Shown piece after piece: positions 1 through 64,000 of a DNA stretch of 64,000 bases. The position numbers were made by a program, and so were the translations under genes. The notes under the pieces were generated by a model. It was not told the origin of the DNA. It searched no databases and saw nothing but the letters and a program-made list of their open reading frames with translations. The stretch comes from Deltaproteobacteria bacterium (GTDB lineage: Bacteria > Desulfobacterota > Desulfuromonadia > Geobacterales > Pseudopelobacteraceae). The stretch spans positions 62,001 to 126,000 of the forward strand of contig JAJZRX010000001.1 in the NCBI GenBank assembly GCA_021850095.1. The letters are read 5' to 3'. Numbering within the stretch: position 1 is the first letter of the stretch; each line of letters begins with the position of its first letter.

Positions 1-116
1 AACAAAAATGGCAGGATCCGGGCGGAAAACCGCCAGACCCTGCCAAAATTGAGTACTATAACTTCAGAGATGCAATTTTTATGATGTAACCGATTCGAAC
101 GTAACCGGTTTGAGTG

Positions 117-314
117 TCAATGAATCATTTCGGAGCACTCCCTGCGCTCCCACGAATCAAGCTCGCCGTTTTCAAGACGAACCTGAACCGTTTCTCCCTC
201 CAGGGTACAGCCGAACGAGATACCTTTTTCACCGGTTTTGACGTTTGTCAATACTACGCCTTCATCACGCTGTTCGGTCCGGTAGCAGACCTGCTGATAG
301 TTTTGAACTCTCAT
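117..314 (-). CDS. small conserved hypothetical protein, probably cotranscribed with the ferritin-like gene
   Basis: ORF MRVQNYQQVCYRTEQRD...; AAGGAAGG-type RBS just upstream; 42 bp downstream of the ferritin-like ORF on the same strand. Confidence 0.55.
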   Translation of the reverse strand: MRVQNYQQVCYRTEQRDEGVVLTNVKTGEKGISFGCTLEGETVQVRLENGELDSWERRECSEMIH

Positions 315-356
315 GGCACACCTTCCTTTCTGAAAACTGATTGCCGTGTCGCGCAA

Positions 357-851
357 TCAGAGTGAACGCAAATTGGAAAACTCTCCCCACTCCAGATAGC
401 AATCCGGAGCTTCCACAAAATCGTAGATTCCTTCGACTTCTTTCAGGTGATGTTTCTCATTTTCGGCCAGCCAGGTCAGAAGCGCCTTGGTGTTCAGATT
501 GGGCTCGGCCCTGGCCATCCCTTCGCACAGCCTGATCATCTCTTCTTCGGCCTGCAGGACATGATCAAAAGCGTCCCGGTCGCGCCGCATCGCTTTGGTG
601 ATATCGTGGGTGAACAACAGCTCCCGGAAACCGTTCATGACATGAGCGGCCCGTTCCACCAGTTCCGACTCGGCATCGGCGCCGCGGGCGGCTTTCCTGG
701 CCGCTTCCAGGGCATCCATATGCTTCCTCTGGCTGTCTGCCAGAAGGCGGTACAACTCGCTCAATTCGCGATCCTGCACATCCTTGCCGAGAGTTTCATA
801 AAAGCGCAGGCAGTCATCTTCGAATCGTGTCATAAAATCCAGTGCGTTCAT
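357..851 (-). CDS. ferritin-like/rubrerythrin-type domain protein
   Basis: helical protein with E..H patterns (EDDCLRFYETLGKDVQDRELSELYRLLADSQRKHMDALE; ENEKHHLKEVEGIYDF); AAAGGAGG 8 nt before ATG at 851. Confidence 0.7.
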   Translation of the reverse strand: MNALDFMTRFEDDCLRFYETLGKDVQDRELSELYRLLADSQRKHMDALEAARKAARGADAESELVERAAHVMNGFRELLFTHDITKAMRRDRDAFDHVLQAEEEMIRLCEGMARAEPNLNTKALLTWLAENEKHHLKEVEGIYDFVEAPDCYLEWGEFSNLRSL

Positions 852-876
852 AAAACTCACCTCCTTTTATGAAGTG

Positions 877-915
877 AGTATACCACAATCGGATAAACAA
901 GACTATAAAAGTCTT
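877..915 (-). promoter_or_regulatory. putative promoter with -10 TATACT and upstream palindrome AAGACT-N5-AGTCTT
   Basis: minus strand GTTTATCCGATTGTGGTATACT (877-898) with palindrome at 899-915; 18/22 identical to the block upstream of the 12788-12958 ORF. Confidence 0.5.
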
Positions 916-1001
916 CTATTGATTCGCTAATGCTGATTGATGTGCAAAAGAATCATGGTTGGTTGTGCGGATCAGGGGAATCGGGAAGAAATGACGCCGG
1001 G

Positions 1002-1805
1002 CTAGTCATAGGTTTTCCTTACAAGGTGGGCCAGCAGCGCGATCAGCAGCATGACCGATACGGCCAGGGCTCCGGCTATCTTGCGCCGCTGGACGGCCTG
1101 GTCCCATTCGGTCAGAACAGCCTGGATCTTCTTCAGTTCAAGCTGAATCCGGGCCGCTTGCTTGTTGACCGTTTCCAGATTGACGTTGTGAAACAGGGAG
1201 TGGAAGCTGTTGCGCAGGGAAAACAGCTCCTTTTCCAGCTTCTCGGTGTTGCTGCCGATCTTTTTAAAGTCGTTCAGGCGGGTTTCGGTCGCCACGAGCA
1301 GCCCTTCAGTTTCCTGCATGGCAGCCCGGATCGTGCGGGCCCGCTCGTAGCTGTGGCAGCGGCTGCAGCTTTTTTCGTTGATCAGTTCCAGTGTGGCCTT
1401 TAGAACCTGGTGATTGCCGTGGCAGGTGACGCAAGTTGGGCCGCCCCGGCCCAGGGCCAGGCCGTGGGCGCTGGCCAGATAATCCCTCATCACGCCCACA
1501 TGGCAGCGGCCGCAGAAGGCCGGGATGTCCGGTTCCTGGGGGACACCCAAAAAGCCGCGCTGCGGGTTCATGGCGTTGGCGGCGTCCTGCGGGTCACCAC
1601 CGTGGCAGTCATGGCAGGCGATGTCGTTTTCGGCATGGATGCTGCCCCGCCAGAGCCGAATCGGCTGGCTGTATATTTCCGGCAGACCAGAGTGGCACTG
1701 GATGCAGACGATTTCGGCCGTCTCCTGGGCCAGGCCGGGCCGCGTCAGCAGGAGTGCGATCAGAATCAGTGGAATCAGGCTGAAAAGCCGCATGAAGTTT
1801 GCCAT
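1002..1805 (-). CDS. membrane-anchored pentaheme c-type cytochrome
   Basis: five CxxCH motifs (CIQCH, CHDCH, CGRCH, CVTCH, CSRCH), N-terminal signal, C-terminal TM segment; directly downstream of cytochrome b. Confidence 0.85.
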   Translation of the reverse strand: MANFMRLFSLIPLILIALLLTRPGLAQETAEIVCIQCHSGLPEIYSQPIRLWRGSIHAENDIACHDCHGGDPQDAANAMNPQRGFLGVPQEPDIPAFCGRCHVGVMRDYLASAHGLALGRGGPTCVTCHGNHQVLKATLELINEKSCSRCHSYERARTIRAAMQETEGLLVATETRLNDFKKIGSNTEKLEKELFSLRNSFHSLFHNVNLETVNKQAARIQLELKKIQAVLTEWDQAVQRRKIAGALAVSVMLLIALLAHLVRKTYD

Positions 1806-1822
1806 GATTATTTCCCGATACC

Positions 1823-2926
1823 TCATGAGTAGTGCCCCCAGATGCCGAGCCCGATCCAGAGCAGCAGACCGGCGATAAAACAGGCCAAAAACAGCGGTCG
1901 TTTGAGCGGATGCCGCTGCCGGCCCCGGTCGATGAACGGCAGCAGCGCCAGGAAGGTCATGGCGGCCCCCTGCAGCGACAGGCCGATCAGCTCGTTCGGG
2001 AATAGTTTCAGGGTCTGGTAGTTGGCCAGAAAGTACCACTCCGGCTTGATGTGGGCCGGGGTCACAAAGGGATTGGCCGGTATGAAGGCATCTTTGGGGA
2101 AAAACAGGTAGGGGTCGAAAAAGAGCACTGCCAGGAAACAGGCCAGGTAGAGCGCGATCGAACGCAGATCTTCCAGGGCATAGTTGGGGAAGAAGGGAAT
2201 GCCGCCGGGGTGGTCTTCGTAACGATAGCTGTCGGCTGGCGGCGGAATTGGTGTCTCCGGCTGTCCGAAAGGGGGTGTCGACACGCCGGTTCGTTTCAGC
2301 AGGAACAGGTGCGCCCCGATCAGCGCGGCGATCAAGAGCGGAATGACCGCCACATGCAGGGCGAAGAAACGCCCCAGGGTCGGCGGCCCAACCAGCACGC
2401 CTCCCCGCAGAAATTCCACCAGATAGGGACCGATCAGCGGGATCGCACTGGCGCTGTTGGTGGCCACGGTGGTGGCCCAGAAGGAGAGCTGGCTCCAGGG
2501 GAGCAGATAACCGGTCAGGGAGATGCCCTGCACCAGACTGAAGAGGATGAAGCCGGTCAGCCAGTTCAGCTCACGCGGGCGTTTGTAGCTTCCCATCAGC
2601 AGTACCGAAAGCATGTGCAGCAGCAGGGCCAGCACCATCATGTTGGAGCCGACCGCATGGAACATGCGAATCAGCCAGCCGAAGGGAACCTCGTTCATGA
2701 TCTGGCTGACGCTTTTGAAAGCTTTGTCGGCATCCGGCACATAATAGATCAGCAGCAGAATACCACTCAGCACCTGCAGGGCGAAGGCGACCAGTAGAAT
2801 GCTCCCCATTGAATACCAGGCATTGATGTTGCGCGGCAGCAGATAACCGGTCAGCTCTTTCCGTACTATTTCACGCACACCGATGCGCAGATCGATCCAA
2901 TCAACAATCTTTTTCAGCAGCGTCAT
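1823..2926 (-). CDS. cytochrome b (bc1/b6f-type) subunit
   Basis: multi-TM protein with conserved segments LTGFILFSLVQGISLTGYLLPWSQLSFWA and PEWYFLANYQTLK. Confidence 0.9.
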   Translation of the reverse strand: MTLLKKIVDWIDLRIGVREIVRKELTGYLLPRNINAWYSMGSILLVAFALQVLSGILLLIYYVPDADKAFKSVSQIMNEVPFGWLIRMFHAVGSNMMVLALLLHMLSVLLMGSYKRPRELNWLTGFILFSLVQGISLTGYLLPWSQLSFWATTVATNSASAIPLIGPYLVEFLRGGVLVGPPTLGRFFALHVAVIPLLIAALIGAHLFLLKRTGVSTPPFGQPETPIPPPADSYRYEDHPGGIPFFPNYALEDLRSIALYLACFLAVLFFDPYLFFPKDAFIPANPFVTPAHIKPEWYFLANYQTLKLFPNELIGLSLQGAAMTFLALLPFIDRGRQRHPLKRPLFLACFIAGLLLWIGLGIWGHYS

Positions 2927-2949
2927 TGAGCTTCCCCCGAAAAATCCGT

Positions 2950-3372
2950 TTATCCTACGGTGATGTTTCCGCCACTCACACTGAAGGGGATTTTTGCCAG
3001 CGGCTTGGGTGGCGGACCGGCGATGACGACACCATCGGTGCTGAAACGTCCAGCATGGCAGGGACAGAGGAAGTCCTGGCTCTCCTTCTGCCATTGCACG
3101 ATGCAGCCCAGATGGGTGCAGACCGCCGAGAGCGCAACCAGGCCGCCGTCCCGCTTGCGCACCAGCACCGCCGACGAACCGGCGTACTCGAAAAACCTGG
3201 CTCCGCCTTCCGGGATGTCACCTTCCGGTACCACAACCTTTCCGGCCGCTTCCCTGCTTGAACGGGGTGCCAGATAGCGGAACAACGGCCAGCCGACCGC
3301 CGCTGCCGCCAGCGCCCCCAGTCCGGCCAGACCTATGCCGAGGAACGTCCTTCTTTTGTGGTCCATATTCAC
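2950..3372 (-). CDS. Rieske iron-sulfur protein
   Basis: CTHLGC...CPCHAGRF Rieske motifs and Tat-like N-terminus (RRTFLGIG). Confidence 0.92.
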   Translation of the reverse strand: MNMDHKRRTFLGIGLAGLGALAAAAVGWPLFRYLAPRSSREAAGKVVVPEGDIPEGGARFFEYAGSSAVLVRKRDGGLVALSAVCTHLGCIVQWQKESQDFLCPCHAGRFSTDGVVIAGPPPKPLAKIPFSVSGGNITVG

Positions 3373-3481
3373 TCCCGGACGGCAAATTTGTGAGAAACTA
3401 TAAACCTTGATCGGGGATTTGCAAACAGTTGCGGCGGGTCGCGTCGGTCAAGGATCTTCAACCATCGCTGCTCAACTCGAC

Positions 3482-4534
3482 CTACCCGCCATTGCCGAAG
3501 ATCGTCAGGCAGTTCTTGCCACCCCGTTTGCTGGCATACATGGCCTCGTCGGCATTGGCCATCACGGCACGCACATCATCACCATCCTCGGGATAACCGG
3601 CCAGTCCGGCCGAAAGTGTGGTCGTGATAGTAGTGCCCTCAAAATCGAAGGGAGTTGCCTCCATCCCCCTGACGATACGTTCCACAGCAACGGCCACATC
3701 CTGTTTGCACGTTTCGTTGAACATGATCACGAATTCATCGCCGCCGTAACGGGCACAGATATCAGAACTACGTACGTTTTCGGTTATCATCCGGGCCACT
3801 TTCTGGATCAGCAGTGTTCCGGCCAGGTGACCATGCCGATCGTTGATCTTTTTGAGGTTGTCGGCGTCGATCATGCAGATCGCATAAGGCCGGGTATAGC
3901 GCCGGGCCAGCTTTTCCTGGATATCCGACAGCAGAAAGAAATTACGCATGTTGTTGATGCCGGTGACCTCGTCGGTCAGGGACAGCCGTTCCACCTCCTG
4001 GCGGGCGCTTTCGCCTTCGCCGGCCAGCATGGCTCCCAGATGGGCGATCAGCATGAAGGGAAATACTTCCAGCAGGTTGGACAGGTAATAGCTGCTTTCG
4101 CGAATCTCGGCTGAAGCAAGCAGCGCGTAGGAAGCTATCGCCAGTCCGGCCATGAAATAGGTTACCCGCCGCCCCTGGGTCAGGGCGGAGGCCATCAGGA
4201 TCAGGTAGATCAGCGACATGAACGGACTGGACAGCTTGCCGGTATGCCAGCAGACCGCCACGATAAATGCCAGAAAGACCATCAGATCGGTAAAAGTCTT
4301 GAAAGCGCTGTATCTGCGGGAGAGCAGTCCGTAGCGCGCGTTCAGGTTATAGAAGAATAGCACGATGCAGAAAAGTGCCAGAAATATAGTGCCGGAAGCG
4401 TCGCCCGGTAGCAGCTTGATGTCCAGAACCACCAGCACAATCAGCAACCAGGAGATATTGCCCATGATGCGGTCATAGCCTTTGTAGCGCTGCTGGGAGG
4501 GACGGGTGGTGTCAGGCTGGGGCGTTTCGTTCAC
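3482..4534 (-). CDS. membrane GGDEF diguanylate cyclase
   Basis: N-terminal TM segments; GGDEF motif in ARYGGDEFVIMF. Confidence 0.9.
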   Translation of the reverse strand: MNETPQPDTTRPSQQRYKGYDRIMGNISWLLIVLVVLDIKLLPGDASGTIFLALFCIVLFFYNLNARYGLLSRRYSAFKTFTDLMVFLAFIVAVCWHTGKLSSPFMSLIYLILMASALTQGRRVTYFMAGLAIASYALLASAEIRESSYYLSNLLEVFPFMLIAHLGAMLAGEGESARQEVERLSLTDEVTGINNMRNFFLLSDIQEKLARRYTRPYAICMIDADNLKKINDRHGHLAGTLLIQKVARMITENVRSSDICARYGGDEFVIMFNETCKQDVAVAVERIVRGMEATPFDFEGTTITTTLSAGLAGYPEDGDDVRAVMANADEAMYASKRGGKNCLTIFGNGG

Positions 4535-4559
4535 GGCAAGTATCCTCCTGGAGTTCTGT

Positions 4560-5009
4560 TTATCCGGCGCTTTTCAGAGTTATCAGCGCGACTGCCGCAT
4601 AACGGGCCAGCTTGCCGATGACCACCAGCAGCGAAAACAGGCCGAAATTGACCTTCAGCATACCGCCCGCCAGGCAGAGCGGATCGCCGACCACCGGCAG
4701 CCAGGAAAAAAGCAGCGAATAGGCGCCGTAGCGTTGATAATAGTCGTGGGCGCGCTGCTGCTGATGGGGGGAAACCCGCAGCACACGCTCGATCAGCCAC
4801 CGGCCGCCCCACAAGCCGACCAGGTAGGTGACCACCGCCCCCAGATAGTTGCCGAAAGTGGCCACCGCGACCGTCGGGAGCGGCTCGTAGCCTCCGGCCA
4901 GCATCATCACCAGCAGCCACTCCGAACCGAGCGGCACAAGGGTTGACGCCAGAAAGCTCATGCAGAACAGGGACAGATAACCGGGCTGGTTGAGCCAGTC
5001 GTGTAGCAT
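4560..5009 (-). CDS. YqaA/DedA-type small membrane protein
   Basis: FLASTLVPLGSEWLLVMMLAGG...GNYLGAVVTYLVG...RYGAYSLLFSWLPVVGDPLCLAGG. Confidence 0.75.
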   Translation of the reverse strand: MLHDWLNQPGYLSLFCMSFLASTLVPLGSEWLLVMMLAGGYEPLPTVAVATFGNYLGAVVTYLVGLWGGRWLIERVLRVSPHQQQRAHDYYQRYGAYSLLFSWLPVVGDPLCLAGGMLKVNFGLFSLLVVIGKLARYAAVALITLKSAG

Positions 5010-5126
5010 GACAGTATATGTCAGAAATGTATTGTCAAAGACGCTCAAATACTTACAATGCTCCCTGTTTCCGATGCAATTTTGCGTTTATTGTAGCGAT
5101 AAATTCAGTTTCGGCAAGGAGGAAGC

Positions 5127-6176
5127 ATGCAGAAGGGAAAACCGTCCAAAAAATATTCCCAGGCGGGAAGACTGCACTCGATCATCCGGCTGCTGGAAAC
5201 CAGGCGCGGTCTGACGCTGGATGAACTGGCCGAAGAGTGCCGGGTTGACCGGCGCACGATCCACCGCGACCTGAATGCGGTGGAGGAGGCCGGCTACACC
5301 CTGACATCCGAATGGTGCGAAGGTAAAAAAGTCTACAGCTTTCTCAACAGATCGCGCAACATTCCCCCGATCACCTTTTCCCTGCAGCAGATGATGTCGC
5401 TCTACCTGCTCCGGTCGCTGGGTTCCCATCTGGCCGGTACCCCTTTTCTGGCCGAAATCGACGATCTCTTCCGCTCGATCAACTCGGTTCTGCCGGATCG
5501 TTACGCCGCCCACCTGGAGCGGATTGCGCGGGTGTCGCTGCCAATTTTGCACGGAGCCCGGGATTATTCCCGCTCGGCGGCCCATCTGGCGGAGCTGCAG
5601 CGGGCGCTGCTGCACCAGTACCGCATCCGCCTCAGTTACGCCAAAAAGAACAAGGGCGAGCCCGATCAGTACCAGCTCGATCCCTATACCCTGGTTTTTC
5701 ACAAGGGGGGCATTTATCTGCTGGGGAATGCCCATAATCGCAGTGCCCTGCGTCTCTTTGCGCTGGAGCGGATCTGCGGTGTGGAGGTCACTCGTCAGCG
5801 TTTCGAGATTCCCAAGGAGTACCAGCCGGAAGAGCATTTCAGCAGTGCTTTCGGCCTGGTCCGTGACAAACAGTTCAAGGTGCGGGTGCGATTTTCAGCC
5901 GATGTGGCTCATGCCATCCAGGATCGGATCTGGATGCCTGGACAGACGACCAGCAGCGACGGCGAAGGGCGGGTAACGGTCGAGTTTGAGGCGGCCGGGC
6001 AGATGGAATTGGCTTCCTGGGTGCTTTCCTATGGCGCCCACGCCGAGGTGCTGGAACCGCCCGAACTGCGCCGGGAGGTCAAACGTCAGGTCAAGGAGAT
6101 GCGCGAGTTCTACCGCAGCAAGGAGAAGGAGATCGACAAGAGTGAGAAGAAGGGCAAGCGCCTGCAGCTGCGCTAG
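5127..6176 (+). CDS. HTH/WYL-domain transcriptional regulator
   Basis: N-terminal HTH (LTLDELAEECRVDRRTIHRDLNAVEEAGY) and WYL-like region (DPYTLVFHKGGIYLLGNAHNRSALRLFALERI). Confidence 0.85.
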   Translation: MQKGKPSKKYSQAGRLHSIIRLLETRRGLTLDELAEECRVDRRTIHRDLNAVEEAGYTLTSEWCEGKKVYSFLNRSRNIPPITFSLQQMMSLYLLRSLGSHLAGTPFLAEIDDLFRSINSVLPDRYAAHLERIARVSLPILHGARDYSRSAAHLAELQRALLHQYRIRLSYAKKNKGEPDQYQLDPYTLVFHKGGIYLLGNAHNRSALRLFALERICGVEVTRQRFEIPKEYQPEEHFSSAFGLVRDKQFKVRVRFSADVAHAIQDRIWMPGQTTSSDGEGRVTVEFEAAGQMELASWVLSYGAHAEVLEPPELRREVKRQVKEMREFYRSKEKEIDKSEKKGKRLQLR

Positions 6177-6248
6177 GCTGTTACCTGATAACACAAGGCC
6201 GCACCCGAACCGGATGCGGCCTTTGAATTTAGTGCTTGAGATGACTGC

Positions 6249-7577
6249 CTAAAAAATCATCCTCGAAATCGCATAGGCCACCACGGTTGAAACGCTGACC
6301 CCTACAAGCCCTGGAATCATGAAGCTGTGATTGAGCAGGTACTTGCCGATGCGGGTTGTGCCGGTGCGGTCCATGTTGATTGCGGCCAGGTCGCTGGGGT
6401 AAAAGGCGAAGAAGAAGTAGGCGTAGCTGGCCGGCATCAGGCCCAGCAGCAGCGGGATCGGCAGTCCCAGCGCCAGTCCCAGCGGCAGCGTGATGGCCAG
6501 CGTGGCGGCCTGACTCTTGACAAAGGCCGAGATGCAGAAGGTAGCGATGGCAAAGGTCCAGGGGGCGATCTTGACCATGATGCCGATATTGTCCACCAGG
6601 AATTTCTTGTTGGCCGAGATGAAGGTGTCGCTCATCCAGGCGATGCCAAAGATCGATACGACCGCGATCATGCCGGCGATGAAGACGCTGGAGTGGGCGA
6701 TGTCCTTGGCCTTGACATCGGCGGTAAACATGATGAAGGCGCCGTAGGCCAGCATGACGAACTGTACGACCGTTGTCATGGCAACCGGTTTCTTGTCGGC
6801 CGTCAGCGGCAACAGCTCGGGAAGACTTGCCAACAGAATGATCGAGCCGACGCCGGCGAAGAACAGCGCCACCGAGATCTTGGCGGTGGTGGAGATCTTT
6901 TTGTTCAGGGTCGTCACATCCGCATCCAGTGCTTTCTTGAAATCCGGATCCTGCAGGCGGGCCTGGAATTCGGGATCCTTGTTCAGGTCTTTGCCGCGGT
7001 TGAAACTCCAGGCGGCCGCCGCCAGCACGCCGATCACGCCGGCCGGCATGGTGACCGAGATGATATCGATCAGTGTCACCGGATAGCCGGCCTTGGCGGC
7101 AAAGCCGAGGAAGAAGGTCACTGCCGCCGCCACCGGACTGGCGGTGATGCCCATCTGCGAGGCGACGCTGGAAATGGCCATCGGCCGCTCGGGGCGGATG
7201 CCGGTTTTGAGCGCTACGTCGGAAATAACCGGCAGCAGCGCATAGACGGCATGGCCGGTGCCGCAGCAGACCGTCAGGAAGAAGGTCGAAAGCGGCGCCA
7301 GGATCGTTACGTATTTGGGGTGGGCACGCAGCAGCTTTTCGGTCAGCTGCACCAGATAGTCCAGGCCGCCGGCCACCTGCAGCGTGGCCGAGGCGGTCAC
7401 CACCGCCAGGATGATCAGCATGACCGCGATCGGCGGCTCGGAAGGTGGGCTGCGGAAGCCCAGCACCAGCAGCGAAACGCCCAAGCCACCGATCAGGCCG
7501 AGCGCGACGCCGCCCCGGCGGATACCGATCAGAACAGCTCCCAGCACCAGCACGAATTGAACCCAGAACATTAGCAT
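6249..7577 (-). CDS. dcuB: anaerobic C4-dicarboxylate transporter, Dcu family
   Basis: full-length Dcu-type protein (CCGTGHAVYALLPVI, SVASQMGITASPVAAA); GGAGG RBS before ATG at 7577. Confidence 0.85.
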   Translation of the reverse strand: MLMFWVQFVLVLGAVLIGIRRGGVALGLIGGLGVSLLVLGFRSPPSEPPIAVMLIILAVVTASATLQVAGGLDYLVQLTEKLLRAHPKYVTILAPLSTFFLTVCCGTGHAVYALLPVISDVALKTGIRPERPMAISSVASQMGITASPVAAAVTFFLGFAAKAGYPVTLIDIISVTMPAGVIGVLAAAAWSFNRGKDLNKDPEFQARLQDPDFKKALDADVTTLNKKISTTAKISVALFFAGVGSIILLASLPELLPLTADKKPVAMTTVVQFVMLAYGAFIMFTADVKAKDIAHSSVFIAGMIAVVSIFGIAWMSDTFISANKKFLVDNIGIMVKIAPWTFAIATFCISAFVKSQAATLAITLPLGLALGLPIPLLLGLMPASYAYFFFAFYPSDLAAINMDRTGTTRIGKYLLNHSFMIPGLVGVSVSTVVAYAISRMIF

Positions 7578-7647
7578 AACGACCTCCACGGCGAGGGATG
7601 AGATTGGCGGGACGGTCAGGTCTCCGCATTGTTTCTGTTCTGATGCA

Positions 7648-7665
7648 GAGCAGGGAGAGTGCCAA
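7648..7665 (-). promoter_or_regulatory. putative sigma-54 (-24/-12) promoter of dcuB
   Basis: minus strand TTGGCACTCTCCCTGCTC; GG and GC doublets separated by 10 nt. Confidence 0.7.
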
Positions 7666-7740
7666 TCCGGCCAAATCTTGCAAGATCCTGAAACAACTAG
7701 GTAAAGTGCGGTTGGCTGGATTGAGTGAAATGGAAAATGT

Positions 7741-7846
7741 CATAACCGGCAGTTATGACGAGCAGGCGCTATTCGGGTTATGTCCTTTAATTTCATTTGG
7801 TTAGCTGTCAATATAACCGCTGGTTATGGTTATAACCTCTGGTTAT
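7741..7846. promoter_or_regulatory. three copies of a 15-bp palindrome (ATAACC-N3-GGTTAT), putative upstream activating sequences
   Basis: ATAACCGGCAGTTAT (7742-7756), ATAACCGCTGGTTAT (7813-7827), ATAACCTCTGGTTAT (7832-7846). Confidence 0.7.
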
Positions 7847-7991
7847 GGGGTGCGGAGGAGTCGGCAGGGGCTCGTTTCCGGGTAGATGCAAATGGCGCAG
7901 GTTACAATTGCTACTTTCAGAAAATTGTGTCTTTGATGCTGCAAAATTGTCCATTGAACTGCAGACGGGTTAGAGCGAAAGGAAAGTATCC

Positions 7992-8297
7992 ATGGGAATT
8001 GAGGTCTATGTGGGGCAGATTTCCGGGCTGGTGACGGAAGATGAAGTGCGGAAATTGTTCTCCGTGGTGGGGACGGTGGAGTCGATCCATCTGGTGATCG
8101 ATTCGGACTCAGGTGAATTCAGGGGCTGCGGATATGTCCGGATGTCAAGCGAGGAAGAAGCACGGGAGGCGATCGATCTGTTGAACGGAGCCCTGCTGGG
8201 CGACCGCCAGATTGTCGTAAAAAACGCCCCTCCCAAAAGCAGCCAGAAAAGCGGGGCATCCGGCGGCGGTCGGAGCGGCCGTGGCGGAATAAAGTAA
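7992..8297 (+). CDS. RRM-family RNA-binding protein
   Basis: IEVYVGQISGLVTEDEVRKLFSVVG...FRGCGYVRMSSEEEA; Gly/Ser-rich tail. Confidence 0.9.
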   Translation: MGIEVYVGQISGLVTEDEVRKLFSVVGTVESIHLVIDSDSGEFRGCGYVRMSSEEEAREAIDLLNGALLGDRQIVVKNAPPKSSQKSGASGGGRSGRGGIK

Positions 8298-8316
8298 ATC
8301 CGGCGCCGGGTATCCC

Positions 8317-9732
8317 TCACTCCTTCAGCATCTTCAAACGCTTGGAAAGGGCCGGCTGGGAGATGCCCAGAAGCCGTGCCGCCAGGGTCTGGTTGCCGCC
8401 GGCCCGCTCCATCGCCTCCAGCACCAGAAAGGCGGCCGCATCGCTGAAGGTTGGCAGTTCGTCGAACCCGGCAAAAGGGTTCTGGCGGGCCGAGTTGGCC
8501 CCGGTCGTCGGGCATTCGGACTGCAGCCGTTCAACCGACTTGACGAAAGTTTCCATCGAAAGCATCCGGTCGCGGTGCACGCTGACCGCATCGTAGACCA
8601 GCGCCTTCAGTTCGCGGACATTGCCAGGAAAACAGTAGGTCGCCAGATACTGGGCCAGCCCCTTGGGGGGCGTCGGTTTCTTCTTGCCCAGGGCCCGGGC
8701 CGCTTCATCCAGAAAGTGATCCAGCAGCAGCGCGATATCACCCCGCCGTTCACGCAGCGCCGGCAGCTGCACCTGATGGGTCCGCAGCCGGTAGTACAGG
8801 TCGCGTCGGAAGATCCCGCTGCGCTCCTTCTCGGGCAGGTTCTGGTGGGTGGCGACGATTACACGGGCTTTGAGCCGCTTGGGCAGGTCGCTGCCGAGCG
8901 GGAAATATTCACCCTCCTGCAGCAGCCGCAGCAGCTTGACCTGGGAAGGGATGCTCAGGTCGCCGATCTCGTCCAAAAACAGCGTGCCGTCGGCAGCTTC
9001 CTCCACCATCCCCCGCCGGGCCTGCTCGGCACCGGTGAAGGCACCCCGGACATGACCGAAGAGCGTGTCGGCAAAAACGGTGTCATCCAGCCCGGCCACG
9101 TTGACCGTCACCAACTTGCCGCGACAGCCGCTCAGGCTGTGGGCGGCCTTGGCGATCAGCTCCTTGCCGACTCCGCTTTCGCCGGTGATCAGCAGCGGCT
9201 GGGGGCTTTTGGCGACCGCCTCCACGTAGGAAAAAATATCCAGCATGGCCCGGTCGGCGGTGACGATCCCGGTAAAAGCCTCGGGATGGCGCAGTTCCCG
9301 CGAAACCAGGCGGCTGGACATCTCCTGGTAATCCCGCCGCATCTCCACCATCCTGACCGCCCGCAGCACCGCCCCCACGATCCGGTCTTCCTCGTCGGTC
9401 TTGACGCAGTAGTCGAAGGCGCCCAGCTTCATGCAGCGCACCGCGGTTTCCAGCTGGTTGAGGCCGCTGACGACAATCACCAGCATTTCGGGATGCCGTT
9501 CGGCGATCTGTTCCAGCAGTGCCTCCCCCGACAGGTGCGGCATGGTCAGGTCCAGCAGCACCAGCCCGACCTGGCCGCCATCCAGGACCGTCATGGCCTG
9601 GCGGCTGTCGCTGCAGGTCAGGATGTTGCTGATGTTGGCGCAGGACTCCAGTGTCAGCGAGAGCGAACCGAGCCAATCCGGCTCGTCATCGACCAGCAGA
9701 ACGCTGAAATCGGGGTAGGTCGCGTTTTTCAT
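8317..9732 (-). CDS. sigma-54-dependent response regulator (REC-AAA+-Fis)
   Basis: receiver domain (LLVDDEPDW...VLLDLTMPHLSG), GAFTGA loop, C-terminal HTH LAARLLGISQPALSKRL. Confidence 0.92.
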   Translation of the reverse strand: MKNATYPDFSVLLVDDEPDWLGSLSLTLESCANISNILTCSDSRQAMTVLDGGQVGLVLLDLTMPHLSGEALLEQIAERHPEMLVIVVSGLNQLETAVRCMKLGAFDYCVKTDEEDRIVGAVLRAVRMVEMRRDYQEMSSRLVSRELRHPEAFTGIVTADRAMLDIFSYVEAVAKSPQPLLITGESGVGKELIAKAAHSLSGCRGKLVTVNVAGLDDTVFADTLFGHVRGAFTGAEQARRGMVEEAADGTLFLDEIGDLSIPSQVKLLRLLQEGEYFPLGSDLPKRLKARVIVATHQNLPEKERSGIFRRDLYYRLRTHQVQLPALRERRGDIALLLDHFLDEAARALGKKKPTPPKGLAQYLATYCFPGNVRELKALVYDAVSVHRDRMLSMETFVKSVERLQSECPTTGANSARQNPFAGFDELPTFSDAAAFLVLEAMERAGGNQTLAARLLGISQPALSKRLKMLKE

Positions 9733-11480
9733 CTGTTCTCCTCCTCTGGGACGGTTGGCAGTGTCAGCGTGACGTCCGTTCCGCGGCCGGGGATCGAATC
9801 GAATTCCAACATGCCGCCATGCTCCTTGACGATGCCGGCCGAAACCGACAGCCCCAGTCCGGTGCCTCCCGTGTCACGCTTGGTCGTGAAAAACGGGTCG
9901 GTCAGGCGCGCCAGATTTTCAGGCGCAATGCCGCTGCCCTCGTCTCGCAGCCGGAAGGTGACGGTGCCGCGCTCCCGGTCGTAACTGGTGGTCAGCTGGA
10001 TGGCCCGGCTGATGTCCGGCAGGGCCTGGCAGGCGTTCAGGATCAGGTTGACCAGTACCTGCTCGATGCGCTGGCTGTTGCCGCGAATCCCGGGCAGCTC
10101 CTCGGCATACACGGCAGAGAAACGAACCGTGGCCTTGCGGATCGAGGGCTCCACCAACCGTACGGCCGCCTGGGCCACGGCGTTCAGGTCGACGATCTCG
10201 TTAAGCGAGCTGTTTCCCTGGCGGGCAAAGTCCTTCAGGTCATCCACGATCCGTTTGATGCGCTTGCCGGCCTCCTGCAGCTTCTCCAGGCTGCGCGGCA
10301 CCTCCTCCCGCATGCGCGAATAAGGCAAGCCACCGCAACTGAAGTCGCCGTTCTCGCGGTAATACTGTTCCAGCACCTTGGCCGCATCGGCCTGGAAACG
10401 CTTCAGCGTCGGCACTTCCAGCAGGATCAGGCCGGTCGGGTTGTTGATCTCGTGGGCCACCCCCGAAACCAGCACCCCCAGGGCGGCCATCTTGTCGGCC
10501 TGCAGCAACTGCTGCTGGTTCAGACGCAGCTCCTCCTCGGCGTGCCGCCGCTCGGCGATCTCGCGGGTCAGGTCGGCGGTGCGCAGGGCCACCTGGCCGT
10601 GCAGGGTCCGCGACCAGAGCGCAAAACCGCCCAGAAGCAGGATCAGCGGCACCACGACAATCGCCGCGTACCTGGCGATCGTGCGCAGATCCACCGGCTG
10701 CGGTTCCAGCACCCCCAGCCATTTGTTGTAGATCAAGCTGTACTGGCCGGTTTTCTTCAGAATCGCCAGCCCTTCATTGAAGCGCGAAAGCAGCTCGGTG
10801 TTGCCCTTGCCAACCGCATAGCAGTAGCGCTGGGTAGCCACGTTGCGCACGACCGGAATCAGGTTGGTCAGCTTCAGTTCACGGATGATGTACATGCCCG
10901 GCACGATCGCCACGATGGCGTAGTCGGTCGTGCCGGCCGCCAGTTGGCGCAGCGCATCGGCCGGGGTCTCGGTCAGGGTCAACCGGCCGCTGAATTTATG
11001 GCTGACCAGGTAGTCGTGCATGATTCCGCCCCGGTGGACGGCCACCGTTCTTCCTTCCAGTTCATCCAAGGCGTTGACGTTGGGGGAATCGCGGCGGGCG
11101 AAGACGGCGTGATTGACGATCGTGTGGGGCAGTGAAAAATCGACCTGGCCGGCCCGCTCCTCGGAATAGGACATGCCCTGCAGCACATCGATTTTCCCAC
11201 GCTGGAGAGCTTCCCGCATTTCGGCCCAGCTCCCCAGGCGGAACTGAACCTTGATGCCCATAACCTCGGCGATTGCCTTGGTCAGTTCGACGTTGTAGCC
11301 GCTGGGCTGGCCGTCTTTATCGATGAATTCATAGGGGGGATAGTCGCGGTCGCCGCCGACGACGATGACCGGGATTTTTTCGGTGGGAGGTGGTACGGCT
11401 GCAGCCGTGATCGGAAAGAAGAAGCACAGGCCGATTATCAACAGCAACCGCCAGACCTGTGCTTCTCCCGGGAACAGCAT
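9729..11480 (-). CDS. sensor histidine kinase with periplasmic solute-binding (SBP_bac_3-type) domain
   Basis: YPPYEFIDKDGQPSGYNVELTKAIAEVMG; GVAHEINNP H-box; NLILNACQAL; GGTGLGLSVSAGIVKEHGG; overlaps the regulator gene by 4 nt. Confidence 0.92.
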   Translation of the reverse strand: MLFPGEAQVWRLLLIIGLCFFFPITAAAVPPPTEKIPVIVVGGDRDYPPYEFIDKDGQPSGYNVELTKAIAEVMGIKVQFRLGSWAEMREALQRGKIDVLQGMSYSEERAGQVDFSLPHTIVNHAVFARRDSPNVNALDELEGRTVAVHRGGIMHDYLVSHKFSGRLTLTETPADALRQLAAGTTDYAIVAIVPGMYIIRELKLTNLIPVVRNVATQRYCYAVGKGNTELLSRFNEGLAILKKTGQYSLIYNKWLGVLEPQPVDLRTIARYAAIVVVPLILLLGGFALWSRTLHGQVALRTADLTREIAERRHAEEELRLNQQQLLQADKMAALGVLVSGVAHEINNPTGLILLEVPTLKRFQADAAKVLEQYYRENGDFSCGGLPYSRMREEVPRSLEKLQEAGKRIKRIVDDLKDFARQGNSSLNEIVDLNAVAQAAVRLVEPSIRKATVRFSAVYAEELPGIRGNSQRIEQVLVNLILNACQALPDISRAIQLTTSYDRERGTVTFRLRDEGSGIAPENLARLTDPFFTTKRDTGGTGLGLSVSAGIVKEHGGMLEFDSIPGRGTDVTLTLPTVPEEENR

Positions 11481-12394
11481 CAGTCTCTCGGAATTGCCAG
11501 CATCCGGTCCAGCGCCCCTTTGGCCTTGAGTCGGATATCCTCCGGAACGCTGACAACCGGTGACAGGGTCTGGAGTGACAGCAGTACGTCCTCCAGCGAG
11601 GTCAGCTTCATGTTGGGGCAGAACAGGGCCGGGGAGGCCAGGATGAATTCCTTGTCCGGGCTGTCGAGCCGCAGCTTGTAGAGGATGCCGGCTTCGGTGC
11701 CGACGATGAACTTTTTGGCCGGGCTGGTGCGGCAGTAGTCGTACATGCCGCTGGTGGAGCAGACGTGGTCGGCCAGAGCCGAAACCTCCGGCGAGCTTTC
11801 AGGATGGCAGATGAAGAGCGCATCCGGGTGCTCCGTCTTTTTCTGCAGCACGGCCTGGACCGTCATGCGCTCGTGGGTCGGGCAGAAGCCTTCCCAGAAA
11901 ATGAACTTCTTCTCAGGTACGAACCGGGCGATCCAGCGCCCCAGGTTGCGGTCCGGCACGAAAATCAGCTTTTCTTCCTTAAGAGATCTGACGACTTTAA
12001 GGGCATTGGCAGAAGTGCAGCAGATGTCGGAATGGGCTTTGACCTCGGCCGACGAGTTGACATAGGTCACGACCGGCACGCCCGGGTGCTGCGCCCGGAG
12101 CTGTTCCAGTTCTTCGGCGGTGACCATGTCGGCCATCGGACAACCGGCGTCGGGACGCGGCAGCAGCACCGTCTTGCCGGGCGACAGGATCGCGGCCGAT
12201 TCGGCCATGAAGTGCACCCCGCAAAAAACGATTACATCGGCATCGGTTTTGGCGGCCTCAATTGACAGCGCCAGGGAATCGCCGGTGATTTCGGCAATCT
12301 CCTGCACTTCGTCGCGCATGTAGTTATGGGCCAGCAGCACGGCGTTGTGCTTTTGAAGAAGTTCCCTGATCTGCTGCTTGATTGCTTCGCTCAT
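11480..12394 (-). CDS. nadA: quinolinate synthase
   Basis: [28 protein letters not shown] and conserved Cys positions. Confidence 0.93.
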
Positions 12395-12599
12395 CGTTCA
12401 ATGATCCTCCTGCCGGGTCTTTGCTGCCGGCAAGAGTGCCATAAAAAACAGATAAAAACAACCGAGGTTACTTGAAAAAAACGGACGGCGGCAAGAACGG
12501 CAAAATTTCCGAACATAGTGACATGAACTGTAAAGAAACGGTTCAGATGTGGATGTACAAACACAAGCGCCCCGTCGGTAGACGCCCGCAGCTTGACAG

Positions 12600-12720
12600 C
12601 CAAGTCTGTAGCCGCCCGGATTGATCCGGTGGTGCGAAAGCCGGTCGGGCGACCTTACCGCCCTAGCCGGACGACTGGCCGGCTGACCCTCTGTTCGTCA
12701 GAGGGTGAAGCTCCAGGCCA
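12600..12720. other. hairpin-rich intergenic region, candidate structured RNA or leader
   Basis: successive inverted repeats: GGGCG/CGCCC, AGCCGG/CCGGCT, ACCCTCTG-TTCGT-CAGAGGGT; lies between nadA and a Rho-independent terminator. Confidence 0.35.
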
Positions 12721-12732
12721 GATTAACTAAAA

Positions 12733-12758
12733 AAAGCCCGGCAAAAAACCGGGCTTAA
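12733..12758 (-). terminator. intrinsic terminator downstream of the Met-rich small ORF
   Basis: minus strand AAGCCCGGTTTTTTGCCGGGCTTTTTTT. Confidence 0.75.
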
Positions 12759-12787
12759 AAATACTATGTTTTATTTAATAGACATTA

Positions 12788-12958
12788 TCATTTGCGTCCT
12801 TTCCGGCCCAGCATCATCTTCCCGTGGTGGGTGATGACATGAACGTTGTGGTTCGGTTCAAACCGGATCATTTTTTCATGCTTTGCAAGCATGACCGGCA
12901 TCATGTTTTTCAACGGCATCATTTTACGTCCCGGAATCATCATTTTCATGATTTTCAT
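12788..12958 (-). CDS. Met/His/Lys-rich 56-aa small protein, absent from the ORF track
   Basis: translated by hand: MKIMKMMIPGRKMMPLKNMMPVMLAKHEKMIRFEPNHNVHVITHHGKMMLGRKGRK*; AAGGAGGT RBS upstream, terminator downstream. Confidence 0.7.
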   Translation of the reverse strand: MKIMKMMIPGRKMMPLKNMMPVMLAKHEKMIRFEPNHNVHVITHHGKMMLGRKGRK

Positions 12959-12996
12959 GACAGTCACCTCCTTGTTATATTAATTTCTACACACAA

Positions 12997-13059
12997 AGTA
13001 TATCACTATCAGATGAACTTGGGAGGATAATTTTAGAGATAAGATCATAAACATCTTAT
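12997..13059 (-). promoter_or_regulatory. putative promoter of the Met-rich ORF with upstream palindrome ATAAGAT-N7-ATCTTAT
   Basis: minus strand GTTCATCTGATAGTGATATACT (12997-13018) and palindrome ATAAGATCATAAACATCTTAT (13039-13059). Confidence 0.5.
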
Positions 13060-13099
13060 TTTGTGATGGCAGTTACTGGAATCGATATGCGTGTTATCC

Positions 13100-13960
13100 T
13101 TATCTCAACGCAGCCTCTAAAAAATCGGTCAGCCTGCGTCGGTATGGCGAATCCGGAGATAGAAGTGCCTCGGTGTGGTTTCCCCCCTCAATCCGCCAGT
13201 AGGTTTTGGGCTGTCCGGCGCGCTCCATCAGCCATGTGCCGTGCTGGAAAGGAACAACCTGGTCGGCGCTGCCGTGGATCAGCAGAATCGGAATCGGCGC
13301 TATCCGGCCGATATAATCGGCCGGACTCAAGTCATTGCCGATCAGCAGTTTCGAGAGCGGCGATTTGACGAAGGCAAGCAACGGCATTGTGCCGATGACA
13401 TCTCTGACGATGCTCTGGTAGGAGAAGAAGGCAGAATCAGCAACTACCGCCCTGATTCCCTGCTTGTCGCCATCTCCCACAACTACAATTGAAACGGCAC
13501 CGCCCAGACTCTGTCCCAGCGTAAACAGCTTTGCAGGGTCGATGTCCCGGCGGGAACGCACATACTGCAGAGCTGCCTGGGAGTCCTCGTACACTCCTCT
13601 GCGGTTTGGCGTCCCTTCAGATTCTCCGTATCCCCGGTAGTCGAAGACAAACAGGTTGAAACCTGCGACCGGCAGCCAGGAGACAAAGGCGAAGTGGGCC
13701 GTCATGTTCTGGGCGTTGCCGTGAAAATGAATGACGGTTCCCTTCGGGGTTCCGACGGCAGGAATGAACCAGCCGGAAAGCCTTGTTCCGTCCCGACTGG
13801 CAAAGCGTACCGGTTCGTACTTCAAGCCGTGACTCGCCGGAGTATCATAAACCAGCGAGTCCGGGTAATAGAACATCTCCTTGACCCGCCAGCGGGCAAT
13901 CACCAGCAGCAGAGCCAGCAACAGAAGAATTCGCATGATCCGTCCCCGCAGGATATCCAT
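13100..13960 (-). CDS. alpha/beta hydrolase (serine hydrolase)
   Basis: VIHFHGNAQN, GQSLGGAVS nucleophile elbow, late HTEA histidine. Confidence 0.88.
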   Translation of the reverse strand: MDILRGRIMRILLLLALLLVIARWRVKEMFYYPDSLVYDTPASHGLKYEPVRFASRDGTRLSGWFIPAVGTPKGTVIHFHGNAQNMTAHFAFVSWLPVAGFNLFVFDYRGYGESEGTPNRRGVYEDSQAALQYVRSRRDIDPAKLFTLGQSLGGAVSIVVVGDGDKQGIRAVVADSAFFSYQSIVRDVIGTMPLLAFVKSPLSKLLIGNDLSPADYIGRIAPIPILLIHGSADQVVPFQHGTWLMERAGQPKTYWRIEGGNHTEALLSPDSPYRRRLTDFLEAALR

Positions 13961-14029
13961 TTCAAAGCCCTGACTGACCCTCGCACTGATAAAATGGTTT
14001 TCACTGCCGCCAGCGACCCCAGGGTGAAG

Positions 14030-14461
14030 TTACACGTCCAGCACCACAACTCCCTTCCAGAGGTTTTCCGCGAACGCGACCTGCAGGCGGTGCAGAGTGA
14101 CCGCCTTGACATCCACCAGCAGTCGATGGCGTCCGGCATCGATCTGCTCACCGCTGACCATCGCCTCCAGGAAGAAACCTTCCCCGTGTTCTTCAATACG
14201 CACACGCTCGGCATGCAGCAGCAGACGACGGGCATCCTTGTAGAAAATCAGTTCCTGCAGGAAGGAGAGCAGCAGCAGATCCAGTTCTTCATGCTCCAGT
14301 CGCAGGACCAGATCCTGTTTCCGCAGCACCTGTTCCGGCGCGTCAACCATTGTGCGCAGCAGGGCGGCGGCGCTGGCCATGAACAGTTCCTCCCGTGTTT
14401 CTCCCCAGGCCTCGAAAGCGACATCGGCAGTGGCGATCTCTTCCAGAAAGCGAAATGGCAT
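14030..14461 (-). CDS. archease
   Basis: TADVAFEAWGETREELF...LLSFLQELIFYKD...VDVKAVTLHRLQV; adjacent to rtcB. Confidence 0.85.
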   Translation of the reverse strand: MPFRFLEEIATADVAFEAWGETREELFMASAAALLRTMVDAPEQVLRKQDLVLRLEHEELDLLLLSFLQELIFYKDARRLLLHAERVRIEEHGEGFFLEAMVSGEQIDAGRHRLLVDVKAVTLHRLQVAFAENLWKGVVVLDV

Positions 14462-14478
14462 GGATTACTCCACTAAAA

Positions 14479-15936
14479 TCAACCCTTGATGTTGCCGATC
14501 GGCACCAGCTTGGCGACCCTTCTGCTCAATCCGGCCTCTTCCGTGGCCCGCGCCACGACGTCTATATCTTTGTAGGCCAGGCCGGCTTCTTCGGCCAGAC
14601 CACCGTAGGAGGCGGTACGCACATGGATTCCGCGCTGCTCCATCTCACCCAGCAGCTTGCGCCCCTGGACCATCTTTTTGGCCTGGTGCCGGCTCATGGT
14701 CCGGCCACTGCCATGGGCGGTGGTACAGAAGGTGGGGGCGGAGCTGGCCTGTCCGGCCAGCAGGTAGGAACCGGTCTCCATGCTGCCGCCGATGATAACC
14801 GGCTGGCCGGTTTCCCGGTAGCAGTCGGGCAGGCCGGGCATGCCCGGCCCGAAGGAACGGGTGGCCCCCTTGCGGTGGACCAGCACCTGCCGCAGCTGCC
14901 CGTCAATCAGATGCTGCTCCAGTTTGGCGGTATTGTGGGCCACATCGTAGACCATACGCATCCCCAGATCCTCGGGTGAACGCCGGAAGAGCCGGGAAAA
15001 CACCTCGCGGATACGGTGCAGGATCACCTGGCGGTTGGCAAAGCCCATGTTGGCGGCACACTTCATGGCGGCAAAATAGGCCTGCCCTTCGGGAGAGCGG
15101 AAGGGGGCGCAGGCCAGCTCCCGGTCATACAGCTTAATCCCGTATTTGCCGGTCATGACCTTCAGAAAGGTCTGCAGGTAGTCGGTGGCCACCTGGTGGC
15201 CGAAACCGCGGCTGCCGCAGTGAAACATGATCACGATCTGGTTGGGGATCGTGATGCCGAAGGCTCGGGCGGTTGTTTCATCAAAGATGTTTTCCGGACG
15301 GGCCACCTGGATCTCGCAGTAGTGGTTGCCCGAACCCAGCGTACCGATCTGGTCGAAGCCCCGTTCGATGGCTTTGTCGCTGCAGGCGTCGGCGTCAGCG
15401 CCTTCGAAGCAGCCCCCCTCCTCGGTCATCTCCAGGTCTTCCGGCAGCGCCAGGCCGTTCTCCAGGCACCAGCGGGAGCCGTGCTCAATGACACGCCGGA
15501 ATTTACTCCGGGAACAACGCACGAAACCGCTGCAGCCGACCCCGGTCGGAATCGCCAAGAACAGCTGGTCCACCAGTTCGCGGATGCGCGGCCGTACTTC
15601 CTCTTCAGTCAAAGTAGTCAGAACCAGTCGCATGCCGCAGTTGATGTCGAAGCCGATCCCTCCCGGCGAGATCACGCCGCTGTCCGGGTCAAAAGCCGCC
15701 ACGCCGCCGATCGGAAAGCCGTAACCCCAGTGACCGTCCGGCATGCACCAGGAGTAGTTGATGATGCCGGGCAGACAGGCTACGTTGGCGGCCTGCTCGA
15801 AGACGCCGGCCTCCATGCCGTCCAGCAGCGATTCCGTGGCGATGATCCTGGCCGGGACCCGCATGCCCTCCTTGAAGCTGACCGGCAGTTCCCACACGGT
15901 GTCAGATATTTTATTCAGTTGAGGGGGGAGTGACAT
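14479..15936 (-). CDS. rtcB: RNA-splicing ligase RtcB
   Basis: MPDGHWGYGFPIGGVAAFD, GGIGFDINCGMRL, MFHCGSRGFGHQV. Confidence 0.95.
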   Translation of the reverse strand: MSLPPQLNKISDTVWELPVSFKEGMRVPARIIATESLLDGMEAGVFEQAANVACLPGIINYSWCMPDGHWGYGFPIGGVAAFDPDSGVISPGGIGFDINCGMRLVLTTLTEEEVRPRIRELVDQLFLAIPTGVGCSGFVRCSRSKFRRVIEHGSRWCLENGLALPEDLEMTEEGGCFEGADADACSDKAIERGFDQIGTLGSGNHYCEIQVARPENIFDETTARAFGITIPNQIVIMFHCGSRGFGHQVATDYLQTFLKVMTGKYGIKLYDRELACAPFRSPEGQAYFAAMKCAANMGFANRQVILHRIREVFSRLFRRSPEDLGMRMVYDVAHNTAKLEQHLIDGQLRQVLVHRKGATRSFGPGMPGLPDCYRETGQPVIIGGSMETGSYLLAGQASSAPTFCTTAHGSGRTMSRHQAKKMVQGRKLLGEMEQRGIHVRTASYGGLAEEAGLAYKDIDVVARATEEAGLSRRVAKLVPIGNIKG

Positions 15937-15977
15937 GGCCTGTTCCTCCGTGGTAAGGCTGCGGTGCATCTGCATGT

Positions 15978-16536
15978 TCATTGTTCCCTGACGCGCATAC
16001 CGTCGTCCAGCTGGTTGGAAGGGTGCAGCACGACCGTTTCTCCCTTGACGAGGCCGTTCAAGATCTCGGCCTCGACCTGGTTACGGTGCCCGACCGTGAC
16101 CGTCCGGCGTTGGACCCGGCCCTGCTGCAGCACAAAGGTGCACCAGTTCACGACCCGCTCGCTCTTTTTCAGAACCCGCAGTACCGGCCCGTTTCGAGGG
16201 GGGGGCGCAGGCTGATGGTTCGCCCGCCGCCGGTCTGTCCCGGTTCGGCGGACAGCAGGGCCGCCCGGGCTTCCTGCAGCTGGGCCGTTGCCGCCCTGGT
16301 CCGGTAGTCGGCCGCCTTGAACGTGTTGGTCGCATGCTGCTCGGCACATCCAATCCCCCCAGGATGTTGAGCAGGGTGGATTTTCCGCTGCCCGAGGCCC
16401 CCAGGATCACGACGAACTCCCCGGCCCACAGGTCGAAATCGACCCCCCGCAAGGCGTTGGCCTGCACATCTCCCATGGTGTAGATCTTGGAGATGTTGTG
16501 AATGTGAAAGAGTGCCTGACTTGACTCGTTGGCCAC
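15978..16536 (-). pseudogene. remnant efflux operon: ABC-transporter ATPase N-terminus joined to an HlyD/MFP C-terminal fragment
   Basis: [22 protein letters not shown] runs into HlyD-like [21 protein letters not shown]..., then [40 protein letters not shown] in another frame. Confidence 0.75.
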
Positions 16537-16551
16537 CGCAGATCAACCTCC

Positions 16552-17643
16552 TTAAGACGGCCCGCCGGCACCGAAGGATGCTGACAGGGCAGGATGGGTG
16601 ATCTTCCCCTGGTGAACGTTCACCGCCGTTGCCAAGCCCGGGTTCCCGGCAATGGCCCGTTCCACCCCCTGGTCGGCAAGCATCCGGATGTACGGCAGCG
16701 TGGCGTTGGTCAGTGCCAGGGTGGATGTACGGGGGTAGGCTCCCGGCATATTGGCAACCGCATAATGGACGATACCGTCCACCAGGTAGGTCGGATCATC
16801 GTGTGTTGTGGGACGGGTCGTCGCGACGCACCCTCCCTGGTCGACAGCCACATCGACGATTACGGTCCCTTTTTTCATCTCTGTGAGCATCTCGCGGGAG
16901 ATGAGCAGCGGGGCCCTGGCTCCCGGAATCAGGGCCGCCGTGATAATCACATCCGCATCGCGTATCTCTGCCCGGATGTTTTCCGCTGCCAGCATGCCGG
17001 TCCGCACCCTTCCACCAGTCAATTCGTCGATCCGCCGCAGGCTTTCAATGCCCCTGTTGAGAACAACCGTTTCCATGCCGAGGCCCAGCGCAACCCGGGC
17101 GGCATGGCGGCCGACAATGCCTGCGCCGAGGATGAGCGCCCTGGCCGGCCTGACCCCCACCATCCCCATCGGAAGAAGACCTGATCCTTCCGTGATCCTT
17201 TGCAAGCACCAGGCCGCCGCCAGAGGGGCCATCAGCCCCGCCACCTCACTCATGGGCGCCAGCAGGGGAAGCGAGCCATTGACCTCCAGTGTCTCATAGG
17301 CGAGTGCCGTTATCCCTCTCTCCATCAAAAACGTCGTCAACCCCCGGTTTGGGGCCAGATGCAGATAGGTGAAGAGAGCCTGACCCTGCCGGAGAAGCCC
17401 AAACTCCTCCGGAAGCGGCTCCTTGACTTTGACGATCAACTCTGCTCCCCGAAACAGCTCTTCGCGACTGACCAGCACAGCTCCGCTCTGCCGATAGCTG
17501 TCGTCCGGGAAACCGCTCCCGTGCCCCGTGCCGTTCTCCACGAACAGCTTATGACCGGCTGAAACGAGCTCCGCTGCACCGGCCGGTGTGATGGCGGCCC
17601 GGTACTCCTCTCGCTTAATCTCCTTCGGAATGCCGATGATCAT
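16552..17643 (-). CDS. ald: alanine dehydrogenase
   Basis: MIIGIPKEIKREEYRAAITPAGAAEL; LILGAGIVGRHAARVALGLG; VDVAVDQGGC. Confidence 0.93.
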   Translation of the reverse strand: MIIGIPKEIKREEYRAAITPAGAAELVSAGHKLFVENGTGHGSGFPDDSYRQSGAVLVSREELFRGAELIVKVKEPLPEEFGLLRQGQALFTYLHLAPNRGLTTFLMERGITALAYETLEVNGSLPLLAPMSEVAGLMAPLAAAWCLQRITEGSGLLPMGMVGVRPARALILGAGIVGRHAARVALGLGMETVVLNRGIESLRRIDELTGGRVRTGMLAAENIRAEIRDADVIITAALIPGARAPLLISREMLTEMKKGTVIVDVAVDQGGCVATTRPTTHDDPTYLVDGIVHYAVANMPGAYPRTSTLALTNATLPYIRMLADQGVERAIAGNPGLATAVNVHQGKITHPALSASFGAGGPS

Positions 17644-17671
17644 TGGATTTTCCTTTCCGCGTCCCTGCCGT

Positions 17672-17911
17672 TCATAGCCCTGTTTCCCCTGCATTCGCCT
17701 GCGCCAATGCCTCAATGTTCAAGGGGACCCCTTTGTGCGGGTCCAGAACGAGAGAGATGCCCCCATTCCGACATTTGCTTTCGCAGATGCCACACCCGAA
17801 ACATCTTTCGCGGATCACATGGCATCTCTTCCGACCGGAGCCGACTTCCGAAACCGGGAGAAGTTCCATGGCGTCGAACTGACAGTAGATGAGAGTCGTG
17901 AATAATGACAT
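17672..17911 (-). CDS. short 4Fe-4S-motif protein, possibly the C-terminal remnant of a larger iron-sulfur protein
   Basis: single CFGCGICESKC motif followed by a tail typical of longer 4Fe-4S proteins. Confidence 0.45.
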   Translation of the reverse strand: MSLFTTLIYCQFDAMELLPVSEVGSGRKRCHVIRERCFGCGICESKCRNGGISLVLDPHKGVPLNIEALAQANAGETGL

Positions 17912-17930
17912 ATCGTCCTCGCTGTTTCGT

Positions 17931-18305
17931 TCACTCTCCGGATGATGTACGACGATGACTCCAGAGTCGCGCATAGATGGCCAAATTGACCAGCAAAACC
18001 GTGAGTCCGAACACAAGCTGTGTGTGACGCGTCAGGCCGAGAGGGTAAAGGAACGGCTCCAGATAGCGCTCAATAAAGGTTACGTTGTAGCCGGCACCTC
18101 CGCCCAGCCGGCGGAGGTGATTTTCCAGATAGGTCAGCGGGCATATCCAGCCGCCCAGCTCTATGGCTGCTCCCCAGAGTGCTGCAGGAAGATGGAGCCA
18201 GGCCATACGTCTCCAACGCAGTACCGCCAACCCGCCCGCGAGAACGAAGAGAACAAAACAGGCATGCACGAGAAGCACCAGGTCGGCAAGTAACAGGTAG
18301 CGCAT
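17931..18305 (-). CDS. DUF2784-like membrane protein
   Basis: HACFVLFVLAGGLAVLRW...ELGGWICPLTYLENHLR. Confidence 0.75.
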   Translation of the reverse strand: MRYLLLADLVLLVHACFVLFVLAGGLAVLRWRRMAWLHLPAALWGAAIELGGWICPLTYLENHLRRLGGGAGYNVTFIERYLEPFLYPLGLTRHTQLVFGLTVLLVNLAIYARLWSHRRTSSGE

Positions 18306-18306
18306 A

Positions 18307-18903
18307 CTATGGCTCCGACAGTACCAGCCCCTCCACGGTGGCCAGCTGTGCGCCGGCGCTTGCCATCTCCTCGATTGCCGCGGCCGATGCACCGGGGATG
18401 ATGTCCACCCCGGCCACGGCATCGGTCAGCAGCGTAACCTCGAAACCGCTGCGCACTGCTTCACGGGCCGTGCAGAGGACACAGTAGTCCGTGGCAAGGC
18501 CGCTGATATAGAGCTTCCGCACCTGCAGCTCGCGCAGCAGTTCCGCCAGCATCCGGCCGTCAGCGGTGACCCCCTCGAAGGCCGAATAACCGTTCAGCTC
18601 CGGGTTTATCCCCTTGGAGAGCACCACGGTTCCTTCTGGCAGGTGCAAGGCGGGATGGAAGGCGGCCCCCTGGGTTCCCTGGACGCAATGAACCGGCCAG
18701 GGACCCCCGAATTCACGAAAATGTTTTGAATCCGCCGTGTGCCAGTCCCGGCTGGCCAGTACCGGTAGCCCGGCAGCGGCAAAAAGCTGCGCCGCGCGGT
18801 TGATCGGTCCAACCACCCGGTCTCCATTGGTAATCTGCAAAGCACCGCCGGGGCAGAAGTCGTTCTGCACATCCACTATCAGTAACGCCGCGTTCTTTTC
18901 CAT
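18307..18903 (-). CDS. pncA: nicotinamidase / isochorismatase family
   Basis: ALLIVDVQNDFCPGGAL; GLATDYCVLCTAREAV. Confidence 0.9.
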   Translation of the reverse strand: MEKNAALLIVDVQNDFCPGGALQITNGDRVVGPINRAAQLFAAAGLPVLASRDWHTADSKHFREFGGPWPVHCVQGTQGAAFHPALHLPEGTVVLSKGINPELNGYSAFEGVTADGRMLAELLRELQVRKLYISGLATDYCVLCTAREAVRSGFEVTLLTDAVAGVDIIPGASAAAIEEMASAGAQLATVEGLVLSEP

Positions 18904-18906
18904 AGT

Positions 18907-20334
18907 TCATGCCCTTTCACTGCGCACCGTTTCAATCAGCCGGTTCCTCAGCTCGTTCAGCCCTGCGGAAATGGAGACCTTGTAGCGGTGGGGGTTGATG
19001 AAGCGCAGACAACCCTGCGGCAGTCCGGCCAGCTGACCTGCACTCCGTTCGGCCATTGCGTCCAGCGTTTCGGGGAGTGCAGTTCGAGAGCCCTTTTCCA
19101 TCACGATACGGCGCAATTCGTGAAAGGTCACCTGTGCCGGGAGTTTCGTCTGCTGGAGCGGATTGCAGGGATCGTAGATCGTATCGCCGCCGCACACATT
19201 ATCCTGCTCCAGGCAGATCACATCCTGCAGCAGACCGCCATCCGCTCCCAGCACCCTCAGGACACGTTTCTTTCCCGGCAGGGTGGCTTTGGCGATGTCG
19301 CTGGTGACTTTGAATTTTGGCACGCCGTCCACCGACACCAGCTTGTAAACCCCGCCCAGTGCCCCGCCTCCCGGTCCGCTGCAGGTGGCCAGTTTCGTGC
19401 CGACACCATAGATGTCCACCCGTCCCCCTTCGGCCCGGATTGAATTGATTACGAACTCGTCCAGTTAGTTGGAGGCCACGATCTTCACTTCCGGGAAACC
19501 GGCTTCGTCAAACATCCGGCGACTCTCGCGGGAGAGATAGGCGAGATCTCCGGAATCCAGACGCACACCGCGCAGTTCATGGCCACGGGTTCGCAGTTCG
19601 CCGGCCACGGTAATGGCATTGGGAATTCCGCTCCCGAGGGTGTCGTAGGTATCCACCAGCAGGATGGTACTGTCGGGGAATGCGTCTGCATAGGCCCGGA
19701 AAGCAGCCAGTTCGTTCGGGAAGGCCTGCACCCAGCTATGGGCGTGGGTCCCGCGCAGCGGCACTCCATAGAGCATCCCGGCCTGCACGTTGCTTGTGCT
19801 GCGCACGCCACCCACGCAGGCTGCCCGGGCGCAGGAGACCCCGCCGTCCGGTCCTTGGGCCCGGCGCAGGCCGAACTCGATTACCTCCGCTCCGGCTGCC
19901 GCATGATTGATGCGGGCCGCCTTGGTGGCCGCCAGGGTCTGGAAGTTGATGATATTCAGCAGTGCCGTCTCGACGAACTGCGCCTCGGCCAGGGTGCCTT
20001 CAACGGTCACCAGTGGCTCGTTGGCGAACACCGCTGTTCCCTCCGGCGGCGCAGTCACCGTTCCGCGAAAACGAAATTCGCGCAGGAACTCGATAAAGCG
20101 GGTTTTGAATATTCCAAGATTCTGCAGGTATACCAGCTCTTCCGAAAGAAAATACAAATCTTCCAGATAGTTAAGGGCCGGTTCCAGTCCGGCAAAAACG
20201 GCGTAGCCCCCCTCGAAGGGATTTGTGCGGAAGAATAGGTCGAAAACCGCCGGTTTTTCAGACATCCCCTCCTCCAGGTATCCGGCCAGCATGGTCATTT
20301 CGTACAGATCTGTCATCAATGGAGAATAGCGCAT
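18907..20334 (-). pseudogene. pncB: nicotinate phosphoribosyltransferase interrupted by in-frame TAA
   Basis: ORF 19465-20334 ends ...VKIVASN*; same frame continues [28 protein letters not shown]... to 18907; stop at 19465-19467. Confidence 0.85.
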
Positions 20335-20394
20335 GTCATCACCCCTCGGTCCTTATCAGATGCTCCTGAATTATTATTTCGTACCGTCTGCCGG

Positions 20395-20535
20395 TTATCG
20401 CTCCACATAAGGATTGTACCGGCCTGTACCAGCGATGGCGTCGCCGTAACCGGTGCAGCTGCCGTTGACAAAACATGGACACTTCTCGGATGTATTAGTT
20501 TCGGTTAAATTTACCAGACAATCACGGATGGTCAA
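20395..20535 (-). CDS. possible small Cys-containing ORF with TTG start
   Basis: (M)TIRDCLVNLTETNTSEKCPCFVNGSCTGYGDAIAGTGRYNPYVER; GGAG 8 nt upstream of TTG. Confidence 0.25.
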   Translation of the reverse strand: MTIRDCLVNLTETNTSEKCPCFVNGSCTGYGDAIAGTGRYNPYVER

Positions 20536-20566
20536 TACGTCCGCTCCGTTTCCCCAAAAAAGCAAA

Positions 20567-20600
20567 ACCCGCCAGGGAATCAACCGTGGCGGGCAATGGT
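20567..20600 (-). terminator. intrinsic terminator downstream of hemerythrin gene
   Basis: minus strand CCCGCCACGGTTGATTCCCTGGCGGGTTTTGCTTTTTT. Confidence 0.65.
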
Positions 20601-20621
20601 GCAAGAGCTCCCTTGTGAGGT

Positions 20622-21029
20622 TTACGCAGCGCTTTCCTGCTGGTGGATAAAGCGGCTGTAGCTCTGGTCGGTTCCCTTGATGTGGCAGACCAGCCAGTCC
20701 ACCAGAAAATCGAGGACATTTTCACTCATCTCGTGGCCATCGTTATAGCTGGATTGAATATCCTTCAGGCGCGCGACAAACAGATCGTGCTCCTTGCGGT
20801 GTGAAACCAGGCCGGGAAAATGGCAGGCCAGCATCAGGCGCTCTTCTTCAGAGAAATGTTCGGTCACATAGCTGATGAGCTTCCAGATAATTTCGCCGAC
20901 CGCTTCAGCCCCGTCACCTCGTTTGACCGCCTCATTCAGGCTGTTGACCCAGCCGAAAAGCGCCTTGTGCTGATCATCGATGGTTTGAATACCCAGTGCA
21001 ACGCTGTCATCCCACTCAAATTTTGCCAT
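20622..21029 (-). CDS. bacteriohemerythrin
   Basis: IDDQHKALFGWVN, HFSEEERLM, HRKEHDLF, HIKGTDQSY. Confidence 0.92.
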   Translation of the reverse strand: MAKFEWDDSVALGIQTIDDQHKALFGWVNSLNEAVKRGDGAEAVGEIIWKLISYVTEHFSEEERLMLACHFPGLVSHRKEHDLFVARLKDIQSSYNDGHEMSENVLDFLVDWLVCHIKGTDQSYSRFIHQQESAA

Positions 21030-22467
21030 TTCGATTCACCTCGTTTGGAATATTCAGCTTCAAATCCAGTTCCCGTACGCTTCCCAGCGAGGAAAGCGGC
21101 GCGTCAAATTTGCCTGCGTCGCCGACCACCACCAGCTTGAAAGCGCCCGGTTTCAGATATTTTTGGGCTGCTTTGAGCACATCCTCCCTGGTTACTCTGG
21201 CAATGGCGCTGCGGTAATTTTCAAGATAATTGTCCGGATAACCGTAGAACTCCAGCCTGGCCCGCTGCGACACGATCGAAGCCGGACTGGTGAAGCCGAA
21301 CATGAAGGAGTTTATCATGTAATCGCGGGCCGCGTTCAGTTCCTGCTCGCTGACCGGTTCTTTGGTTATGCCGCTGATGATCTCCTTCATCAGCCCGATG
21401 GCCTTGATCGTCGATTCGGCCTTGGTTTCGGTCTCGGCGATAAAGCTGCCGGCGAAGCGGCGGCCGATATCGAAGTGACTGCCGACATTGTAGGCCAGAC
21501 CCCGATTGGTGCGGATCTCCATCGTCAGGCGGGAGGTGAAGCTGCCCCCCAGGATGTAGTCCAGCAGCCGGACGGCGTAGATGTCGGGACTGTCCTTGGT
21601 CAGGCCCAGGTGTCCCATGCGGATAACGGTCTGGTTGACATCCTTCTTGCCGTAGATGACTTCGGGCTGGAACAGCTGCCGCGGCTGCGGTATTTCGGGC
21701 AGCGCCGCCGGCTTGCCCGTGGGGGCCGCTCCGAAGAGCGTATTCAGGGTTTTGATCAGAGCATCCCGCTCAAAATCGCCGGAAACAGCCAGCAGCATGT
21801 TATCGGGTCGGTAAAAGCGGCGGTGAAAGTCGATCAGATCCTGGCGGCTGATGGCGTTGATGGTTTCAAAGGTTGGGATATCACCCAGCGGATGGCCGGC
21901 GTAGATCGCCCGGGCCACTTCGCGATCGGCGATCATCTTGGGGTCGTCGTTTTGCCGCCGCAGTCCTTCGATGGCCTGTTTGCGGGCCATCTCGAGCCGT
22001 TGTTCGCTGAAATCGGGCCGGAGCAGCACATCCCGGAAGACCGTCAGGGTACGCTCCAGGTTCTTGGTCAGGGTCGTCAGCCCAACGCTGCCCATGTCGC
22101 TGCCGATGCTGCTTTCCACGGCTGAGGCCATGAATTCCAGCTCGTCGTCCATGTTTTCCGGGGACAGTCCGCCGGCTCCGCCGCTGCGCATGACAACGCC
22201 GGTCAGGCCGGCCAGACCGGACTTGGCGGCCGGCTCATAAACCGAGCCGGTACGGACCATGGCGGTCATGGTGATGATCGGCAGTTCGCTGTCGCGCAGC
22301 AGATAAACCGGCATGCCGCACTCCAGGACGATCCGCTCGGCCTTTGGAATTTCGAAGCGCAGTTCGGGGAACGTCATGCTGCGGGGATCGGCCAGGGCCG
22401 GTTCTCCGGCCAGGGCCGAAGTCATGGAAAGGATGATAAAGCAGAGGGAAAGGATCAGGCGTTTCAT
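21016..22467 (-). CDS. M16-family peptidase-like protein
   Basis: M16 fold, canonical HxxEH not evident; paired with 22464-24008. Confidence 0.82.
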   Translation of the reverse strand: MKRLILSLCFIILSMTSALAGEPALADPRSMTFPELRFEIPKAERIVLECGMPVYLLRDSELPIITMTAMVRTGSVYEPAAKSGLAGLTGVVMRSGGAGGLSPENMDDELEFMASAVESSIGSDMGSVGLTTLTKNLERTLTVFRDVLLRPDFSEQRLEMARKQAIEGLRRQNDDPKMIADREVARAIYAGHPLGDIPTFETINAISRQDLIDFHRRFYRPDNMLLAVSGDFERDALIKTLNTLFGAAPTGKPAALPEIPQPRQLFQPEVIYGKKDVNQTVIRMGHLGLTKDSPDIYAVRLLDYILGGSFTSRLTMEIRTNRGLAYNVGSHFDIGRRFAGSFIAETETKAESTIKAIGLMKEIISGITKEPVSEQELNAARDYMINSFMFGFTSPASIVSQRARLEFYGYPDNYLENYRSAIARVTREDVLKAAQKYLKPGAFKLVVVGDAGKFDAPLSSLGSVRELDLKLNIPNEVNRNGKI

Positions 22468-24008
22468 TTCAGCTCACCCCCCTTTGTGGTGATGAAGCCC
22501 ACCGAGCGGTTCTCGCGGGTGAAGTACTCTTTGGCCACGCGCTGGATGTCGGCCGCGGTGACTGTGGTAACCTTGCCACGGTATTCGGTCATGTAGCGCC
22601 AGTCGCCGGCCACCGCTTCGTATTCGGTCAGGTTGCGGGCTAGTCCGCCGTTGGTTCCCATGCGGCGGGCCTCCTCATATTCGATCTTGTTCAGGATGCG
22701 CTGCAGGTCACGTTCGGCCACCGGTTCATTTTTCAGCAGTTCCAGTTCGGCCAGGATGGCCGTCTCGACTTCGGCGGCCGTGTGTGGCGAACGGGGAGTG
22801 GCGCTGACGATGAACAGGCTGGGAAAACGGCTGCCGGGTGCGTCAAAAACACCCACATCGGCGACAATCTGTTTTTCGATCACCAGTTTTTTATACAGGC
22901 GCGAGGTGCGGCCATTCCCCAAAATCATGCTGATCACATCGAAAACATAATCATCCCGGGCCAGGATGGCCGGCTTGTGGAAAGCGATCATCAGGGTCGG
23001 TTCCGCTTCGGCCACCAGTTCGATGCGCCGCTCACCGGCCTGCTTCGGCTCTTCGGCCGTGACCGGCGCCAGCTCCTTGCCGGGCGGGATAGAACCAAAA
23101 TAGCGCTCCACCAGATTGATTGCCGCCTGGCTGTTGATGTCGCCGACAATGGCCACAATGGCGTTGTTGGGGGCGTAGTAGCTGCGGAAGAACTGCTCGG
23201 CCTTGCTGCGGGTCAGATTCTGTATGTCGGAGCTCCAGCCAATGGTCGGCTGGCCGTAGGGATGGGTCAGAAAAGCGGAGGCCAGGAAAGTTTCCCACAG
23301 CTTGCTTTCCGGGTCGGCGTCGTAGGAACGGCGCCGTTCCTCCATCACCACCGAACGTTCGGTGTAGAATTCCCGCAGCACCGCATTCTTGAGCCGGTCG
23401 GATTCGATGGCCGCCCACAGCTCCAGTTTGTTGGAGGGGAGGCTGATCAGGTAGGTGGTGCCGTCGCGGCTGGTGAAGGCGTTGTAGCCAACCCCGCCGT
23501 TCTTTGAGTAAAGTTCGAAAAACTCATCCTTGATGACGAATTTGGCCGCTTGCGCCTCCAGTTCGGCCAATCGCTTTTCCAGTTCGGCCACTTTGCCCTG
23601 GTCAGCTTTGCCGCGTCTGGACTTTTCCAGCGTCAACGCCTGGGCGGTTTCCTCGATCTTGTCCAGAATCGGTTTTTCGGCGGCATAATCACTGGTTCCC
23701 AGGGTTGTGGTCCCCTTGAAGAGCATATGCTCAAGCAGGTGAGCGATGCCCCGTTCGTCGCTTCGTTCATCGACGCTGCCGACCCGGAAGCGGATCCAGG
23801 CTGAAACGGTCGGGGAGCTGTGCCGCTCCACCAGCAGCAGCTTCATGCCATTCTTCAAGGTATGCTCGACAACCTTCTCCTCCAGCCCTTTTCTTGATTC
23901 TGTCGAGGAGGGTGACGTGAGAAAGGTTGAAGGATCTGCCGCCTGCAGGCCAGGGGAAAACAGGCAGAGCGCTGCAGCTACTAATATCATGCGTACCATG
24001 CTGTACAA
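22464..24008 (-). CDS. M16-family zinc peptidase
   Basis: HLLEHMLFKGT (HxxEH). Confidence 0.92.
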   Translation of the reverse strand: MYSMVRMILVAAALCLFSPGLQAADPSTFLTSPSSTESRKGLEEKVVEHTLKNGMKLLLVERHSSPTVSAWIRFRVGSVDERSDERGIAHLLEHMLFKGTTTLGTSDYAAEKPILDKIEETAQALTLEKSRRGKADQGKVAELEKRLAELEAQAAKFVIKDEFFELYSKNGGVGYNAFTSRDGTTYLISLPSNKLELWAAIESDRLKNAVLREFYTERSVVMEERRRSYDADPESKLWETFLASAFLTHPYGQPTIGWSSDIQNLTRSKAEQFFRSYYAPNNAIVAIVGDINSQAAINLVERYFGSIPPGKELAPVTAEEPKQAGERRIELVAEAEPTLMIAFHKPAILARDDYVFDVISMILGNGRTSRLYKKLVIEKQIVADVGVFDAPGSRFPSLFIVSATPRSPHTAAEVETAILAELELLKNEPVAERDLQRILNKIEYEEARRMGTNGGLARNLTEYEAVAGDWRYMTEYRGKVTTVTAADIQRVAKEYFTRENRSVGFITTKGGELK

Positions 24009-24014
24009 CTCCTT

Positions 24015-25097
24015 TTAGAAAACCGAAAACTTGATGTATTTGCGGGGATGCTCCTTGAAATCCTTTACCAGTGCATCCACATCTTCAACCATGCGGTTCA
24101 TCTGTTCATACAACTGCTTGTCATTGACCAGTTTCGCGGCGGTTCCGTCGCCGTTTTTAATGCGTGCCGTTACCTCTTCGATTGATTTGACGGAGCTGTC
24201 GGCCCGGGACAGCAGTGCGATGCCCTTGTCGTAGAACTCGCGGTCGTTCAGCAGCAGGCCGATCGTGCCCTCCTTGGAGGTGATCTTCTTGTTCAGGTCG
24301 CTGACCACATCGGCGGCCTGGTTGCTTTTGTCGGCCAGCAGGGAGAGTTTGGTATACAGTCCCTTGTCGTAGATCAGTCGGTTGAGTGTGCCGTCGGCGG
24401 CCTGGATGTCCTGCAGGGTTCGGTCGGCGCGGTTGAGGATGCCGAGCAGCTTGTTGAAGGGTTCCGGATCGCGGTTCAAACGGCCCAGGGTACCATCGCC
24501 GCGGTTGATGGTGGTCATCAGATCTTTCATTTCGACCGCCAGGCGGGCCGCATTGGTGTAGAGAGTTTCGTCCTTGTTGAGCCGGCCGAGGGTGCCCTTG
24601 CCCTGGTTGATATTGTCGATGATGCCGTTGATCTTGTCGAAGCTGGCGCTGGCTTTCTGAACCACATCATCCAGTTTGGCGACCGGAGTGCCGCGCAAGG
24701 TTGTGGGCGGCGTTTCCGAATACTGGCTGGAGGGGGTGATATCAACATACTTCTCCCCCATCAGACCGCGAGTCTTGATCGAAATTCGGGAATCAGGGCC
24801 GATCTTCTTCAGGGCGGCGCTGTCAACTTCGGCCGCTATTTCCACTTCGTTGCTGTGTTTGGGGTCCGCGAAACGGATGTCATTGACCAGGCCCACATCC
24901 ACGCCGGCCAGCCAGACCGGCGCGCCGACCTTCAGCCCCAGCACGTCATCCATAACAATCGTCAGACTCTTCTTGTCCACGAACATCTTGGTTTTCTGGC
25001 CCATCATGACGATGGCGACCGCCAGCAGGACCAGCGCCGTAAAAATGAAGACCCCGGCCCGCACCTGGGCCCAGCCGATCTGATTGCTGCGTTTCAT
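24015..25097 (-). CDS. MlaD/MCE-domain protein
   Basis: N-terminal TM, MCE-like region (VGAPVWLAGVDVGLVNDIRF), repeated G-x-GTLGRLxxDxxLY units. Confidence 0.85.
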   Translation of the reverse strand: MKRSNQIGWAQVRAGVFIFTALVLLAVAIVMMGQKTKMFVDKKSLTIVMDDVLGLKVGAPVWLAGVDVGLVNDIRFADPKHSNEVEIAAEVDSAALKKIGPDSRISIKTRGLMGEKYVDITPSSQYSETPPTTLRGTPVAKLDDVVQKASASFDKINGIIDNINQGKGTLGRLNKDETLYTNAARLAVEMKDLMTTINRGDGTLGRLNRDPEPFNKLLGILNRADRTLQDIQAADGTLNRLIYDKGLYTKLSLLADKSNQAADVVSDLNKKITSKEGTIGLLLNDREFYDKGIALLSRADSSVKSIEEVTARIKNGDGTAAKLVNDKQLYEQMNRMVEDVDALVKDFKEHPRKYIKFSVF

Positions 25098-25110
25098 CGC
25101 ATCTCCTCCA

Positions 25111-25866
25111 TCATACAAACAGCGACTGTTCCGTCGGCAGCAGAAACTCGCGCACCTCGGGAATAGCGCAGGCCCGCATCTCTTCCTGGCTGCCGTCGAA
25201 CAACAGCCGGCTCTGGTGCAGAAAGGTGAATCTCTGGGACGTGGCAAAGGCGGTCGCCAGATCGTGGGTTACCATCAGGGTGGTTTTGCCGTCGGCCTGC
25301 AGGCGCTGCATCAGGCTGCAGATATTGTAGACCCCGATCGGATCCAGGCCGGTGGTCGGCTCGTCGAAAAAGATGTAATCCGGGTCGGCCGCCAGGGCCC
25401 GGGCGATGGCGACCCGTTTCTTCATGCCGCCCGAAAGCTCGGCCGGATAAAGATCCAGGGCCGGCTCGACGCCCACAAAGCGCAGCTTTTCACGGACGAT
25501 CTCCTCGATCTCCCTCTCCGGCAGCCATCCCTCTTCGAACAGGCGATAGCCCACATTCTCGCCCACGGTCATGGAATCGAACAGGGCTCCCCCCTGAAAA
25601 ACGATGGCGATTTTTTTGCGCTGCTGGCGGTATTGGGCTTCCTTCAGGCCGGTGATGGTCAGGCCGTTGATCGTGATCCGGCCGGACTGGGGCTCCAGAA
25701 GTCCCAGGGCCAGCTTCAGGATGGTGGTCTTGCCGGCCCCGCTGACCCCCAGGATCGTACGGTTGACCCCCTGTTCCAGCAGCAGGTCGAAATCGGTCAG
25801 GATCGTGCGCCCCCCGACCGCATAGCAGACCTTGTCCATCCGTATGCAGCGCTTTTCCTCCGTCAT
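25111..25866 (-). CDS. ABC transporter ATPase, MlaF-type
   Basis: GVSGAGKTTILKLALG Walker [17 protein letters not shown]; next to MlaD and near MlaE. Confidence 0.88.
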   Translation of the reverse strand: MTEEKRCIRMDKVCYAVGGRTILTDFDLLLEQGVNRTILGVSGAGKTTILKLALGLLEPQSGRITINGLTITGLKEAQYRQQRKKIAIVFQGGALFDSMTVGENVGYRLFEEGWLPEREIEEIVREKLRFVGVEPALDLYPAELSGGMKKRVAIARALAADPDYIFFDEPTTGLDPIGVYNICSLMQRLQADGKTTLMVTHDLATAFATSQRFTFLHQSRLLFDGSQEEMRACAIPEVREFLLPTEQSLFV

Positions 25867-26330
25867 GGAGCCAGACCGCCCAGGATCAGGATGATGCGCC
25901 ACTCTTCGGGGCTGACCGGCTGGACCGACAGGCGGCTGCGGTTGACCAGCGGCATCCCGGCCAGGAGTGGGTTGGCCCTGATGGCAGCCAGCGTCACCGG
26001 TTTGGGCAGATCGGCCCGGTAGCGCACATCCACCATGTACCAGATCGGATTGGCTGGCGAAGCCTTGGGATCGAAATGCTCCCCGTCCGGATCCAGGGCG
26101 GTAAAATCGGGATAGCCGCCCCGGACGACATCCACGACGCCGACTACCGCCGGTTCGGCGATGCTGCTGTGATAGAACAGGGCCCGGTCGCCGGCCTTGA
26201 TGGCATCCCGCAGAAAGTTGCGGGCCTGGAAATTGCGCACCCCGTCCCAATGCTCGGTCATTTCCGGGCGCCCTTTGAGCATCTCGAACGAGAAACAGCC
26301 CGGTTCGGTTTTCAACAGCCAGTAGTTCAT
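25863..26330 (-). CDS. EVE-domain protein
   Basis: MNYWLLKTEPGCFSFEML...WDGVRNFQARNFLRDAIKAGDRALFYHS. Confidence 0.9.
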   Translation of the reverse strand: MNYWLLKTEPGCFSFEMLKGRPEMTEHWDGVRNFQARNFLRDAIKAGDRALFYHSSIAEPAVVGVVDVVRGGYPDFTALDPDGEHFDPKASPANPIWYMVDVRYRADLPKPVTLAAIRANPLLAGMPLVNRSRLSVQPVSPEEWRIILILGGLAP

Positions 26331-26337
26331 GCTTTGC

Positions 26338-26541
26338 TCACAATAAAATGTTAATTTCCCGCATCGGCGAAAAATATCGAGGGGCATGGTTGATAAATGA
26401 ATTGTAACTGTCAAGGAAAGCAATCACCTCGTCGGCACTTGGCGGGTTAAAACGGACATTGCGGAGTTGTTGACAATCATGCCGCAACGTCTCCGGATCT
26501 GTGCCAACCAGCAGGTTGTCTTTATTCTGACAGCTGAACAT
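26338..26541 (-). CDS. small hypothetical protein overlapping the nucleotidyltransferase gene
   Basis: 67-aa ORF overlapping the 3' end of 26522-27079. Confidence 0.5.
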   Translation of the reverse strand: MFSCQNKDNLLVGTDPETLRHDCQQLRNVRFNPPSADEVIAFLDSYNSFINHAPRYFSPMREINILL

Positions 26542-27079
26542 CGTATGCTTTCCTCATTCTGTCAAAGGTTTCCATCAAACCAAAAAGTTCGAAATACCCT
26601 TCGATTCGCATCCAATCCAGAGAACTGCCGAATATTTTCATTAATGCTTCGATGTCGGCCATATCTAGCGGTGTGCGGGCAGGGTCATTATTAATAGCCT
26701 GTACTTTCAGACCGATCAGATCCTCCGGCTGTAGTACGGCGATGGTTTGTTCACCATCGAAAATAATTTTGTGGGCAGCCCGTTCCAACATCGAAAGTGA
26801 CGCAGGACGAAAGGCGTGCAAAAAGTCAAGGCTGCCTTGGCGTTTGTCGTTGGAGGTAAATTGAGTTACATTCTCAGTGGCGTGAATGCATTGATATCCC
26901 AGACTTTCGACAATCTGCCTCACCTTTGCCATGTCATTGCGATTGACAAGAAAATCAATGTCAACCGTAGAACGCTGATACCCCCACAAGCTGACGGCAA
27001 ATCCGCCAATAAGGGCATAGCTGACCTGATTCTGTTCCATGGCAGTTAGCAGATTGGATGTTACCGTCTTGAAGTCCAT
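26522..27079 (-). CDS. nucleotidyltransferase (AbiEii/MNT-like)
   Basis: ALIGGFAVSLWGYQRSTVDIDFLV. Confidence 0.8.
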   Translation of the reverse strand: MDFKTVTSNLLTAMEQNQVSYALIGGFAVSLWGYQRSTVDIDFLVNRNDMAKVRQIVESLGYQCIHATENVTQFTSNDKRQGSLDFLHAFRPASLSMLERAAHKIIFDGEQTIAVLQPEDLIGLKVQAINNDPARTPLDMADIEALMKIFGSSLDWMRIEGYFELFGLMETFDRMRKAYDVQLSE

Positions 27080-27152
27080 TTTTTTCCGTTACACGCGTTA
27101 GTCATAATTGTCTGCAGAGATTGTCTATGCGCTTTTTGAGGGCAGCAGACTA

Positions 27153-27923
27153 CTATCTGAAAACGACGATGATCTTGGCGATAAAAAAGTCGCACATCAG
27201 GATCATGATTGATGAAGCCACGACCGCTTTTTTGGCGGCGCTGCCGACCCCCTCGGCGCCCCCTCCGGTTGCCAGACCGACGTAACAGCCGGTCATGGAG
27301 ATCAGGCCGCCGAACACCAGCGGCTTGATCAAGCCTTCCAGGTAGTCCATGGGAACGATGAACTGGGTGAAAGCCGACAGGTACATGGTCGGGTTGATGC
27401 CGTAACCGGCGGCGATGATATAGCCCCCCAGCAGCGAGAGCACATCGGTCAGTATCGTCAGCAGCGGCATGGCCAGTAGCATGGCTTTCAGGCGCGGCGT
27501 CACCAGGCGCTGGATGATGTCGGTTCCCTCCACCCGCATGGCGTCAACCTGCTCGGTCACCATCATGGTGCCCAGTTCGGCGGTGATGGCCGAGCCGACC
27601 CTTCCGGCCACCATCAGCGAGGCCAGCACCGGCCCCAGCTCCTTGATCATGGTAACCGCCACCATACCGCCCACATAGCTGGTGGCGGCGAAGGGCTTGA
27701 GCTGGATGATGAACTGCAAGGCCATGACCATGCCGGTAAACAGTCCGGTCAGCAGGCAGATGAAGAGCGAGCCGAAACCCAGTTTGTCAAATTGCACCGC
27801 AAATTCACGATAGTAGCCGGGCTTGCGGAATATACGTGCAACGGCGCGGCACGACAGCAGGCACAACCCCTGCAGGTCGCCGAAAAAGCGGATCAGCAGG
27901 CTATCGATGACGGCGATGTTCAT
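27153..27923 (-). CDS. ABC transporter permease, MlaE-type
   Basis: GLFTGMVMALQFIIQLKPF...LGPVLASLMVAGRVGSAITAELGTMMVTEQVDAMRV. Confidence 0.92.
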   Translation of the reverse strand: MNIAVIDSLLIRFFGDLQGLCLLSCRAVARIFRKPGYYREFAVQFDKLGFGSLFICLLTGLFTGMVMALQFIIQLKPFAATSYVGGMVAVTMIKELGPVLASLMVAGRVGSAITAELGTMMVTEQVDAMRVEGTDIIQRLVTPRLKAMLLAMPLLTILTDVLSLLGGYIIAAGYGINPTMYLSAFTQFIVPMDYLEGLIKPLVFGGLISMTGCYVGLATGGGAEGVGSAAKKAVVASSIMILMCDFFIAKIIVVFR

Positions 27924-27926
27924 CTG

Positions 27927-30242
27927 TTACAGCGCCGCCGCCAGTGCCTCGGCCGCCTCGTTGATGAAGATGAACTGCAATTCAGCGCGCACATTGTCGG
28001 GGATATCCTCCAGGTCGTCGCGGTTGCGTTCCGGGGCCACGATGGTGCGCACGCCGGCCCGGTGCGCCGCCAGAACCTTTTCCTTCAGACCGCCGATGGC
28101 CAATACCCGGCCGGTCAGCGTGATCTCGCCGGTCATGGCGACATTGCGCTTGGCCGGTTTATCGGTCAGAAACGATACCAGCGCCGTCACCATCGTTACC
28201 CCGGCCGAAGGGCCGTCCTTGGGAATCGCCCCGGAAGGGACGTGGATGTGGATGGTGCGGTTTTCAAAAGCCTCCGCCTGGATGCCGAATTCTGCGGCGT
28301 GGGCCTCGATATACGAAAGCGCCGCCCGGGCCGATTCCTTCATCACGTCGCCCAGCGAACCGGTCAGGATCAGCTCGGCTTTGCCCGGCATGGCGGTGAC
28401 CTCCACGAAGAGGATGTCGCCTCCGGTCTCGGTCCAGGCCATGCCCGTCACAACACCGATCCGGTCGTTCTCGGCCGCCACCTCGTTGTAGAATTTCTTC
28501 GGGCCCAGCAGCTCGGCCACGCTCTCGGGGGTGATCTGGGTGCGCGGCTCCTTGTTCTGGGTGATTTCCTTGGCCACCTTGCGGCAGATCGAGCCGATCG
28601 TGCGCTGCAGGTTGCGGACCCCCGCCTCGCGGGTGTAGTCGCTGATAACCTTCTGCAGGGCCGCATCGCTGAATTCGGGTTCGCGCCCCTGCAGGCCGTT
28701 TTCTTCGGTCTCGCGGCGGATGATGAAGTTGCGGGCGATGTGCAGTTTTTCCTCGCTGCTGTAGCCGGCCAGACGAATGACCTCCATGCGGTCTTTTAAG
28801 GGGCCGGGGATCGGGTCGAGCTGGTTGGCGGTGGTGATGAACATGACTTTGGACAGGTCGAAGGGCACGTCCAGGTAATGGTCGTTGAAGGAGAAATTCT
28901 GTTCCGGGTCCAGCACCTCCAGCAGGGCCGAAGCCGGGTCGCCGCGGAAGTCGTTGCCCAGTTTGTCAATCTCGTCCAGCATGAAGATCGGGTTGTTGGC
29001 GCCGCAGCGGAAAAGCTCCTTGATGATGCGCCCCGGCAGGGCGCCGATGTAAGTGCGGCGGTGGCCGCGTATCTCGGCCTCGTCGCGCACCCCCCCCAGG
29101 GAGATACGGATGAACTTGCGCCCCAGGGAACGGGCGATGGATTTGCCCAGGGATGTCTTGCCGACGCCGGGCGGTCCGACGAAGCAGAGCACCGGCCCTT
29201 TCATGTTGTCCTTCAGCGAGCGCACCGCCAGAAACTCGAGAATCCGTTCCTTGACTTTTTTCAGATTGTAGTGGTCTTCGTTTAAGATCTCTTCGGCCCG
29301 GTTGATGTCCAGGCTGTCGGTCGTGCCGCTGTTCCAGGGCATTCCGGCCAGATAATCCAGGTAGGTGCGTGAGACGTTGTATTCCGGCGAAGCCTGGTTG
29401 ATCCGCTCCAGGCGCTTCAGCTCCTTGTCGGCCACCTTTTTGACATCCTCCGGCAGGCCGGCTTCCTCGATCCGCTTGCGCAGTTCATTCATGTCGGCCG
29501 TGCGCGGATCCTCATCCCCCAGCTCTTCCTGAATGTGCTTCATCTGCTCACGCAGGATGTATTCCTTCTGGTTCTTGCCGACCCGTTTGGTAACCTCGCC
29601 GGCGACTTCATTTTTTACCTGCATGCGCTGCACTTCATTGGTCAGATACACATACACCTTTTTCAGTCGTTCCAGCGGATCGACGGTCTCCAGCAACTCC
29701 TGCAGGTCGCTGGCCGGCAGGTTGACGTACAACGCCACCAGATCGGAAAGCCGGGCCGGATTGTCGATGTAGTCGATCATTTTCATGACGTCGTCCGGCA
29801 GCGGCTTGCCATGGGACAAGGCAATCTTCAGCAGGGCGTTCAGGCTCTGCACCAGCGCTTCCGAAACCAGGTTCTTCTCGACGAACTCGCGCACGATCTC
29901 GCAGTGAGCCAGGGTGATGGCGCCGCTCCGTTCGGTATCCAGAATCCGCAGACGGGTGACCCCCTCCAGGGAAACCTTGTAGCGGCCGTCGTCCAGTTTC
30001 CTGACCTGGTTGACCTTGCAGAGTGTGCCGATTGCGCTGCGCAGGCCGGGAGATCCTGTGTTGGCGTTTTCAGGCGTTTCGAAAACAAATACCAGATAGC
30101 TTTCATAGTTTTTCGCTTCGCGGAAGGTTGCCATTTCCTTTTCGCTGACAAATACCGGAAAGAGCATATAGGGAAATACGACCATCTCCTGTTGGATATA
30201 CAGCGGCAGTTTTTCGGGTATTTCTATGGTTGTATGCGGCAT
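27927..30242 (-). CDS. lon: ATP-dependent Lon protease
   Basis: GPPGVGKTSLGKSIA; catalytic PKDGPSAGVTM. Confidence 0.96.
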   Translation of the reverse strand: MPHTTIEIPEKLPLYIQQEMVVFPYMLFPVFVSEKEMATFREAKNYESYLVFVFETPENANTGSPGLRSAIGTLCKVNQVRKLDDGRYKVSLEGVTRLRILDTERSGAITLAHCEIVREFVEKNLVSEALVQSLNALLKIALSHGKPLPDDVMKMIDYIDNPARLSDLVALYVNLPASDLQELLETVDPLERLKKVYVYLTNEVQRMQVKNEVAGEVTKRVGKNQKEYILREQMKHIQEELGDEDPRTADMNELRKRIEEAGLPEDVKKVADKELKRLERINQASPEYNVSRTYLDYLAGMPWNSGTTDSLDINRAEEILNEDHYNLKKVKERILEFLAVRSLKDNMKGPVLCFVGPPGVGKTSLGKSIARSLGRKFIRISLGGVRDEAEIRGHRRTYIGALPGRIIKELFRCGANNPIFMLDEIDKLGNDFRGDPASALLEVLDPEQNFSFNDHYLDVPFDLSKVMFITTANQLDPIPGPLKDRMEVIRLAGYSSEEKLHIARNFIIRRETEENGLQGREPEFSDAALQKVISDYTREAGVRNLQRTIGSICRKVAKEITQNKEPRTQITPESVAELLGPKKFYNEVAAENDRIGVVTGMAWTETGGDILFVEVTAMPGKAELILTGSLGDVMKESARAALSYIEAHAAEFGIQAEAFENRTIHIHVPSGAIPKDGPSAGVTMVTALVSFLTDKPAKRNVAMTGEITLTGRVLAIGGLKEKVLAAHRAGVRTIVAPERNRDDLEDIPDNVRAELQFIFINEAAEALAAAL

Positions 30243-30325
30243 GGGGGCTGATCCTTTGGTTGTCTTGGGTTGCTCTCTGATTTCAAGCTTGCCACAATAG
30301 CACAATTGAAGCGGTAATTAAAGCG

Positions 30326-30907
30326 TCAGACCGGCTGACCCTCGCGCACCCTGGCGGCAACCACCCGAACGCGGGCCGAAGAACCGTACAGTTCACGGTA
30401 CAGCAGGGTCAGAAAACGGAGCGTGACCAGCTTGTGTATGGCGGCCTGGGTCAGGCGGTACAGCCAGAAACGGGTGCGGGATGGGGTGGGGCTGCCCAGG
30501 AGCAACGGGCAAAAGTCACTGAGCTGCAGCGAAACGCGTACGCCTTCCCGATCGGGAGCAACCGTGAAACGTAGTTCGCCGCGGTGGCACTGGCGAGGCT
30601 GCACCAGAAATCCGCCGCAGATGCGGATAACCAGATCGTCCTTTTCAAGCGCGGGGGGGAGGAAGCTGATCAGACTCAGGCGGCTGCCCAACAGGCGGAA
30701 TTCGATGCCGTTATTCAGCTGCAGCGGGCGGATGACCGAAAGGGTGCAGCTGCGGATATAATCCAGATAGCGCGTCATCAGCTCTTGTGGGGAAAGGGCG
30801 CCGGCAATATCGGAGGGGAAGACGCTCCACTGAACCGAGAAAACCGAGTTGTCGTCCAGCAGCACCTGCTGGCAGGATATTTCCTGATCCGAAGAAGTTG
30901 ACATCAT
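30326..30907 (-). CDS. conserved hypothetical protein
   Basis: long ORF with coding-like composition; family not recognised. Confidence 0.6.
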   Translation of the reverse strand: MMSTSSDQEISCQQVLLDDNSVFSVQWSVFPSDIAGALSPQELMTRYLDYIRSCTLSVIRPLQLNNGIEFRLLGSRLSLISFLPPALEKDDLVIRICGGFLVQPRQCHRGELRFTVAPDREGVRVSLQLSDFCPLLLGSPTPSRTRFWLYRLTQAAIHKLVTLRFLTLLYRELYGSSARVRVVAARVREGQPV

Positions 30908-30969
30908 GGGCCATATTCTGCCAGCTGCTTCAAATATTGCAATCTAAATTACGGAGATGATTTTCAGGC

Positions 30970-31009
30970 TTGACAAGTTTCAAAATTGTATTAAGATAAA
31001 TATCATCTT
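30970..31009 (+). promoter_or_regulatory. putative sigma-70 promoter of the CxxxC peptide with overlapping AAGAT-N7-ATCTT palindrome
   Basis: TTGACA (30970-30975), 16-17 nt spacer, TAAGAT/AAGATA; AAGATAAATATCATCTT at 30993-31009. Confidence 0.5.
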
Positions 31010-31048
31010 GTTAGGAATCAAATCATGAACCGAAAGGAGACCCTGCCA

Positions 31049-31111
31049 ATGTGGACTGATAGATTCAGGATTCGTCCGGTATCCCACTGTAAAGAGGGTT
31101 GCCATAGTTAG
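31049..31111 (+). CDS. 20-aa peptide MWTDRFRIRPVSHCKEGCHS (or 28 aa from 31025)
   Basis: AAAGGAGA RBS upstream of ATG, strong promoter upstream, terminator downstream; absent from the ORF track. Confidence 0.5.
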   Translation: MWTDRFRIRPVSHCKEGCHS

Positions 31112-31148
31112 CCCGCCGCCAACCGGCTGCGGGCGTCCAGAAGCGAGA

Positions 31149-31179
31149 AGCCCCGGCCCGAAACCGGGGCTTTTTTTTT
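31149..31179 (+). terminator. intrinsic terminator
   Basis: AGCCCCGG-CCCGAAA-CCGGGGCTTTTTTTTT. Confidence 0.85.
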
Positions 31180-31251
31180 GTCGGTGGATGATTAATCTGT
31201 TATGATGCGCCCCGACACAGCTTGAGACTACATTCCGACGAAGAGAACAGT

Positions 31252-32487
31252 ATGAAAAAATATCTGATTATTCTGGCTGCCGTCCTTGCCATAGCCGCGA
31301 CGGGCGGCTATTTTTTCTACAAACGCACCCCCGAGATAACCTACCGAACCGCCAGAATCGAACGCGGTACGGTCGTTTCCACCGTCGCCGCCACCGGCAA
31401 CCTGTCGGCCGTGACAACGGTCCAGGTCGGCACCCAGGTTTCCGGCACGATCCAGAAGCTCTACGTTGATTTCAATTCGCGGGTCAAAAAGGGGCAGGCG
31501 ATTGCCGAGATCGACCCTTCGCTGTTCAACGCCTCGGTGGAACAGTCGCGGGGCAACTTTCTGACCGCGGAAGCCAACCTGCAGAAGGCCAAAGTCGCTT
31601 TGGCGGATGCCGAGCGGACTGTGGGGCGCAACCGGAAGCTGCTGGCCGACGGCATTATCTCCCAGGCGGACTATGACGTTTCCGAAACCGCCCTGCAATC
31701 GGCCAAAGCATCGGTCAAGGCTGCCGAGGGGAGTGTGGCCCAGACCCGCGGCTCACTGATGCAGTCCGGCACCAACCTGCGTTATTCCGTCATCCGCTCG
31801 CCGGTGGACGGCGTCGTTATCTCCCGAGCGGTGGATGTCGGCCAGACCGTGGCGGCCTCCTTTTCGACCCCGACCCTCTTCACCATCGCCAAGGATCTGA
31901 CCAAGATGCAGATTGAAGTCAGCGTGGACGAGGCCGACATCAGCCGTATCCAGCTCCATCAGCAGGTCACCTTCACGGTTGATTCCTATCCGGAGCAAAA
32001 CTTCCATGGCCAGGTCGTCCAGATCCGCAGTGCGCCGATCATTACCCAGAATGTGGTTACCTATGTGGTGGTGGTCAATGTCGACAACAGCGACCTGAAG
32101 TTGAAACCAGGCATGACCGCCAATGTTTCGATCGAAATCGCCAAAAAGGATGATGTTCTCAAACTTCCGCCGGCTGCCCTGCGTTTCAAACCCAAGACAA
32201 AAGCTGACGAGTCGAAAGCCAGAAGTGGCGGAGAACGCAATGGCTCCGGCATGCAGCGCCCGGCATCCCCCGGCGGCGGCCGTAAGGCGGGTGTCGGCCA
32301 GCAGGTCTACATCCTCAAGGACAACAAACCGACCGCCGTGCCGGTCAAGACCGGCATCGCCAACAACAGCAGCATCGAGCTGCTCGAGAGTACCTTGAAG
32401 GAAGGAGACGAGGTCGTGGTCGAGCAGAGCGGCGGAGAAAACAACAAGAAGAAATCCGCCGGTTCACCGATGGGGCGGCCGTTCTAG
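31252..32487 (+). CDS. macA: efflux periplasmic adaptor, MacA/HlyD family
   Basis: ERGTVVSTVAATGNLSAVTTVQVGTQVSGTIQKLYVDFNSRVKKGQAIAEID; next to macB-type genes. Confidence 0.85.
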   Translation: MKKYLIILAAVLAIAATGGYFFYKRTPEITYRTARIERGTVVSTVAATGNLSAVTTVQVGTQVSGTIQKLYVDFNSRVKKGQAIAEIDPSLFNASVEQSRGNFLTAEANLQKAKVALADAERTVGRNRKLLADGIISQADYDVSETALQSAKASVKAAEGSVAQTRGSLMQSGTNLRYSVIRSPVDGVVISRAVDVGQTVAASFSTPTLFTIAKDLTKMQIEVSVDEADISRIQLHQQVTFTVDSYPEQNFHGQVVQIRSAPIITQNVVTYVVVVNVDNSDLKLKPGMTANVSIEIAKKDDVLKLPPAALRFKPKTKADESKARSGGERNGSGMQRPASPGGGRKAGVGQQVYILKDNKPTAVPVKTGIANNSSIELLESTLKEGDEVVVEQSGGENNKKKSAGSPMGRPF

Positions 32488-33171
32488 ATGAATCATGTAA
32501 TCAGCCTGACCGATATCCGCCGCGTTTTTACCATGGGCGAGCAGCAGTTCGAGGCGCTCAAGGGGGTTTCCTACAGCGTGGCGGCCGGTGAATTCGTCGC
32601 CATCATGGGCGCCTCCGGCAGCGGTAAATCCACCTGCATGAACATCCTGGGCTGCCTGGATCGCCCCACCTCCGGCCAGTACCTGCTGGACGGGCTGGAT
32701 GTGGGGGGGATGGACGGCAATCAGCTGGCTGAAATCCGCAACCGCAAGCTCGGTTTCGTCTTTCAGGGTTTCAATCTGCTGGCCCGCACTCCGGCGCTGG
32801 AGAATGTGGAGCTGCCGCTGGTCTACGCCGGGTTTTCCTCAAAGGAAAGGAATATAAAAGCCCTGGCGGCCCTGGAGCAGGTCGGGCTGGCCGGCAAGGA
32901 AAACAACCATCCCAGCCAGCTTTCCGGCGGGCAGCAACAGCGGGTTGCCATCGCCCGGGCACTGGTTAACGCTCCGGCCGTGATCCTGGCCGATGAACCG
33001 ACCGGCAACCTGGACAGCGCCACCACCGAAGAGATCATGGAGCTTTTCACGAATCTCAACCGCCAGGGGATTACGATCATCATGGTCACCCACGAGCACG
33101 ACGTGGCGGCCTATGCCAGCCGCCAGATCACCTTTCGCGATGGCCACATCATCGCCGATACGACCAGATGA
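32488..33171 (+). CDS. MacB-type ABC transporter ATPase
   Basis: [40 protein letters not shown]. Confidence 0.93.
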
Positions 33172-34397
33172 TGGACTTTCTCCAGACCTTCAAAATAGCC
33201 CTGCGGGCCCTGCGCACCAACAAGATGCGCTCCTTTCTGACCATGCTGGGCATCATCATCGGCATCGCCGCCGTGATCGCCATGATGGCGGTCGGCTCCG
33301 GGGCCAGCTATGTCATCTCGCAGCAGATCGCCAGCATCGGCAGCAATATCATCCTGGTCATCCCCGGCTCCACCACCAGCGGTGGTCTGCGCACCGGCAG
33401 CGGCGGGGCCCAGACTCTGACCAGTGACGATGTCAAGGCGATCATGAGCGAATGCCCCTCGGTGGCCCTGGCGGCCGGAACGGTGCGCTCGTCCGGCCAG
33501 GTGGTCTACGGCAACATGAACTGGTCGACCGTGATCATGGGGGGCGGGCCGGAGCTGTTCGAGATCCGCGAATGGGGTGTTTCCAACGGCCGCAGCATCA
33601 GCCAGCAGGATGTGGACGGGGCCGTCAAGGTCTGTCTTCTGGGGCAGACCGTGGCCGACAACCTCTTCGGCGCGGCCGACCCGGTCGGCAATATCATCCG
33701 CATCAAAAAGATCCCCTTCACGGTCATCGGTGTTCTGGAGAGCAAGGGGCAGTCCCCCCAGGGGGTGGACCAGGATGATACGGTTTTTGTTCCGCTGCGG
33801 ACGGCCCAGCGCAATCTGGTGCGGGCCCAGCGCACCAACAGTGTCGGGGCCGTGATGGTCAAGGCCAGGAGCGAAGAGCTGCTGGCCAAGGCTGAAGAGG
33901 AGATCAACGCTCTGCTCAACCAGCGCCACCGCATCACCGGCGGCAAGGAGCCGGATTTCTCGACCCGCAACCTGTCCGAGATTCTGGCGGTGGCGGAGCA
34001 ATCCTCCAAGGCCATGTCGCTGCTTTTGGGGGCGGTGGCTTCCATCTCGCTGATCGTGGGAGGCATCGGCATTATGAACATCATGCTGGTGTCGGTCACC
34101 GAGCGTACCCGCGAGATCGGCATCCGCATGGCGATCGGCGCCAAGAAAAACGATATCCTGCTGCAGTTCATGACCGAGGCGGTGCTGCTGACGCTGCTGG
34201 GGGGGGTGATCGGCATCGCCCTGGGCGCCGCCGGCGCCACGGTTGTGTCACATATGCTGGAGTGGCCGACCCTGATTTCACTTCCCTCAATCACGGTCGC
34301 TTTCTTTTTCTCCGGCGCGGTCGGAATCTTCTTCGGTTTCTACCCGGCCAAAAAAGCGGCCGGTCTCAATCCAATCGATGCCTTGAGGTATGAATAA
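33168..34397 (+). CDS. MacB/FtsX-type ABC transporter permease
   Basis: LRTNKMRSFLTMLGIIIGIAAVIAMMAVGSGA; GGIGIMNIMLVSVTERTREIGIRMAIGA. Confidence 0.93.
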   Translation: MMDFLQTFKIALRALRTNKMRSFLTMLGIIIGIAAVIAMMAVGSGASYVISQQIASIGSNIILVIPGSTTSGGLRTGSGGAQTLTSDDVKAIMSECPSVALAAGTVRSSGQVVYGNMNWSTVIMGGGPELFEIREWGVSNGRSISQQDVDGAVKVCLLGQTVADNLFGAADPVGNIIRIKKIPFTVIGVLESKGQSPQGVDQDDTVFVPLRTAQRNLVRAQRTNSVGAVMVKARSEELLAKAEEEINALLNQRHRITGGKEPDFSTRNLSEILAVAEQSSKAMSLLLGAVASISLIVGGIGIMNIMLVSVTERTREIGIRMAIGAKKNDILLQFMTEAVLLTLLGGVIGIALGAAGATVVSHMLEWPTLISLPSITVAFFFSGAVGIFFGFYPAKKAAGLNPIDALRYE

Positions 34398-34812
34398 TAT
34401 GAGCTATTGTCCGATGTGTCAGCGCTGGGAGCATGACAGTGATCTGCGGATCATTGAAATGAAGCATTCCTACGTCGTCCTCAACCGTGACCAGTTTTTT
34501 CCCGGCTATACCCTGCTGTTTACCAAAATCCACGCCATCGAGCTGTTTCAGCTGGATCAGGCGGTGCGCTCGGAACTGATGGAGGAGGTCAGCCGGGTGG
34601 CCCAGGCGCTCCACAGCGTTTTTGCCCCCGACAAGATCAATTATGAATTGCTGGGCAACATGGTGCCGCACATCCACTGGCACATCGTGCCGCGCTTTGC
34701 CTCGGAGGCGCTCTGGCCGCGTCCGATCTGGGCCGAGCAGCATGATGAGGTTCTTATGACTCCGGAAGAATACCAGCAGCGCATCGAAACCATCAGGAGC
34801 GCGCTGACATGA
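34390..34812 (+). CDS. HIT-family protein
   Basis: HIHWHIVPR motif. Confidence 0.9.
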   Translation: MNNMSYCPMCQRWEHDSDLRIIEMKHSYVVLNRDQFFPGYTLLFTKIHAIELFQLDQAVRSELMEEVSRVAQALHSVFAPDKINYELLGNMVPHIHWHIVPRFASEALWPRPIWAEQHDEVLMTPEEYQQRIETIRSALT

Positions 34813-36104
34813 TCAGACCATTTCTGCATACGCTGCCGAACGGCCTGCGGGTGGTCTGTGTCGAAATGCCCCATCTGCATTCCGTCGAATTGTCGGTTTA
34901 TCTGAAGGTCGGCGGCCGCAACGACCCTCCCGGCCGGGAGGGACTTTCACATTTTCTGGAGCACATCCTGTTCCGCGGCACGGCCGACTTCGGTTCGTCG
35001 CTGGCGCTGGAAGCGGCTTTCGAAGCGATTGGCGGCGCTCCCAATGCCGCCACTGACACCGAGTCCACCTGCTACTATTCCCGCATCCACCCCGAACATG
35101 TCGGGCGCGGCATGGAGATCTTCGCCTCCATGATCCTGCGGCCGCTGCTGGAAGGGATCGAGATCGAAAAGAAGATCATCGCCGAGGAAGCCCGTGAGGA
35201 TCTGAACGAGCAGGGGCAGGAGATCAACCCGGACACGATTGTCAGCCGTCTGCTCTGGCCGCGTCACCCGCTGGGAATGCCGACCATCGGCACGCTGGAA
35301 AGTATTGCCGCCATTGAGCGCAGCGATCTGGAACAGCATCTGCGGAATTACTACGTTCCTTCAGCGGCGGTTTTGACGGTTTCGGGGCCGGTTAACAGCC
35401 ACGAAATTTTTGCGGCGGCGCTCGAGACCTTCGGCGCCTGGCAGGGGGGCGCCCCGCCGGCCACCCGGCTGGTGGACGTGCAGCAGCTGCCGCGCAGACC
35501 CCAGGTGCGCTGTGTGCAGGATTCGGACAGCCAGATGAGCCTGCAGATTGCTTTCCTCGGCCTGGCGCGCGATGACAGCCGCTTTATGGCGCTGCGCTTT
35601 TTACGCCGCATTCTGGCGGGGGGCGGCAGTTCGCGTCTGTACCTGCGGCTGCGGGAAGAGCTGGGGATCATCTACTCGGTCGAAGGGGCCATTGGCGCCT
35701 ATGACGAAACCGGCTGTCTGGCATTCGACCTGTCCACCGCACCCGAAACGCTGATTCAGGCGGTGGAGTCTACCCTGGAAGAGCTGCTGAAGATCTCCCG
35801 GACAATGGTTCCGGCGGTGGAGCTGGAGCGGGTGCGCCATTCCTATATCTTTGACCTGGACTACAGCCGGGATTCGGCCTACGAGATGGGGGGGCGATAC
35901 GGCTGGGGGGAATTGATGGCGGTTGTCAAGAGCATCGAGGAGGATCAGGCCGAAGCTCGCGGGGTCACCTCCGCCCTGCTGCTGGAGGTTGCCCGAAGTT
36001 TGTTTGCACCGGAAAACCTGCGCCTGGTGGCGGTGGGACCCTGGAAGCGGGGAATGAAAAAGAAACTGCGGGAGCTGGTTGATCGCTATGCGGAGCGCTT
36101 TTGA
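34809..36104 (+). CDS. M16-family zinc peptidase
   Basis: HFLEHILFRGT (HxxEH). Confidence 0.93.
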   Translation: MIRPFLHTLPNGLRVVCVEMPHLHSVELSVYLKVGGRNDPPGREGLSHFLEHILFRGTADFGSSLALEAAFEAIGGAPNAATDTESTCYYSRIHPEHVGRGMEIFASMILRPLLEGIEIEKKIIAEEAREDLNEQGQEINPDTIVSRLLWPRHPLGMPTIGTLESIAAIERSDLEQHLRNYYVPSAAVLTVSGPVNSHEIFAAALETFGAWQGGAPPATRLVDVQQLPRRPQVRCVQDSDSQMSLQIAFLGLARDDSRFMALRFLRRILAGGGSSRLYLRLREELGIIYSVEGAIGAYDETGCLAFDLSTAPETLIQAVESTLEELLKISRTMVPAVELERVRHSYIFDLDYSRDSAYEMGGRYGWGELMAVVKSIEEDQAEARGVTSALLLEVARSLFAPENLRLVAVGPWKRGMKKKLRELVDRYAERF

Positions 36105-36146
36105 CAGAGCCACGGACCCTGCTTGGCATGCTGGCAAAACCGGCCG

Positions 36147-36842
36147 TCAGGCGATCAGACGATCCGGGTCAAACTCCTTTCTTGATTTAAGCACTTTTGC
36201 CAGCGCCGCTTCAGTCGCCTCATCCAGGCCGTTGAAACTGACCCCGATGCCGGGCGCGTAGCGCTGCCCCCAGGGCCTGGTCCAGCAAATGGCGGCTTGG
36301 ATTTCCAGATTGAATTCCGGCAGGAAGATTCCTATGTCGGCATTGTCAGAAAACTTTTCAGCCGAGACATCCACAATAAACGCACCGCCCCACCCCAGGT
36401 TGAGGGTAAAGCCGCGGTACTGCTCCCCGCTGCAGGTCACTATGGTGGCAAGGCAGGCCGTGTGCCGCCGGAAAGCCCTCAACGTCCGCGCTGCAAATCC
36501 CGGGCAGGTCAGATTCAGGAAGTCATTCAGGCTTTTGTCCTGCTTGGCGCTGCCCGGCATGGTCATCGGTACCAGAACCGAGCCCAGCGCCCTGACCCGC
36601 AGGGTCGGGAAAAAGTTGGCCAGTGTCCAGGCAACAATCTTTTCCTCACCCTTTGACTTGATTATCGACGGCAGATCCACCAGCAGTCCGCTGTAAAGAC
36701 CCTCCAAAGCCAGTTTTTCAGCTTCGCAGAACGTTCGGCAGGCCACCGCTGTCGCAGCGTTGTCCTTCAGCGTGGCCGCCAGGGCTGTCCGCACGTCATC
36801 GACATACGAAACCACCAGTATCGGGTGTGGGGGTAAGGGCAT
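36147..36842 (-). CDS. PilZ-domain-like protein
   Basis: C-terminal GVSFNGLDEATEAAL and overall layout; weak motif support. Confidence 0.5.
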   Translation of the reverse strand: MPLPPHPILVVSYVDDVRTALAATLKDNAATAVACRTFCEAEKLALEGLYSGLLVDLPSIIKSKGEEKIVAWTLANFFPTLRVRALGSVLVPMTMPGSAKQDKSLNDFLNLTCPGFAARTLRAFRRHTACLATIVTCSGEQYRGFTLNLGWGGAFIVDVSAEKFSDNADIGIFLPEFNLEIQAAICWTRPWGQRYAPGIGVSFNGLDEATEAALAKVLKSRKEFDPDRLIA

Positions 36843-36871
36843 AGAGAAAGCTCTGTCGCGCGGTTTATGTA

Positions 36872-37375
36872 TCAGTCTTCGAGGGAAAGCGAAACCATGA
36901 ACCACTCCTGATCAGTGGCGAATTTGAGGGTGATATTCTCGACATCGCCGGCGGAGGTGACGGTGTAGTCCGAGCCGTTGACGACCGAGGGGGTCGAAAG
37001 CTGAATGTCTTTTCCCCCTTTGGAGAAGTGCTGCTTGAACGAGCCGGCGATCATGTTGGCGATCTCTCCCATGGCGTCGTTGACGTCATCGTCGATCTCG
37101 GTCACTTCCATGCCCAGCATCAGGGAGGTGAATGAAAGCGCCAGCGGCCAGGGGACATGGATGCTGACCAGACCGCTGTGGGAGCCGGCCAGTCCGACCA
37201 TGGCGGTCAGGCAGTTGGTGAAATGGCTGGTCAGATCCATCTGGGGCGGCAGGTACATGATATCCTCCACTCCCACCATGGAGGAGAAAATTTCCTGCAC
37301 ATCTTTGGTGAGGACTTTGGTCAGCTGCTCTTCAGTTGTGTTCAGCGCCTCCACGGTTTCGGCTCGTAATGGCAT
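36872..37375 (-). CDS. CheX-like chemotaxis phosphatase domain protein
   Basis: DDVNDAMGEIANMIAGSFKQHF motif. Confidence 0.8.
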   Translation of the reverse strand: MPLRAETVEALNTTEEQLTKVLTKDVQEIFSSMVGVEDIMYLPPQMDLTSHFTNCLTAMVGLAGSHSGLVSIHVPWPLALSFTSLMLGMEVTEIDDDVNDAMGEIANMIAGSFKQHFSKGGKDIQLSTPSVVNGSDYTVTSAGDVENITLKFATDQEWFMVSLSLED

Positions 37376-37420
37376 AAGCTTCCTCTCCTTGCACGTGCGT
37401 TCGCTTGATTATTATCAGCT

Positions 37421-38866
37421 TCAGTATTTTGTGTCCAGCACGGTGATCTTGATTCTGCCGATGATGGAGACTAGCGGCGACAGATCCTCCGGCAGATGCC
37501 CTTCCAGCAGTTTCAGGTGAGTGGGGTCAGCCGGCAGCTGGTTGTAGGTCGGGTCGACCGAAACCCAGCGGTCACCAATGAAGCTCTCGGCCCAGCTGTG
37601 ATACAGGAAACCCTTGTCTTCCAGGTAAACCAGTCCGGATACGAAACGGGTCGGCAGGCCGGCGGCCCGCGCCAGGGCGGTGTACAGGCGGGCATGGGTC
37701 TGGCAGTTGCCGGAGCGGGATCTGAAGCTTTCAGCGGCGCTGCCGCCGTCATCGACACTGTCTTTCAGCCAGTCCGCAGTCCAGGACGCCGTAGTCCGGG
37801 CCAGTTCCTCCTGATTTGCGGCCGCTGCCGCCAGGGTTTTGGCCTGGGCCACTATTTCAGGCGCCTCGGATTCGATCTTGTCAGCCGGCTTCAGATAGAT
37901 CTCCGGCAATTTGGTCACTTTTGGTTCCTGTTCCGCCGGAACAAAAGTTCCGGTCTTGATCTGCACGGTTCCCGCAGCCCGTTTTTCGGCCAGTTGGCCC
38001 CCCTCCTGCAGCATCGGCAGTAGGTCGTTCCAACCACTGATCTCAACCGCCAGGGCGGTCAGTTTCTTTGGCTCCCTGATGGGGGACGCGATCCGCACCA
38101 GGCTGAAGTCGTAGATCAGATCCTTTTTGGCCAGGGCCAGGTCTTTGATAAAGGTTCCCAAAAGCTTCGGATCCTCACGCCTGGTGATCACCAGTCCTTC
38201 CCGCACCGATTCCAGCAGCGTCGTACCCTGACGGTCAATCCAGATATCGTTATTGACAAACGGGTACAGGTTGTTCCGCAGCCGGATGGCCGGGATTCCT
38301 TCGGGAGTGGTTTCCTCCCCCAGCACAGTAATCTTTACTTCCTTGATTTTGAGTTCTTCCGGATCAAAAGCTGACAGCTTGTAGGACTTGCCGGGCGATA
38401 CGTCGTGCAGCAGCGGGTATATGTTGAGGGCCGGGCCGGGGAAAAGCTCGCTCCTGAATTTAAGCTGCCTGTCGCTGACCTTGCCGCCCGAACTGTTTTT
38501 AAGGCGCAGAATACCGCCGGCCGCTGTTCCGCTGACGCGTGACGACGCTCCATTGATGGTTTGCTCTACTTCAAAGGAGCGCAATCCCAGCTCCTTTGAC
38601 ACCAGGTAGGTTTCGCGCATGGAGGCTTCTTTCGAGAACCCCATGACGTTCATCCGGACGCTACCGTAGCCCTCCATGCGATAGCCGTCGGGTGACGGGC
38701 TGATGACCTGGCGGTAAAAGCCGACCCGGTCGTTATCGACGTAGATACCGAACCAATTTTCCGACATCGGGGGGGCGGAAATCATACCGGCTGTTTTTGC
38801 GAAAACAGTTGTGGCGCTGCAGAGTGCCACAAAAAAAATGATAACAAGCGTGAAGCGTCCGGTCAT
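37421..38866 (-). CDS. transglutaminase-like domain protein, exported
   Basis: signal-like N-terminus; SRSGNCQTHARLYTALARAAGLPTR...YHSWAESFIGDRWVSVDPTYNQ. Confidence 0.9.
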   Translation of the reverse strand: MTGRFTLVIIFFVALCSATTVFAKTAGMISAPPMSENWFGIYVDNDRVGFYRQVISPSPDGYRMEGYGSVRMNVMGFSKEASMRETYLVSKELGLRSFEVEQTINGASSRVSGTAAGGILRLKNSSGGKVSDRQLKFRSELFPGPALNIYPLLHDVSPGKSYKLSAFDPEELKIKEVKITVLGEETTPEGIPAIRLRNNLYPFVNNDIWIDRQGTTLLESVREGLVITRREDPKLLGTFIKDLALAKKDLIYDFSLVRIASPIREPKKLTALAVEISGWNDLLPMLQEGGQLAEKRAAGTVQIKTGTFVPAEQEPKVTKLPEIYLKPADKIESEAPEIVAQAKTLAAAAANQEELARTTASWTADWLKDSVDDGGSAAESFRSRSGNCQTHARLYTALARAAGLPTRFVSGLVYLEDKGFLYHSWAESFIGDRWVSVDPTYNQLPADPTHLKLLEGHLPEDLSPLVSIIGRIKITVLDTKY

Positions 38867-38990
38867 GTAGGCATTCCTTATTGGGGCGGATACAAAAAAA
38901 CCACCAGTCATTCAGCCAGTTTCCTGAAAGATTGCGGTGGCGTTATTAATGTGATTGAAACATTCATTTTTACACAAAATGGCGCCGTCT

Positions 38991-39917
38991 TCAGGATTCG
39001 TGAAACTCGACCCGGTTGCGTCCGTTGGTTTTGGCGCGGTACAGGGCATCGTCGGCCAGTTTGATGAAAGCGTCGACCGTGGCTATGCCGGCCACAGGAA
39101 AACAGGCTACTCCCAGGCTGGCGGTGATATTCAGCGGAGAAAGGTCGCCGCTGAACTTGAGCGCCTGCACCGAAAGCCTGATCCGGTCGGCAACGAAAAC
39201 GGCCTCCTTGAGGGTGGAGTCGGGCAGAATCGAAATGAATTCCTCCCCCCCGTAACGGGCGGCGCAGTCGTAACTGCGCAACTCCTTCTGCAGCTGGGTC
39301 GCCACCCGCTGTAGCACCACATCGCCCTGCAGGTGGCCGTAGGTGTCGTTGACCTGTTTGAAATGGTCGATATCCAGCATGATCAATGAAAGCGGGCCGT
39401 TTTTGCGGACGGAGCGCTGCAGTTCCTTGTCCAGCGCCTCCATCATGTAGCGCCGGTTGAACAGGCCGGTCAGGTGGTCGGTGTTTGACAATTCCAACAG
39501 AAGTTCGTTGGAGCGCTTGAGATCATCCTGCAGATTTTTGATCTTGAGATGGACTTTTACCCGTGCAATCAGCTCTTCGGGGTCAAAGGGCTTGGTGATG
39601 TAGTCGCTGGCACCCTGGTCAAGCCCCTTGATTTTCAGCTCGCGGTCGTTCATGCCGGTCAGGATCAGAACCGGCACATCCTGCAGATCGGGGCGGGATT
39701 TGAGCATGCTCAAAAACTTGAAGCCGTCGATGCGCGGCATCTCCAGGTCGCACAGGATGATGTCGACCGGAGCCGAAAGCAGCTTCTTGAATCCTTCCAG
39801 ACCATCCTCCGCCTCGTAATAGCGCGAAAACAGGTCCGTCGATTCAAGGGTCTTGATGATCCGTTCACGAATCGTGCCGGAATCATCTATGATCAAAACG
39901 CTGTTAGACATGGCCAC
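38991..39917 (-). CDS. response regulator with GGDEF domain
   Basis: REC (VLIIDDSGTIRE; ILCDLEMPRIDG) and RYGGEEFISILP. Confidence 0.93.
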   Translation of the reverse strand: MAMSNSVLIIDDSGTIRERIIKTLESTDLFSRYYEAEDGLEGFKKLLSAPVDIILCDLEMPRIDGFKFLSMLKSRPDLQDVPVLILTGMNDRELKIKGLDQGASDYITKPFDPEELIARVKVHLKIKNLQDDLKRSNELLLELSNTDHLTGLFNRRYMMEALDKELQRSVRKNGPLSLIMLDIDHFKQVNDTYGHLQGDVVLQRVATQLQKELRSYDCAARYGGEEFISILPDSTLKEAVFVADRIRLSVQALKFSGDLSPLNITASLGVACFPVAGIATVDAFIKLADDALYRAKTNGRNRVEFHES

Positions 39918-39988
39918 GAACTTTACTCCAATCGGGGGCGAAACTCAATTTCTAAAATGAATAATCCGTCTGAAAATTCACGATAAAA

Positions 39989-40654
39989 TCAGAGCAGCGG
40001 TTCTTTGGCCAGCCGTTTCATTTCGAGGATCGTCGCCCCGTAGTCGCTGCTGCCGAAAACGGCGCTGCCGGCAACGAAAACATCGGCTCCGGCGTGGGCG
40101 ATACGGGCGATGTTGGACGCCTTGACTCCGCCGTCCACCTCCAGTTCAGCCTCGCAGCCGCGCCGGTCGAGCATGGCCCGCAGGGCATGGATTTTCGGCA
40201 GGCAGGCTTCGATAAAGCTCTGTCCGCCGAAGCCGGGATTGACGGTCATCAGCAGCACCAGATCCAGCTCTTCGAGAACGTAGTCGAGTACGTTCAGGGG
40301 GGTGGCCGGATTGAGTGACACGCCGGCTTTTTTGCCGAGCGATTGTATCAGCTGGACGGTACGGTGCAGGTGATTGACCGCTTCGGCGTGGACGACGATG
40401 ATGTCGGCCCCGGCCGCGGCGAAATCCGGGATGTAGCGATCCGGGTTCTCGATCATCAGATGCACGTCCAGCGGCAGCGCCGTCACCCTGCGGGCAGCGT
40501 CCACGATCAGGGGGCCGATCGTAATGTTGGGAACGAAATGGCCGTCCATGACGTCGATATGGATGTAGTCGGCGCCGGCCGCTTCAACGGCGCGGATTTC
40601 ATCGCCCAGGCGCGAAAAGTCGGCCGAAAGTATGGAGGGTGCGATTTTCTTCAT
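39989..40654 (-). CDS. rpe: ribulose-phosphate 3-epimerase
   Basis: [38 protein letters not shown]. Confidence 0.96.
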
Positions 40655-40672
40655 TCAATGCTCCGTAGGTCG

Positions 40673-42046
40673 TTAGTACTGTCTGCGAATGCGCGCCGCA
40701 AAGAAGCCGTCCATGCCGTGGCGCTGCGGCCAGGCCCGGAACATGCCGTAAAACTCGAACAGCTCTTTCCAGGCCGGGAACAGGTCGTTCAGGTTTTCTA
40801 GCACAAAATCGGGGTGATGCGAAAGAAAATCCTCCACCACCTCCTCGTTTTCCTCGATGGAGGTGGAACAGGTCGAGTAGAGCAGTACGCCGCCCGGCTT
40901 CAGCAGTGCCGCGGCGTTTTTGAGCAGAATCTTCTGGACAGCCGCCAGACGGGTTATATCTCCGATCGTCAGGCGCCATTTTGCCTCCGGGTTGCGGCGA
41001 ACCACCCCCAGCCCGGAACAGGGCGCATCCAACAGGATCCGGTCGAACTGTCCGTGCGGCAGCGAATCGGTCTGGTGCAGATCGGCGGTTGCGGTCTTCA
41101 GGCAGCTGATTCCCAGACGGCGGGCATTTTCCTGGACGATGGACAGCTTTGAGCGGGAAATATCGGTTGCGATCAGCTCGCCCCGGTCATCCATCTGCTG
41201 GGCCAGGTGACAGGACTTGCCGCCCGGGGCGGCACAGGCGTCCCAGATCCGCTCTCCCGGCTGGGCCCCCAGCAGCAGCCCGGCCAGCTGGGATGACTCG
41301 TCCTGCACGGCAAACAATCCGGCTTCATACCCCGGCAGAGTGGCTACCGCATGGCGGCCGGCAACGGTGATGCCGTCGGGAGAGAAGCGGCAGGCGCGTG
41401 CCTCGATCCCCTGCATCTCGAATTCACCCAGCAGCTCTGTCCGCCCGCTGCGCAGTCTATTGACCCGCAGGGTCAGGGGCGGCTGCTGCGAGGACACCTC
41501 GGCCAGGCGACCAGCCTCTTCGAACCCCAGTTGGGCAAGCCAGTGTTCGGCCAGCCATTCCGGTTGGGAGTGGCGGGCGGCTATCGCGGCGACCGGCTCG
41601 GTGGCCGGATCGGGAAAGGTGATTGCGTCCCGTTTCCGCAGGTAGCTGCGCAGGATCGCATTGACCAGCCCGCTGGTGCGGGGGGTGATGATCTTGGCCA
41701 GATTGACCGATTCGTTGACAGCGGCCGACTCGGGAATCCGGTCCAGACAGGTCAGTTGATACAGGCCGATCCGCAGAATGACCAGTGCCTGGGGATCGAG
41801 CTCTTTCAGCGGTTTTTCAAGCAATTGGACGAGGATATGATCCAGGGTTCCCTGGCGTCGCAGAACGCCGAAAACCAGTTCGGCAAACAGACCCCGGTCG
41901 GGTCCGACCAGGGCTCCGGAAACCAGTTCGCTGTCGATCAGACGATCGGCGAAACCGCCCTGCTTGCTGATGCGCAGCAGCGTCTGGCAAGCGGCTTGAC
42001 GCGGATTGGAGGAATGTTCGTTCGTGCTGGCGCGTCTTATAATCAT
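40673..42046 (-). CDS. rsmB: 16S rRNA m5C methyltransferase RsmB
   Basis: NusB-like N-terminus; DACAAPGGKSCHLA; DAPCSGLGVVRRNPE; YSTCS. Confidence 0.95.
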   Translation of the reverse strand: MIIRRASTNEHSSNPRQAACQTLLRISKQGGFADRLIDSELVSGALVGPDRGLFAELVFGVLRRQGTLDHILVQLLEKPLKELDPQALVILRIGLYQLTCLDRIPESAAVNESVNLAKIITPRTSGLVNAILRSYLRKRDAITFPDPATEPVAAIAARHSQPEWLAEHWLAQLGFEEAGRLAEVSSQQPPLTLRVNRLRSGRTELLGEFEMQGIEARACRFSPDGITVAGRHAVATLPGYEAGLFAVQDESSQLAGLLLGAQPGERIWDACAAPGGKSCHLAQQMDDRGELIATDISRSKLSIVQENARRLGISCLKTATADLHQTDSLPHGQFDRILLDAPCSGLGVVRRNPEAKWRLTIGDITRLAAVQKILLKNAAALLKPGGVLLYSTCSTSIEENEEVVEDFLSHHPDFVLENLNDLFPAWKELFEFYGMFRAWPQRHGMDGFFAARIRRQY

Positions 42047-42242
42047 GGATCCTCGCTCATTCTAGGTTCAGTGCGGCTGAAAAGACAAGTTTCCATCATA
42101 GTCAGCATGTCCTGAAAGTGCAAGCGCACTTATTGCCGGCAGGCTCCGGAAAGTCAGTAAATCAGCTATTTCCCTTGCATAGCCACCCCTGATTTGCTAC
42201 ATTTCCCAACTCTTCAAATTTCATGAAAGAATCGAACTGATA

Positions 42243-44717
42243 GTGATAAATCTCCTGGCCATCGAAAAACCTGCCCGCTACATGGGCGGAGAAATGGGCT
42301 CCATCAGCAAGGATGCCGCTGATCTGCGTTTTGCCCTGGCATTTCCGGATGTGTATGAAGTCGGCATGAGCCACCTGGGTTTGCGTATCCTGTACCATGT
42401 GCTGAACGGGGTTGACGGCATCGCCGCAGAACGGGTCTTTGCCCCCTGGCCGGACATGGAGACGCAGCTCAAGGAAGCGGGAGACCGGCTGTCAACCCTG
42501 GAGAGCGGCACGCCGCTGGCGGCCTGCGACATCATCGGTTTCACGCTGCAGTACGAGCTGTCCTACACCAATATCGTCAATATGCTGCGCCTGGCCGGAA
42601 TCCCGCTTCTGGCCGCCGAACGGAGCGCTGCTTTTCCCCTGATCATTGCCGGCGGCCCCTGCGCCTACAACCCCGAACCGCTGGCTCCCTTTCTGGATGC
42701 GGTTCTTTTGGGCGACGGCGAAGAGGCGGTGCTGGAGATCGCCGGGGCGGTGCTGGCCTCAAAGGCAGCTGGCAGTAGCAAAGCCGAGCTGTTGGAACGT
42801 CTGGCCGCCATTGAGGGGGTCTATGTCCCCGCGCTGTTCGAGCCGCACTATCATCCCGACGGCACCCTCTCCGCGATAACTCCTCACAAGCCCGGATACA
42901 CCTCCGTTCGGCGCCGCTTTTTGTCCGATCTCGATACGGCTCCCTATCCGGCATCTCCGGTCGTGCCGTTCATGAAAACCGTGCATGACCGGGTGGCGGT
43001 GGAAATCGCCCGCGGCTGCACCCGCGGCTGCCGTTTCTGCCAGGCCGGCTATATCTATCGCCCCCTGCGGGAGCGCTCTCCCGACACGATCCTCAAGCTG
43101 GTGGAAGATGCGTTGCAGGCCACCGGCTATGACGAAGTCTCGCTGCTGTCGCTCTCGACCGGTGATTATTCCTGTGTGGCGCCCCTGATCAGCGAGCTGA
43201 TGACCCGTTATGCCGAGGCGCGGGTGGCGGTGTCGCTGCCGTCGCTGCGGGTCGGAACCCTTACGGACGGGCTGATCGAAGACATCAGGAAAGTGCGCAA
43301 AACCGGCTTCACCCTGGCGCCGGAAGCGGGCAGCGCCCGGATGCGGCGGGTCATCAACAAGGGTATCACCGAGGCCGATCTGATTGCCGGCGCCGCCAGT
43401 ATCTACAGCGCCGGCTGGCGGCTGATCAAGCTGTATTTCATGATCGGGTTGCCGGGTGAAACCGTCGATGACGTGACCCAGATCTCAACCCTGGCGCGCA
43501 AGGTCAAGGATCAGGCCAAGGCGGTCGGCGCAAGCGGTGATGTCAATGTGGCCGTCAGCACCTTTGTTCCCAAGGCCCATACTCCCTTTCAGTGGGAGCC
43601 GCAGATTTCGATGCAGGAAACCCTGGATCTGCAGTACCAGCTGCATTGCGAGCTGAAGAAACGCAAGCTCCGCTTCAAGTGGCAGGATGCTCCGCTGTCG
43701 CTGATGGAAGGTGTCTTTGCCCGCGGCGACCGCCGCCTGGCGCCGGTGCTGGTTCGGGCGGTCGAGTTGGGCTGCCGCTTTGACGGCTGGCATGAACATT
43801 TTTCCCTGCAGCGCTGGCAGCAGGCTTTCCGCGATTGCGGCATAGAGCCGGAGTGGTATCTGCGCCGGCGCGGGCTGGACGAAATCCTGCCCTGGGATCA
43901 TCTGGATTGCGGCGTGACGCGCGAGTTTCTGCTGGCTGAACGGGAGCGGGCCTTGGCTGAGGCCGCCACCGAGGATTGCCGTAACGGAGCTTGCAGCGCC
44001 TGCGGCGTCTGTGATTTCAAGGATGTGGCCACCAGGTTGGCTCAGAAAACGGAACTGCCGCCCACTCCGGCGACAGAAAATCCCGAACAGCAGCCGACCC
44101 GGATGCGGCTCCGTTTTGCAAAAACCGGCGCCATGATCTATCTCAGTCATCTGGAACTGATCACCGTTTTCACCCGGGCCGTCAGCCGCGCCGGAGTGCC
44201 GATCCTCTTTTCGCAGGGTTTTCATCCCCATCCCCGTTTTTCCTTCGGCACGGCCACCTCGGTGGGGGTCGAGTCCCAGGCCGAGTATATGGATATGTTT
44301 ACTGCGTCCGGCATGCCCGCCGGGGAGGTGCGGGAGCGGCTCAACGCCGTTCTTCCCGAGGGGCTGCAGGTTCTGGAGGCGTTGGAAGTGGATCTCAAGG
44401 CGCCCTCCATCTCAACCTTGATCGAGTCCACCCGCTACCGTATAACTATTGCTAAAATGACCGCCGAAGCGCTGCGGGAAGGGCGTGTGCAGTTTTTGGC
44501 ACATGATTCTTTCGTGATCGAGCGGCATAAAAAGGGCGAGACGCAGAAGGTGGATTTGAGGAGTGAAACGATCTCGCTGATGGCTGACGGACAGGTTCTG
44601 GAGCTGCTTGCCAAAAGGGGCAAGCCGCTGGAGTTTGCCCGGGCCATCAGTGGTGACGACGCACTCAAGGGCGAGGATGTCCGCATCGAAAAGCTGGACG
44701 TTGTCTTCGCCCCCTGA
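42243..44717 (+). CDS. radical SAM protein with fused C-terminal TIGR03936/DUF2344-like domain
   Basis: RGCTRGCRFCQAGYIYRP; C-terminal MRLRFAKTGAMIYLSHLELITVFTRAVSRAG. Confidence 0.9.
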   Translation: MINLLAIEKPARYMGGEMGSISKDAADLRFALAFPDVYEVGMSHLGLRILYHVLNGVDGIAAERVFAPWPDMETQLKEAGDRLSTLESGTPLAACDIIGFTLQYELSYTNIVNMLRLAGIPLLAAERSAAFPLIIAGGPCAYNPEPLAPFLDAVLLGDGEEAVLEIAGAVLASKAAGSSKAELLERLAAIEGVYVPALFEPHYHPDGTLSAITPHKPGYTSVRRRFLSDLDTAPYPASPVVPFMKTVHDRVAVEIARGCTRGCRFCQAGYIYRPLRERSPDTILKLVEDALQATGYDEVSLLSLSTGDYSCVAPLISELMTRYAEARVAVSLPSLRVGTLTDGLIEDIRKVRKTGFTLAPEAGSARMRRVINKGITEADLIAGAASIYSAGWRLIKLYFMIGLPGETVDDVTQISTLARKVKDQAKAVGASGDVNVAVSTFVPKAHTPFQWEPQISMQETLDLQYQLHCELKKRKLRFKWQDAPLSLMEGVFARGDRRLAPVLVRAVELGCRFDGWHEHFSLQRWQQAFRDCGIEPEWYLRRRGLDEILPWDHLDCGVTREFLLAERERALAEAATEDCRNGACSACGVCDFKDVATRLAQKTELPPTPATENPEQQPTRMRLRFAKTGAMIYLSHLELITVFTRAVSRAGVPILFSQGFHPHPRFSFGTATSVGVESQAEYMDMFTASGMPAGEVRERLNAVLPEGLQVLEALEVDLKAPSISTLIESTRYRITIAKMTAEALREGRVQFLAHDSFVIERHKKGETQKVDLRSETISLMADGQVLELLAKRGKPLEFARAISGDDALKGEDVRIEKLDVVFAP

Positions 44718-44759
44718 CAGATATTCGGAAATTTCACTTTACTATACGGAGAAATCACC

Positions 44760-46286
44760 ATGGGAGCAGAGTTAGTAATCAATGCCGCTTCCCACGAAAC
44801 CCGCATCGCGTTGATCGAGAACGGCACCATTGCCGAACTTTACATCGAGCGCAGCCGTGAAAAGGGGATCGTGGGCAATATTTACAAGGGGCGCGTGATC
44901 CGGGTGCTGCCCGGCATGCAGGCCGCCTTTGTGGACATCGGCCTCGAGAAGGCCGCCTTTCTGTATGTGGCGGACGTTTTTGATGCGATTGAAGAGTATG
45001 AGTCGATGCTGGAAAGCGGCAGCAAAAAGGAAGAAGAGCCCCATGATGAGCAGGAATCGGGCGCCCATCCCGAATACCGGCCGCTGCACCCGATCGAGGA
45101 TCTGCTGCAGGAAGGGCAGGAGCTGCTGGTGCAGATTTCCAAGGAACCGCTGGGTACCAAGGGGGCCCGCATAACATCGCACATCTCCCTGCCCGGCCGT
45201 CATTTGGTGTATATGCCGACGGTCGATCACATCGGCATTTCACGCCGGATCGAAGACGAAGAGGAGCGCGAGCGCTTGCGTGAGGTCGTCGAACGGCTCA
45301 AACAGCCCGGCTCGGGCTACATCGTCAGAACGGTGTCGGAAGGCAAGAGCGAAGAAGATCTGGTTGCCGACATCCAGTACCTTTCCACCCTCTGGAGCGA
45401 AATCACCACCCGCAAGGACAAGGCGGCCGTGCCGTCGCTGCTGCATTCCGACCTGGACGTGGTTCAGAAGGTCGTGCGCGACATCGTTACCGAACAGGTG
45501 GACCGGATTGTGGTTGATTCCAAACCTGATTATGACCGCATCGTGCAGTTCATATCGACCTTTGCCTCCAAGATGAAGTACGCGATCGAACTGTATGACG
45601 AAGAGGAACCGATCTTCGATCACTACGGTCTGGAAGTCGAGATCAGCCGGGCGCTGGGGCGCAAGGTCTGGCTCAAATCGGGCGGTTATATCATTATCGA
45701 ACAGACCGAGGCGCTGACCGCCATCGATGTCAATACCGGCCGCTTTGTCGGCAAGCACAACCTGGAAGACACGATCCTGAAAACCAACCTGGAAGCGGTC
45801 AAGGAGATCGCCTACCAGCTCCGCCTGCGCAACATCGGCGGGATTATCATCATCGATTTCATCGACATGGAGAAAGAGGTCAACCGCGAGAAAGTCTTCG
45901 GCGCGCTGGAAGAAGCGCTCAAAGCGGACAAGTCGAAAACCAATATCCTGAAAATATCCGAGCTGGGACTGGTTGAAATGACCCGGAAGCGGGTGCGGGA
46001 AAGCATCGGCCGCATGATGTGCGAGCCCTGCACCTACTGCGAAGGGCGCGGCTATATCAAATCCAAGACGACCATCTGCCACGAGATATTCCGGGAATTG
46101 CGCCGCGAGATGCTTGATATTCGTGGAACCAAGGCGACCGTCACGGTTCATCCGCTGGTGGCCGATCTGCTGTACGACGAGGAGCGGCGCGGGCTGGAGG
46201 AACTGGAGAAGAAGTTCAAAAAACGGATTACCGTGCGAGCCAAGCCCGGTTTTCATCAGGAGCAGTTTGAAATTCTGATCAATTGA
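44760..46286 (+). CDS. rng: ribonuclease E/G family protein
   Basis: IYKGRVIRVLPGMQAAFVDIGLEKAAFL; TALTAIDVNTGRFVGKHNLEDTILKTNLEA; CEPCTYCEGRG. Confidence 0.93.
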   Translation: MGAELVINAASHETRIALIENGTIAELYIERSREKGIVGNIYKGRVIRVLPGMQAAFVDIGLEKAAFLYVADVFDAIEEYESMLESGSKKEEEPHDEQESGAHPEYRPLHPIEDLLQEGQELLVQISKEPLGTKGARITSHISLPGRHLVYMPTVDHIGISRRIEDEEERERLREVVERLKQPGSGYIVRTVSEGKSEEDLVADIQYLSTLWSEITTRKDKAAVPSLLHSDLDVVQKVVRDIVTEQVDRIVVDSKPDYDRIVQFISTFASKMKYAIELYDEEEPIFDHYGLEVEISRALGRKVWLKSGGYIIIEQTEALTAIDVNTGRFVGKHNLEDTILKTNLEAVKEIAYQLRLRNIGGIIIIDFIDMEKEVNREKVFGALEEALKADKSKTNILKISELGLVEMTRKRVRESIGRMMCEPCTYCEGRGYIKSKTTICHEIFRELRREMLDIRGTKATVTVHPLVADLLYDEERRGLEELEKKFKKRITVRAKPGFHQEQFEILIN

Positions 46287-46312
46287 GCCTGGCTGACAGG
46301 ACAGTCTGAAAC

Positions 46313-46345
46313 GACAAAAGGCGGGTTTTACCCCGCCTTTTGTCG
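46313..46345. terminator. bidirectional-looking intrinsic terminator
   Basis: GACAAAAGGCGGG-TTTTA-CCCCGCCTTTTGTC. Confidence 0.8.
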
Positions 46346-46365
46346 TTCAAATTTTGCGTTGCGGA

Positions 46366-46551
46366 TTATGCTGCTTTGCGATTGAGGGTGTCCTGCTGAT
46401 GGTGCGCGGTGAAATACTCCATCGCTTCACGCATGATTACGGAAATGCTCTTGTTGGTGGTGTTCATCAGGTTTTCCAGATGCTCACGCTCTTCGTCACT
46501 GACTCTCATTGATATTACGTTGTAACGCGGATTCTCTCTCATTCTTCCCAT
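46366..46551 (-). CDS. ribbon-helix-helix (CopG-like) DNA-binding protein
   Basis: YNVISMRVSDEEREHLENLMNTTNKSISVIMREAMEYF. Confidence 0.75.
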   Translation of the reverse strand: MGRMRENPRYNVISMRVSDEEREHLENLMNTTNKSISVIMREAMEYFTAHHQQDTLNRKAA

Positions 46552-46602
46552 GGTTTTCTTCCTCCTGGCTTTTTTATGGTTTGTTTCGTGCGTTTTCGAC
46601 GA

Positions 46603-46617
46603 ATGTAACGTTTACAT
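46603..46617. promoter_or_regulatory. perfect palindrome ATGTAA-CGT-TTACAT, possible operator of the RHH gene
   Basis: about 50 bp upstream of the RHH start codon. Confidence 0.45.
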
Positions 46618-46806
46618 AAGCCAGTATCGTGCCAATTTTCATTATAGACTTAATTGTTAATTAAAACAGCACCTTGTAAATCGGACTTAAAAGATCCGCA
46701 AGCGGGTTCCGGAAAAAGTGTGCCACAAAAGGCGCATATATGGCCAAAAGTATACACAATTTTATAACAGTGCGCAGATCGGACACCCTGTCGCACAAGG
46801 CGGGCG

Positions 46807-49083
46807 TCACTCGGCGTGTCGTGAAGAGCGGACAACCTGTATGCCGTGTTTTTCAAGCATGCGGTAGAAGGTGCGGCGGGGAACGTTGGCCAGGCGGGCC
46901 GCCTTGGCCACATTGCCGCCGGTTTCCTCCAGGTAGCGGGAAATTATGTTCTTCTCCGTGCGCCCCACCTGCAGTTCGCGTTCGGCCTTGAACGAGACCC
47001 GCCGGCGGCTGACGTCGTCGTCCTGGCAGGATTCGTAGGTGCTTCTGAAAATGGTCGGCAGCGTTTCCAGGCGGATCGGCCCCTCCTTGGTCAGCACCGC
47101 CGCACGCTCGATCACATTCTGCATTTCGCGGATGTTGCCGGGCCAGGGATAATGCTGCATGGCTTTGATGGCTCGCTCTTCGATGCCGGCGATTGACTTG
47201 TTGAGCTTCTTGCGGGCCTTGTCGATAAAGTGCAGCGCCAGTTCCGGCACAGACCCGACCCGCTCGCGCAGCGGCGGCAGGGCGATGCAGAATACATTCA
47301 GGCGGTAATACAGATCTTCGCGAAACCATCCTTCATGAACACCCTGCTCCAGATCCTTATTGGTGGCTGCAATCAGGCGCACATCCACCTTGCGGGCGTT
47401 GACGCCCCCGACCGGGCGGACTTCGCCCAGATCCAGCACCCGCAACAGTTCGGCCTGCAGCTTGGGGGTTATGTCGCCGATCTCGTCAAGAAAGATCGTG
47501 CCGCCGTTGGCCGCCTCAAAAAGTCCTTTCTTGTCCGACGTGGCGCCGGTGAAGGCTCCTTTTTTGTGGCCGAAAAGCTCGCTTTCCAGCAGTGAATCGG
47601 TGATGGTCGTGCAGTTGACGGTCATCAGCGGCTTGTCGTTGCGCAGGCTCATGCGGTGGATGGCGCGGGCGGTCAGTTCCTTGCCGGTTCCGGTTTCACC
47701 CCGGATAAGCACGGTTGTCGGCGTGGGGCCGACCTGGCTGATCAGCTCCATCACCTCCTGGATGCCGGGATCGCTGCCGATGATCAGATCGTCTCCGGCC
47801 TGACGATCCAGCTCGCGCCGGATCAACTCGTATTTCTGCATCAGGTGAACGCGGTCTTCGTCGATCTTCTGCATGTTGTGGGGGAGGCACATTTCGGTGT
47901 CGGCCAGCCCCTGGAACACGGCCACCGCATGTTCGCGGCAGGTGTTGTAGCCGCAGGCGCGGCAGTTCAGCTCATCGCCTTGCGTGAATTTGTTGGTGGA
48001 ATGCAGGATGCGTTTGACGTCGTCCTTGCCGGGACTGGGTAATTTAAGTGACTTGTCGGAATAGGAGCGGGAAAGATCCGGCAGCAGCACCGCCGATTGA
48101 TAGTGGGGGGCGGTGTCGTAGAGCAGCTTGCTGTTGTGGTGGCAGACGATCAGTTTGCGCTTGTAAAAATGATTGAGTTCGATGTCGCGGGTCGGGCCGT
48201 CCACGCAGCCGCCGTCGCAAAAGCGGAGATCCACAAAGGAGGGCGAAATCCGCCCGGCGGCCAGATCGCGGATAATCCCGATGGTGTGGGCCTCCCCCTC
48301 GGCGCTGACGGTTTCGGTGTCCAGAAGGTCAGGATCGATGCCGAACACCTTCAGCGGGCCGCCGGTCAGGGTGAAAAGCCGCCCTTGGCCGGGGTCGAGC
48401 CCGTCGAACGGCATTTCGGGCAGGCTTGACGGCGTGATGCGCCGGTTTTTGAGAAGCTTGTCAATCTCCAGATAGGTCAGCACCACGTCGATGGCGCCTG
48501 ATTCTTCGGCCTGAATCTCGAATTTGGCCGCGATGCAGCTGCTGACATACACGACCTTGGTGTCCTCACCCAGAACATTCTTGATAAAGCGCCCCATGGC
48601 AATCATGGGGGAAACAATCGGCATGATGTTCGGCAGCAGTGTCGGAAAATGGCGTTCGATCAGGTCGACCACCGCCGGACAGTGCGAAGAGATCAGCGGT
48701 TTATCAGCCTTCTGCAGGGCTTCGTGGTAGCTGCCGGAGATCATCTTGGCCCCGTAGGCCCCCTCGTGCACTTCGCAGAAACCGAGGCTTTTCAATGCCG
48801 CGACCAGTTGGCCCGGCATCAGAGAATGGAAAAAAGCGGGGAACGAACAGCCCAGAACTGCCACCACCGGCATGCCTGAAGCCAGCATCTCCTGGGTTTT
48901 GACCATGCGGTCGACCACGACTTTGGCTTTTTGCGGGCAGCTCAAGCAGTTGCCGCAGCCGATGCAGCGTTCGTACATTATCTGGGCAAAACCCTGATCG
49001 ACCTTGATGGCCTTGACCGGGCAGCTGCGCACACAGGAATAGCAGCGTCGGCAGCGCTCTTTATACGTGATGATCGGTTCCAT
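46807..49083 (-). CDS. sigma-54-dependent regulator with N-terminal 4Fe-4S and [FeFe]-hydrogenase-like module
   Basis: N-terminal CRRCYSCVRSCP/CIGCGNCLSCP; SSHCP, SSCIAAKFE, RFCDGGCVDGP; CRACGYNTCREHAVAVFQG; AAA+ (GETGTGKE, GAFTGA) and HTH NVAKAARLANVPRRTFYRML. Confidence 0.92.
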   Translation of the reverse strand: MEPIITYKERCRRCYSCVRSCPVKAIKVDQGFAQIMYERCIGCGNCLSCPQKAKVVVDRMVKTQEMLASGMPVVAVLGCSFPAFFHSLMPGQLVAALKSLGFCEVHEGAYGAKMISGSYHEALQKADKPLISSHCPAVVDLIERHFPTLLPNIMPIVSPMIAMGRFIKNVLGEDTKVVYVSSCIAAKFEIQAEESGAIDVVLTYLEIDKLLKNRRITPSSLPEMPFDGLDPGQGRLFTLTGGPLKVFGIDPDLLDTETVSAEGEAHTIGIIRDLAAGRISPSFVDLRFCDGGCVDGPTRDIELNHFYKRKLIVCHHNSKLLYDTAPHYQSAVLLPDLSRSYSDKSLKLPSPGKDDVKRILHSTNKFTQGDELNCRACGYNTCREHAVAVFQGLADTEMCLPHNMQKIDEDRVHLMQKYELIRRELDRQAGDDLIIGSDPGIQEVMELISQVGPTPTTVLIRGETGTGKELTARAIHRMSLRNDKPLMTVNCTTITDSLLESELFGHKKGAFTGATSDKKGLFEAANGGTIFLDEIGDITPKLQAELLRVLDLGEVRPVGGVNARKVDVRLIAATNKDLEQGVHEGWFREDLYYRLNVFCIALPPLRERVGSVPELALHFIDKARKKLNKSIAGIEERAIKAMQHYPWPGNIREMQNVIERAAVLTKEGPIRLETLPTIFRSTYESCQDDDVSRRRVSFKAERELQVGRTEKNIISRYLEETGGNVAKAARLANVPRRTFYRMLEKHGIQVVRSSRHAE

Positions 49084-49461
49084 GGATGTCTGCTTTCATA
49101 ATAGGCTTGGATAACGTTTTGACAATACACCAGACTGTTGATATGTGCAAGAAATGACACATGCTCGGGGGGCGGAGAATGGGATCACTGTGTGACTACA
49201 ACCATAAGCTGTCAAAATTGACATTATATGCCTGTTTTTCCATTGACACTTTATGCCTTTTTTGGGGATCAAATTTTCGACAGGCTTCAACTTGCCCGGA
49301 ATTACATTAGAAATCAATTCTGGGCTTTGAGGGAATGCCGAGATGAATAAGGTCAATGGGCCGGGCTTGTCGTTAGGAAAGAAAAATAATAATGGTGTGA
49401 AAGGGAATCGTTGATGATGACCTATGGTTTACAGAAATGGATATTTATGATCGAGATGGTT

Positions 49462-50340
49462 CTAAAACTCAGGAGACGGTCCCCACCGCTTCAAATTTAA
49501 ACATCCAACCCCGCCCCATTTAGCCGCCAGCTTTGAATGGCAGACCACCTGTGCCTTGAAGCCGTCGGGGAGGATATTGTCTATGTAATGTGTCACCAGG
49601 TCGCGGGCAATGGCTGCAATACGCTGCTCGGCTTCCAGAATGTCACCGCTGGCACCGTACTTCTTTTTGATGGCGGCCAGATCTTCTTCGCTCCGGTTAC
49701 GGAACAGGTCCTCGAACTTGGTGTCGAAGCCGTGCTTGTCCTTGATGGCAGTATCCGCTGTACGCCCTTCATAGAGAATCTGCAGCGTAGCGCCGTCATG
49801 CACCGCGTCCATCAGCTTGTAGGTGTCAATGTATTCACCAAAACGCTTCACCGTACGCTTGGTACCGTGCTGCTCGGTAATGAGCGGGGTGCCGGTGAAA
49901 GCGATGCGGGTGGCGTTGGGGAAGGCCTCAAAGATGTTTTCACCAAGGTCGGAGCCTTGCGTCCGGTGCGCTTCGTCAATCATCAGCAGGATCCGCTCAG
50001 ATGGATTGACCACACCGAAGGTTGATCCGGACGGCGGCGGGCGATAGCTGGCCAGTGCTTCGGCTACAATCGGCGGCAACTCCTCGGCCCGTTCCATAAA
50101 CTTGTGTACCATCACCATGTTGATGTCAGAGGCATCGGTACTCAGATGCTCACGCAGCTCCGTCGTGCTCTCGATAACGTTCACCTTGCCGCCGATCAGC
50201 TTTGCCGTGGCGGCGAGTTGCTCTTCCAGATCAACACGGTCGTTTACCAGCAGAATCTTGAAATCTGCCAGGTCTTTCGATGCCCGCAGCATCCTGGCTA
50301 CGAAATCCGCCCGACTTACCGTTTTGACGCATCGTGTCAA
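49462..50340 (-). pseudogene. internal fragment of type I restriction enzyme R subunit (HsdR-like)
   Basis: ILLMIDEAHRTQGSDLGENIFEAFPNATRIAFTGTPLI...KAQVVCHSKLAAK; lacks Walker A N-terminus and C-terminus. Confidence 0.85.
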
Positions 50341-50343
50341 GGG

Positions 50344-50595
50344 ACAGTGCCACAGGCGGTCTGCGCGTTCCTTGAGTCAACAGATTTTGAAAGTGCCATC
50401 AGACTGGCAATTTCTCTTGGCGGCGATTCCGACACTCTGGCGAGCATTACCGGCAGTATCGCCGAAGCTTTTTATGGTAGCGTCCCCAGACCGATTGCCA
50501 GTGTGACTTTGAAATATCTTGATGAGCAGCTGTTAGAAATAATACAGGATTTTGTTACAAAATTTGATTTACCCGGATGTTTTGAAGATCAGTGA
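50344..50595 (+). pseudogene. C-terminal fragment of ADP-ribosylglycohydrolase family protein
   Basis: TVPQAVCAFLESTDFESAIRLAISLGGDSDTLASITGSIAEAFYG; N-terminus missing. Confidence 0.8.
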
Positions 50596-50844
50596 ATTTT
50601 GCCAGCTTTGCCGAGTCACATTCATGCCGTTGCTGAATGCGATTAACCAATTTATGCTTTTATTTTCTACTCTGTGCCATTTTATGGTTTTATAAAAAAG
50701 AACCGCGCTACCTTTTTGAGCAAGCTGCGGCATTTTTTTTGCCATATTATGGTTTTTTGTTTTACCAGCTTATGCCTGTAGTCACACACTGCCTGACGGG
50801 GAGCAGCGAACTGCCCCGGTCGGGGGAAGGCAGCAGATAAAGCA

Positions 50845-50880
50845 CAAAAAAACCCGGCTGATGGCCGGGCTTTTTTATGC
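50845..50880. terminator. intrinsic terminator
   Basis: AAAAAAACCCGGCTGATGGCCGGGCTTTTTT. Confidence 0.8.
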
Positions 50881-50891
50881 CGTAAAGAGAT

Positions 50892-51296
50892 TCAGGGACA
50901 ATTCCCCAGCCGCTTGGCCTTGACCTTCATATTCATGGTCTGCCCCTGGGTCTGCATTTTCATGGTCGAATCGTAGGCATCCCCCCTGAAGACCGTCTCG
51001 CCGCTGAATACTCCGGCATGTTCACCGGTACACTTCATCTTCCAGCTGACTTTGTTGCCGGACTGCTTTAAATCGGTAACGGTACAGTTCTTGTCGGTGG
51101 AAATGACTCTTTTCTGGTCCTTGACATCCTCTTTGGTATAGCAGTGCTTTACTTTCGTGGGCGCCATTTTTACCGGCATGCCGGGCATATCCATGGTGGT
51201 GGTCAGCTCCCAGTAGCCGTCACGCATGGTGTCGGCGGCAAAGCCGGTAACGGGGAGGGCCAGGGCGAACAGAAGAGCGGTGAGTCTTGTTTTCAT
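50892..51296 (-). CDS. DUF3617-like secreted protein
   Basis: signal peptide; RDGYWELTTTMDMPGMPVKMAPTKVKHCYTKEDVK...DKNCTVTDLKQSGNKVSWKMKC. Confidence 0.85.
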   Translation of the reverse strand: MKTRLTALLFALALPVTGFAADTMRDGYWELTTTMDMPGMPVKMAPTKVKHCYTKEDVKDQKRVISTDKNCTVTDLKQSGNKVSWKMKCTGEHAGVFSGETVFRGDAYDSTMKMQTQGQTMNMKVKAKRLGNCP

Positions 51297-51641
51297 AAGC
51301 AGATCTCCTTTGTTTCAAAAATGGCGCACCGTCTCCAATGATGGTGGCGCCTTTGCCATACCGCATACGCTGAATATTACCTGCTGCGATTTTTTTTAGC
51401 AAAGACATTCCATCTTGCTTTTACGGCACGTTATAGCTGCCACGGCCATGTTTTGCTCAAATGTGGGCAGCGGCGCTGTGCATCTGGCAAGCAGCGCGGC
51501 AATCGGATCGAAATCAAAGCTGTAGCCAGGGTGGCGAGTATTGCAGCCGCCGCCCAGCAGATTGCTTTGTTAAAATGTTCGGTTATACTGTGAAACTGTA
51601 CGAAGCCTGTTTCCAGTTCAGCGCACCAGGGGGCGTTCCGT

Positions 51642-54128
51642 ATGACTGACCGGCATGAAGCAAGTCCGGCAATAAATCTCCAAACCGGAAAAAGGCTGCG
51701 GCTGATAACACTGCTGATTTTTCTCGGTCTCTCAAGCCTCTGTGTTGTTGCAATCCTGTTAATCGAAAAACACTCCGTTTCCGAAAAACGTATCCAGGCT
51801 GCCAACCTCGCCCAAACCCATCTGCGTGGACTCTCCACCAACATCAACCAGGCCCTTTCGGCAACGTATGCCCTTTCGGCGCTTGTAATACAGGGCAACG
51901 GGGAAGTGTCGGATTTTGAAAAAATCGCCGGCGAAATGCTGCCTCTCTATCCGGGAGTGGGGGCCTTGCAGCTGGCGCCATCCGGAATCATCAGGCAGAC
52001 CGTGCCGCTGGCCGGAAATGAGAAGGCGATCGGACATGATCTGTTGAAAGACCCGGCCCGCACCAAAGAGGCCTTTCTGGCCCGCACCACCGGGAAACTG
52101 ACCCTGGCCGGCCCATTCAAGCTTGTCCAGGGAGGACTTGGCGCGGTCGGTAGGTTGCCGGTTTTTCTGACGGACAGTACTGGAGAAAAACGCTTCTGGG
52201 GATTTACCGCCGTCCTGATCCGCTTCCCGGAAATTCTGGAGGCGGCCGGATTACCGGACATCGCCAAGAGTGGCTACAACTACGAACTCTGGAGGATCCA
52301 TCCCGACAGCGGGAAAAAGCAGATAATTTCATCATCGCTGGAAACACCGCTGGAAAATCCTGTCGAAATTCCGCTGGCGCTTCCCAACGGCGAATGGACC
52401 CTTGGAGTAAGGCCGGCCGCAGGATGGCACAACACTGTTTCAATCGTCGTAAGCGGCCTGATTGGACTGTTTATCAGCCTGCTGTGCGCTTTCATGCTGT
52501 ATATGCTGTTGCGGCAACCGGTCAAGCTGCGGCAGGAAGTCGCGGAGCGTACCCGCGAGCTTTTGGAGAATCAGGCCATACTGAACGAAAGTGAGCAGAA
52601 ATTTCGGCTGGCCTTTGAAAATGCCAACACCGGCATGTGCCTGGTGGATATGTCCGGCAACCTGGTGCGCGTGAACAATAAAATGGCTGAAATTTTCGGA
52701 TATGCCAAAAACGAGCTGGAGCAGATGACGGTCAACTCTCTGGCTGTGCCGGAAGATCGTGAGCTTAGTGGCAATTACATGAATAAAGCGCTTGCGTCCG
52801 AGCAAGGCGCGGCCGCATTTGAAAAACGTTATTACCACAAGGACGGACATGTGGTCTGGGGGCAGGTTGCCAGTTCGCTGGTGCGCAATGCCGCCGGTGA
52901 ACCGGACTACTTCATTTCACAGATCCAGGACATCACCATCCGCAAGCAGATGGAAGACGAGCGCATCACCATGGAGCGTCAATTGCTGCATTCTCAAAAA
53001 CTGGAAAGCCTGGGGGTGCTGGCAGGCGGCATTGCCCACGATTTCAACAACATCCTGACGTCGGTGATTGGCAATGCCGATCTGGCGCTGATGCGCATGG
53101 ACGCGCAATCACCGGCGGCGGACAACCTGCGGCGGATTGTGCAGGCCTCGGAACGGGCCACCGACCTTGCCAGACAGATGCTGGCCTACTCGGGCAGGGG
53201 CAGGTTTGTCATCGGCGCCATCGAACTCAACCAGCTGGTGGAGGAGATGGCTCACATGCTGGAAGTTTCAATTTCCAAGAAGGCCCGTCTGCAACTCGAC
53301 CTTGCCAGGCCACTGCCGCTGGTGGAGGCCGATGCCACGCAATTGAACCAGGTCATCATGAATATGGTCATCAACGCCTCCGAAGCTATCGGAGACCAGA
53401 GCGGCGTCATCATCATCACCACCGGCTGCATGGATTGCGATAGCGGCTATCTCAAGGAAGCCTGGATGAATGAACCACTACCGGGCGGCCACTATGTTTA
53501 TCTTGAAGTCTCCGACAATGGCTGCGGCATGGACCATGAAACCATGTCCAAAATTTTCGATCCGTTCTTCACCACCAAGTTTACCGGGCGGGGCCTGGGA
53601 ATGGCCGCCGTGCTGGGCATTGTTCGAGGGCACAAGGGAACCATAAAAGTCTACAGTGAACCGGGCCAGGGGACCAGCTTCAAAGTGTTCTTGCCGGCCA
53701 GCGCCAGTCAGAGTCAGCCTGGAGATTCCAATGCCGGCGACAGGCGCTTATCCGGCTGGAAGGGGAGTGGAACCGTGCTGCTGGTTGATGATGAGGAGAG
53801 TATTCTGAAAACCGGCGGCGAAATGCTGCGTGAGCTCGGCTTTGAAGTAATCACGGCCTGCGACGGGCGCGAAGCGCTGAACGTGTTTCAGGCAAACCGG
53901 CAGAAGATCAACTGCACAATCCTCGACCTGACCATGCCGGACCTGGATGGCGCACAGACCTTTCAAGAGCTGTGCCGGCTTGATCCGGAGGTGCAGGTGG
54001 TAATGTCCAGCGCCTACAATCGGCAGGAGATCGTCAAGAAATTTGCCGGAAAACGATTGGCCGGATTCATTCAAAAGCCGTACCGGCTTTCGGAACTGGC
54101 CGAAGTACTCCAGAAAATCAGCGGCTGA
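51642..54128 (+). CDS. hybrid sensor: CHASE-like domain, PAS, histidine kinase, receiver
   Basis: N-terminal extracytoplasmic domain, PAS (FRLAFENANTGMCLVDMSGNLVRVN), GIAHDFNNILTSVIGNADLA, FFTTKFTGRGLGMAAVLGIV, receiver VLLVDDEESILK. Confidence 0.92.
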   Translation: MTDRHEASPAINLQTGKRLRLITLLIFLGLSSLCVVAILLIEKHSVSEKRIQAANLAQTHLRGLSTNINQALSATYALSALVIQGNGEVSDFEKIAGEMLPLYPGVGALQLAPSGIIRQTVPLAGNEKAIGHDLLKDPARTKEAFLARTTGKLTLAGPFKLVQGGLGAVGRLPVFLTDSTGEKRFWGFTAVLIRFPEILEAAGLPDIAKSGYNYELWRIHPDSGKKQIISSSLETPLENPVEIPLALPNGEWTLGVRPAAGWHNTVSIVVSGLIGLFISLLCAFMLYMLLRQPVKLRQEVAERTRELLENQAILNESEQKFRLAFENANTGMCLVDMSGNLVRVNNKMAEIFGYAKNELEQMTVNSLAVPEDRELSGNYMNKALASEQGAAAFEKRYYHKDGHVVWGQVASSLVRNAAGEPDYFISQIQDITIRKQMEDERITMERQLLHSQKLESLGVLAGGIAHDFNNILTSVIGNADLALMRMDAQSPAADNLRRIVQASERATDLARQMLAYSGRGRFVIGAIELNQLVEEMAHMLEVSISKKARLQLDLARPLPLVEADATQLNQVIMNMVINASEAIGDQSGVIIITTGCMDCDSGYLKEAWMNEPLPGGHYVYLEVSDNGCGMDHETMSKIFDPFFTTKFTGRGLGMAAVLGIVRGHKGTIKVYSEPGQGTSFKVFLPASASQSQPGDSNAGDRRLSGWKGSGTVLLVDDEESILKTGGEMLRELGFEVITACDGREALNVFQANRQKINCTILDLTMPDLDGAQTFQELCRLDPEVQVVMSSAYNRQEIVKKFAGKRLAGFIQKPYRLSELAEVLQKISG

Positions 54129-55485
54129 TTAACAGACGAGGCCCGGCACGCAGTTCATCGACCATGTTATGGTTCTCCGAACAAATCACTCGGAACTCTT
54201 TAGAAATACGGGGATCGGACTTTGTTCGCTCCCAGAATCGGCCGGCACTTTCCAGGGCTGAGGGCCACTCGTCAGGTGCGGCGGAAACAACAGCAGGAAC
54301 CGCGAGGTGTCTTGATGAAACAGCGCCGTCTAGCGGCTTATAAAGCATCGGAAGCACATCATAGGCCGGAGCAAGCCTGTATAGCCTGCTGCCATCAAGC
54401 ATAATCAAAGAGACATTGCCAAAGTGCTGATCATTGTTGCCGATCAGGCTGCCAAAAACCGAGAGCCACTTGAGAGAGCTGGCATCCTGAGTTGACAACC
54501 TTCCATCGCTTGCCATTCTGTTTGCGGCATTAACCCAGTTGTCCTGAAAGCCGTAAAATTCATTATCAATCGCTCGTAATGAAATAATGGGCAGGCGCCC
54601 CATTAATCCGGTTCTGTCAAAACGGACCACTTCCAGAAACACTCGCCCTCCCGCTTCGATTATGGTGCTTTGGGCTGCACTGATACCGGAGCTTTTTACA
54701 ACTTCCAGGGCATGATGCTCGCAGATAAGGAGATCAGCCCATCGCCTTCCCTCAATGGTGCTGACAGGTGGAGAAAACTTAACCAGTACATTCCGAACCG
54801 CTCCCGAACGCTCGACAATGGCGGTAAATTTGGGTTGCTCTCCGCCTGCGGATGATCCTACCGGTTGGCCGTCCATGGCCTCCTGGGCAAACCTCGGATA
54901 CGTATCGGGAATTGCTTGTTCCCGAATCGGCGCGGGTAGCTCACGAGCCATGCGAAAGTATCGCTCAATGGATTCCCGGCCAATGACAAGATCCCCCATG
55001 GTGTCCTCGCCTCGACGTGCCAATGCGGACAACACGTGATCTTCGTTCCAGTCAAGACTGCGAGGAGGAAGGCCTAATTCCATGTGTAATTGACGGACGA
55101 AAGCGCGGCCGACAAAGCCTTCCGGGTGGAGGTCGGCAATGAACCATGGGAGGCTGCGGAATAGTTGCTCACGAGCATTCAGGGGGGACCAGAGAAAATG
55201 GTCCTGCGCAACAGCGTATAATGTTCCGATCTGGTGGGCATTGCCTTCGGCGTCAATTTTAAAAACGGGGAATTCTCCGCCAAGACCCCGCACGTCACGT
55301 ATTCTCGTGTAGCGCCGTGCCCGTGCGCTCCCGATAGCGATTACCCTGTCGCCCAGTTGCGCAAGCAAGCGGGAAACCGTCGGTTGACTGAGGCGAAAGC
55401 GTCGCTGGATTTCCGGTGAGGAATATATTCCTGTGCTTAAGAATGACAGTAACCGGTCTGGATTGTCGAGGGTGCTGACCCGCAT
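54118..55485 (-). CDS. HipA-like kinase with fused N-terminal HTH
   Basis: HTH RRFRLSQPTVSRLLAQLGDRV; SSAGGEQPKFTAIV; FGSLIGNNDQHFGNVSLI; LAPAYDVLPM. Confidence 0.88.
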   Translation of the reverse strand: MRVSTLDNPDRLLSFLSTGIYSSPEIQRRFRLSQPTVSRLLAQLGDRVIAIGSARARRYTRIRDVRGLGGEFPVFKIDAEGNAHQIGTLYAVAQDHFLWSPLNAREQLFRSLPWFIADLHPEGFVGRAFVRQLHMELGLPPRSLDWNEDHVLSALARRGEDTMGDLVIGRESIERYFRMARELPAPIREQAIPDTYPRFAQEAMDGQPVGSSAGGEQPKFTAIVERSGAVRNVLVKFSPPVSTIEGRRWADLLICEHHALEVVKSSGISAAQSTIIEAGGRVFLEVVRFDRTGLMGRLPIISLRAIDNEFYGFQDNWVNAANRMASDGRLSTQDASSLKWLSVFGSLIGNNDQHFGNVSLIMLDGSRLYRLAPAYDVLPMLYKPLDGAVSSRHLAVPAVVSAAPDEWPSALESAGRFWERTKSDPRISKEFRVICSENHNMVDELRAGPRLLISR

Positions 55486-55520
55486 TGGCGATGCCCTTTT
55501 TGAATAGATTTTGAATATAA

Positions 55521-55546
55521 AAAATACAATAAAAAAACTGTATTTT
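55521..55546. promoter_or_regulatory. palindrome AAAATACA-N10-TGTATTTT, putative HipA-gene operator
   Basis: perfect 8-bp arms in an AT-rich region 36-61 bp upstream of the start codon. Confidence 0.55.
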
Positions 55547-55630
55547 CAATATATTGTTGTCTATACAGTACGGGCCTGTGAATAATAATAAGAATTGTTA
55601 CTGAATGGATATACCGTCTTGGGACTTAAT

Positions 55631-55680
55631 GGGGGCAGGCACCAATTGGCTGGTCCCTTTTTCAAGGGCCTGTCCCCTTA
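55631..55680. repeat. REP-like imperfect palindrome GGGGCAGGC...GCCTGTCCCC
   Basis: arms at both ends of a ~50-nt hairpin abutting the stop codon of 55678-56226. Confidence 0.55.
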
Positions 55681-56226
55681 TTGTCCGATACCATCTGGAA
55701 TCTTTGATCGCATCATTTCTCTTCGATTCAACCTGCGCCCATCCGTTACGAACGTTCCATCGCCAATTGCGTGAACAGTTCGCTTCTCTTTTCGTGAATT
55801 GTCAAAGTACGCAGCGAGGCCTTCAAGCACAACGATATTGTGCTTTTCGACGATATCGATAATTTTACATTCGATATTCGCCAGGCATTCCTTAATCAAG
55901 GGCGCCCTGACATGTTTTCCCTTCACAGGAGTTAGCCCGAACATTTCAAATTTGTCTGTGTCAGCGCCGGAACATGTTCCCACTCCAACAACTGTATCAA
56001 GCAGGTCAACAGTGGGAATTGAAATTACACAATCTTTCGATTTCAAAAGTGCGGCATAAGAATAGTTCCATGGCCCAGTGGTTATGGCAAACCTCGGCGT
56101 AAAGTCCATCACCATCGTCCACGAGATCGTCATGATGTTGTTCTTCTTTCCATCATGTGTCGTAACGAAGACAACGGGGCCTGGTTCTATCAGCATGAAC
56201 GCTTTGCTGATTTGCATCCTCTCCAT
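55678..56226 (-). CDS. flavin reductase family protein (last cassette)
   Basis: MTISWTMVMDFTPRFAITTGPWNYSYAALLKSKDCVISIPT; AGGAGG RBS just after R' of attC C. Confidence 0.8.
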   Translation of the reverse strand: MERMQISKAFMLIEPGPVVFVTTHDGKKNNIMTISWTMVMDFTPRFAITTGPWNYSYAALLKSKDCVISIPTVDLLDTVVGVGTCSGADTDKFEMFGLTPVKGKHVRAPLIKECLANIECKIIDIVEKHNIVVLEGLAAYFDNSRKEKRTVHAIGDGTFVTDGRRLNRREMMRSKIPDGIGQ

Positions 56227-56230
56227 AAAC

Positions 56231-57031
56231 TCAAACCCTCCTATCCGGTTTGATTAACGGTTCACGTGGTGTGCGGCTGGCCGCACCACCCCGATGTTGT
56301 GCATTGAATGTAGCAACAATAGGATTGTGGTCACTCATGTCACTCCATCCTTCGGTATGCACCTCGCACGATTCGAGGTAGCGGAACCATGAAACCGGAA
56401 TAAATATTCCGTCACAGTGGTACGGCGCATTCATATTTCCTGTCCAACGGAGCGTTTGCGGTAAGTTTTGGTTTGGATTGATGGCTTGCCAAGCGTTGAT
56501 GAGGCCAAAATCGCTTTTGAGGCGGCGAAGAATGGAGAGTTCAGTTTTCGTGTTGTTTAATTCTTCGGAGGGGTGTCGAACAGCTGTAGTAATATTGAAG
56601 TCACCTCCGATCAGGAGGTCGCAGTCTTGAGTGTCTTTCTGTATAAAATCAAGAATATCATTTACTTTCTTTTCATAAGGACCGGGCGAAGGCGCATGAA
56701 CACTGAAAACCATTACAGGTCTCGCCACTCCTCCGATGGAGAAGTCTGGAATCAAGCCTCCAGCTACCCACCCTTCAAACGCCGTAGGCACTGAAACATC
56801 TTCGATTTTATGTTGCGGTGCAAGTATTGCGCTTCCCCACTTCGAGGGTAATGACTGCCAAACTATGGAGCCTTCAAATTTCTTATTCTCACTCTCCGGG
56901 ATATACACTGACGGGTGAAATGATTCCTGAACAAGAACCAAATCCGGTGCAAATTCACTGATGATCCTTTGCCAGTGGTTTCCTGTTTTGGTATGTCCGC
57001 CGTAGTGAAGGTTGAAGGTTACGATTTTCAT
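56231..57031 (-). CDS. endonuclease/exonuclease/phosphatase family protein (cassette)
   Basis: IVTFNLHYGGHTKTGNHWQRIISEFAPDLVLVQE; LIGGDFN; SDHNPIVATF. Confidence 0.88.
   Translation of the reverse strand: MKIVTFNLHYGGHTKTGNHWQRIISEFAPDLVLVQESFHPSVYIPESENKKFEGSIVWQSLPSKWGSAILAPQHKIEDVSVPTAFEGWVAGGLIPDFSIGGVARPVMVFSVHAPSPGPYEKKVNDILDFIQKDTQDCDLLIGGDFNITTAVRHPSEELNNTKTELSILRRLKSDFGLINAWQAINPNQNLPQTLRWTGNMNAPYHCDGIFIPVSWFRYLESCEVHTEGWSDMSDHNPIVATFNAQHRGGAASRTPREPLIKPDRRV
56252..56302 (-). other. attC-like site C (degenerate)
   Basis: minus strand GCACAAC-ATCGGGGTGGTGCGGCCAGCCGCACACCACGTGAACC-GTTAATC; internal imperfect stem. Confidence 0.55.
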
Positions 57032-57042
57032 TTATTTCCTTT

Positions 57043-57101
57043 CTGCAACGGGCCGGGAGAACACCGGCGGTTTTTAGGCCGGTGCTTCTTCCTGGTTGAA
57101 C
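57043..57101 (-). other. attC-like site B
   Basis: minus strand GTTCAAC-CAGGAAGAAGCACCGG...CCGGTGTTCTCCCGGCCC-GTTGCAG; extrahelical base. Confidence 0.7.
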
Positions 57102-57775
57102 AGATGTTCCGCAGAATTTGTTTTCGTATCCAACTCTTTGTATCGTTCGATTAGGCTTTCCAATGTCAACTGTACTTGTGAAAGCAAATTTTTTGTAATC
57201 ACTGAATCAAATAAGAGGTAATTGTAGAAAAAGGTAATCCCAATTTCTTGTTTTCCCCAAGCCGTTATTTTACGCCTGCTCTTTTCGTTTAGCATATCCA
57301 AACGACCATTTACATGTGCTATTGCATGGCGAAGTTCTGCAAGCATTTTAATGCACTGCCAAGCTTCATTGTCGCTACACAACTCAAATCTGAGGATGTT
57401 TTTGTAGTACTTACTTGCCCGCTCAAGAAAGTCGCCCCTGAGGTCATTAATCCCTATTTCTTGACCTTGTGATTTCTGTAGTAGAGAAGCGATTTCGGTT
57501 ACACCCGTTTCAAACGCTGCATATAAAGCCACAATATATGGCCCCCAGAAAACCCGAGGCAAAAGAAATTCAACTTTGTGCTCACATTCCTGTCGAGCGA
57601 AATCCCATTCAGGATCTTCGGGGGTTAAATTTTCTCTTTTTAGGTATTCCAGCAGAGTTGCTTCTTCTGCCTCTTTTAGGTGTAAAAGCTGATTATTTAT
57701 GAGTTCGTAATGATCCTTAAGAGCATAAAGCTCTAAGGAAACATCAAGTAATCGGAAATCAACATTTATCTTCAT
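57074..57775 (-). CDS. HEPN-like protein (cassette)
   Basis: all-helical; MLAELRHAIAHVNGRLDML carries R-x4-H; stop codon lies within attC B. Confidence 0.5.
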   Translation of the reverse strand: MKINVDFRLLDVSLELYALKDHYELINNQLLHLKEAEEATLLEYLKRENLTPEDPEWDFARQECEHKVEFLLPRVFWGPYIVALYAAFETGVTEIASLLQKSQGQEIGINDLRGDFLERASKYYKNILRFELCSDNEAWQCIKMLAELRHAIAHVNGRLDMLNEKSRRKITAWGKQEIGITFFYNYLLFDSVITKNLLSQVQLTLESLIERYKELDTKTNSAEHLFNQEEAPA

Positions 57776-57809
57776 GGGTTCTTTTCTTTCATGGCACCCT
57801 TAACTGTAA

Positions 57810-58046
57810 TCATGCACCGGGCTTATCACTTCTGAAGCCTTCCACTACCCAAGCGATTCCTCTAACAATCCAGAAAGGGAAGAAAAAACTGGTGGGTAAT
57901 CCAGCAAATAGGATTAACCAGCCCTGCAATTCAATTGAGTTGGCGTTCTTGAAAAACTCTGTCACGACTAAAGCAAAGATGATCCACCCCAACAAGCCGA
58001 GGAGTCCCAGCAGGATTGACAAGCGGCGTATTCCTTCTGTTCTCAT
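57810..58046 (-). CDS. small two-TM membrane protein (same cassette)
   Basis: MRTEGIRRLSILLGLLGLLGWIIFALVVTEFF...LILFAGLPTSFFFPFWIVRGIAWV; AAGGAG RBS. Confidence 0.65.
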   Translation of the reverse strand: MRTEGIRRLSILLGLLGLLGWIIFALVVTEFFKNANSIELQGWLILFAGLPTSFFFPFWIVRGIAWVVEGFRSDKPGA

Positions 58047-58061
58047 TTCATTCTCCTTCTT

Positions 58062-58122
58062 GTTCAACGGGTCGGGAGATCACCGGGCGGCATTTCGGCC
58101 AGGTGCATCTCCCTGGTTAGGC
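58062..58122 (-). other. attC-like site A
   Basis: minus strand GCCTAAC-CAGGGAGATGCACC...GGTGATCTCCCGACCC-GTTGAAC; both cores fit RYYYAAC/GTTRRRY; stem GGGAGAT(G)CACC/GGTGATCTCCC. Confidence 0.88.
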
Positions 58123-58132
58123 TTTCCTTGAA

Positions 58133-58594
58133 CTATCTTCGAGCTTTACCGCTAATCCGGTCGATTTCTATTTTGAAGACCTTTGTAATCTTGTCTTTTT
58201 GCTCAATGTAGCGTTTGCTCTCTTCGATAAAGTCAGAACAGTATTTCTCCAACAGCCACATCAAAGCGTCATGTCTCACGGCGCCATGCACCTCTGAAGC
58301 TCGGCCAAACACCACGACACTTTCGTATTCTGTGCCAAATTTATCTGGCAGAATCTTGGTCTTGCCAACCACGCAAAAAGATACCTTTGCGTTGTGCTCG
58401 ATATTTTCGAGTTTATGGCCGCTGATGGCACAGTGGAAATAGATGGAATCTCCCTTGTAAACGTAACTCAACGGCACGCCATAGGGTTGTCCGTCGTTGC
58501 CGACCGTCGATAAAACTCCATATTCGGCGGAATCGAGGATGTTTATTGATTCTTGTCGGGTTATTTCTCGGTCACTTCTCCGAACTTCCTTCAT
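58133..58594 (-). CDS. pyridoxamine 5'-phosphate oxidase-like/NimA-type protein (cassette)
   Basis: YGVLSTVGNDGQPYGVPLSYVYKGDSIYFHCAISGHKLENIEHNAKVSFCVVG; start chosen just inside R' of site D. Confidence 0.85.
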   Translation of the reverse strand: MKEVRRSDREITRQESINILDSAEYGVLSTVGNDGQPYGVPLSYVYKGDSIYFHCAISGHKLENIEHNAKVSFCVVGKTKILPDKFGTEYESVVVFGRASEVHGAVRHDALMWLLEKYCSDFIEESKRYIEQKDKITKVFKIEIDRISGKARR

Positions 58595-58609
58595 TCGTTC
58601 TTCCTTTAT

Positions 58610-58654
58610 GCCTAACTCCTTATTCACCGGTTCACGCGCGTGCGCGCGTGAACC
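58610..58654 (-). other. attC half-site D with 26-nt perfect palindrome
   Basis: minus strand GGTTCACGCGCGCACGCGCGTGAACCGGTGAATAAGGA-GTTAGGC; clear R', no clear R''. Confidence 0.6.
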
Positions 58655-58704
58655 GCTCATCCCCCCAAACGGAACATTTATACCGTTACCTAAAAATCAA
58701 ATCC

Positions 58705-59808
58705 TCACACCCTGACCAACTCGTACTTCCTGCTCCCCAGACCGATTTTCTCGCCATGCTCCAATTGCACCTCCCAGGGGATCTCCGGCCAGCATCCCCG
58801 GAACTTGTCGCCGCCCGGTTCATGACCGCTCTGCAGCGCCGAGCCCTCGTTGCCGCGGGCGCCGTTGACCAGATCGGCGCAGGCCTGGTCGATCGCGACC
58901 GGGTCTTCGGAAACACAGATGCCGATATCGTTGACGATCGGGGCGTCGGCATGGCCGTAGCAGTCACAGGCTGGGGAGACCTGGGTAATGAAGTTGATAT
59001 AAATTGCCTTGCCGCTTTTGCCGGTCAGGGCGCCTTTGGCGTATTCGGCCATCTTGCGCATGACCAGATCGGCGGCTTCGTTCCACTGGATGTTGATGGC
59101 CTTGACCGGGCAGATCGTGATGCAGCGCGAGCAGCCGGTGCATTTTTGCGGATCAATAACCGCTTTGCCGCCGGTGATCAGGATCGCGTCGTGGGCGCAG
59201 GAACGGGGGCAGATGCCGCAGCCGGTGCAATGCTTGGCGGATACCACCGGCGCAACGGTGGAGTGCTGCACCAGTTTGCCCTTGCGGCTGGCGCAGCCCA
59301 TGCCCAGGTTCTTGATCGCGCCGCCAAAGCCGGTCAGCTCATGACATTTGAAATGGGTCATGGCCACCAGAGAATCGGCCTCGATGATCTCGGTGCCGAT
59401 ATAGGTTTTCTTCAGCAGTTCTCCCTCGATGGCAACCTCGGTTTCGGTCACTCCGCGCAGACCATCGCTGATGATCAGCGGCGCCCCGACGCAGGCATAG
59501 CCGAAACCGTTCTCGATTGCGCAGGTCAGGGCCGACACCGCCTCTTTGCGCTGGCCGGGATACAGCGTGGATGAGTCGGTCAGAAAGGGGAGCGCCCCCA
59601 GCTTCTTGATCTCCTCCACCACCTTGCGGGCAAAGACCGGCCGGATGTAGGTGTGGTTGCCCTTCTCGCCGAAATGGATCTTGACGGCGGTCAGATCCCC
59701 CTCTGAAACATGGCGGGCCAGGCCGGCCAGGGAGAGCAGTTTGGCGATCTTGTCGAACAGGTTTTCCTTGTGGCCGGCGCGCATATCACTGAAATAGACT
59801 TTGGACAT
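58705..59808 (-). CDS. DUF362-family protein with 4Fe-4S domain
   Basis: KVYFSDMRAGHKENLFDKIAKLL; CTGCGICPRSC and CTGCSRCITICP. Confidence 0.9.
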   Translation of the reverse strand: MSKVYFSDMRAGHKENLFDKIAKLLSLAGLARHVSEGDLTAVKIHFGEKGNHTYIRPVFARKVVEEIKKLGALPFLTDSSTLYPGQRKEAVSALTCAIENGFGYACVGAPLIISDGLRGVTETEVAIEGELLKKTYIGTEIIEADSLVAMTHFKCHELTGFGGAIKNLGMGCASRKGKLVQHSTVAPVVSAKHCTGCGICPRSCAHDAILITGGKAVIDPQKCTGCSRCITICPVKAINIQWNEAADLVMRKMAEYAKGALTGKSGKAIYINFITQVSPACDCYGHADAPIVNDIGICVSEDPVAIDQACADLVNGARGNEGSALQSGHEPGGDKFRGCWPEIPWEVQLEHGEKIGLGSRKYELVRV

Positions 59809-59833
59809 TGAACTTCTCCTTAAATGTATTTTT

Positions 59834-59847
59834 TTGACAAGCGTCAA
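59834..59847. promoter_or_regulatory. CRP/FNR-family-type palindrome TTGAC-N4-GTCAA upstream of hcp
   Basis: TTGACAAGCGTCAA about 33 bp upstream of TATAGT (-10-like) and ~100 bp upstream of hcp. Confidence 0.65.
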
Positions 59848-59947
59848 GTAATATTCAGAAAATCGGGTATAGTGTTTCTACCACATTGACCGGAAAAATC
59901 CACCAATCGAGTTCACTCGAACACTACAGCACAGGGAGGAAACACAC

Positions 59948-61549
59948 ATGAGCATGTTTTGTAACCAATGCGAGCAGGCAGCAAACGGAGTCGGTTGTAA
60001 TATTTCGGGCGTATGCGGCAAGAAGCCGGATGTGGCGGCGCTGCAGGATCATCTGTTGTACGGCTTGAAGAGCCTGGCGCTGTATGCCGACAAGCTGGGG
60101 CGCAACGCCGAGATCGATCGCTTTACGATCGAAGGACTTTTCACCACCGTCACCAACGTCGATTTTGAGCCGGCCCGCATCGCCGCTCTGATCAAGCGCT
60201 GTTACGAGCTGAAGGAAAAAGCCAAAGCATTGTCGGGCGCAACCATTTCCGGCCCGGTGGCTGACTGGAAGCCGGTCGACGATCTGGCCGGCCTGGTCGC
60301 CCAGGGCGAGGCCCACGGCATCAATACCCAGCATGTCAACGAAGACATCCGCTCCGTGATCGAAATCGTGATGTACGGCCTGAAGGGCATGGCGGCCTAT
60401 ATGGATCACGCCATGATCCTGGGGCGCAGCGATGACGAGGTAATGGCCTACTTCCAGAAGGCGCTGGCCGCCACCACCGACGCCAGTCTGGGACTGATGG
60501 ACTTCGTCGGCTTGGCCATGGAGTGCGGCAAGCACAACCTGACCGTGATGGGGCTTTTGAACACCGCCCACACCGATACCTACGGCCACCCGGTTCCGAC
60601 TCCGGTGCAGCTGGGCACCAAGGCCGGCAAGGCCATCCTGGTATCCGGCCACGACCTGAAGATGCTTGAAGAGCTGCTCAAGCAGACCGAAGGCAAGGGC
60701 ATCAACATCTACACTCACGGCGAGATGCTGCCGGCCCACGGTTATCCCGGTCTGAAGAAGTACCCGCACCTGGTCGGCAACTTCGGCGGCGCCTGGCAGG
60801 ATCAGGCCAAGGAGTTCGCCAATTTCCCCGGCGCGATCATCTTCAACACCAACTGCATCCAGAAACCGGCCGACAGCTACAAGGACCGCCTTTACACCTG
60901 GGGCCTGGTGGCCTGGCCGGATGTCAAACACGTTGACGGCTGGGATTTCTCGGCGGTCATCAACAAGGCCCTTGAACTGCCCGGTTTCCCGGACAATCCC
61001 GGCCAGGAGATTCTGACCGGTTTCGGCCACAACGCCGTGCTGGGCGTGGCCGACAAGGTGGTCGCCGCCGTCAAATCCGGCGCCATCAAGCACTTCTTCC
61101 TGATCGGCGGCTGCGACGGCGCCAAGTCAGGTCGTAACTACTACACCGAATTTGCCGAGAAGCTGCCCCAGGACACGGTCATCCTGACCCTGGCCTGCGG
61201 CAAGTACCGCTTCAACAAGCTGGAGTTCGGCGATATCGGCGGCATCCCGCGCCTGCTGGATGTCGGCCAGTGCAACGACGCCTACTCGGCCATTCAGATT
61301 GCGGTGGCCCTGGCGGGCGCCTTCAATTGCGGCGTGAACGACCTGCCGCTCTCGATGATCCTTTCCTGGTACGAGCAGAAGGCGGTCGTGATTCTCTTGA
61401 CCCTGCTGCACCTGGGGATCAAGAATATCAAGCTGGGACCGACGCTGCCGGCCTTCATCACCCCCAACGTGCTCAACTTCCTGGTTGAGAACTTTAACAT
61501 CGGACCGATCACGACGGTCGAAGCCGACATGAAGGCGATTTTGGGGTAG
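59948..61549 (+). CDS. hcp: hydroxylamine reductase / hybrid cluster protein
   Basis: MFCNQCEQAANGVGCNISGVCGKKPDVA; later FNTNCIQ and SRG/GGCDGAKSGRNYYTEFA segments. Confidence 0.96.
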   Translation: MSMFCNQCEQAANGVGCNISGVCGKKPDVAALQDHLLYGLKSLALYADKLGRNAEIDRFTIEGLFTTVTNVDFEPARIAALIKRCYELKEKAKALSGATISGPVADWKPVDDLAGLVAQGEAHGINTQHVNEDIRSVIEIVMYGLKGMAAYMDHAMILGRSDDEVMAYFQKALAATTDASLGLMDFVGLAMECGKHNLTVMGLLNTAHTDTYGHPVPTPVQLGTKAGKAILVSGHDLKMLEELLKQTEGKGINIYTHGEMLPAHGYPGLKKYPHLVGNFGGAWQDQAKEFANFPGAIIFNTNCIQKPADSYKDRLYTWGLVAWPDVKHVDGWDFSAVINKALELPGFPDNPGQEILTGFGHNAVLGVADKVVAAVKSGAIKHFFLIGGCDGAKSGRNYYTEFAEKLPQDTVILTLACGKYRFNKLEFGDIGGIPRLLDVGQCNDAYSAIQIAVALAGAFNCGVNDLPLSMILSWYEQKAVVILLTLLHLGIKNIKLGPTLPAFITPNVLNFLVENFNIGPITTVEADMKAILG

Positions 61550-61567
61550 TCTGACCAGTGACATGCG

Positions 61568-61612
61568 GTAATAAAAAAGGCGTGGGGCTTAGGCTCCTCG
61601 CCTTTTTTGTTT
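61568..61612 (+). terminator. intrinsic terminator of hcp
   Basis: AAAAAAGGCGTGGGGCTTAGGCTCCTCGCCTTTTTTGTTT. Confidence 0.7.
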
Positions 61613-61767
61613 AAACGGGGTCAAAACTGTGGCGCGGGTGGCGGTATATGATGTATTCTGCCGGTGATTAAACATATTAAGTAGTGTAAAATCATATGGT
61701 TTTGAAGTGTATCATTCCATCCGGTTTGTAAGCAGGTAGGATGAAGCTGACTGCGAAAGGGGGCGGC

Positions 61768-62037
61768 ATGCCAATCATCAGTATGTTTTACGGGATCATC
61801 GTCTATATGTATGCACTGGACAACCGCCAGCACCATCAAGCCCATATCCATGTGGAATACCAGGGTGCGGAGGCTGTTATCGCCATACCCGGCGGAGATG
61901 TTCTTGCCGGAGAATTGCCGACGAATAAAATGAAACTGCTTCAGGCATGGATAGAAATTCATCATGAAGAGTTGCTGGCTGATTGGGCTATTGCCGTAAA
62001 GGGCGGCGAAATCTTCCGGATCGAGCCTCTTCACTAA
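61768..62037 (+). CDS. DUF4160-like protein
   Basis: MPIISMFYGIIVYMYALDNRQHHQAHIHVEYQGAEAVIAIPGGDVLAGELPTNK. Confidence 0.85.
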   Translation: MPIISMFYGIIVYMYALDNRQHHQAHIHVEYQGAEAVIAIPGGDVLAGELPTNKMKLLQAWIEIHHEELLADWAIAVKGGEIFRIEPLH

Positions 62038-62048
62038 CGGAGATTGTT

Positions 62049-62342
62049 ATGAATCCACGCGTAAAGGATGTGCAACCCCTGGAGAATTTCCGTCTCCGGC
62101 TTACCTTCGTCAATGGCGAAAAGCGACTTTTCGATGTATCTCCTTATCTCGTTTATCCCGCTTTCAAGCGCCTGGCCAATCCGGCTTTTTTTTCGCTGGG
62201 TCATGCCGATCATGGGACTGTTGTTTGGCCGGACAATATAGATTTATGCCCGGATACACTCTATCTGGATAGTGTGAAAGAGCGACAGGAAGGCTATTCG
62301 CCTGATTCACCGGATAAGGTTGAGGGGGAGATAGTTGTGTAA
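62049..62342 (+). CDS. DUF2442-like protein
   Basis: MNPRVKDVQPLENFRLRLTFVNGEKRLFDVSPYL...LYLDSV. Confidence 0.85.
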   Translation: MNPRVKDVQPLENFRLRLTFVNGEKRLFDVSPYLVYPAFKRLANPAFFSLGHADHGTVVWPDNIDLCPDTLYLDSVKERQEGYSPDSPDKVEGEIVV

Positions 62343-62430
62343 CATGGGGATCAAATTTTCAAGCCACGGGGAATGCTTGTGGCCTTTTTATTGCGGACAG
62401 GCGGGATGAACATGAACGATGTTGGTGCCC

Positions 62431-63312
62431 TCACCACTGCAGCACGCGCTCCGATATAAACTCCCGCAGTCCGCCGCTGATCGGATCCCGGAATCTGACC
62501 GAACGGGCAATCAGCTGAAGCGGTTTGTCGAAGTTGTCGGCGCTTTCCGGTTGCAGTTCAGGATAATAACGGTCGTTCAGAATTCCGAATCCGATCCCGC
62601 TCATGTGAACCCGCAGCTGGTGGGTTTTGCCGCTGATCGGCTGCAGATTAAAGAGACTCCTGCCCTCTTTTGTCTCCATCAACCTGACCTCGGAGCGGGC
62701 GTTGACCGTTCCGGGAACGCTCCGCATGCGGAACCACGGCTCGCCGCGCTCGATTCTGTTCTCAATCGTCCATAATGTCCTGTTGTCAGCCGCTTGACCG
62801 GCCGATACGGCTTGATAGCTCTTTTCGAGCCCGCCCTTCAGGATCAGTTCTCCGTAGCGGCCGCGGGTCTGCGGATTGGCCGAAAACAGGACGATTCCGG
62901 CTGTCTCGCGGTCGATGCGGTGGAGCGGCGCCAGATCCCGGATTCCGGTACTGCTGCGCAGCCGGTTCAGCAGGCACTCGTTTACATAACGCCCGCCGGG
63001 GGTGACCGGCAGAAAGTGCGGCTTGCAGGCCACCAGGAGATGCTCGTCACGGTACAGTATCTTTTCGGCAAACGGGATGTGCGGTTCACTGGCGACTTCA
63101 CGAAAATAGAAGATCCGCTCCTGGGGGACGTATTCGCTGGACAGCGTAATCGGGATGCCGCTATCGTTCAGAACCTTGCCCCCCAGAATGCGCTGCTCCC
63201 ACGTTTCGCGGGTGACGGCTGGAAACCTGCTGTCCAGGAAGTCGAGGATCGCGGGGTAGGGGCGTTCAGTTTTCGGCAGTGTCAGCACGGACGGGCAGGG
63301 TGATATTCCCAT
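62431..63312 (-). CDS. RluA-family RNA pseudouridine synthase
   Basis: LAPLHRIDRETAGIVLFSANPQTRGRY; GKTHQLRVHMSGIG. Confidence 0.93.
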   Translation of the reverse strand: MGISPCPSVLTLPKTERPYPAILDFLDSRFPAVTRETWEQRILGGKVLNDSGIPITLSSEYVPQERIFYFREVASEPHIPFAEKILYRDEHLLVACKPHFLPVTPGGRYVNECLLNRLRSSTGIRDLAPLHRIDRETAGIVLFSANPQTRGRYGELILKGGLEKSYQAVSAGQAADNRTLWTIENRIERGEPWFRMRSVPGTVNARSEVRLMETKEGRSLFNLQPISGKTHQLRVHMSGIGFGILNDRYYPELQPESADNFDKPLQLIARSVRFRDPISGGLREFISERVLQW

Positions 63313-63426
63313 TTCAGGTTCCTTGGAAGAATTCAGGCGATTCGCTTCAATGTATGCATATTCATGTATGTTCTGCCATTGACAATTGTACGATTATTCT
63401 TTAGCATCCAACTACACTTACTTGCC

Positions 63427-63771
63427 ATGCGAATCACATTACACCACATAACCGCAGCACTCCTGCTGATCATAAGTTTAATCATGCCGCTCGCCTGCGA
63501 TGCCTCCCGCCTGCTGGATCTGTCCGATTCGGCGGTTGCCGTGCACAGCCAGTCTGCCGCCGACGCCAGCGAAGGACACAGCCCCTGCCCGAAGTGCCCC
63601 GTTGGCCATCATTGTGAAAACGACTGCTGCTCCAGCTATGCTCCCGTGATTCAGGATCAGACGCTCGCCTATTCGCCGGCTCTCGGCTTTCTGCGCCTGG
63701 TCAGTATAAACAGTAAACCTCCGCAGGTCTATTTTTCCATTTTTGTCCCGCCCCAGAACCATGTCGCCTGA
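63427..63771 (+). CDS. exported Cys-rich hypothetical protein
   Basis: N-terminal hydrophobic signal; CPKCPVGHHCENDCC. Confidence 0.55.
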   Translation: MRITLHHITAALLLIISLIMPLACDASRLLDLSDSAVAVHSQSAADASEGHSPCPKCPVGHHCENDCCSSYAPVIQDQTLAYSPALGFLRLVSINSKPPQVYFSIFVPPQNHVA

Positions 63772-63864
63772 CGTCTGAAATTCGTTCGACTGGTTCAGAT
63801 TCTCTCGCGCAGCGCAGCCCCGTGGCTGCGGCCGAATTTGCGACGCTAAAAGGAGTTCCTTATC

Positions 63865-64000
63865 GTGACACATACCAAAAACGATTTTTTACATTCCCTG
63901 TGGGATTTTTTCTGTTCACTCAAACTGACGATGGCGCTGTTGATCGGACTGGCCCTGATTTCGATCATCGGCACGATCATCCCGCAGGGCAACCTGCCGC
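63865..64000 (+). CDS. resB: cytochrome c biogenesis ResB-like protein (truncated by window edge)
   Basis: GTG start after AGGAG; FLHSLWDFFCSLKLTMALLIGLALISIIGTIIPQGNLP. Confidence 0.8.
   Translation, partial: MTHTKNDFLHSLWDFFCSLKLTMALLIGLALISIIGTIIPQGNLP

Follow-up and report, generated by a model that had tools for sequence, protein, structure and literature searches.

The minus strand of the 64-kb window (the whole stretch of DNA that was analysed) carries an array of integron cassettes that has very probably been inserted at a dedicated attI-like site, here called D, of which about 11 copies are dispersed in this genome and which occurs throughout the Geobacterales; an IntI encoded elsewhere or present transiently would insert the cassettes at its G|TT junction. 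Read from the sequences, D ends at G|TT, the cassettes and their attC sites lie on one strand behind it, D is fixed and the cassettes vary, empty and filled forms both occur, and the core of D is attI-like. We further favour, with less assurance, a distributed integron in the Geobacterales, with one or two integrases and a family of hairpin-extended attI-like platforms that capture cassettes at many loci at once, so that D would be a new class of attachment site.

The array comprises five ORFs with attC-like sites in between (Table 1). The preliminary description had four short genes here, but cassette 2 contains two ORFs. The protein of cassette 1 scores 114.7 bits against the NimABCDEF model, far under the cut-off of 260, and in another species a relative with 53% identity lies behind a D. 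The right end of the putative cassette 3 is uncertain because site C, which would close it, is doubtful. No closing attC was found behind the last gene, where neither of our attC models, R1 and R3, gives a match downstream. Where that site would be expected, directly past the last ORF at 55600-55677, there is an inverted repeat, GGGGACAGGCCC...GGTGCCTGCCCCC; it resembles repeats of the dispersed REP type, and the array may have been cut short by it. Searches of the window with Rfam (gathering threshold) and ARAGORN gave no match.

Table 1. Features of the cassette array and its attachment site, in window coordinates.
Feature	Position	Strand	Evidence and remarks
D element, 70-nt attI-like attachment site	58614..58683 (= C11:120614-120683)	-	R2 82.3 bits; 64-copy alignment; hairpin covariation
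Cassette 1, from TTAGGC... to the G of the site A core	58068..58615	-	start and R'' exactly complementary (GTTAGGC/GCCTAAC)
ORF of cassette 1, 153 aa, PPOX-fold flavoprotein related to Nim reductases	58133..58594	-	PF12900 75.2 bits
attC site A, closes cassette 1	58062..58122	-	R3 57.2 bits, E 6.7e-11; bulged stem
Cassette 2	57049..58067	-	start TTGAAC (core GTTGAAC); R'' GTTCAAC, the exact complement
Small hydrophobic ORF of cassette 2, 78 aa	57810..58046	-	no match in Pfam or NCBIfam
Second ORF of cassette 2, 233 aa, weakly HEPN-like, stop within site B	57074..57775	-	PF18735 20.8 bits, below cut-off
attC site B, closes cassette 2	57043..57101	-	R3 67.8 bits, E 2.4e-13
Putative cassette 3	56258..57048	-	start is the site B core
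ORF, endonuclease/exonuclease/phosphatase-like, 266 aa, through site C	56231..57031	-	PF03372 21.6 bits, below cut-off
Site C, possible degenerate attC	56252..56302	-	R1 46 bits, but a training sequence; no R3 match
Last gene, flavin-reductase-like ORF	55678..56226	-	PF01613 91.7 bits

The attC sites were examined with R1 and R3, both custom Infernal covariance models. R1 was trained on 11 sites including A, B and C, and its scores for these three are therefore circular. R3 was trained on 35 attC sites drawn exclusively from other genomes (intI-linked arrays and D loci), with no sequence from the window; R1 served to collect its members, so that its independence of A and B extends to sequence and not wholly to design. 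There is strong pair covariation in the R3 alignment, with 113 double-changed cells against 38 in shuffles, a count that is favoured by the fitting of the alignment to the R1 structure. Across the 64-kb window R3 matches A and B and nothing else. Both have R'' and R' cores with GTT and an imperfect stem with an extrahelical base, and in each the R'' is exactly complementary to the start core of its own cassette. A and B are genuine attC sites (E 7e-11 and 2e-13 with R3), at the positions first proposed for them. A simple pattern for the attC 3' arm finds mostly chance matches beyond A and B, the exceptions being a site on contig C32 and one in the array on contig C108.

Site C, proposed at the same time as a degenerate attC, folds as an attC should, an extrahelical G included, but it is not detected by the independent model R3 in the window. 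Its R'', GCACAAC, agrees with the start of its own cassette, GTTGCAG, at one of the four variable positions, and the preceding ORF runs straight through it to a stop at 56231. Because it fails both the R3 and closure tests and is read through by an ORF, we treat C as doubtful.

The array begins at what had been taken for an attC half-site. This is instead one copy of a 70-nt repeat, D (58614-58683), which consists of a left block TAAATGTTCCGTTTGGG, a hairpin GGTTCACGCGCGCACGCGCGTGAACC and an attI-like core GGTGAATAAGGAG|TT, with a predicted crossover between G58616 and T58615. The possibility that D is itself an attC was rejected, as there is no R'' core and the stem has no bulge. The consensus over ~70 nt is GGATAAATGTTCC[AG]TTTGGGnnGATSASC, a GC-rich hairpin and then GGTCAATAACGAGTT. 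Six pairs of the hairpin covary with both sides changed. An alignment of 64 copies has 22 invariant columns, some of them automatically so, as the copies were gathered by a fixed left-block pattern. The right edge is sharp: in 72 copies the last T of GTT still carries 1.81 bits, and two positions further on the information is 0.13 bits. The left edge is also sharp, with unrelated genes adjoining. The left edge, GGATAAAT, looks like a -10 element.

How general is D? The motif to the left of the core recurs just 3' of DUF362 genes in relatives and elsewhere in the same genome. The 72 copies were obtained by scanning 85 462 species genomes, and all are in Geobacterales-type or loosely named 'Deltaproteobacteria' records. 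The genome of the window, scanned with models and patterns, has 11 copies by model R2. Among 244 genomes of the class R2 matches 93, of which 89 belong to the same order, with up to about 18 matches per genome; these counts overstate the number of copies since the palindrome is also matched on the reverse strand (15 listed against 11 real in the genome of the window). The other four genomes are G062 (locus L295), G055, G133 and G191, the G062 copy having an attC downstream, and the presence of D outside the order suggests transfer or greater age. An exact pattern search of viral contigs found no D. Contig C16 of the genome carries tandem copies at 816-885 and 2108-2177, 1.2 kb apart on the same strand with ORFs after each, and these are two platforms in series. 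In Geomonas sp. Red32 two elements (L243 and L250) share the left half AAATGTTCCGTTTGGGGGGATGAGCGG with D; they have another right half, no GTT core and no cassettes, and may represent a relative or ancestor of D that lacks cassettes.

The sequence behind D consists of cassettes in a consistent orientation. At each copy conservation ends at G|TT and a different cassette follows, with the cassettes on one side of the conserved core. Of 45 attC matches near D, 43 are downstream on its strand, the two sides of D being represented by similar amounts of sequence, and twenty D loci fetched later gave a same-strand downstream attC in 14 of 19 that were usable. The R'' of the first attC agrees with its own D junction at 79 of 116 positions (shuffled mean 47, maximum 68 in 20 000), and fits that junction far better than those of other D copies. 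An ORF with an ATG start begins a median of 35 nt after the GTT, compared with 251 nt on the other side. On the D-bearing contigs of the genome of the window every R3 match is downstream of D and on the D strand; seven of the 11 copies have such an attC, two of them weak, and at the remaining four R3 detected none. The same genome has attC sites with no detected D, namely an array of four or five at C108:1375-5908 (L173) and single sites on C32, C49, C66 and C77, some of the latter near contig ends.

Comparison of orthologous loci shows, as far as sequence can, that DNA has been inserted at D. Genomes G010 and G021 have D and both flanks in common (94-96%), and unrelated inserts of 2.9 and 2.4 kb; G024 shares the upstream side and D of this locus. 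At a second locus D is followed almost at once by the flank in G012, and is thus empty, while in G008 6.6 kb are inserted there; R1 detects no attC at the right end of the G008 insert. A 543-bp cassette that is 94% identical in two species adjoins D in locus L247 and an attC in the unrelated locus L251, the homology beginning at G|TT, and an ORF at a D locus encodes a protein with a relative, 64% identical, that belongs to an intI-linked array in a different genome. The D locus of C103 was considered as a further ortholog of the G010/G021 locus; its correspondence is regional only, with matching flanks, and it was left out of the count because ~0.8 kb of extra DNA precedes its D. Across the genus the interval between DUF362 and dtd (G006, G012, G018 and G019) is a hot spot of variation, and several species have a full or partial D there. 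The DUF362 neighbours in G012 and G019 carry copies of D that are partial or divergent, so the DUF362 locus is weaker evidence when taken alone.

The window contains no integrase, in agreement with the preliminary description, but a search of the whole genome finds two intI loci above the integron-integrase cut-off, on contigs C80 (352 bits) and C74 (344.5 bits) and nowhere else. Alignment of the C80 copy with the C74 protein begins only at residue 72 of the latter. A repeat of ~125 bp with three hairpins is shared by the two contig ends (C74:1-125 and C80:1-125; L002 and L001) just upstream of intI, adjoining the gene near codon 72 in C80, and it probably broke the assembly there. No attI was found beside either gene, both being at contig ends behind this repeat. 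In complete genomes D copies are about 140 kb or more from intI. Of the 89 genomes of the order with D, 38 have no intI at E<=1e-40, many of them drafts; these may be incomplete; alternatively, intI may have been lost from them or reach them transiently.

To measure the resemblance of D to attI, we scored 21 intI loci, 19 of them from relatives, with a weight matrix made from the final 18 nt of D. In 16 of these 19 the best match is 254-955 bp upstream of a divergent intI, which is the position of attI. Twelve matches exceed the shuffled-loci maximum, and at several intI loci (L066, L067, L072, L074, L075) they fall within the shuffled maxima. Thus the core of D is like the attI of related integrases. 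D is not beside intI, and for this reason we name it attI-like, not attI.

Could the cassettes have arrived at random sites, next to a palindromic repeat by coincidence? This would be an ordinary CALIN, in keeping with the lack of a nearby intI and with the known entry of cassettes at non-classical attG sites (Loot 2024, as cited in PMC11023631 and PMC12444791). Yet the 70-nt element stands in front of dozens of arrays that are unrelated to one another, joined to them at G|TT, its core matches attI, and attG insertion in E. coli is described in PMC12444791 as spread over many loci. A coincidental D is strongly disfavoured and we consider it highly improbable. It is unlikely, if somewhat less so, that each locus is what remains of a complete integron after deletion of intI. 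The attI-like core with cassettes next to it is what such a remnant would show, but 114 D-bearing loci totalling 935 kb have no similarity to intI at E<=1e-3, the left block and longer hairpin of D are absent from intI-linked attI, the left boundary is sharp against unrelated genes, and matches reach about 18 per genome, reverse-strand matches included.

A role for D as a REP- or MITE-like palindrome moved by a transposase, with the cassettes as secondary users through a chance resemblance to attI, has rather more to commend it, and we regard it as a minor possibility. Dispersed multicopy palindromes are known in Geobacter (PMC2700814, PMC2996986), and the Geomonas elements L243 and L250 keep the left block in the absence of a GTT core; against this, D nearly always ends in an attI core with a cassette behind it, and a non-exhaustive search tied no transposase to D. 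Spread by a transposase would in any case be compatible with D being an attachment site. Least probable of all is that D forms the 5' portion of a mobile unit, travelling with its cassettes. The two usually adjoin, but this reading is contradicted at two loci: D and its flanks are retained where the cassettes differ, and one locus is a D with no insert. Movement of D together with the cassettes was rejected on the basis of these orthologous loci.

Insertion at a dedicated attachment site would proceed as follows. IntI, whether from a gene elsewhere in the genome or from a transient supply, would act in trans, excising cassettes via their folded attC sites. The excised cassette would enter the GTT core of D, between G and TT, in one orientation, so that the newest cassette would come to adjoin D. 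IntI would be expected to bind and recombine D as duplex attI-like DNA; the stem of D is without the extrahelical bases that are usual in attC, a point that tells somewhat against this reading. The hairpin and left block may aid binding or expression, and the IntI proteins of this genome are presumably active.

An integron is defined as a single platform of intI, attI and array. If the present reading is true, such a conserved attI-like family would account for the presence of cassettes at many chromosomal places, in one orientation and with varied upstream genes, and for the frequency of arrays that have no integrase. D is a directly testable substrate, against attI and against scrambled D, and a marker for cassettes missed by integrase-based searches. 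CALINs, attG and the palindromic repeats of Geobacter are each described in the open-access literature, but no description of a dispersed repeat linked to cassette insertion was found there, where absence is not proof of novelty.

How does the array compare with known systems? It resembles a CALIN in having at least two attC sites (A and B) and cassettes without a nearby integrase, and to this extent the initial description as CALIN-like stands. It differs in that it begins at a conserved, repeated attI-like site common to many loci and species; with D repeated and two intI genes elsewhere in the genome, it is not simply an orphan cluster whose platform was lost, but sits on a platform of the dispersed type. 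D shares with attI the core (AACCGG/AACTGC)TCAATAACGAG|TT, the G|TT junction followed by cassettes and one-sided insertion, but is present in many copies per genome away from intI, and has an extended GC-rich hairpin and a conserved AAATGTTCC[AG]TTTGGG block. Where intI-linked attI has a short palindrome (e.g. CCGGT-CTA-ACCGG) that of D is long, and the TATAGATGC-type repeats to the left of intI-linked attI are missing from D. Repeats such as TATAGATGC/TATACATGTAGATGC are seen before attI upstream of intI in L062-L065 and L071, and are possibly regulatory or integrase-binding.

As with attG, cassettes are inserted at D outside the integron, but attG sites are characterized, in the accounts cited above, as divergent and widely distributed, whereas D is a single conserved family and not a non-classical, divergent site. 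The multicopy palindromic intergenic sequences of Geobacter metallireducens and G. bemidjiensis are likewise dispersed palindromes in the same lineage. D may be among the repeats listed for these species with no link to integrons; the main texts (PMC2700814, PMC2996986) treat them without reference to integrons. Sedentary chromosomal integrons also have chromosomal cassettes and an IntI of the host lineage, but there the cassettes form one long array, in contrast to the many small platforms of D. According to PMC12444791, CALIN cassettes can be mobilized in trans by IntI, and in Xanthomonas CALINs distant from the integrase recur at a few conserved chromosomal loci, which raises the question of dedicated sites there too.

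Follow-up and report, generated by a model that had tools for sequence, protein, structure and literature searches.

The window, a stretch of 64,000 nucleotides, contains an integron gene cassette that encodes a 233-amino-acid protein predicted to be a ribonuclease of the HEPN superfamily. With a probability of about 0.55, we consider that the cassette serves to supply one HEPN endoribonuclease that acts on phage infection, and that a small gene for a two-transmembrane (two-TM) protein, which precedes the HEPN gene within the same cassette, is a passenger. The invariance of the putative active-site residues and the gene neighborhoods of homologous proteins support this reading.

Cassette structure and genomic context

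The assignment as an integron gene cassette is based on flanking attC sites, complementary R' and R'' sites, and a foldable core. The site upstream of the two genes, attC B, matches the R''/R' consensus RYYYAAC...GTTRRRY without any mismatch, and attC A, whose outer R' is degenerate (GTTGCAG), was recovered in the attC scan with two mismatches (Table 1). The two sites resemble each other in sequence when aligned, are spaced 1 kb apart, and both fold better than shuffled sequences (z = -2.94 for attC B and -2.34 for attC A). The R' at the start of the cassette (GTTGAAC) is the exact complement of the R'' at its end (GTTCAAC), and the adjoining cassette with a gene for a PNPOx-like flavoprotein shows an equally exact pair (GTTAGGC / GCCTAAC); such complementarity is expected where a cassette was once circular. 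Furthermore, attC A contains the stop codon of the HEPN gene, an arrangement typical for cassette genes. Both genes of the cassette are encoded on the minus strand with the two-TM gene first, and the gap of 34 nt between them is too short to accommodate an attC. An earlier note on this DNA, made from the sequence alone, had described two genes between attC A and attC B without an attC between them, and both reading frames and their arrangement were found as described. No promoter above chance level was detected in the cassette, which therefore may be silent.

Table 1. Features of the HEPN cassette and of the adjoining part of the array (positions in the window).
Feature	Position	Strand	Basis or remarks
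Endonuclease/exonuclease/phosphatase (EEP)-like protein, next array gene	56231..57031	-	PF03372, E 2.1e-4, below curated cutoff
Candidate degenerate attC past EEP-like gene	56252..56302	-	2 mismatches; weak fold, z -1.75
attC A	57043..57101	-	GTTCAAC...GTTGCAG on minus strand
Complete gene cassette	57049..58067	-	R' cleavage point of attC B to R' cleavage point of attC A, about 1019 bp
HEPN-superfamily protein, 233 aa, predicted metal-independent RNase	57074..57775	-	
R149-H-A-I-A-H154 (R-x4-H motif, in ELRHAIAH)	57314..57331	-	R and H invariant in 19/19
D111, the other acidic residue conserved throughout the family	57443..57445	-	Invariant in 19/19
E89, acidic, in preceding long helix	57509..57511	-	Invariant in 19/19
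Two-TM protein, 78 aa, first gene of cassette	57810..58046	-	ORF, hydropathy
Shine-Dalgarno sequence AAGGAG of two-TM gene	58053..58058	-	Sequence
attC B	58062..58122	-	GCCTAAC...GTTGAAC on minus strand
PNPOx-like (pyridoxamine 5'-phosphate oxidase-like) flavoprotein, neighboring cassette	58133..58594	-	PF12900, E 6.5e-21

The G + C content of the array genes (0.40–0.47) is lower than that of the window (0.57) and of the flanking core genes (0.60), and in none of eight congeneric genomes were array genes found behind the conserved DUF362 gene. No integrase gene is present among the ORFs around the array, and the two full intI genes of the same genome are located elsewhere, on contigs C80 (L027) and C74 (L028), in whose first 20 kb a simple scan detected no clear attC. 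The array thus is of the CALIN type, and a complete integron was ruled out by the lack of an adjoining intI. The neighboring cassettes are metabolic and not defense-related, with genes for the PNPOx-like protein and a flavin reductase in the array; integron cassettes carry non-defense genes too. Just past the DUF362 gene (window positions 58604–58664), a perfect GC-rich 12-bp hairpin with an adjoining GTTAGGC was observed (z = -5.96), and a closely similar palindrome occupies the same place in a relative (G019, L072); this hairpin is perhaps an attachment site or a terminator where the array entered. A gene for a HipA-like kinase with a winged-helix-like N-terminus (window positions 54118–55485) adjoins the cassette array as well.

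Sequence and predicted structure of the HEPN protein

HEPN proteins are defined by an R-x4-6-H motif, a polar residue (N, D, or H) after the arginine, and an acidic residue in helix 2 (PMC3710099). An alignment of the cassette protein with homologs from genome contigs, the phylum, plasmids, one phage, and viral contigs revealed that R149, H154, E89, and D111 do not vary across 19 homologs, whose identity extends down to 16–20%. In the alignments, the members displayed have H or N directly after the motif arginine, and the invariant positions among the distant homologs alone include E89, D111, R149, N150, and H154. When the window protein itself was used as tblastn query, no match on plasmids or in phages was obtained; the homologs on these elements were reached by using divergent homologs as queries.

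Two HEPN family models matched the protein. For PF18735 (HEPN_RiboL-PSP), the window protein obtained an E-value of 4e-4 (20.8 bits) and the best homolog 5.7e-6 (26.8 bits), with the gathering cutoff of 28.4 bits unreached by the window protein and by the members tested; for the PADLOC model RTasHEPN (PDLC03820), the respective E-values were 2.7e-5 and 1.3e-10. Each of the two models was matched by six of nine family members. A profile-profile comparison by hhalign of the family with 13 PF18735 proteins above the curated cutoff yielded a probability of 86.6% and aligned both the helix motif with the glutamate (Y-A-x-[FW]-E) and the R-x4-H motif (R[NH]xIAH), whereas the probability was 0.4% with the reversed profile and did not exceed 0.3% in any of 50 column shuffles. 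In distinction from HEPN_RiboL-PSP, the members of the cassette protein's family share a conserved D111 and W139. Sequence searches of the PDB returned nothing relevant, and the sole match to Rfam was a tRNA in L027.

Membership of the 233-amino-acid protein in the HEPN superfamily is thus supported at the sequence level, as the earlier note had tentatively proposed from the R-x4-H motif: the arginine and histidine are retained in all 19 homologs, the acidic residue in the earlier helix is invariant as well, and two HEPN families were matched significantly. In the preferred reading, the protein is a stand-alone HEPN-type endoribonuclease from a widespread family with a length of about 200–235 amino acids.

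An AlphaFold model calculated from seven sequences was almost all helical (pLDDT 86.8, pTM 0.81); an earlier model from three sequences (pLDDT 44) had been discarded. In the model, R149 and H154 close the helix formed by residues 136–155, and E89 is located within helix 55–102. Since these positions match the HEPN description, the model has the expected layout, and the predicted fold is consistent with, but does not prove, a HEPN domain. A Foldseek search of the model against the PDB recovered no solved HEPN structure at E < 0.2, and the best viral match in BFVD was an unnamed protein (E 3.5e-3, TM 0.54). Structure prediction, which the earlier note had recommended, hence gave a divided answer: the all-helical model shows the anticipated arrangement, whereas Foldseek provided no match to a solved HEPN structure.

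Distribution and gene neighborhoods of the family

Homologs with 60–70% identity occur in other taxa and are certainly or probably situated in cassette arrays. A 70% identical homolog, filed as a Stahlbacteria MAG (L010), carries an attC immediately behind the stop codon of its HEPN gene, followed by a Shedu SduA gene (E 1.5e-128) and a further attC-like site. Two further homologs are 60% identical. One of them, in a Desulfocapsa MAG (L011), has attC-like flanks and is followed by a cassette that shows R''/R' complementarity, so that its location in an array is probable; the other is encoded on an IMG/VR contig (L041) and starts 6 nt past an attC-like R'. The sites flanking the HEPN gene of L041 and the one immediately behind that of L011 were recognized by their R-site sequences only, since they fold no better than shuffled sequences. 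A single close copy of the HEPN gene was found among 76 genomes of the taxonomic family.

Among the more distant members, those of L050 and L052 are additional genes of prophages, and one is a gene of a Bacillus phage. Plasmid-borne members adjoin Abi-family, Abi_C, or restriction genes, and a chromosomal member adjoins a gene for an OLD-type ATPase-TOPRIM protein (L024). Another chromosomal member (G041; L025, 5042–8707) is located directly upstream of a 962-amino-acid TIR/SEFIR-NACHT protein, and the two possibly form a two-gene defense operon. With its sporadic spread and its prophage, plasmid, and defense neighborhoods, the family shows the pattern typical of mobile conflict genes.

Two other arrangements were observed among the homologs. 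On plasmid p3 of Caballeronia (L034:3916–5492), an Abi_C protein and a HEPN member are encoded approximately 11 nt apart beside an integrase. On contig C274 of genome G246 (L016:487–1832), an RHH-like antitoxin gene precedes a single open frame for a fusion of a PIN_3 toxin domain with a HEPN member of this family (375 amino acids), which recalls the PIN-HEPN layout found in eukaryotic Swt1.

Proposed function

A defense role of the HEPN cassette is plausible from the prophage, Abi, restriction-modification, OLD, TIR-NACHT, and Shedu neighbors of its relatives; HEPN-type RNA-cutting proteins are often employed against viruses. We infer that the protein would dimerize, as other HEPN RNases do, and that two R149-x4-H154 motifs, with E89, would create an active site that cleaves RNA (tRNA or mRNA, of the host or the phage) without need of a metal. 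In a healthy cell the protein would be inert or weakly expressed, but phage infection would activate it, and translation and phage growth would stop through abortive infection or dormancy; abortive infection is the probable mode of action. The proposed RNase step draws on the invariant active-site residues and on the work summarized in PMC3710099, and the proposed trigger and link to phages draw on the genomic context of the relatives.

The same active-site features would be expected of a stress or dormancy RNase that is not directed at phages but slows translation under stress or stabilizes the array in the manner of cassette toxins. Such a stress role has already been proposed for HEPN proteins of integron cassettes by Anantharaman et al. 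(PMC3710099), and would agree with the metabolic nature of the adjoining cassettes. However, several relatives reside in prophages or adjoin OLD, TIR-NACHT, Abi, and restriction genes, which points to conflict with phages; a general stress function appears unlikely, if by no means far-fetched, and is the foremost alternative.

The small two-TM protein

The first gene of the cassette encodes a product with two hydrophobic segments (residues about 9–31 and 43–61; peak mean hydropathy 2.65 and 1.76), in agreement with the two-TM protein of ~78 amino acids reported before. Comparison of this protein with Pfam, PADLOC, NCBIfam, and PHROGs gave no family match better than chance, and no convincing homolog was found on plasmids, in 297 genomes of the phylum, or in viral contigs. 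The gene is absent beside the HEPN copies of L011 and L041, where the HEPN gene directly follows the presumed attC; the L010 locus is cut off on the side where it would lie. Moreover, the two genes differ in GC3, with 0.53 for the two-TM gene and 0.37 for the HEPN gene (Fisher p 0.017). Because two of the closest HEPN relatives lack an adjoining two-TM gene and this gene has no clear homolog, its reading as half of a two-gene module, as had been suggested in the earlier note, is weak and not supported by these comparisons. Most likely the gene is a passenger, which perhaps arrived by the fusion of two cassettes with loss of the attC between them.

An alternative is a toxin-antitoxin or effector-regulator pair, in which the two-TM protein would keep the HEPN protein inactive at the membrane or sense infection there. 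It would account for the arrangement of both genes in one cassette and on one strand, separated by a short gap and with the two-TM gene upstream, and proteins that combine a HEPN domain with TM segments have been described (PMC3710099). In one homologous locus (L023), a different membrane-protein gene precedes the HEPN gene at a distance of about 22 nt; this gene and the upstream, co-directional position of the two-TM gene leave some room for a membrane partner. Nevertheless, HEPN genes without the two-TM gene in L011 and L041, the lack of a convincing homolog, and the deviating GC3 make a functional pair rather improbable. More doubtful still is a membrane-gated split effector, in which the two-TM protein would sense phage entry or membrane damage and release or anchor the RNase; if true, such a device would be a compact two-component immunity system that travels as one integron cassette.

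Comparison with known systems

Under the preferred reading of a single HEPN effector with a passenger gene, several known systems offer themselves for comparison. RTasHEPN, the reverse-transcriptase-associated HEPN protein of DRT defense systems, is the best single-model match (obtained by one member) and covers the same motif region, but no reverse transcriptase gene is present near the window copy. An integron cassette HEPN protein with an R-x4-6-H motif (PDB 3jrt) was listed by Anantharaman et al. (2013; PMC3710099). As the family profile did not recover 3jrt among all PDB chains at E-values up to 10, the window protein apparently belongs to a different HEPN family. Studies of V. cholerae, V. 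parahaemolyticus, and mobile integrons (Darracq 2025; Kieffer 2025; Getz 2025; reviewed in PMC12409362) demonstrated that many integron cassettes protect against phages when expressed. These are likewise small single-gene systems in attC arrays, and a Shedu cassette lies beside the L010 homolog; in contrast, a defense activity is here proposed from gene context, and the present array has no adjacent integrase. The AbiF/AbiD proteins are HEPN RNases with an antitoxin RNA, and PbAbiF needs both R and H of its R-x4-H motif (PMC12373285). They resemble the cassette protein in being single HEPN proteins of the abortive infection type, but no repeat array was seen in the 34 nt upstream of the HEPN gene or in the 6 nt from the presumed attC to the start codon in L041, and these stretches are too short for an ncRNA. 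A type III-like antitoxin RNA as in AbiF was thus rejected, since a repeat array would not fit. A HEPN-MNT toxin-antitoxin system was also rejected, as no MNT gene is present and the neighboring gene encodes a two-TM protein without a family match.

Inactive HEPN families lose R or H, and the retention of both residues in all 19 homologs makes it improbable that the protein is HEPN-like but catalytically inactive and binds RNA or nucleotides only, although some HEPN families are indeed binding domains (PMC3710099) and the fold was not confirmed by Foldseek. Even though the motif is short, the PF18735 score is under the cutoff, and the PDB holds no fold match, a non-HEPN helical bundle with LRHAIAH is extremely unlikely, as a chance motif is contradicted by the invariance of motif and acidic residue in 19 divergent homologs and by a profile match far above the controls.

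Implications

HEPN proteins in integron cassettes (2013) and integrons as stores of phage defense (2025) have already been described. The present analysis adds a HEPN family of predicted function whose invariant residues (E89, D111, R149, and H154) are defined and whose members, distributed over several phyla, turn up repeatedly in cassette arrays, prophages, and plasmids and in a phage. It also cautions that two genes within one cassette need not form a functional pair. The HEPN gene itself is small, can be cloned directly, and is a candidate for phage-protection assays.
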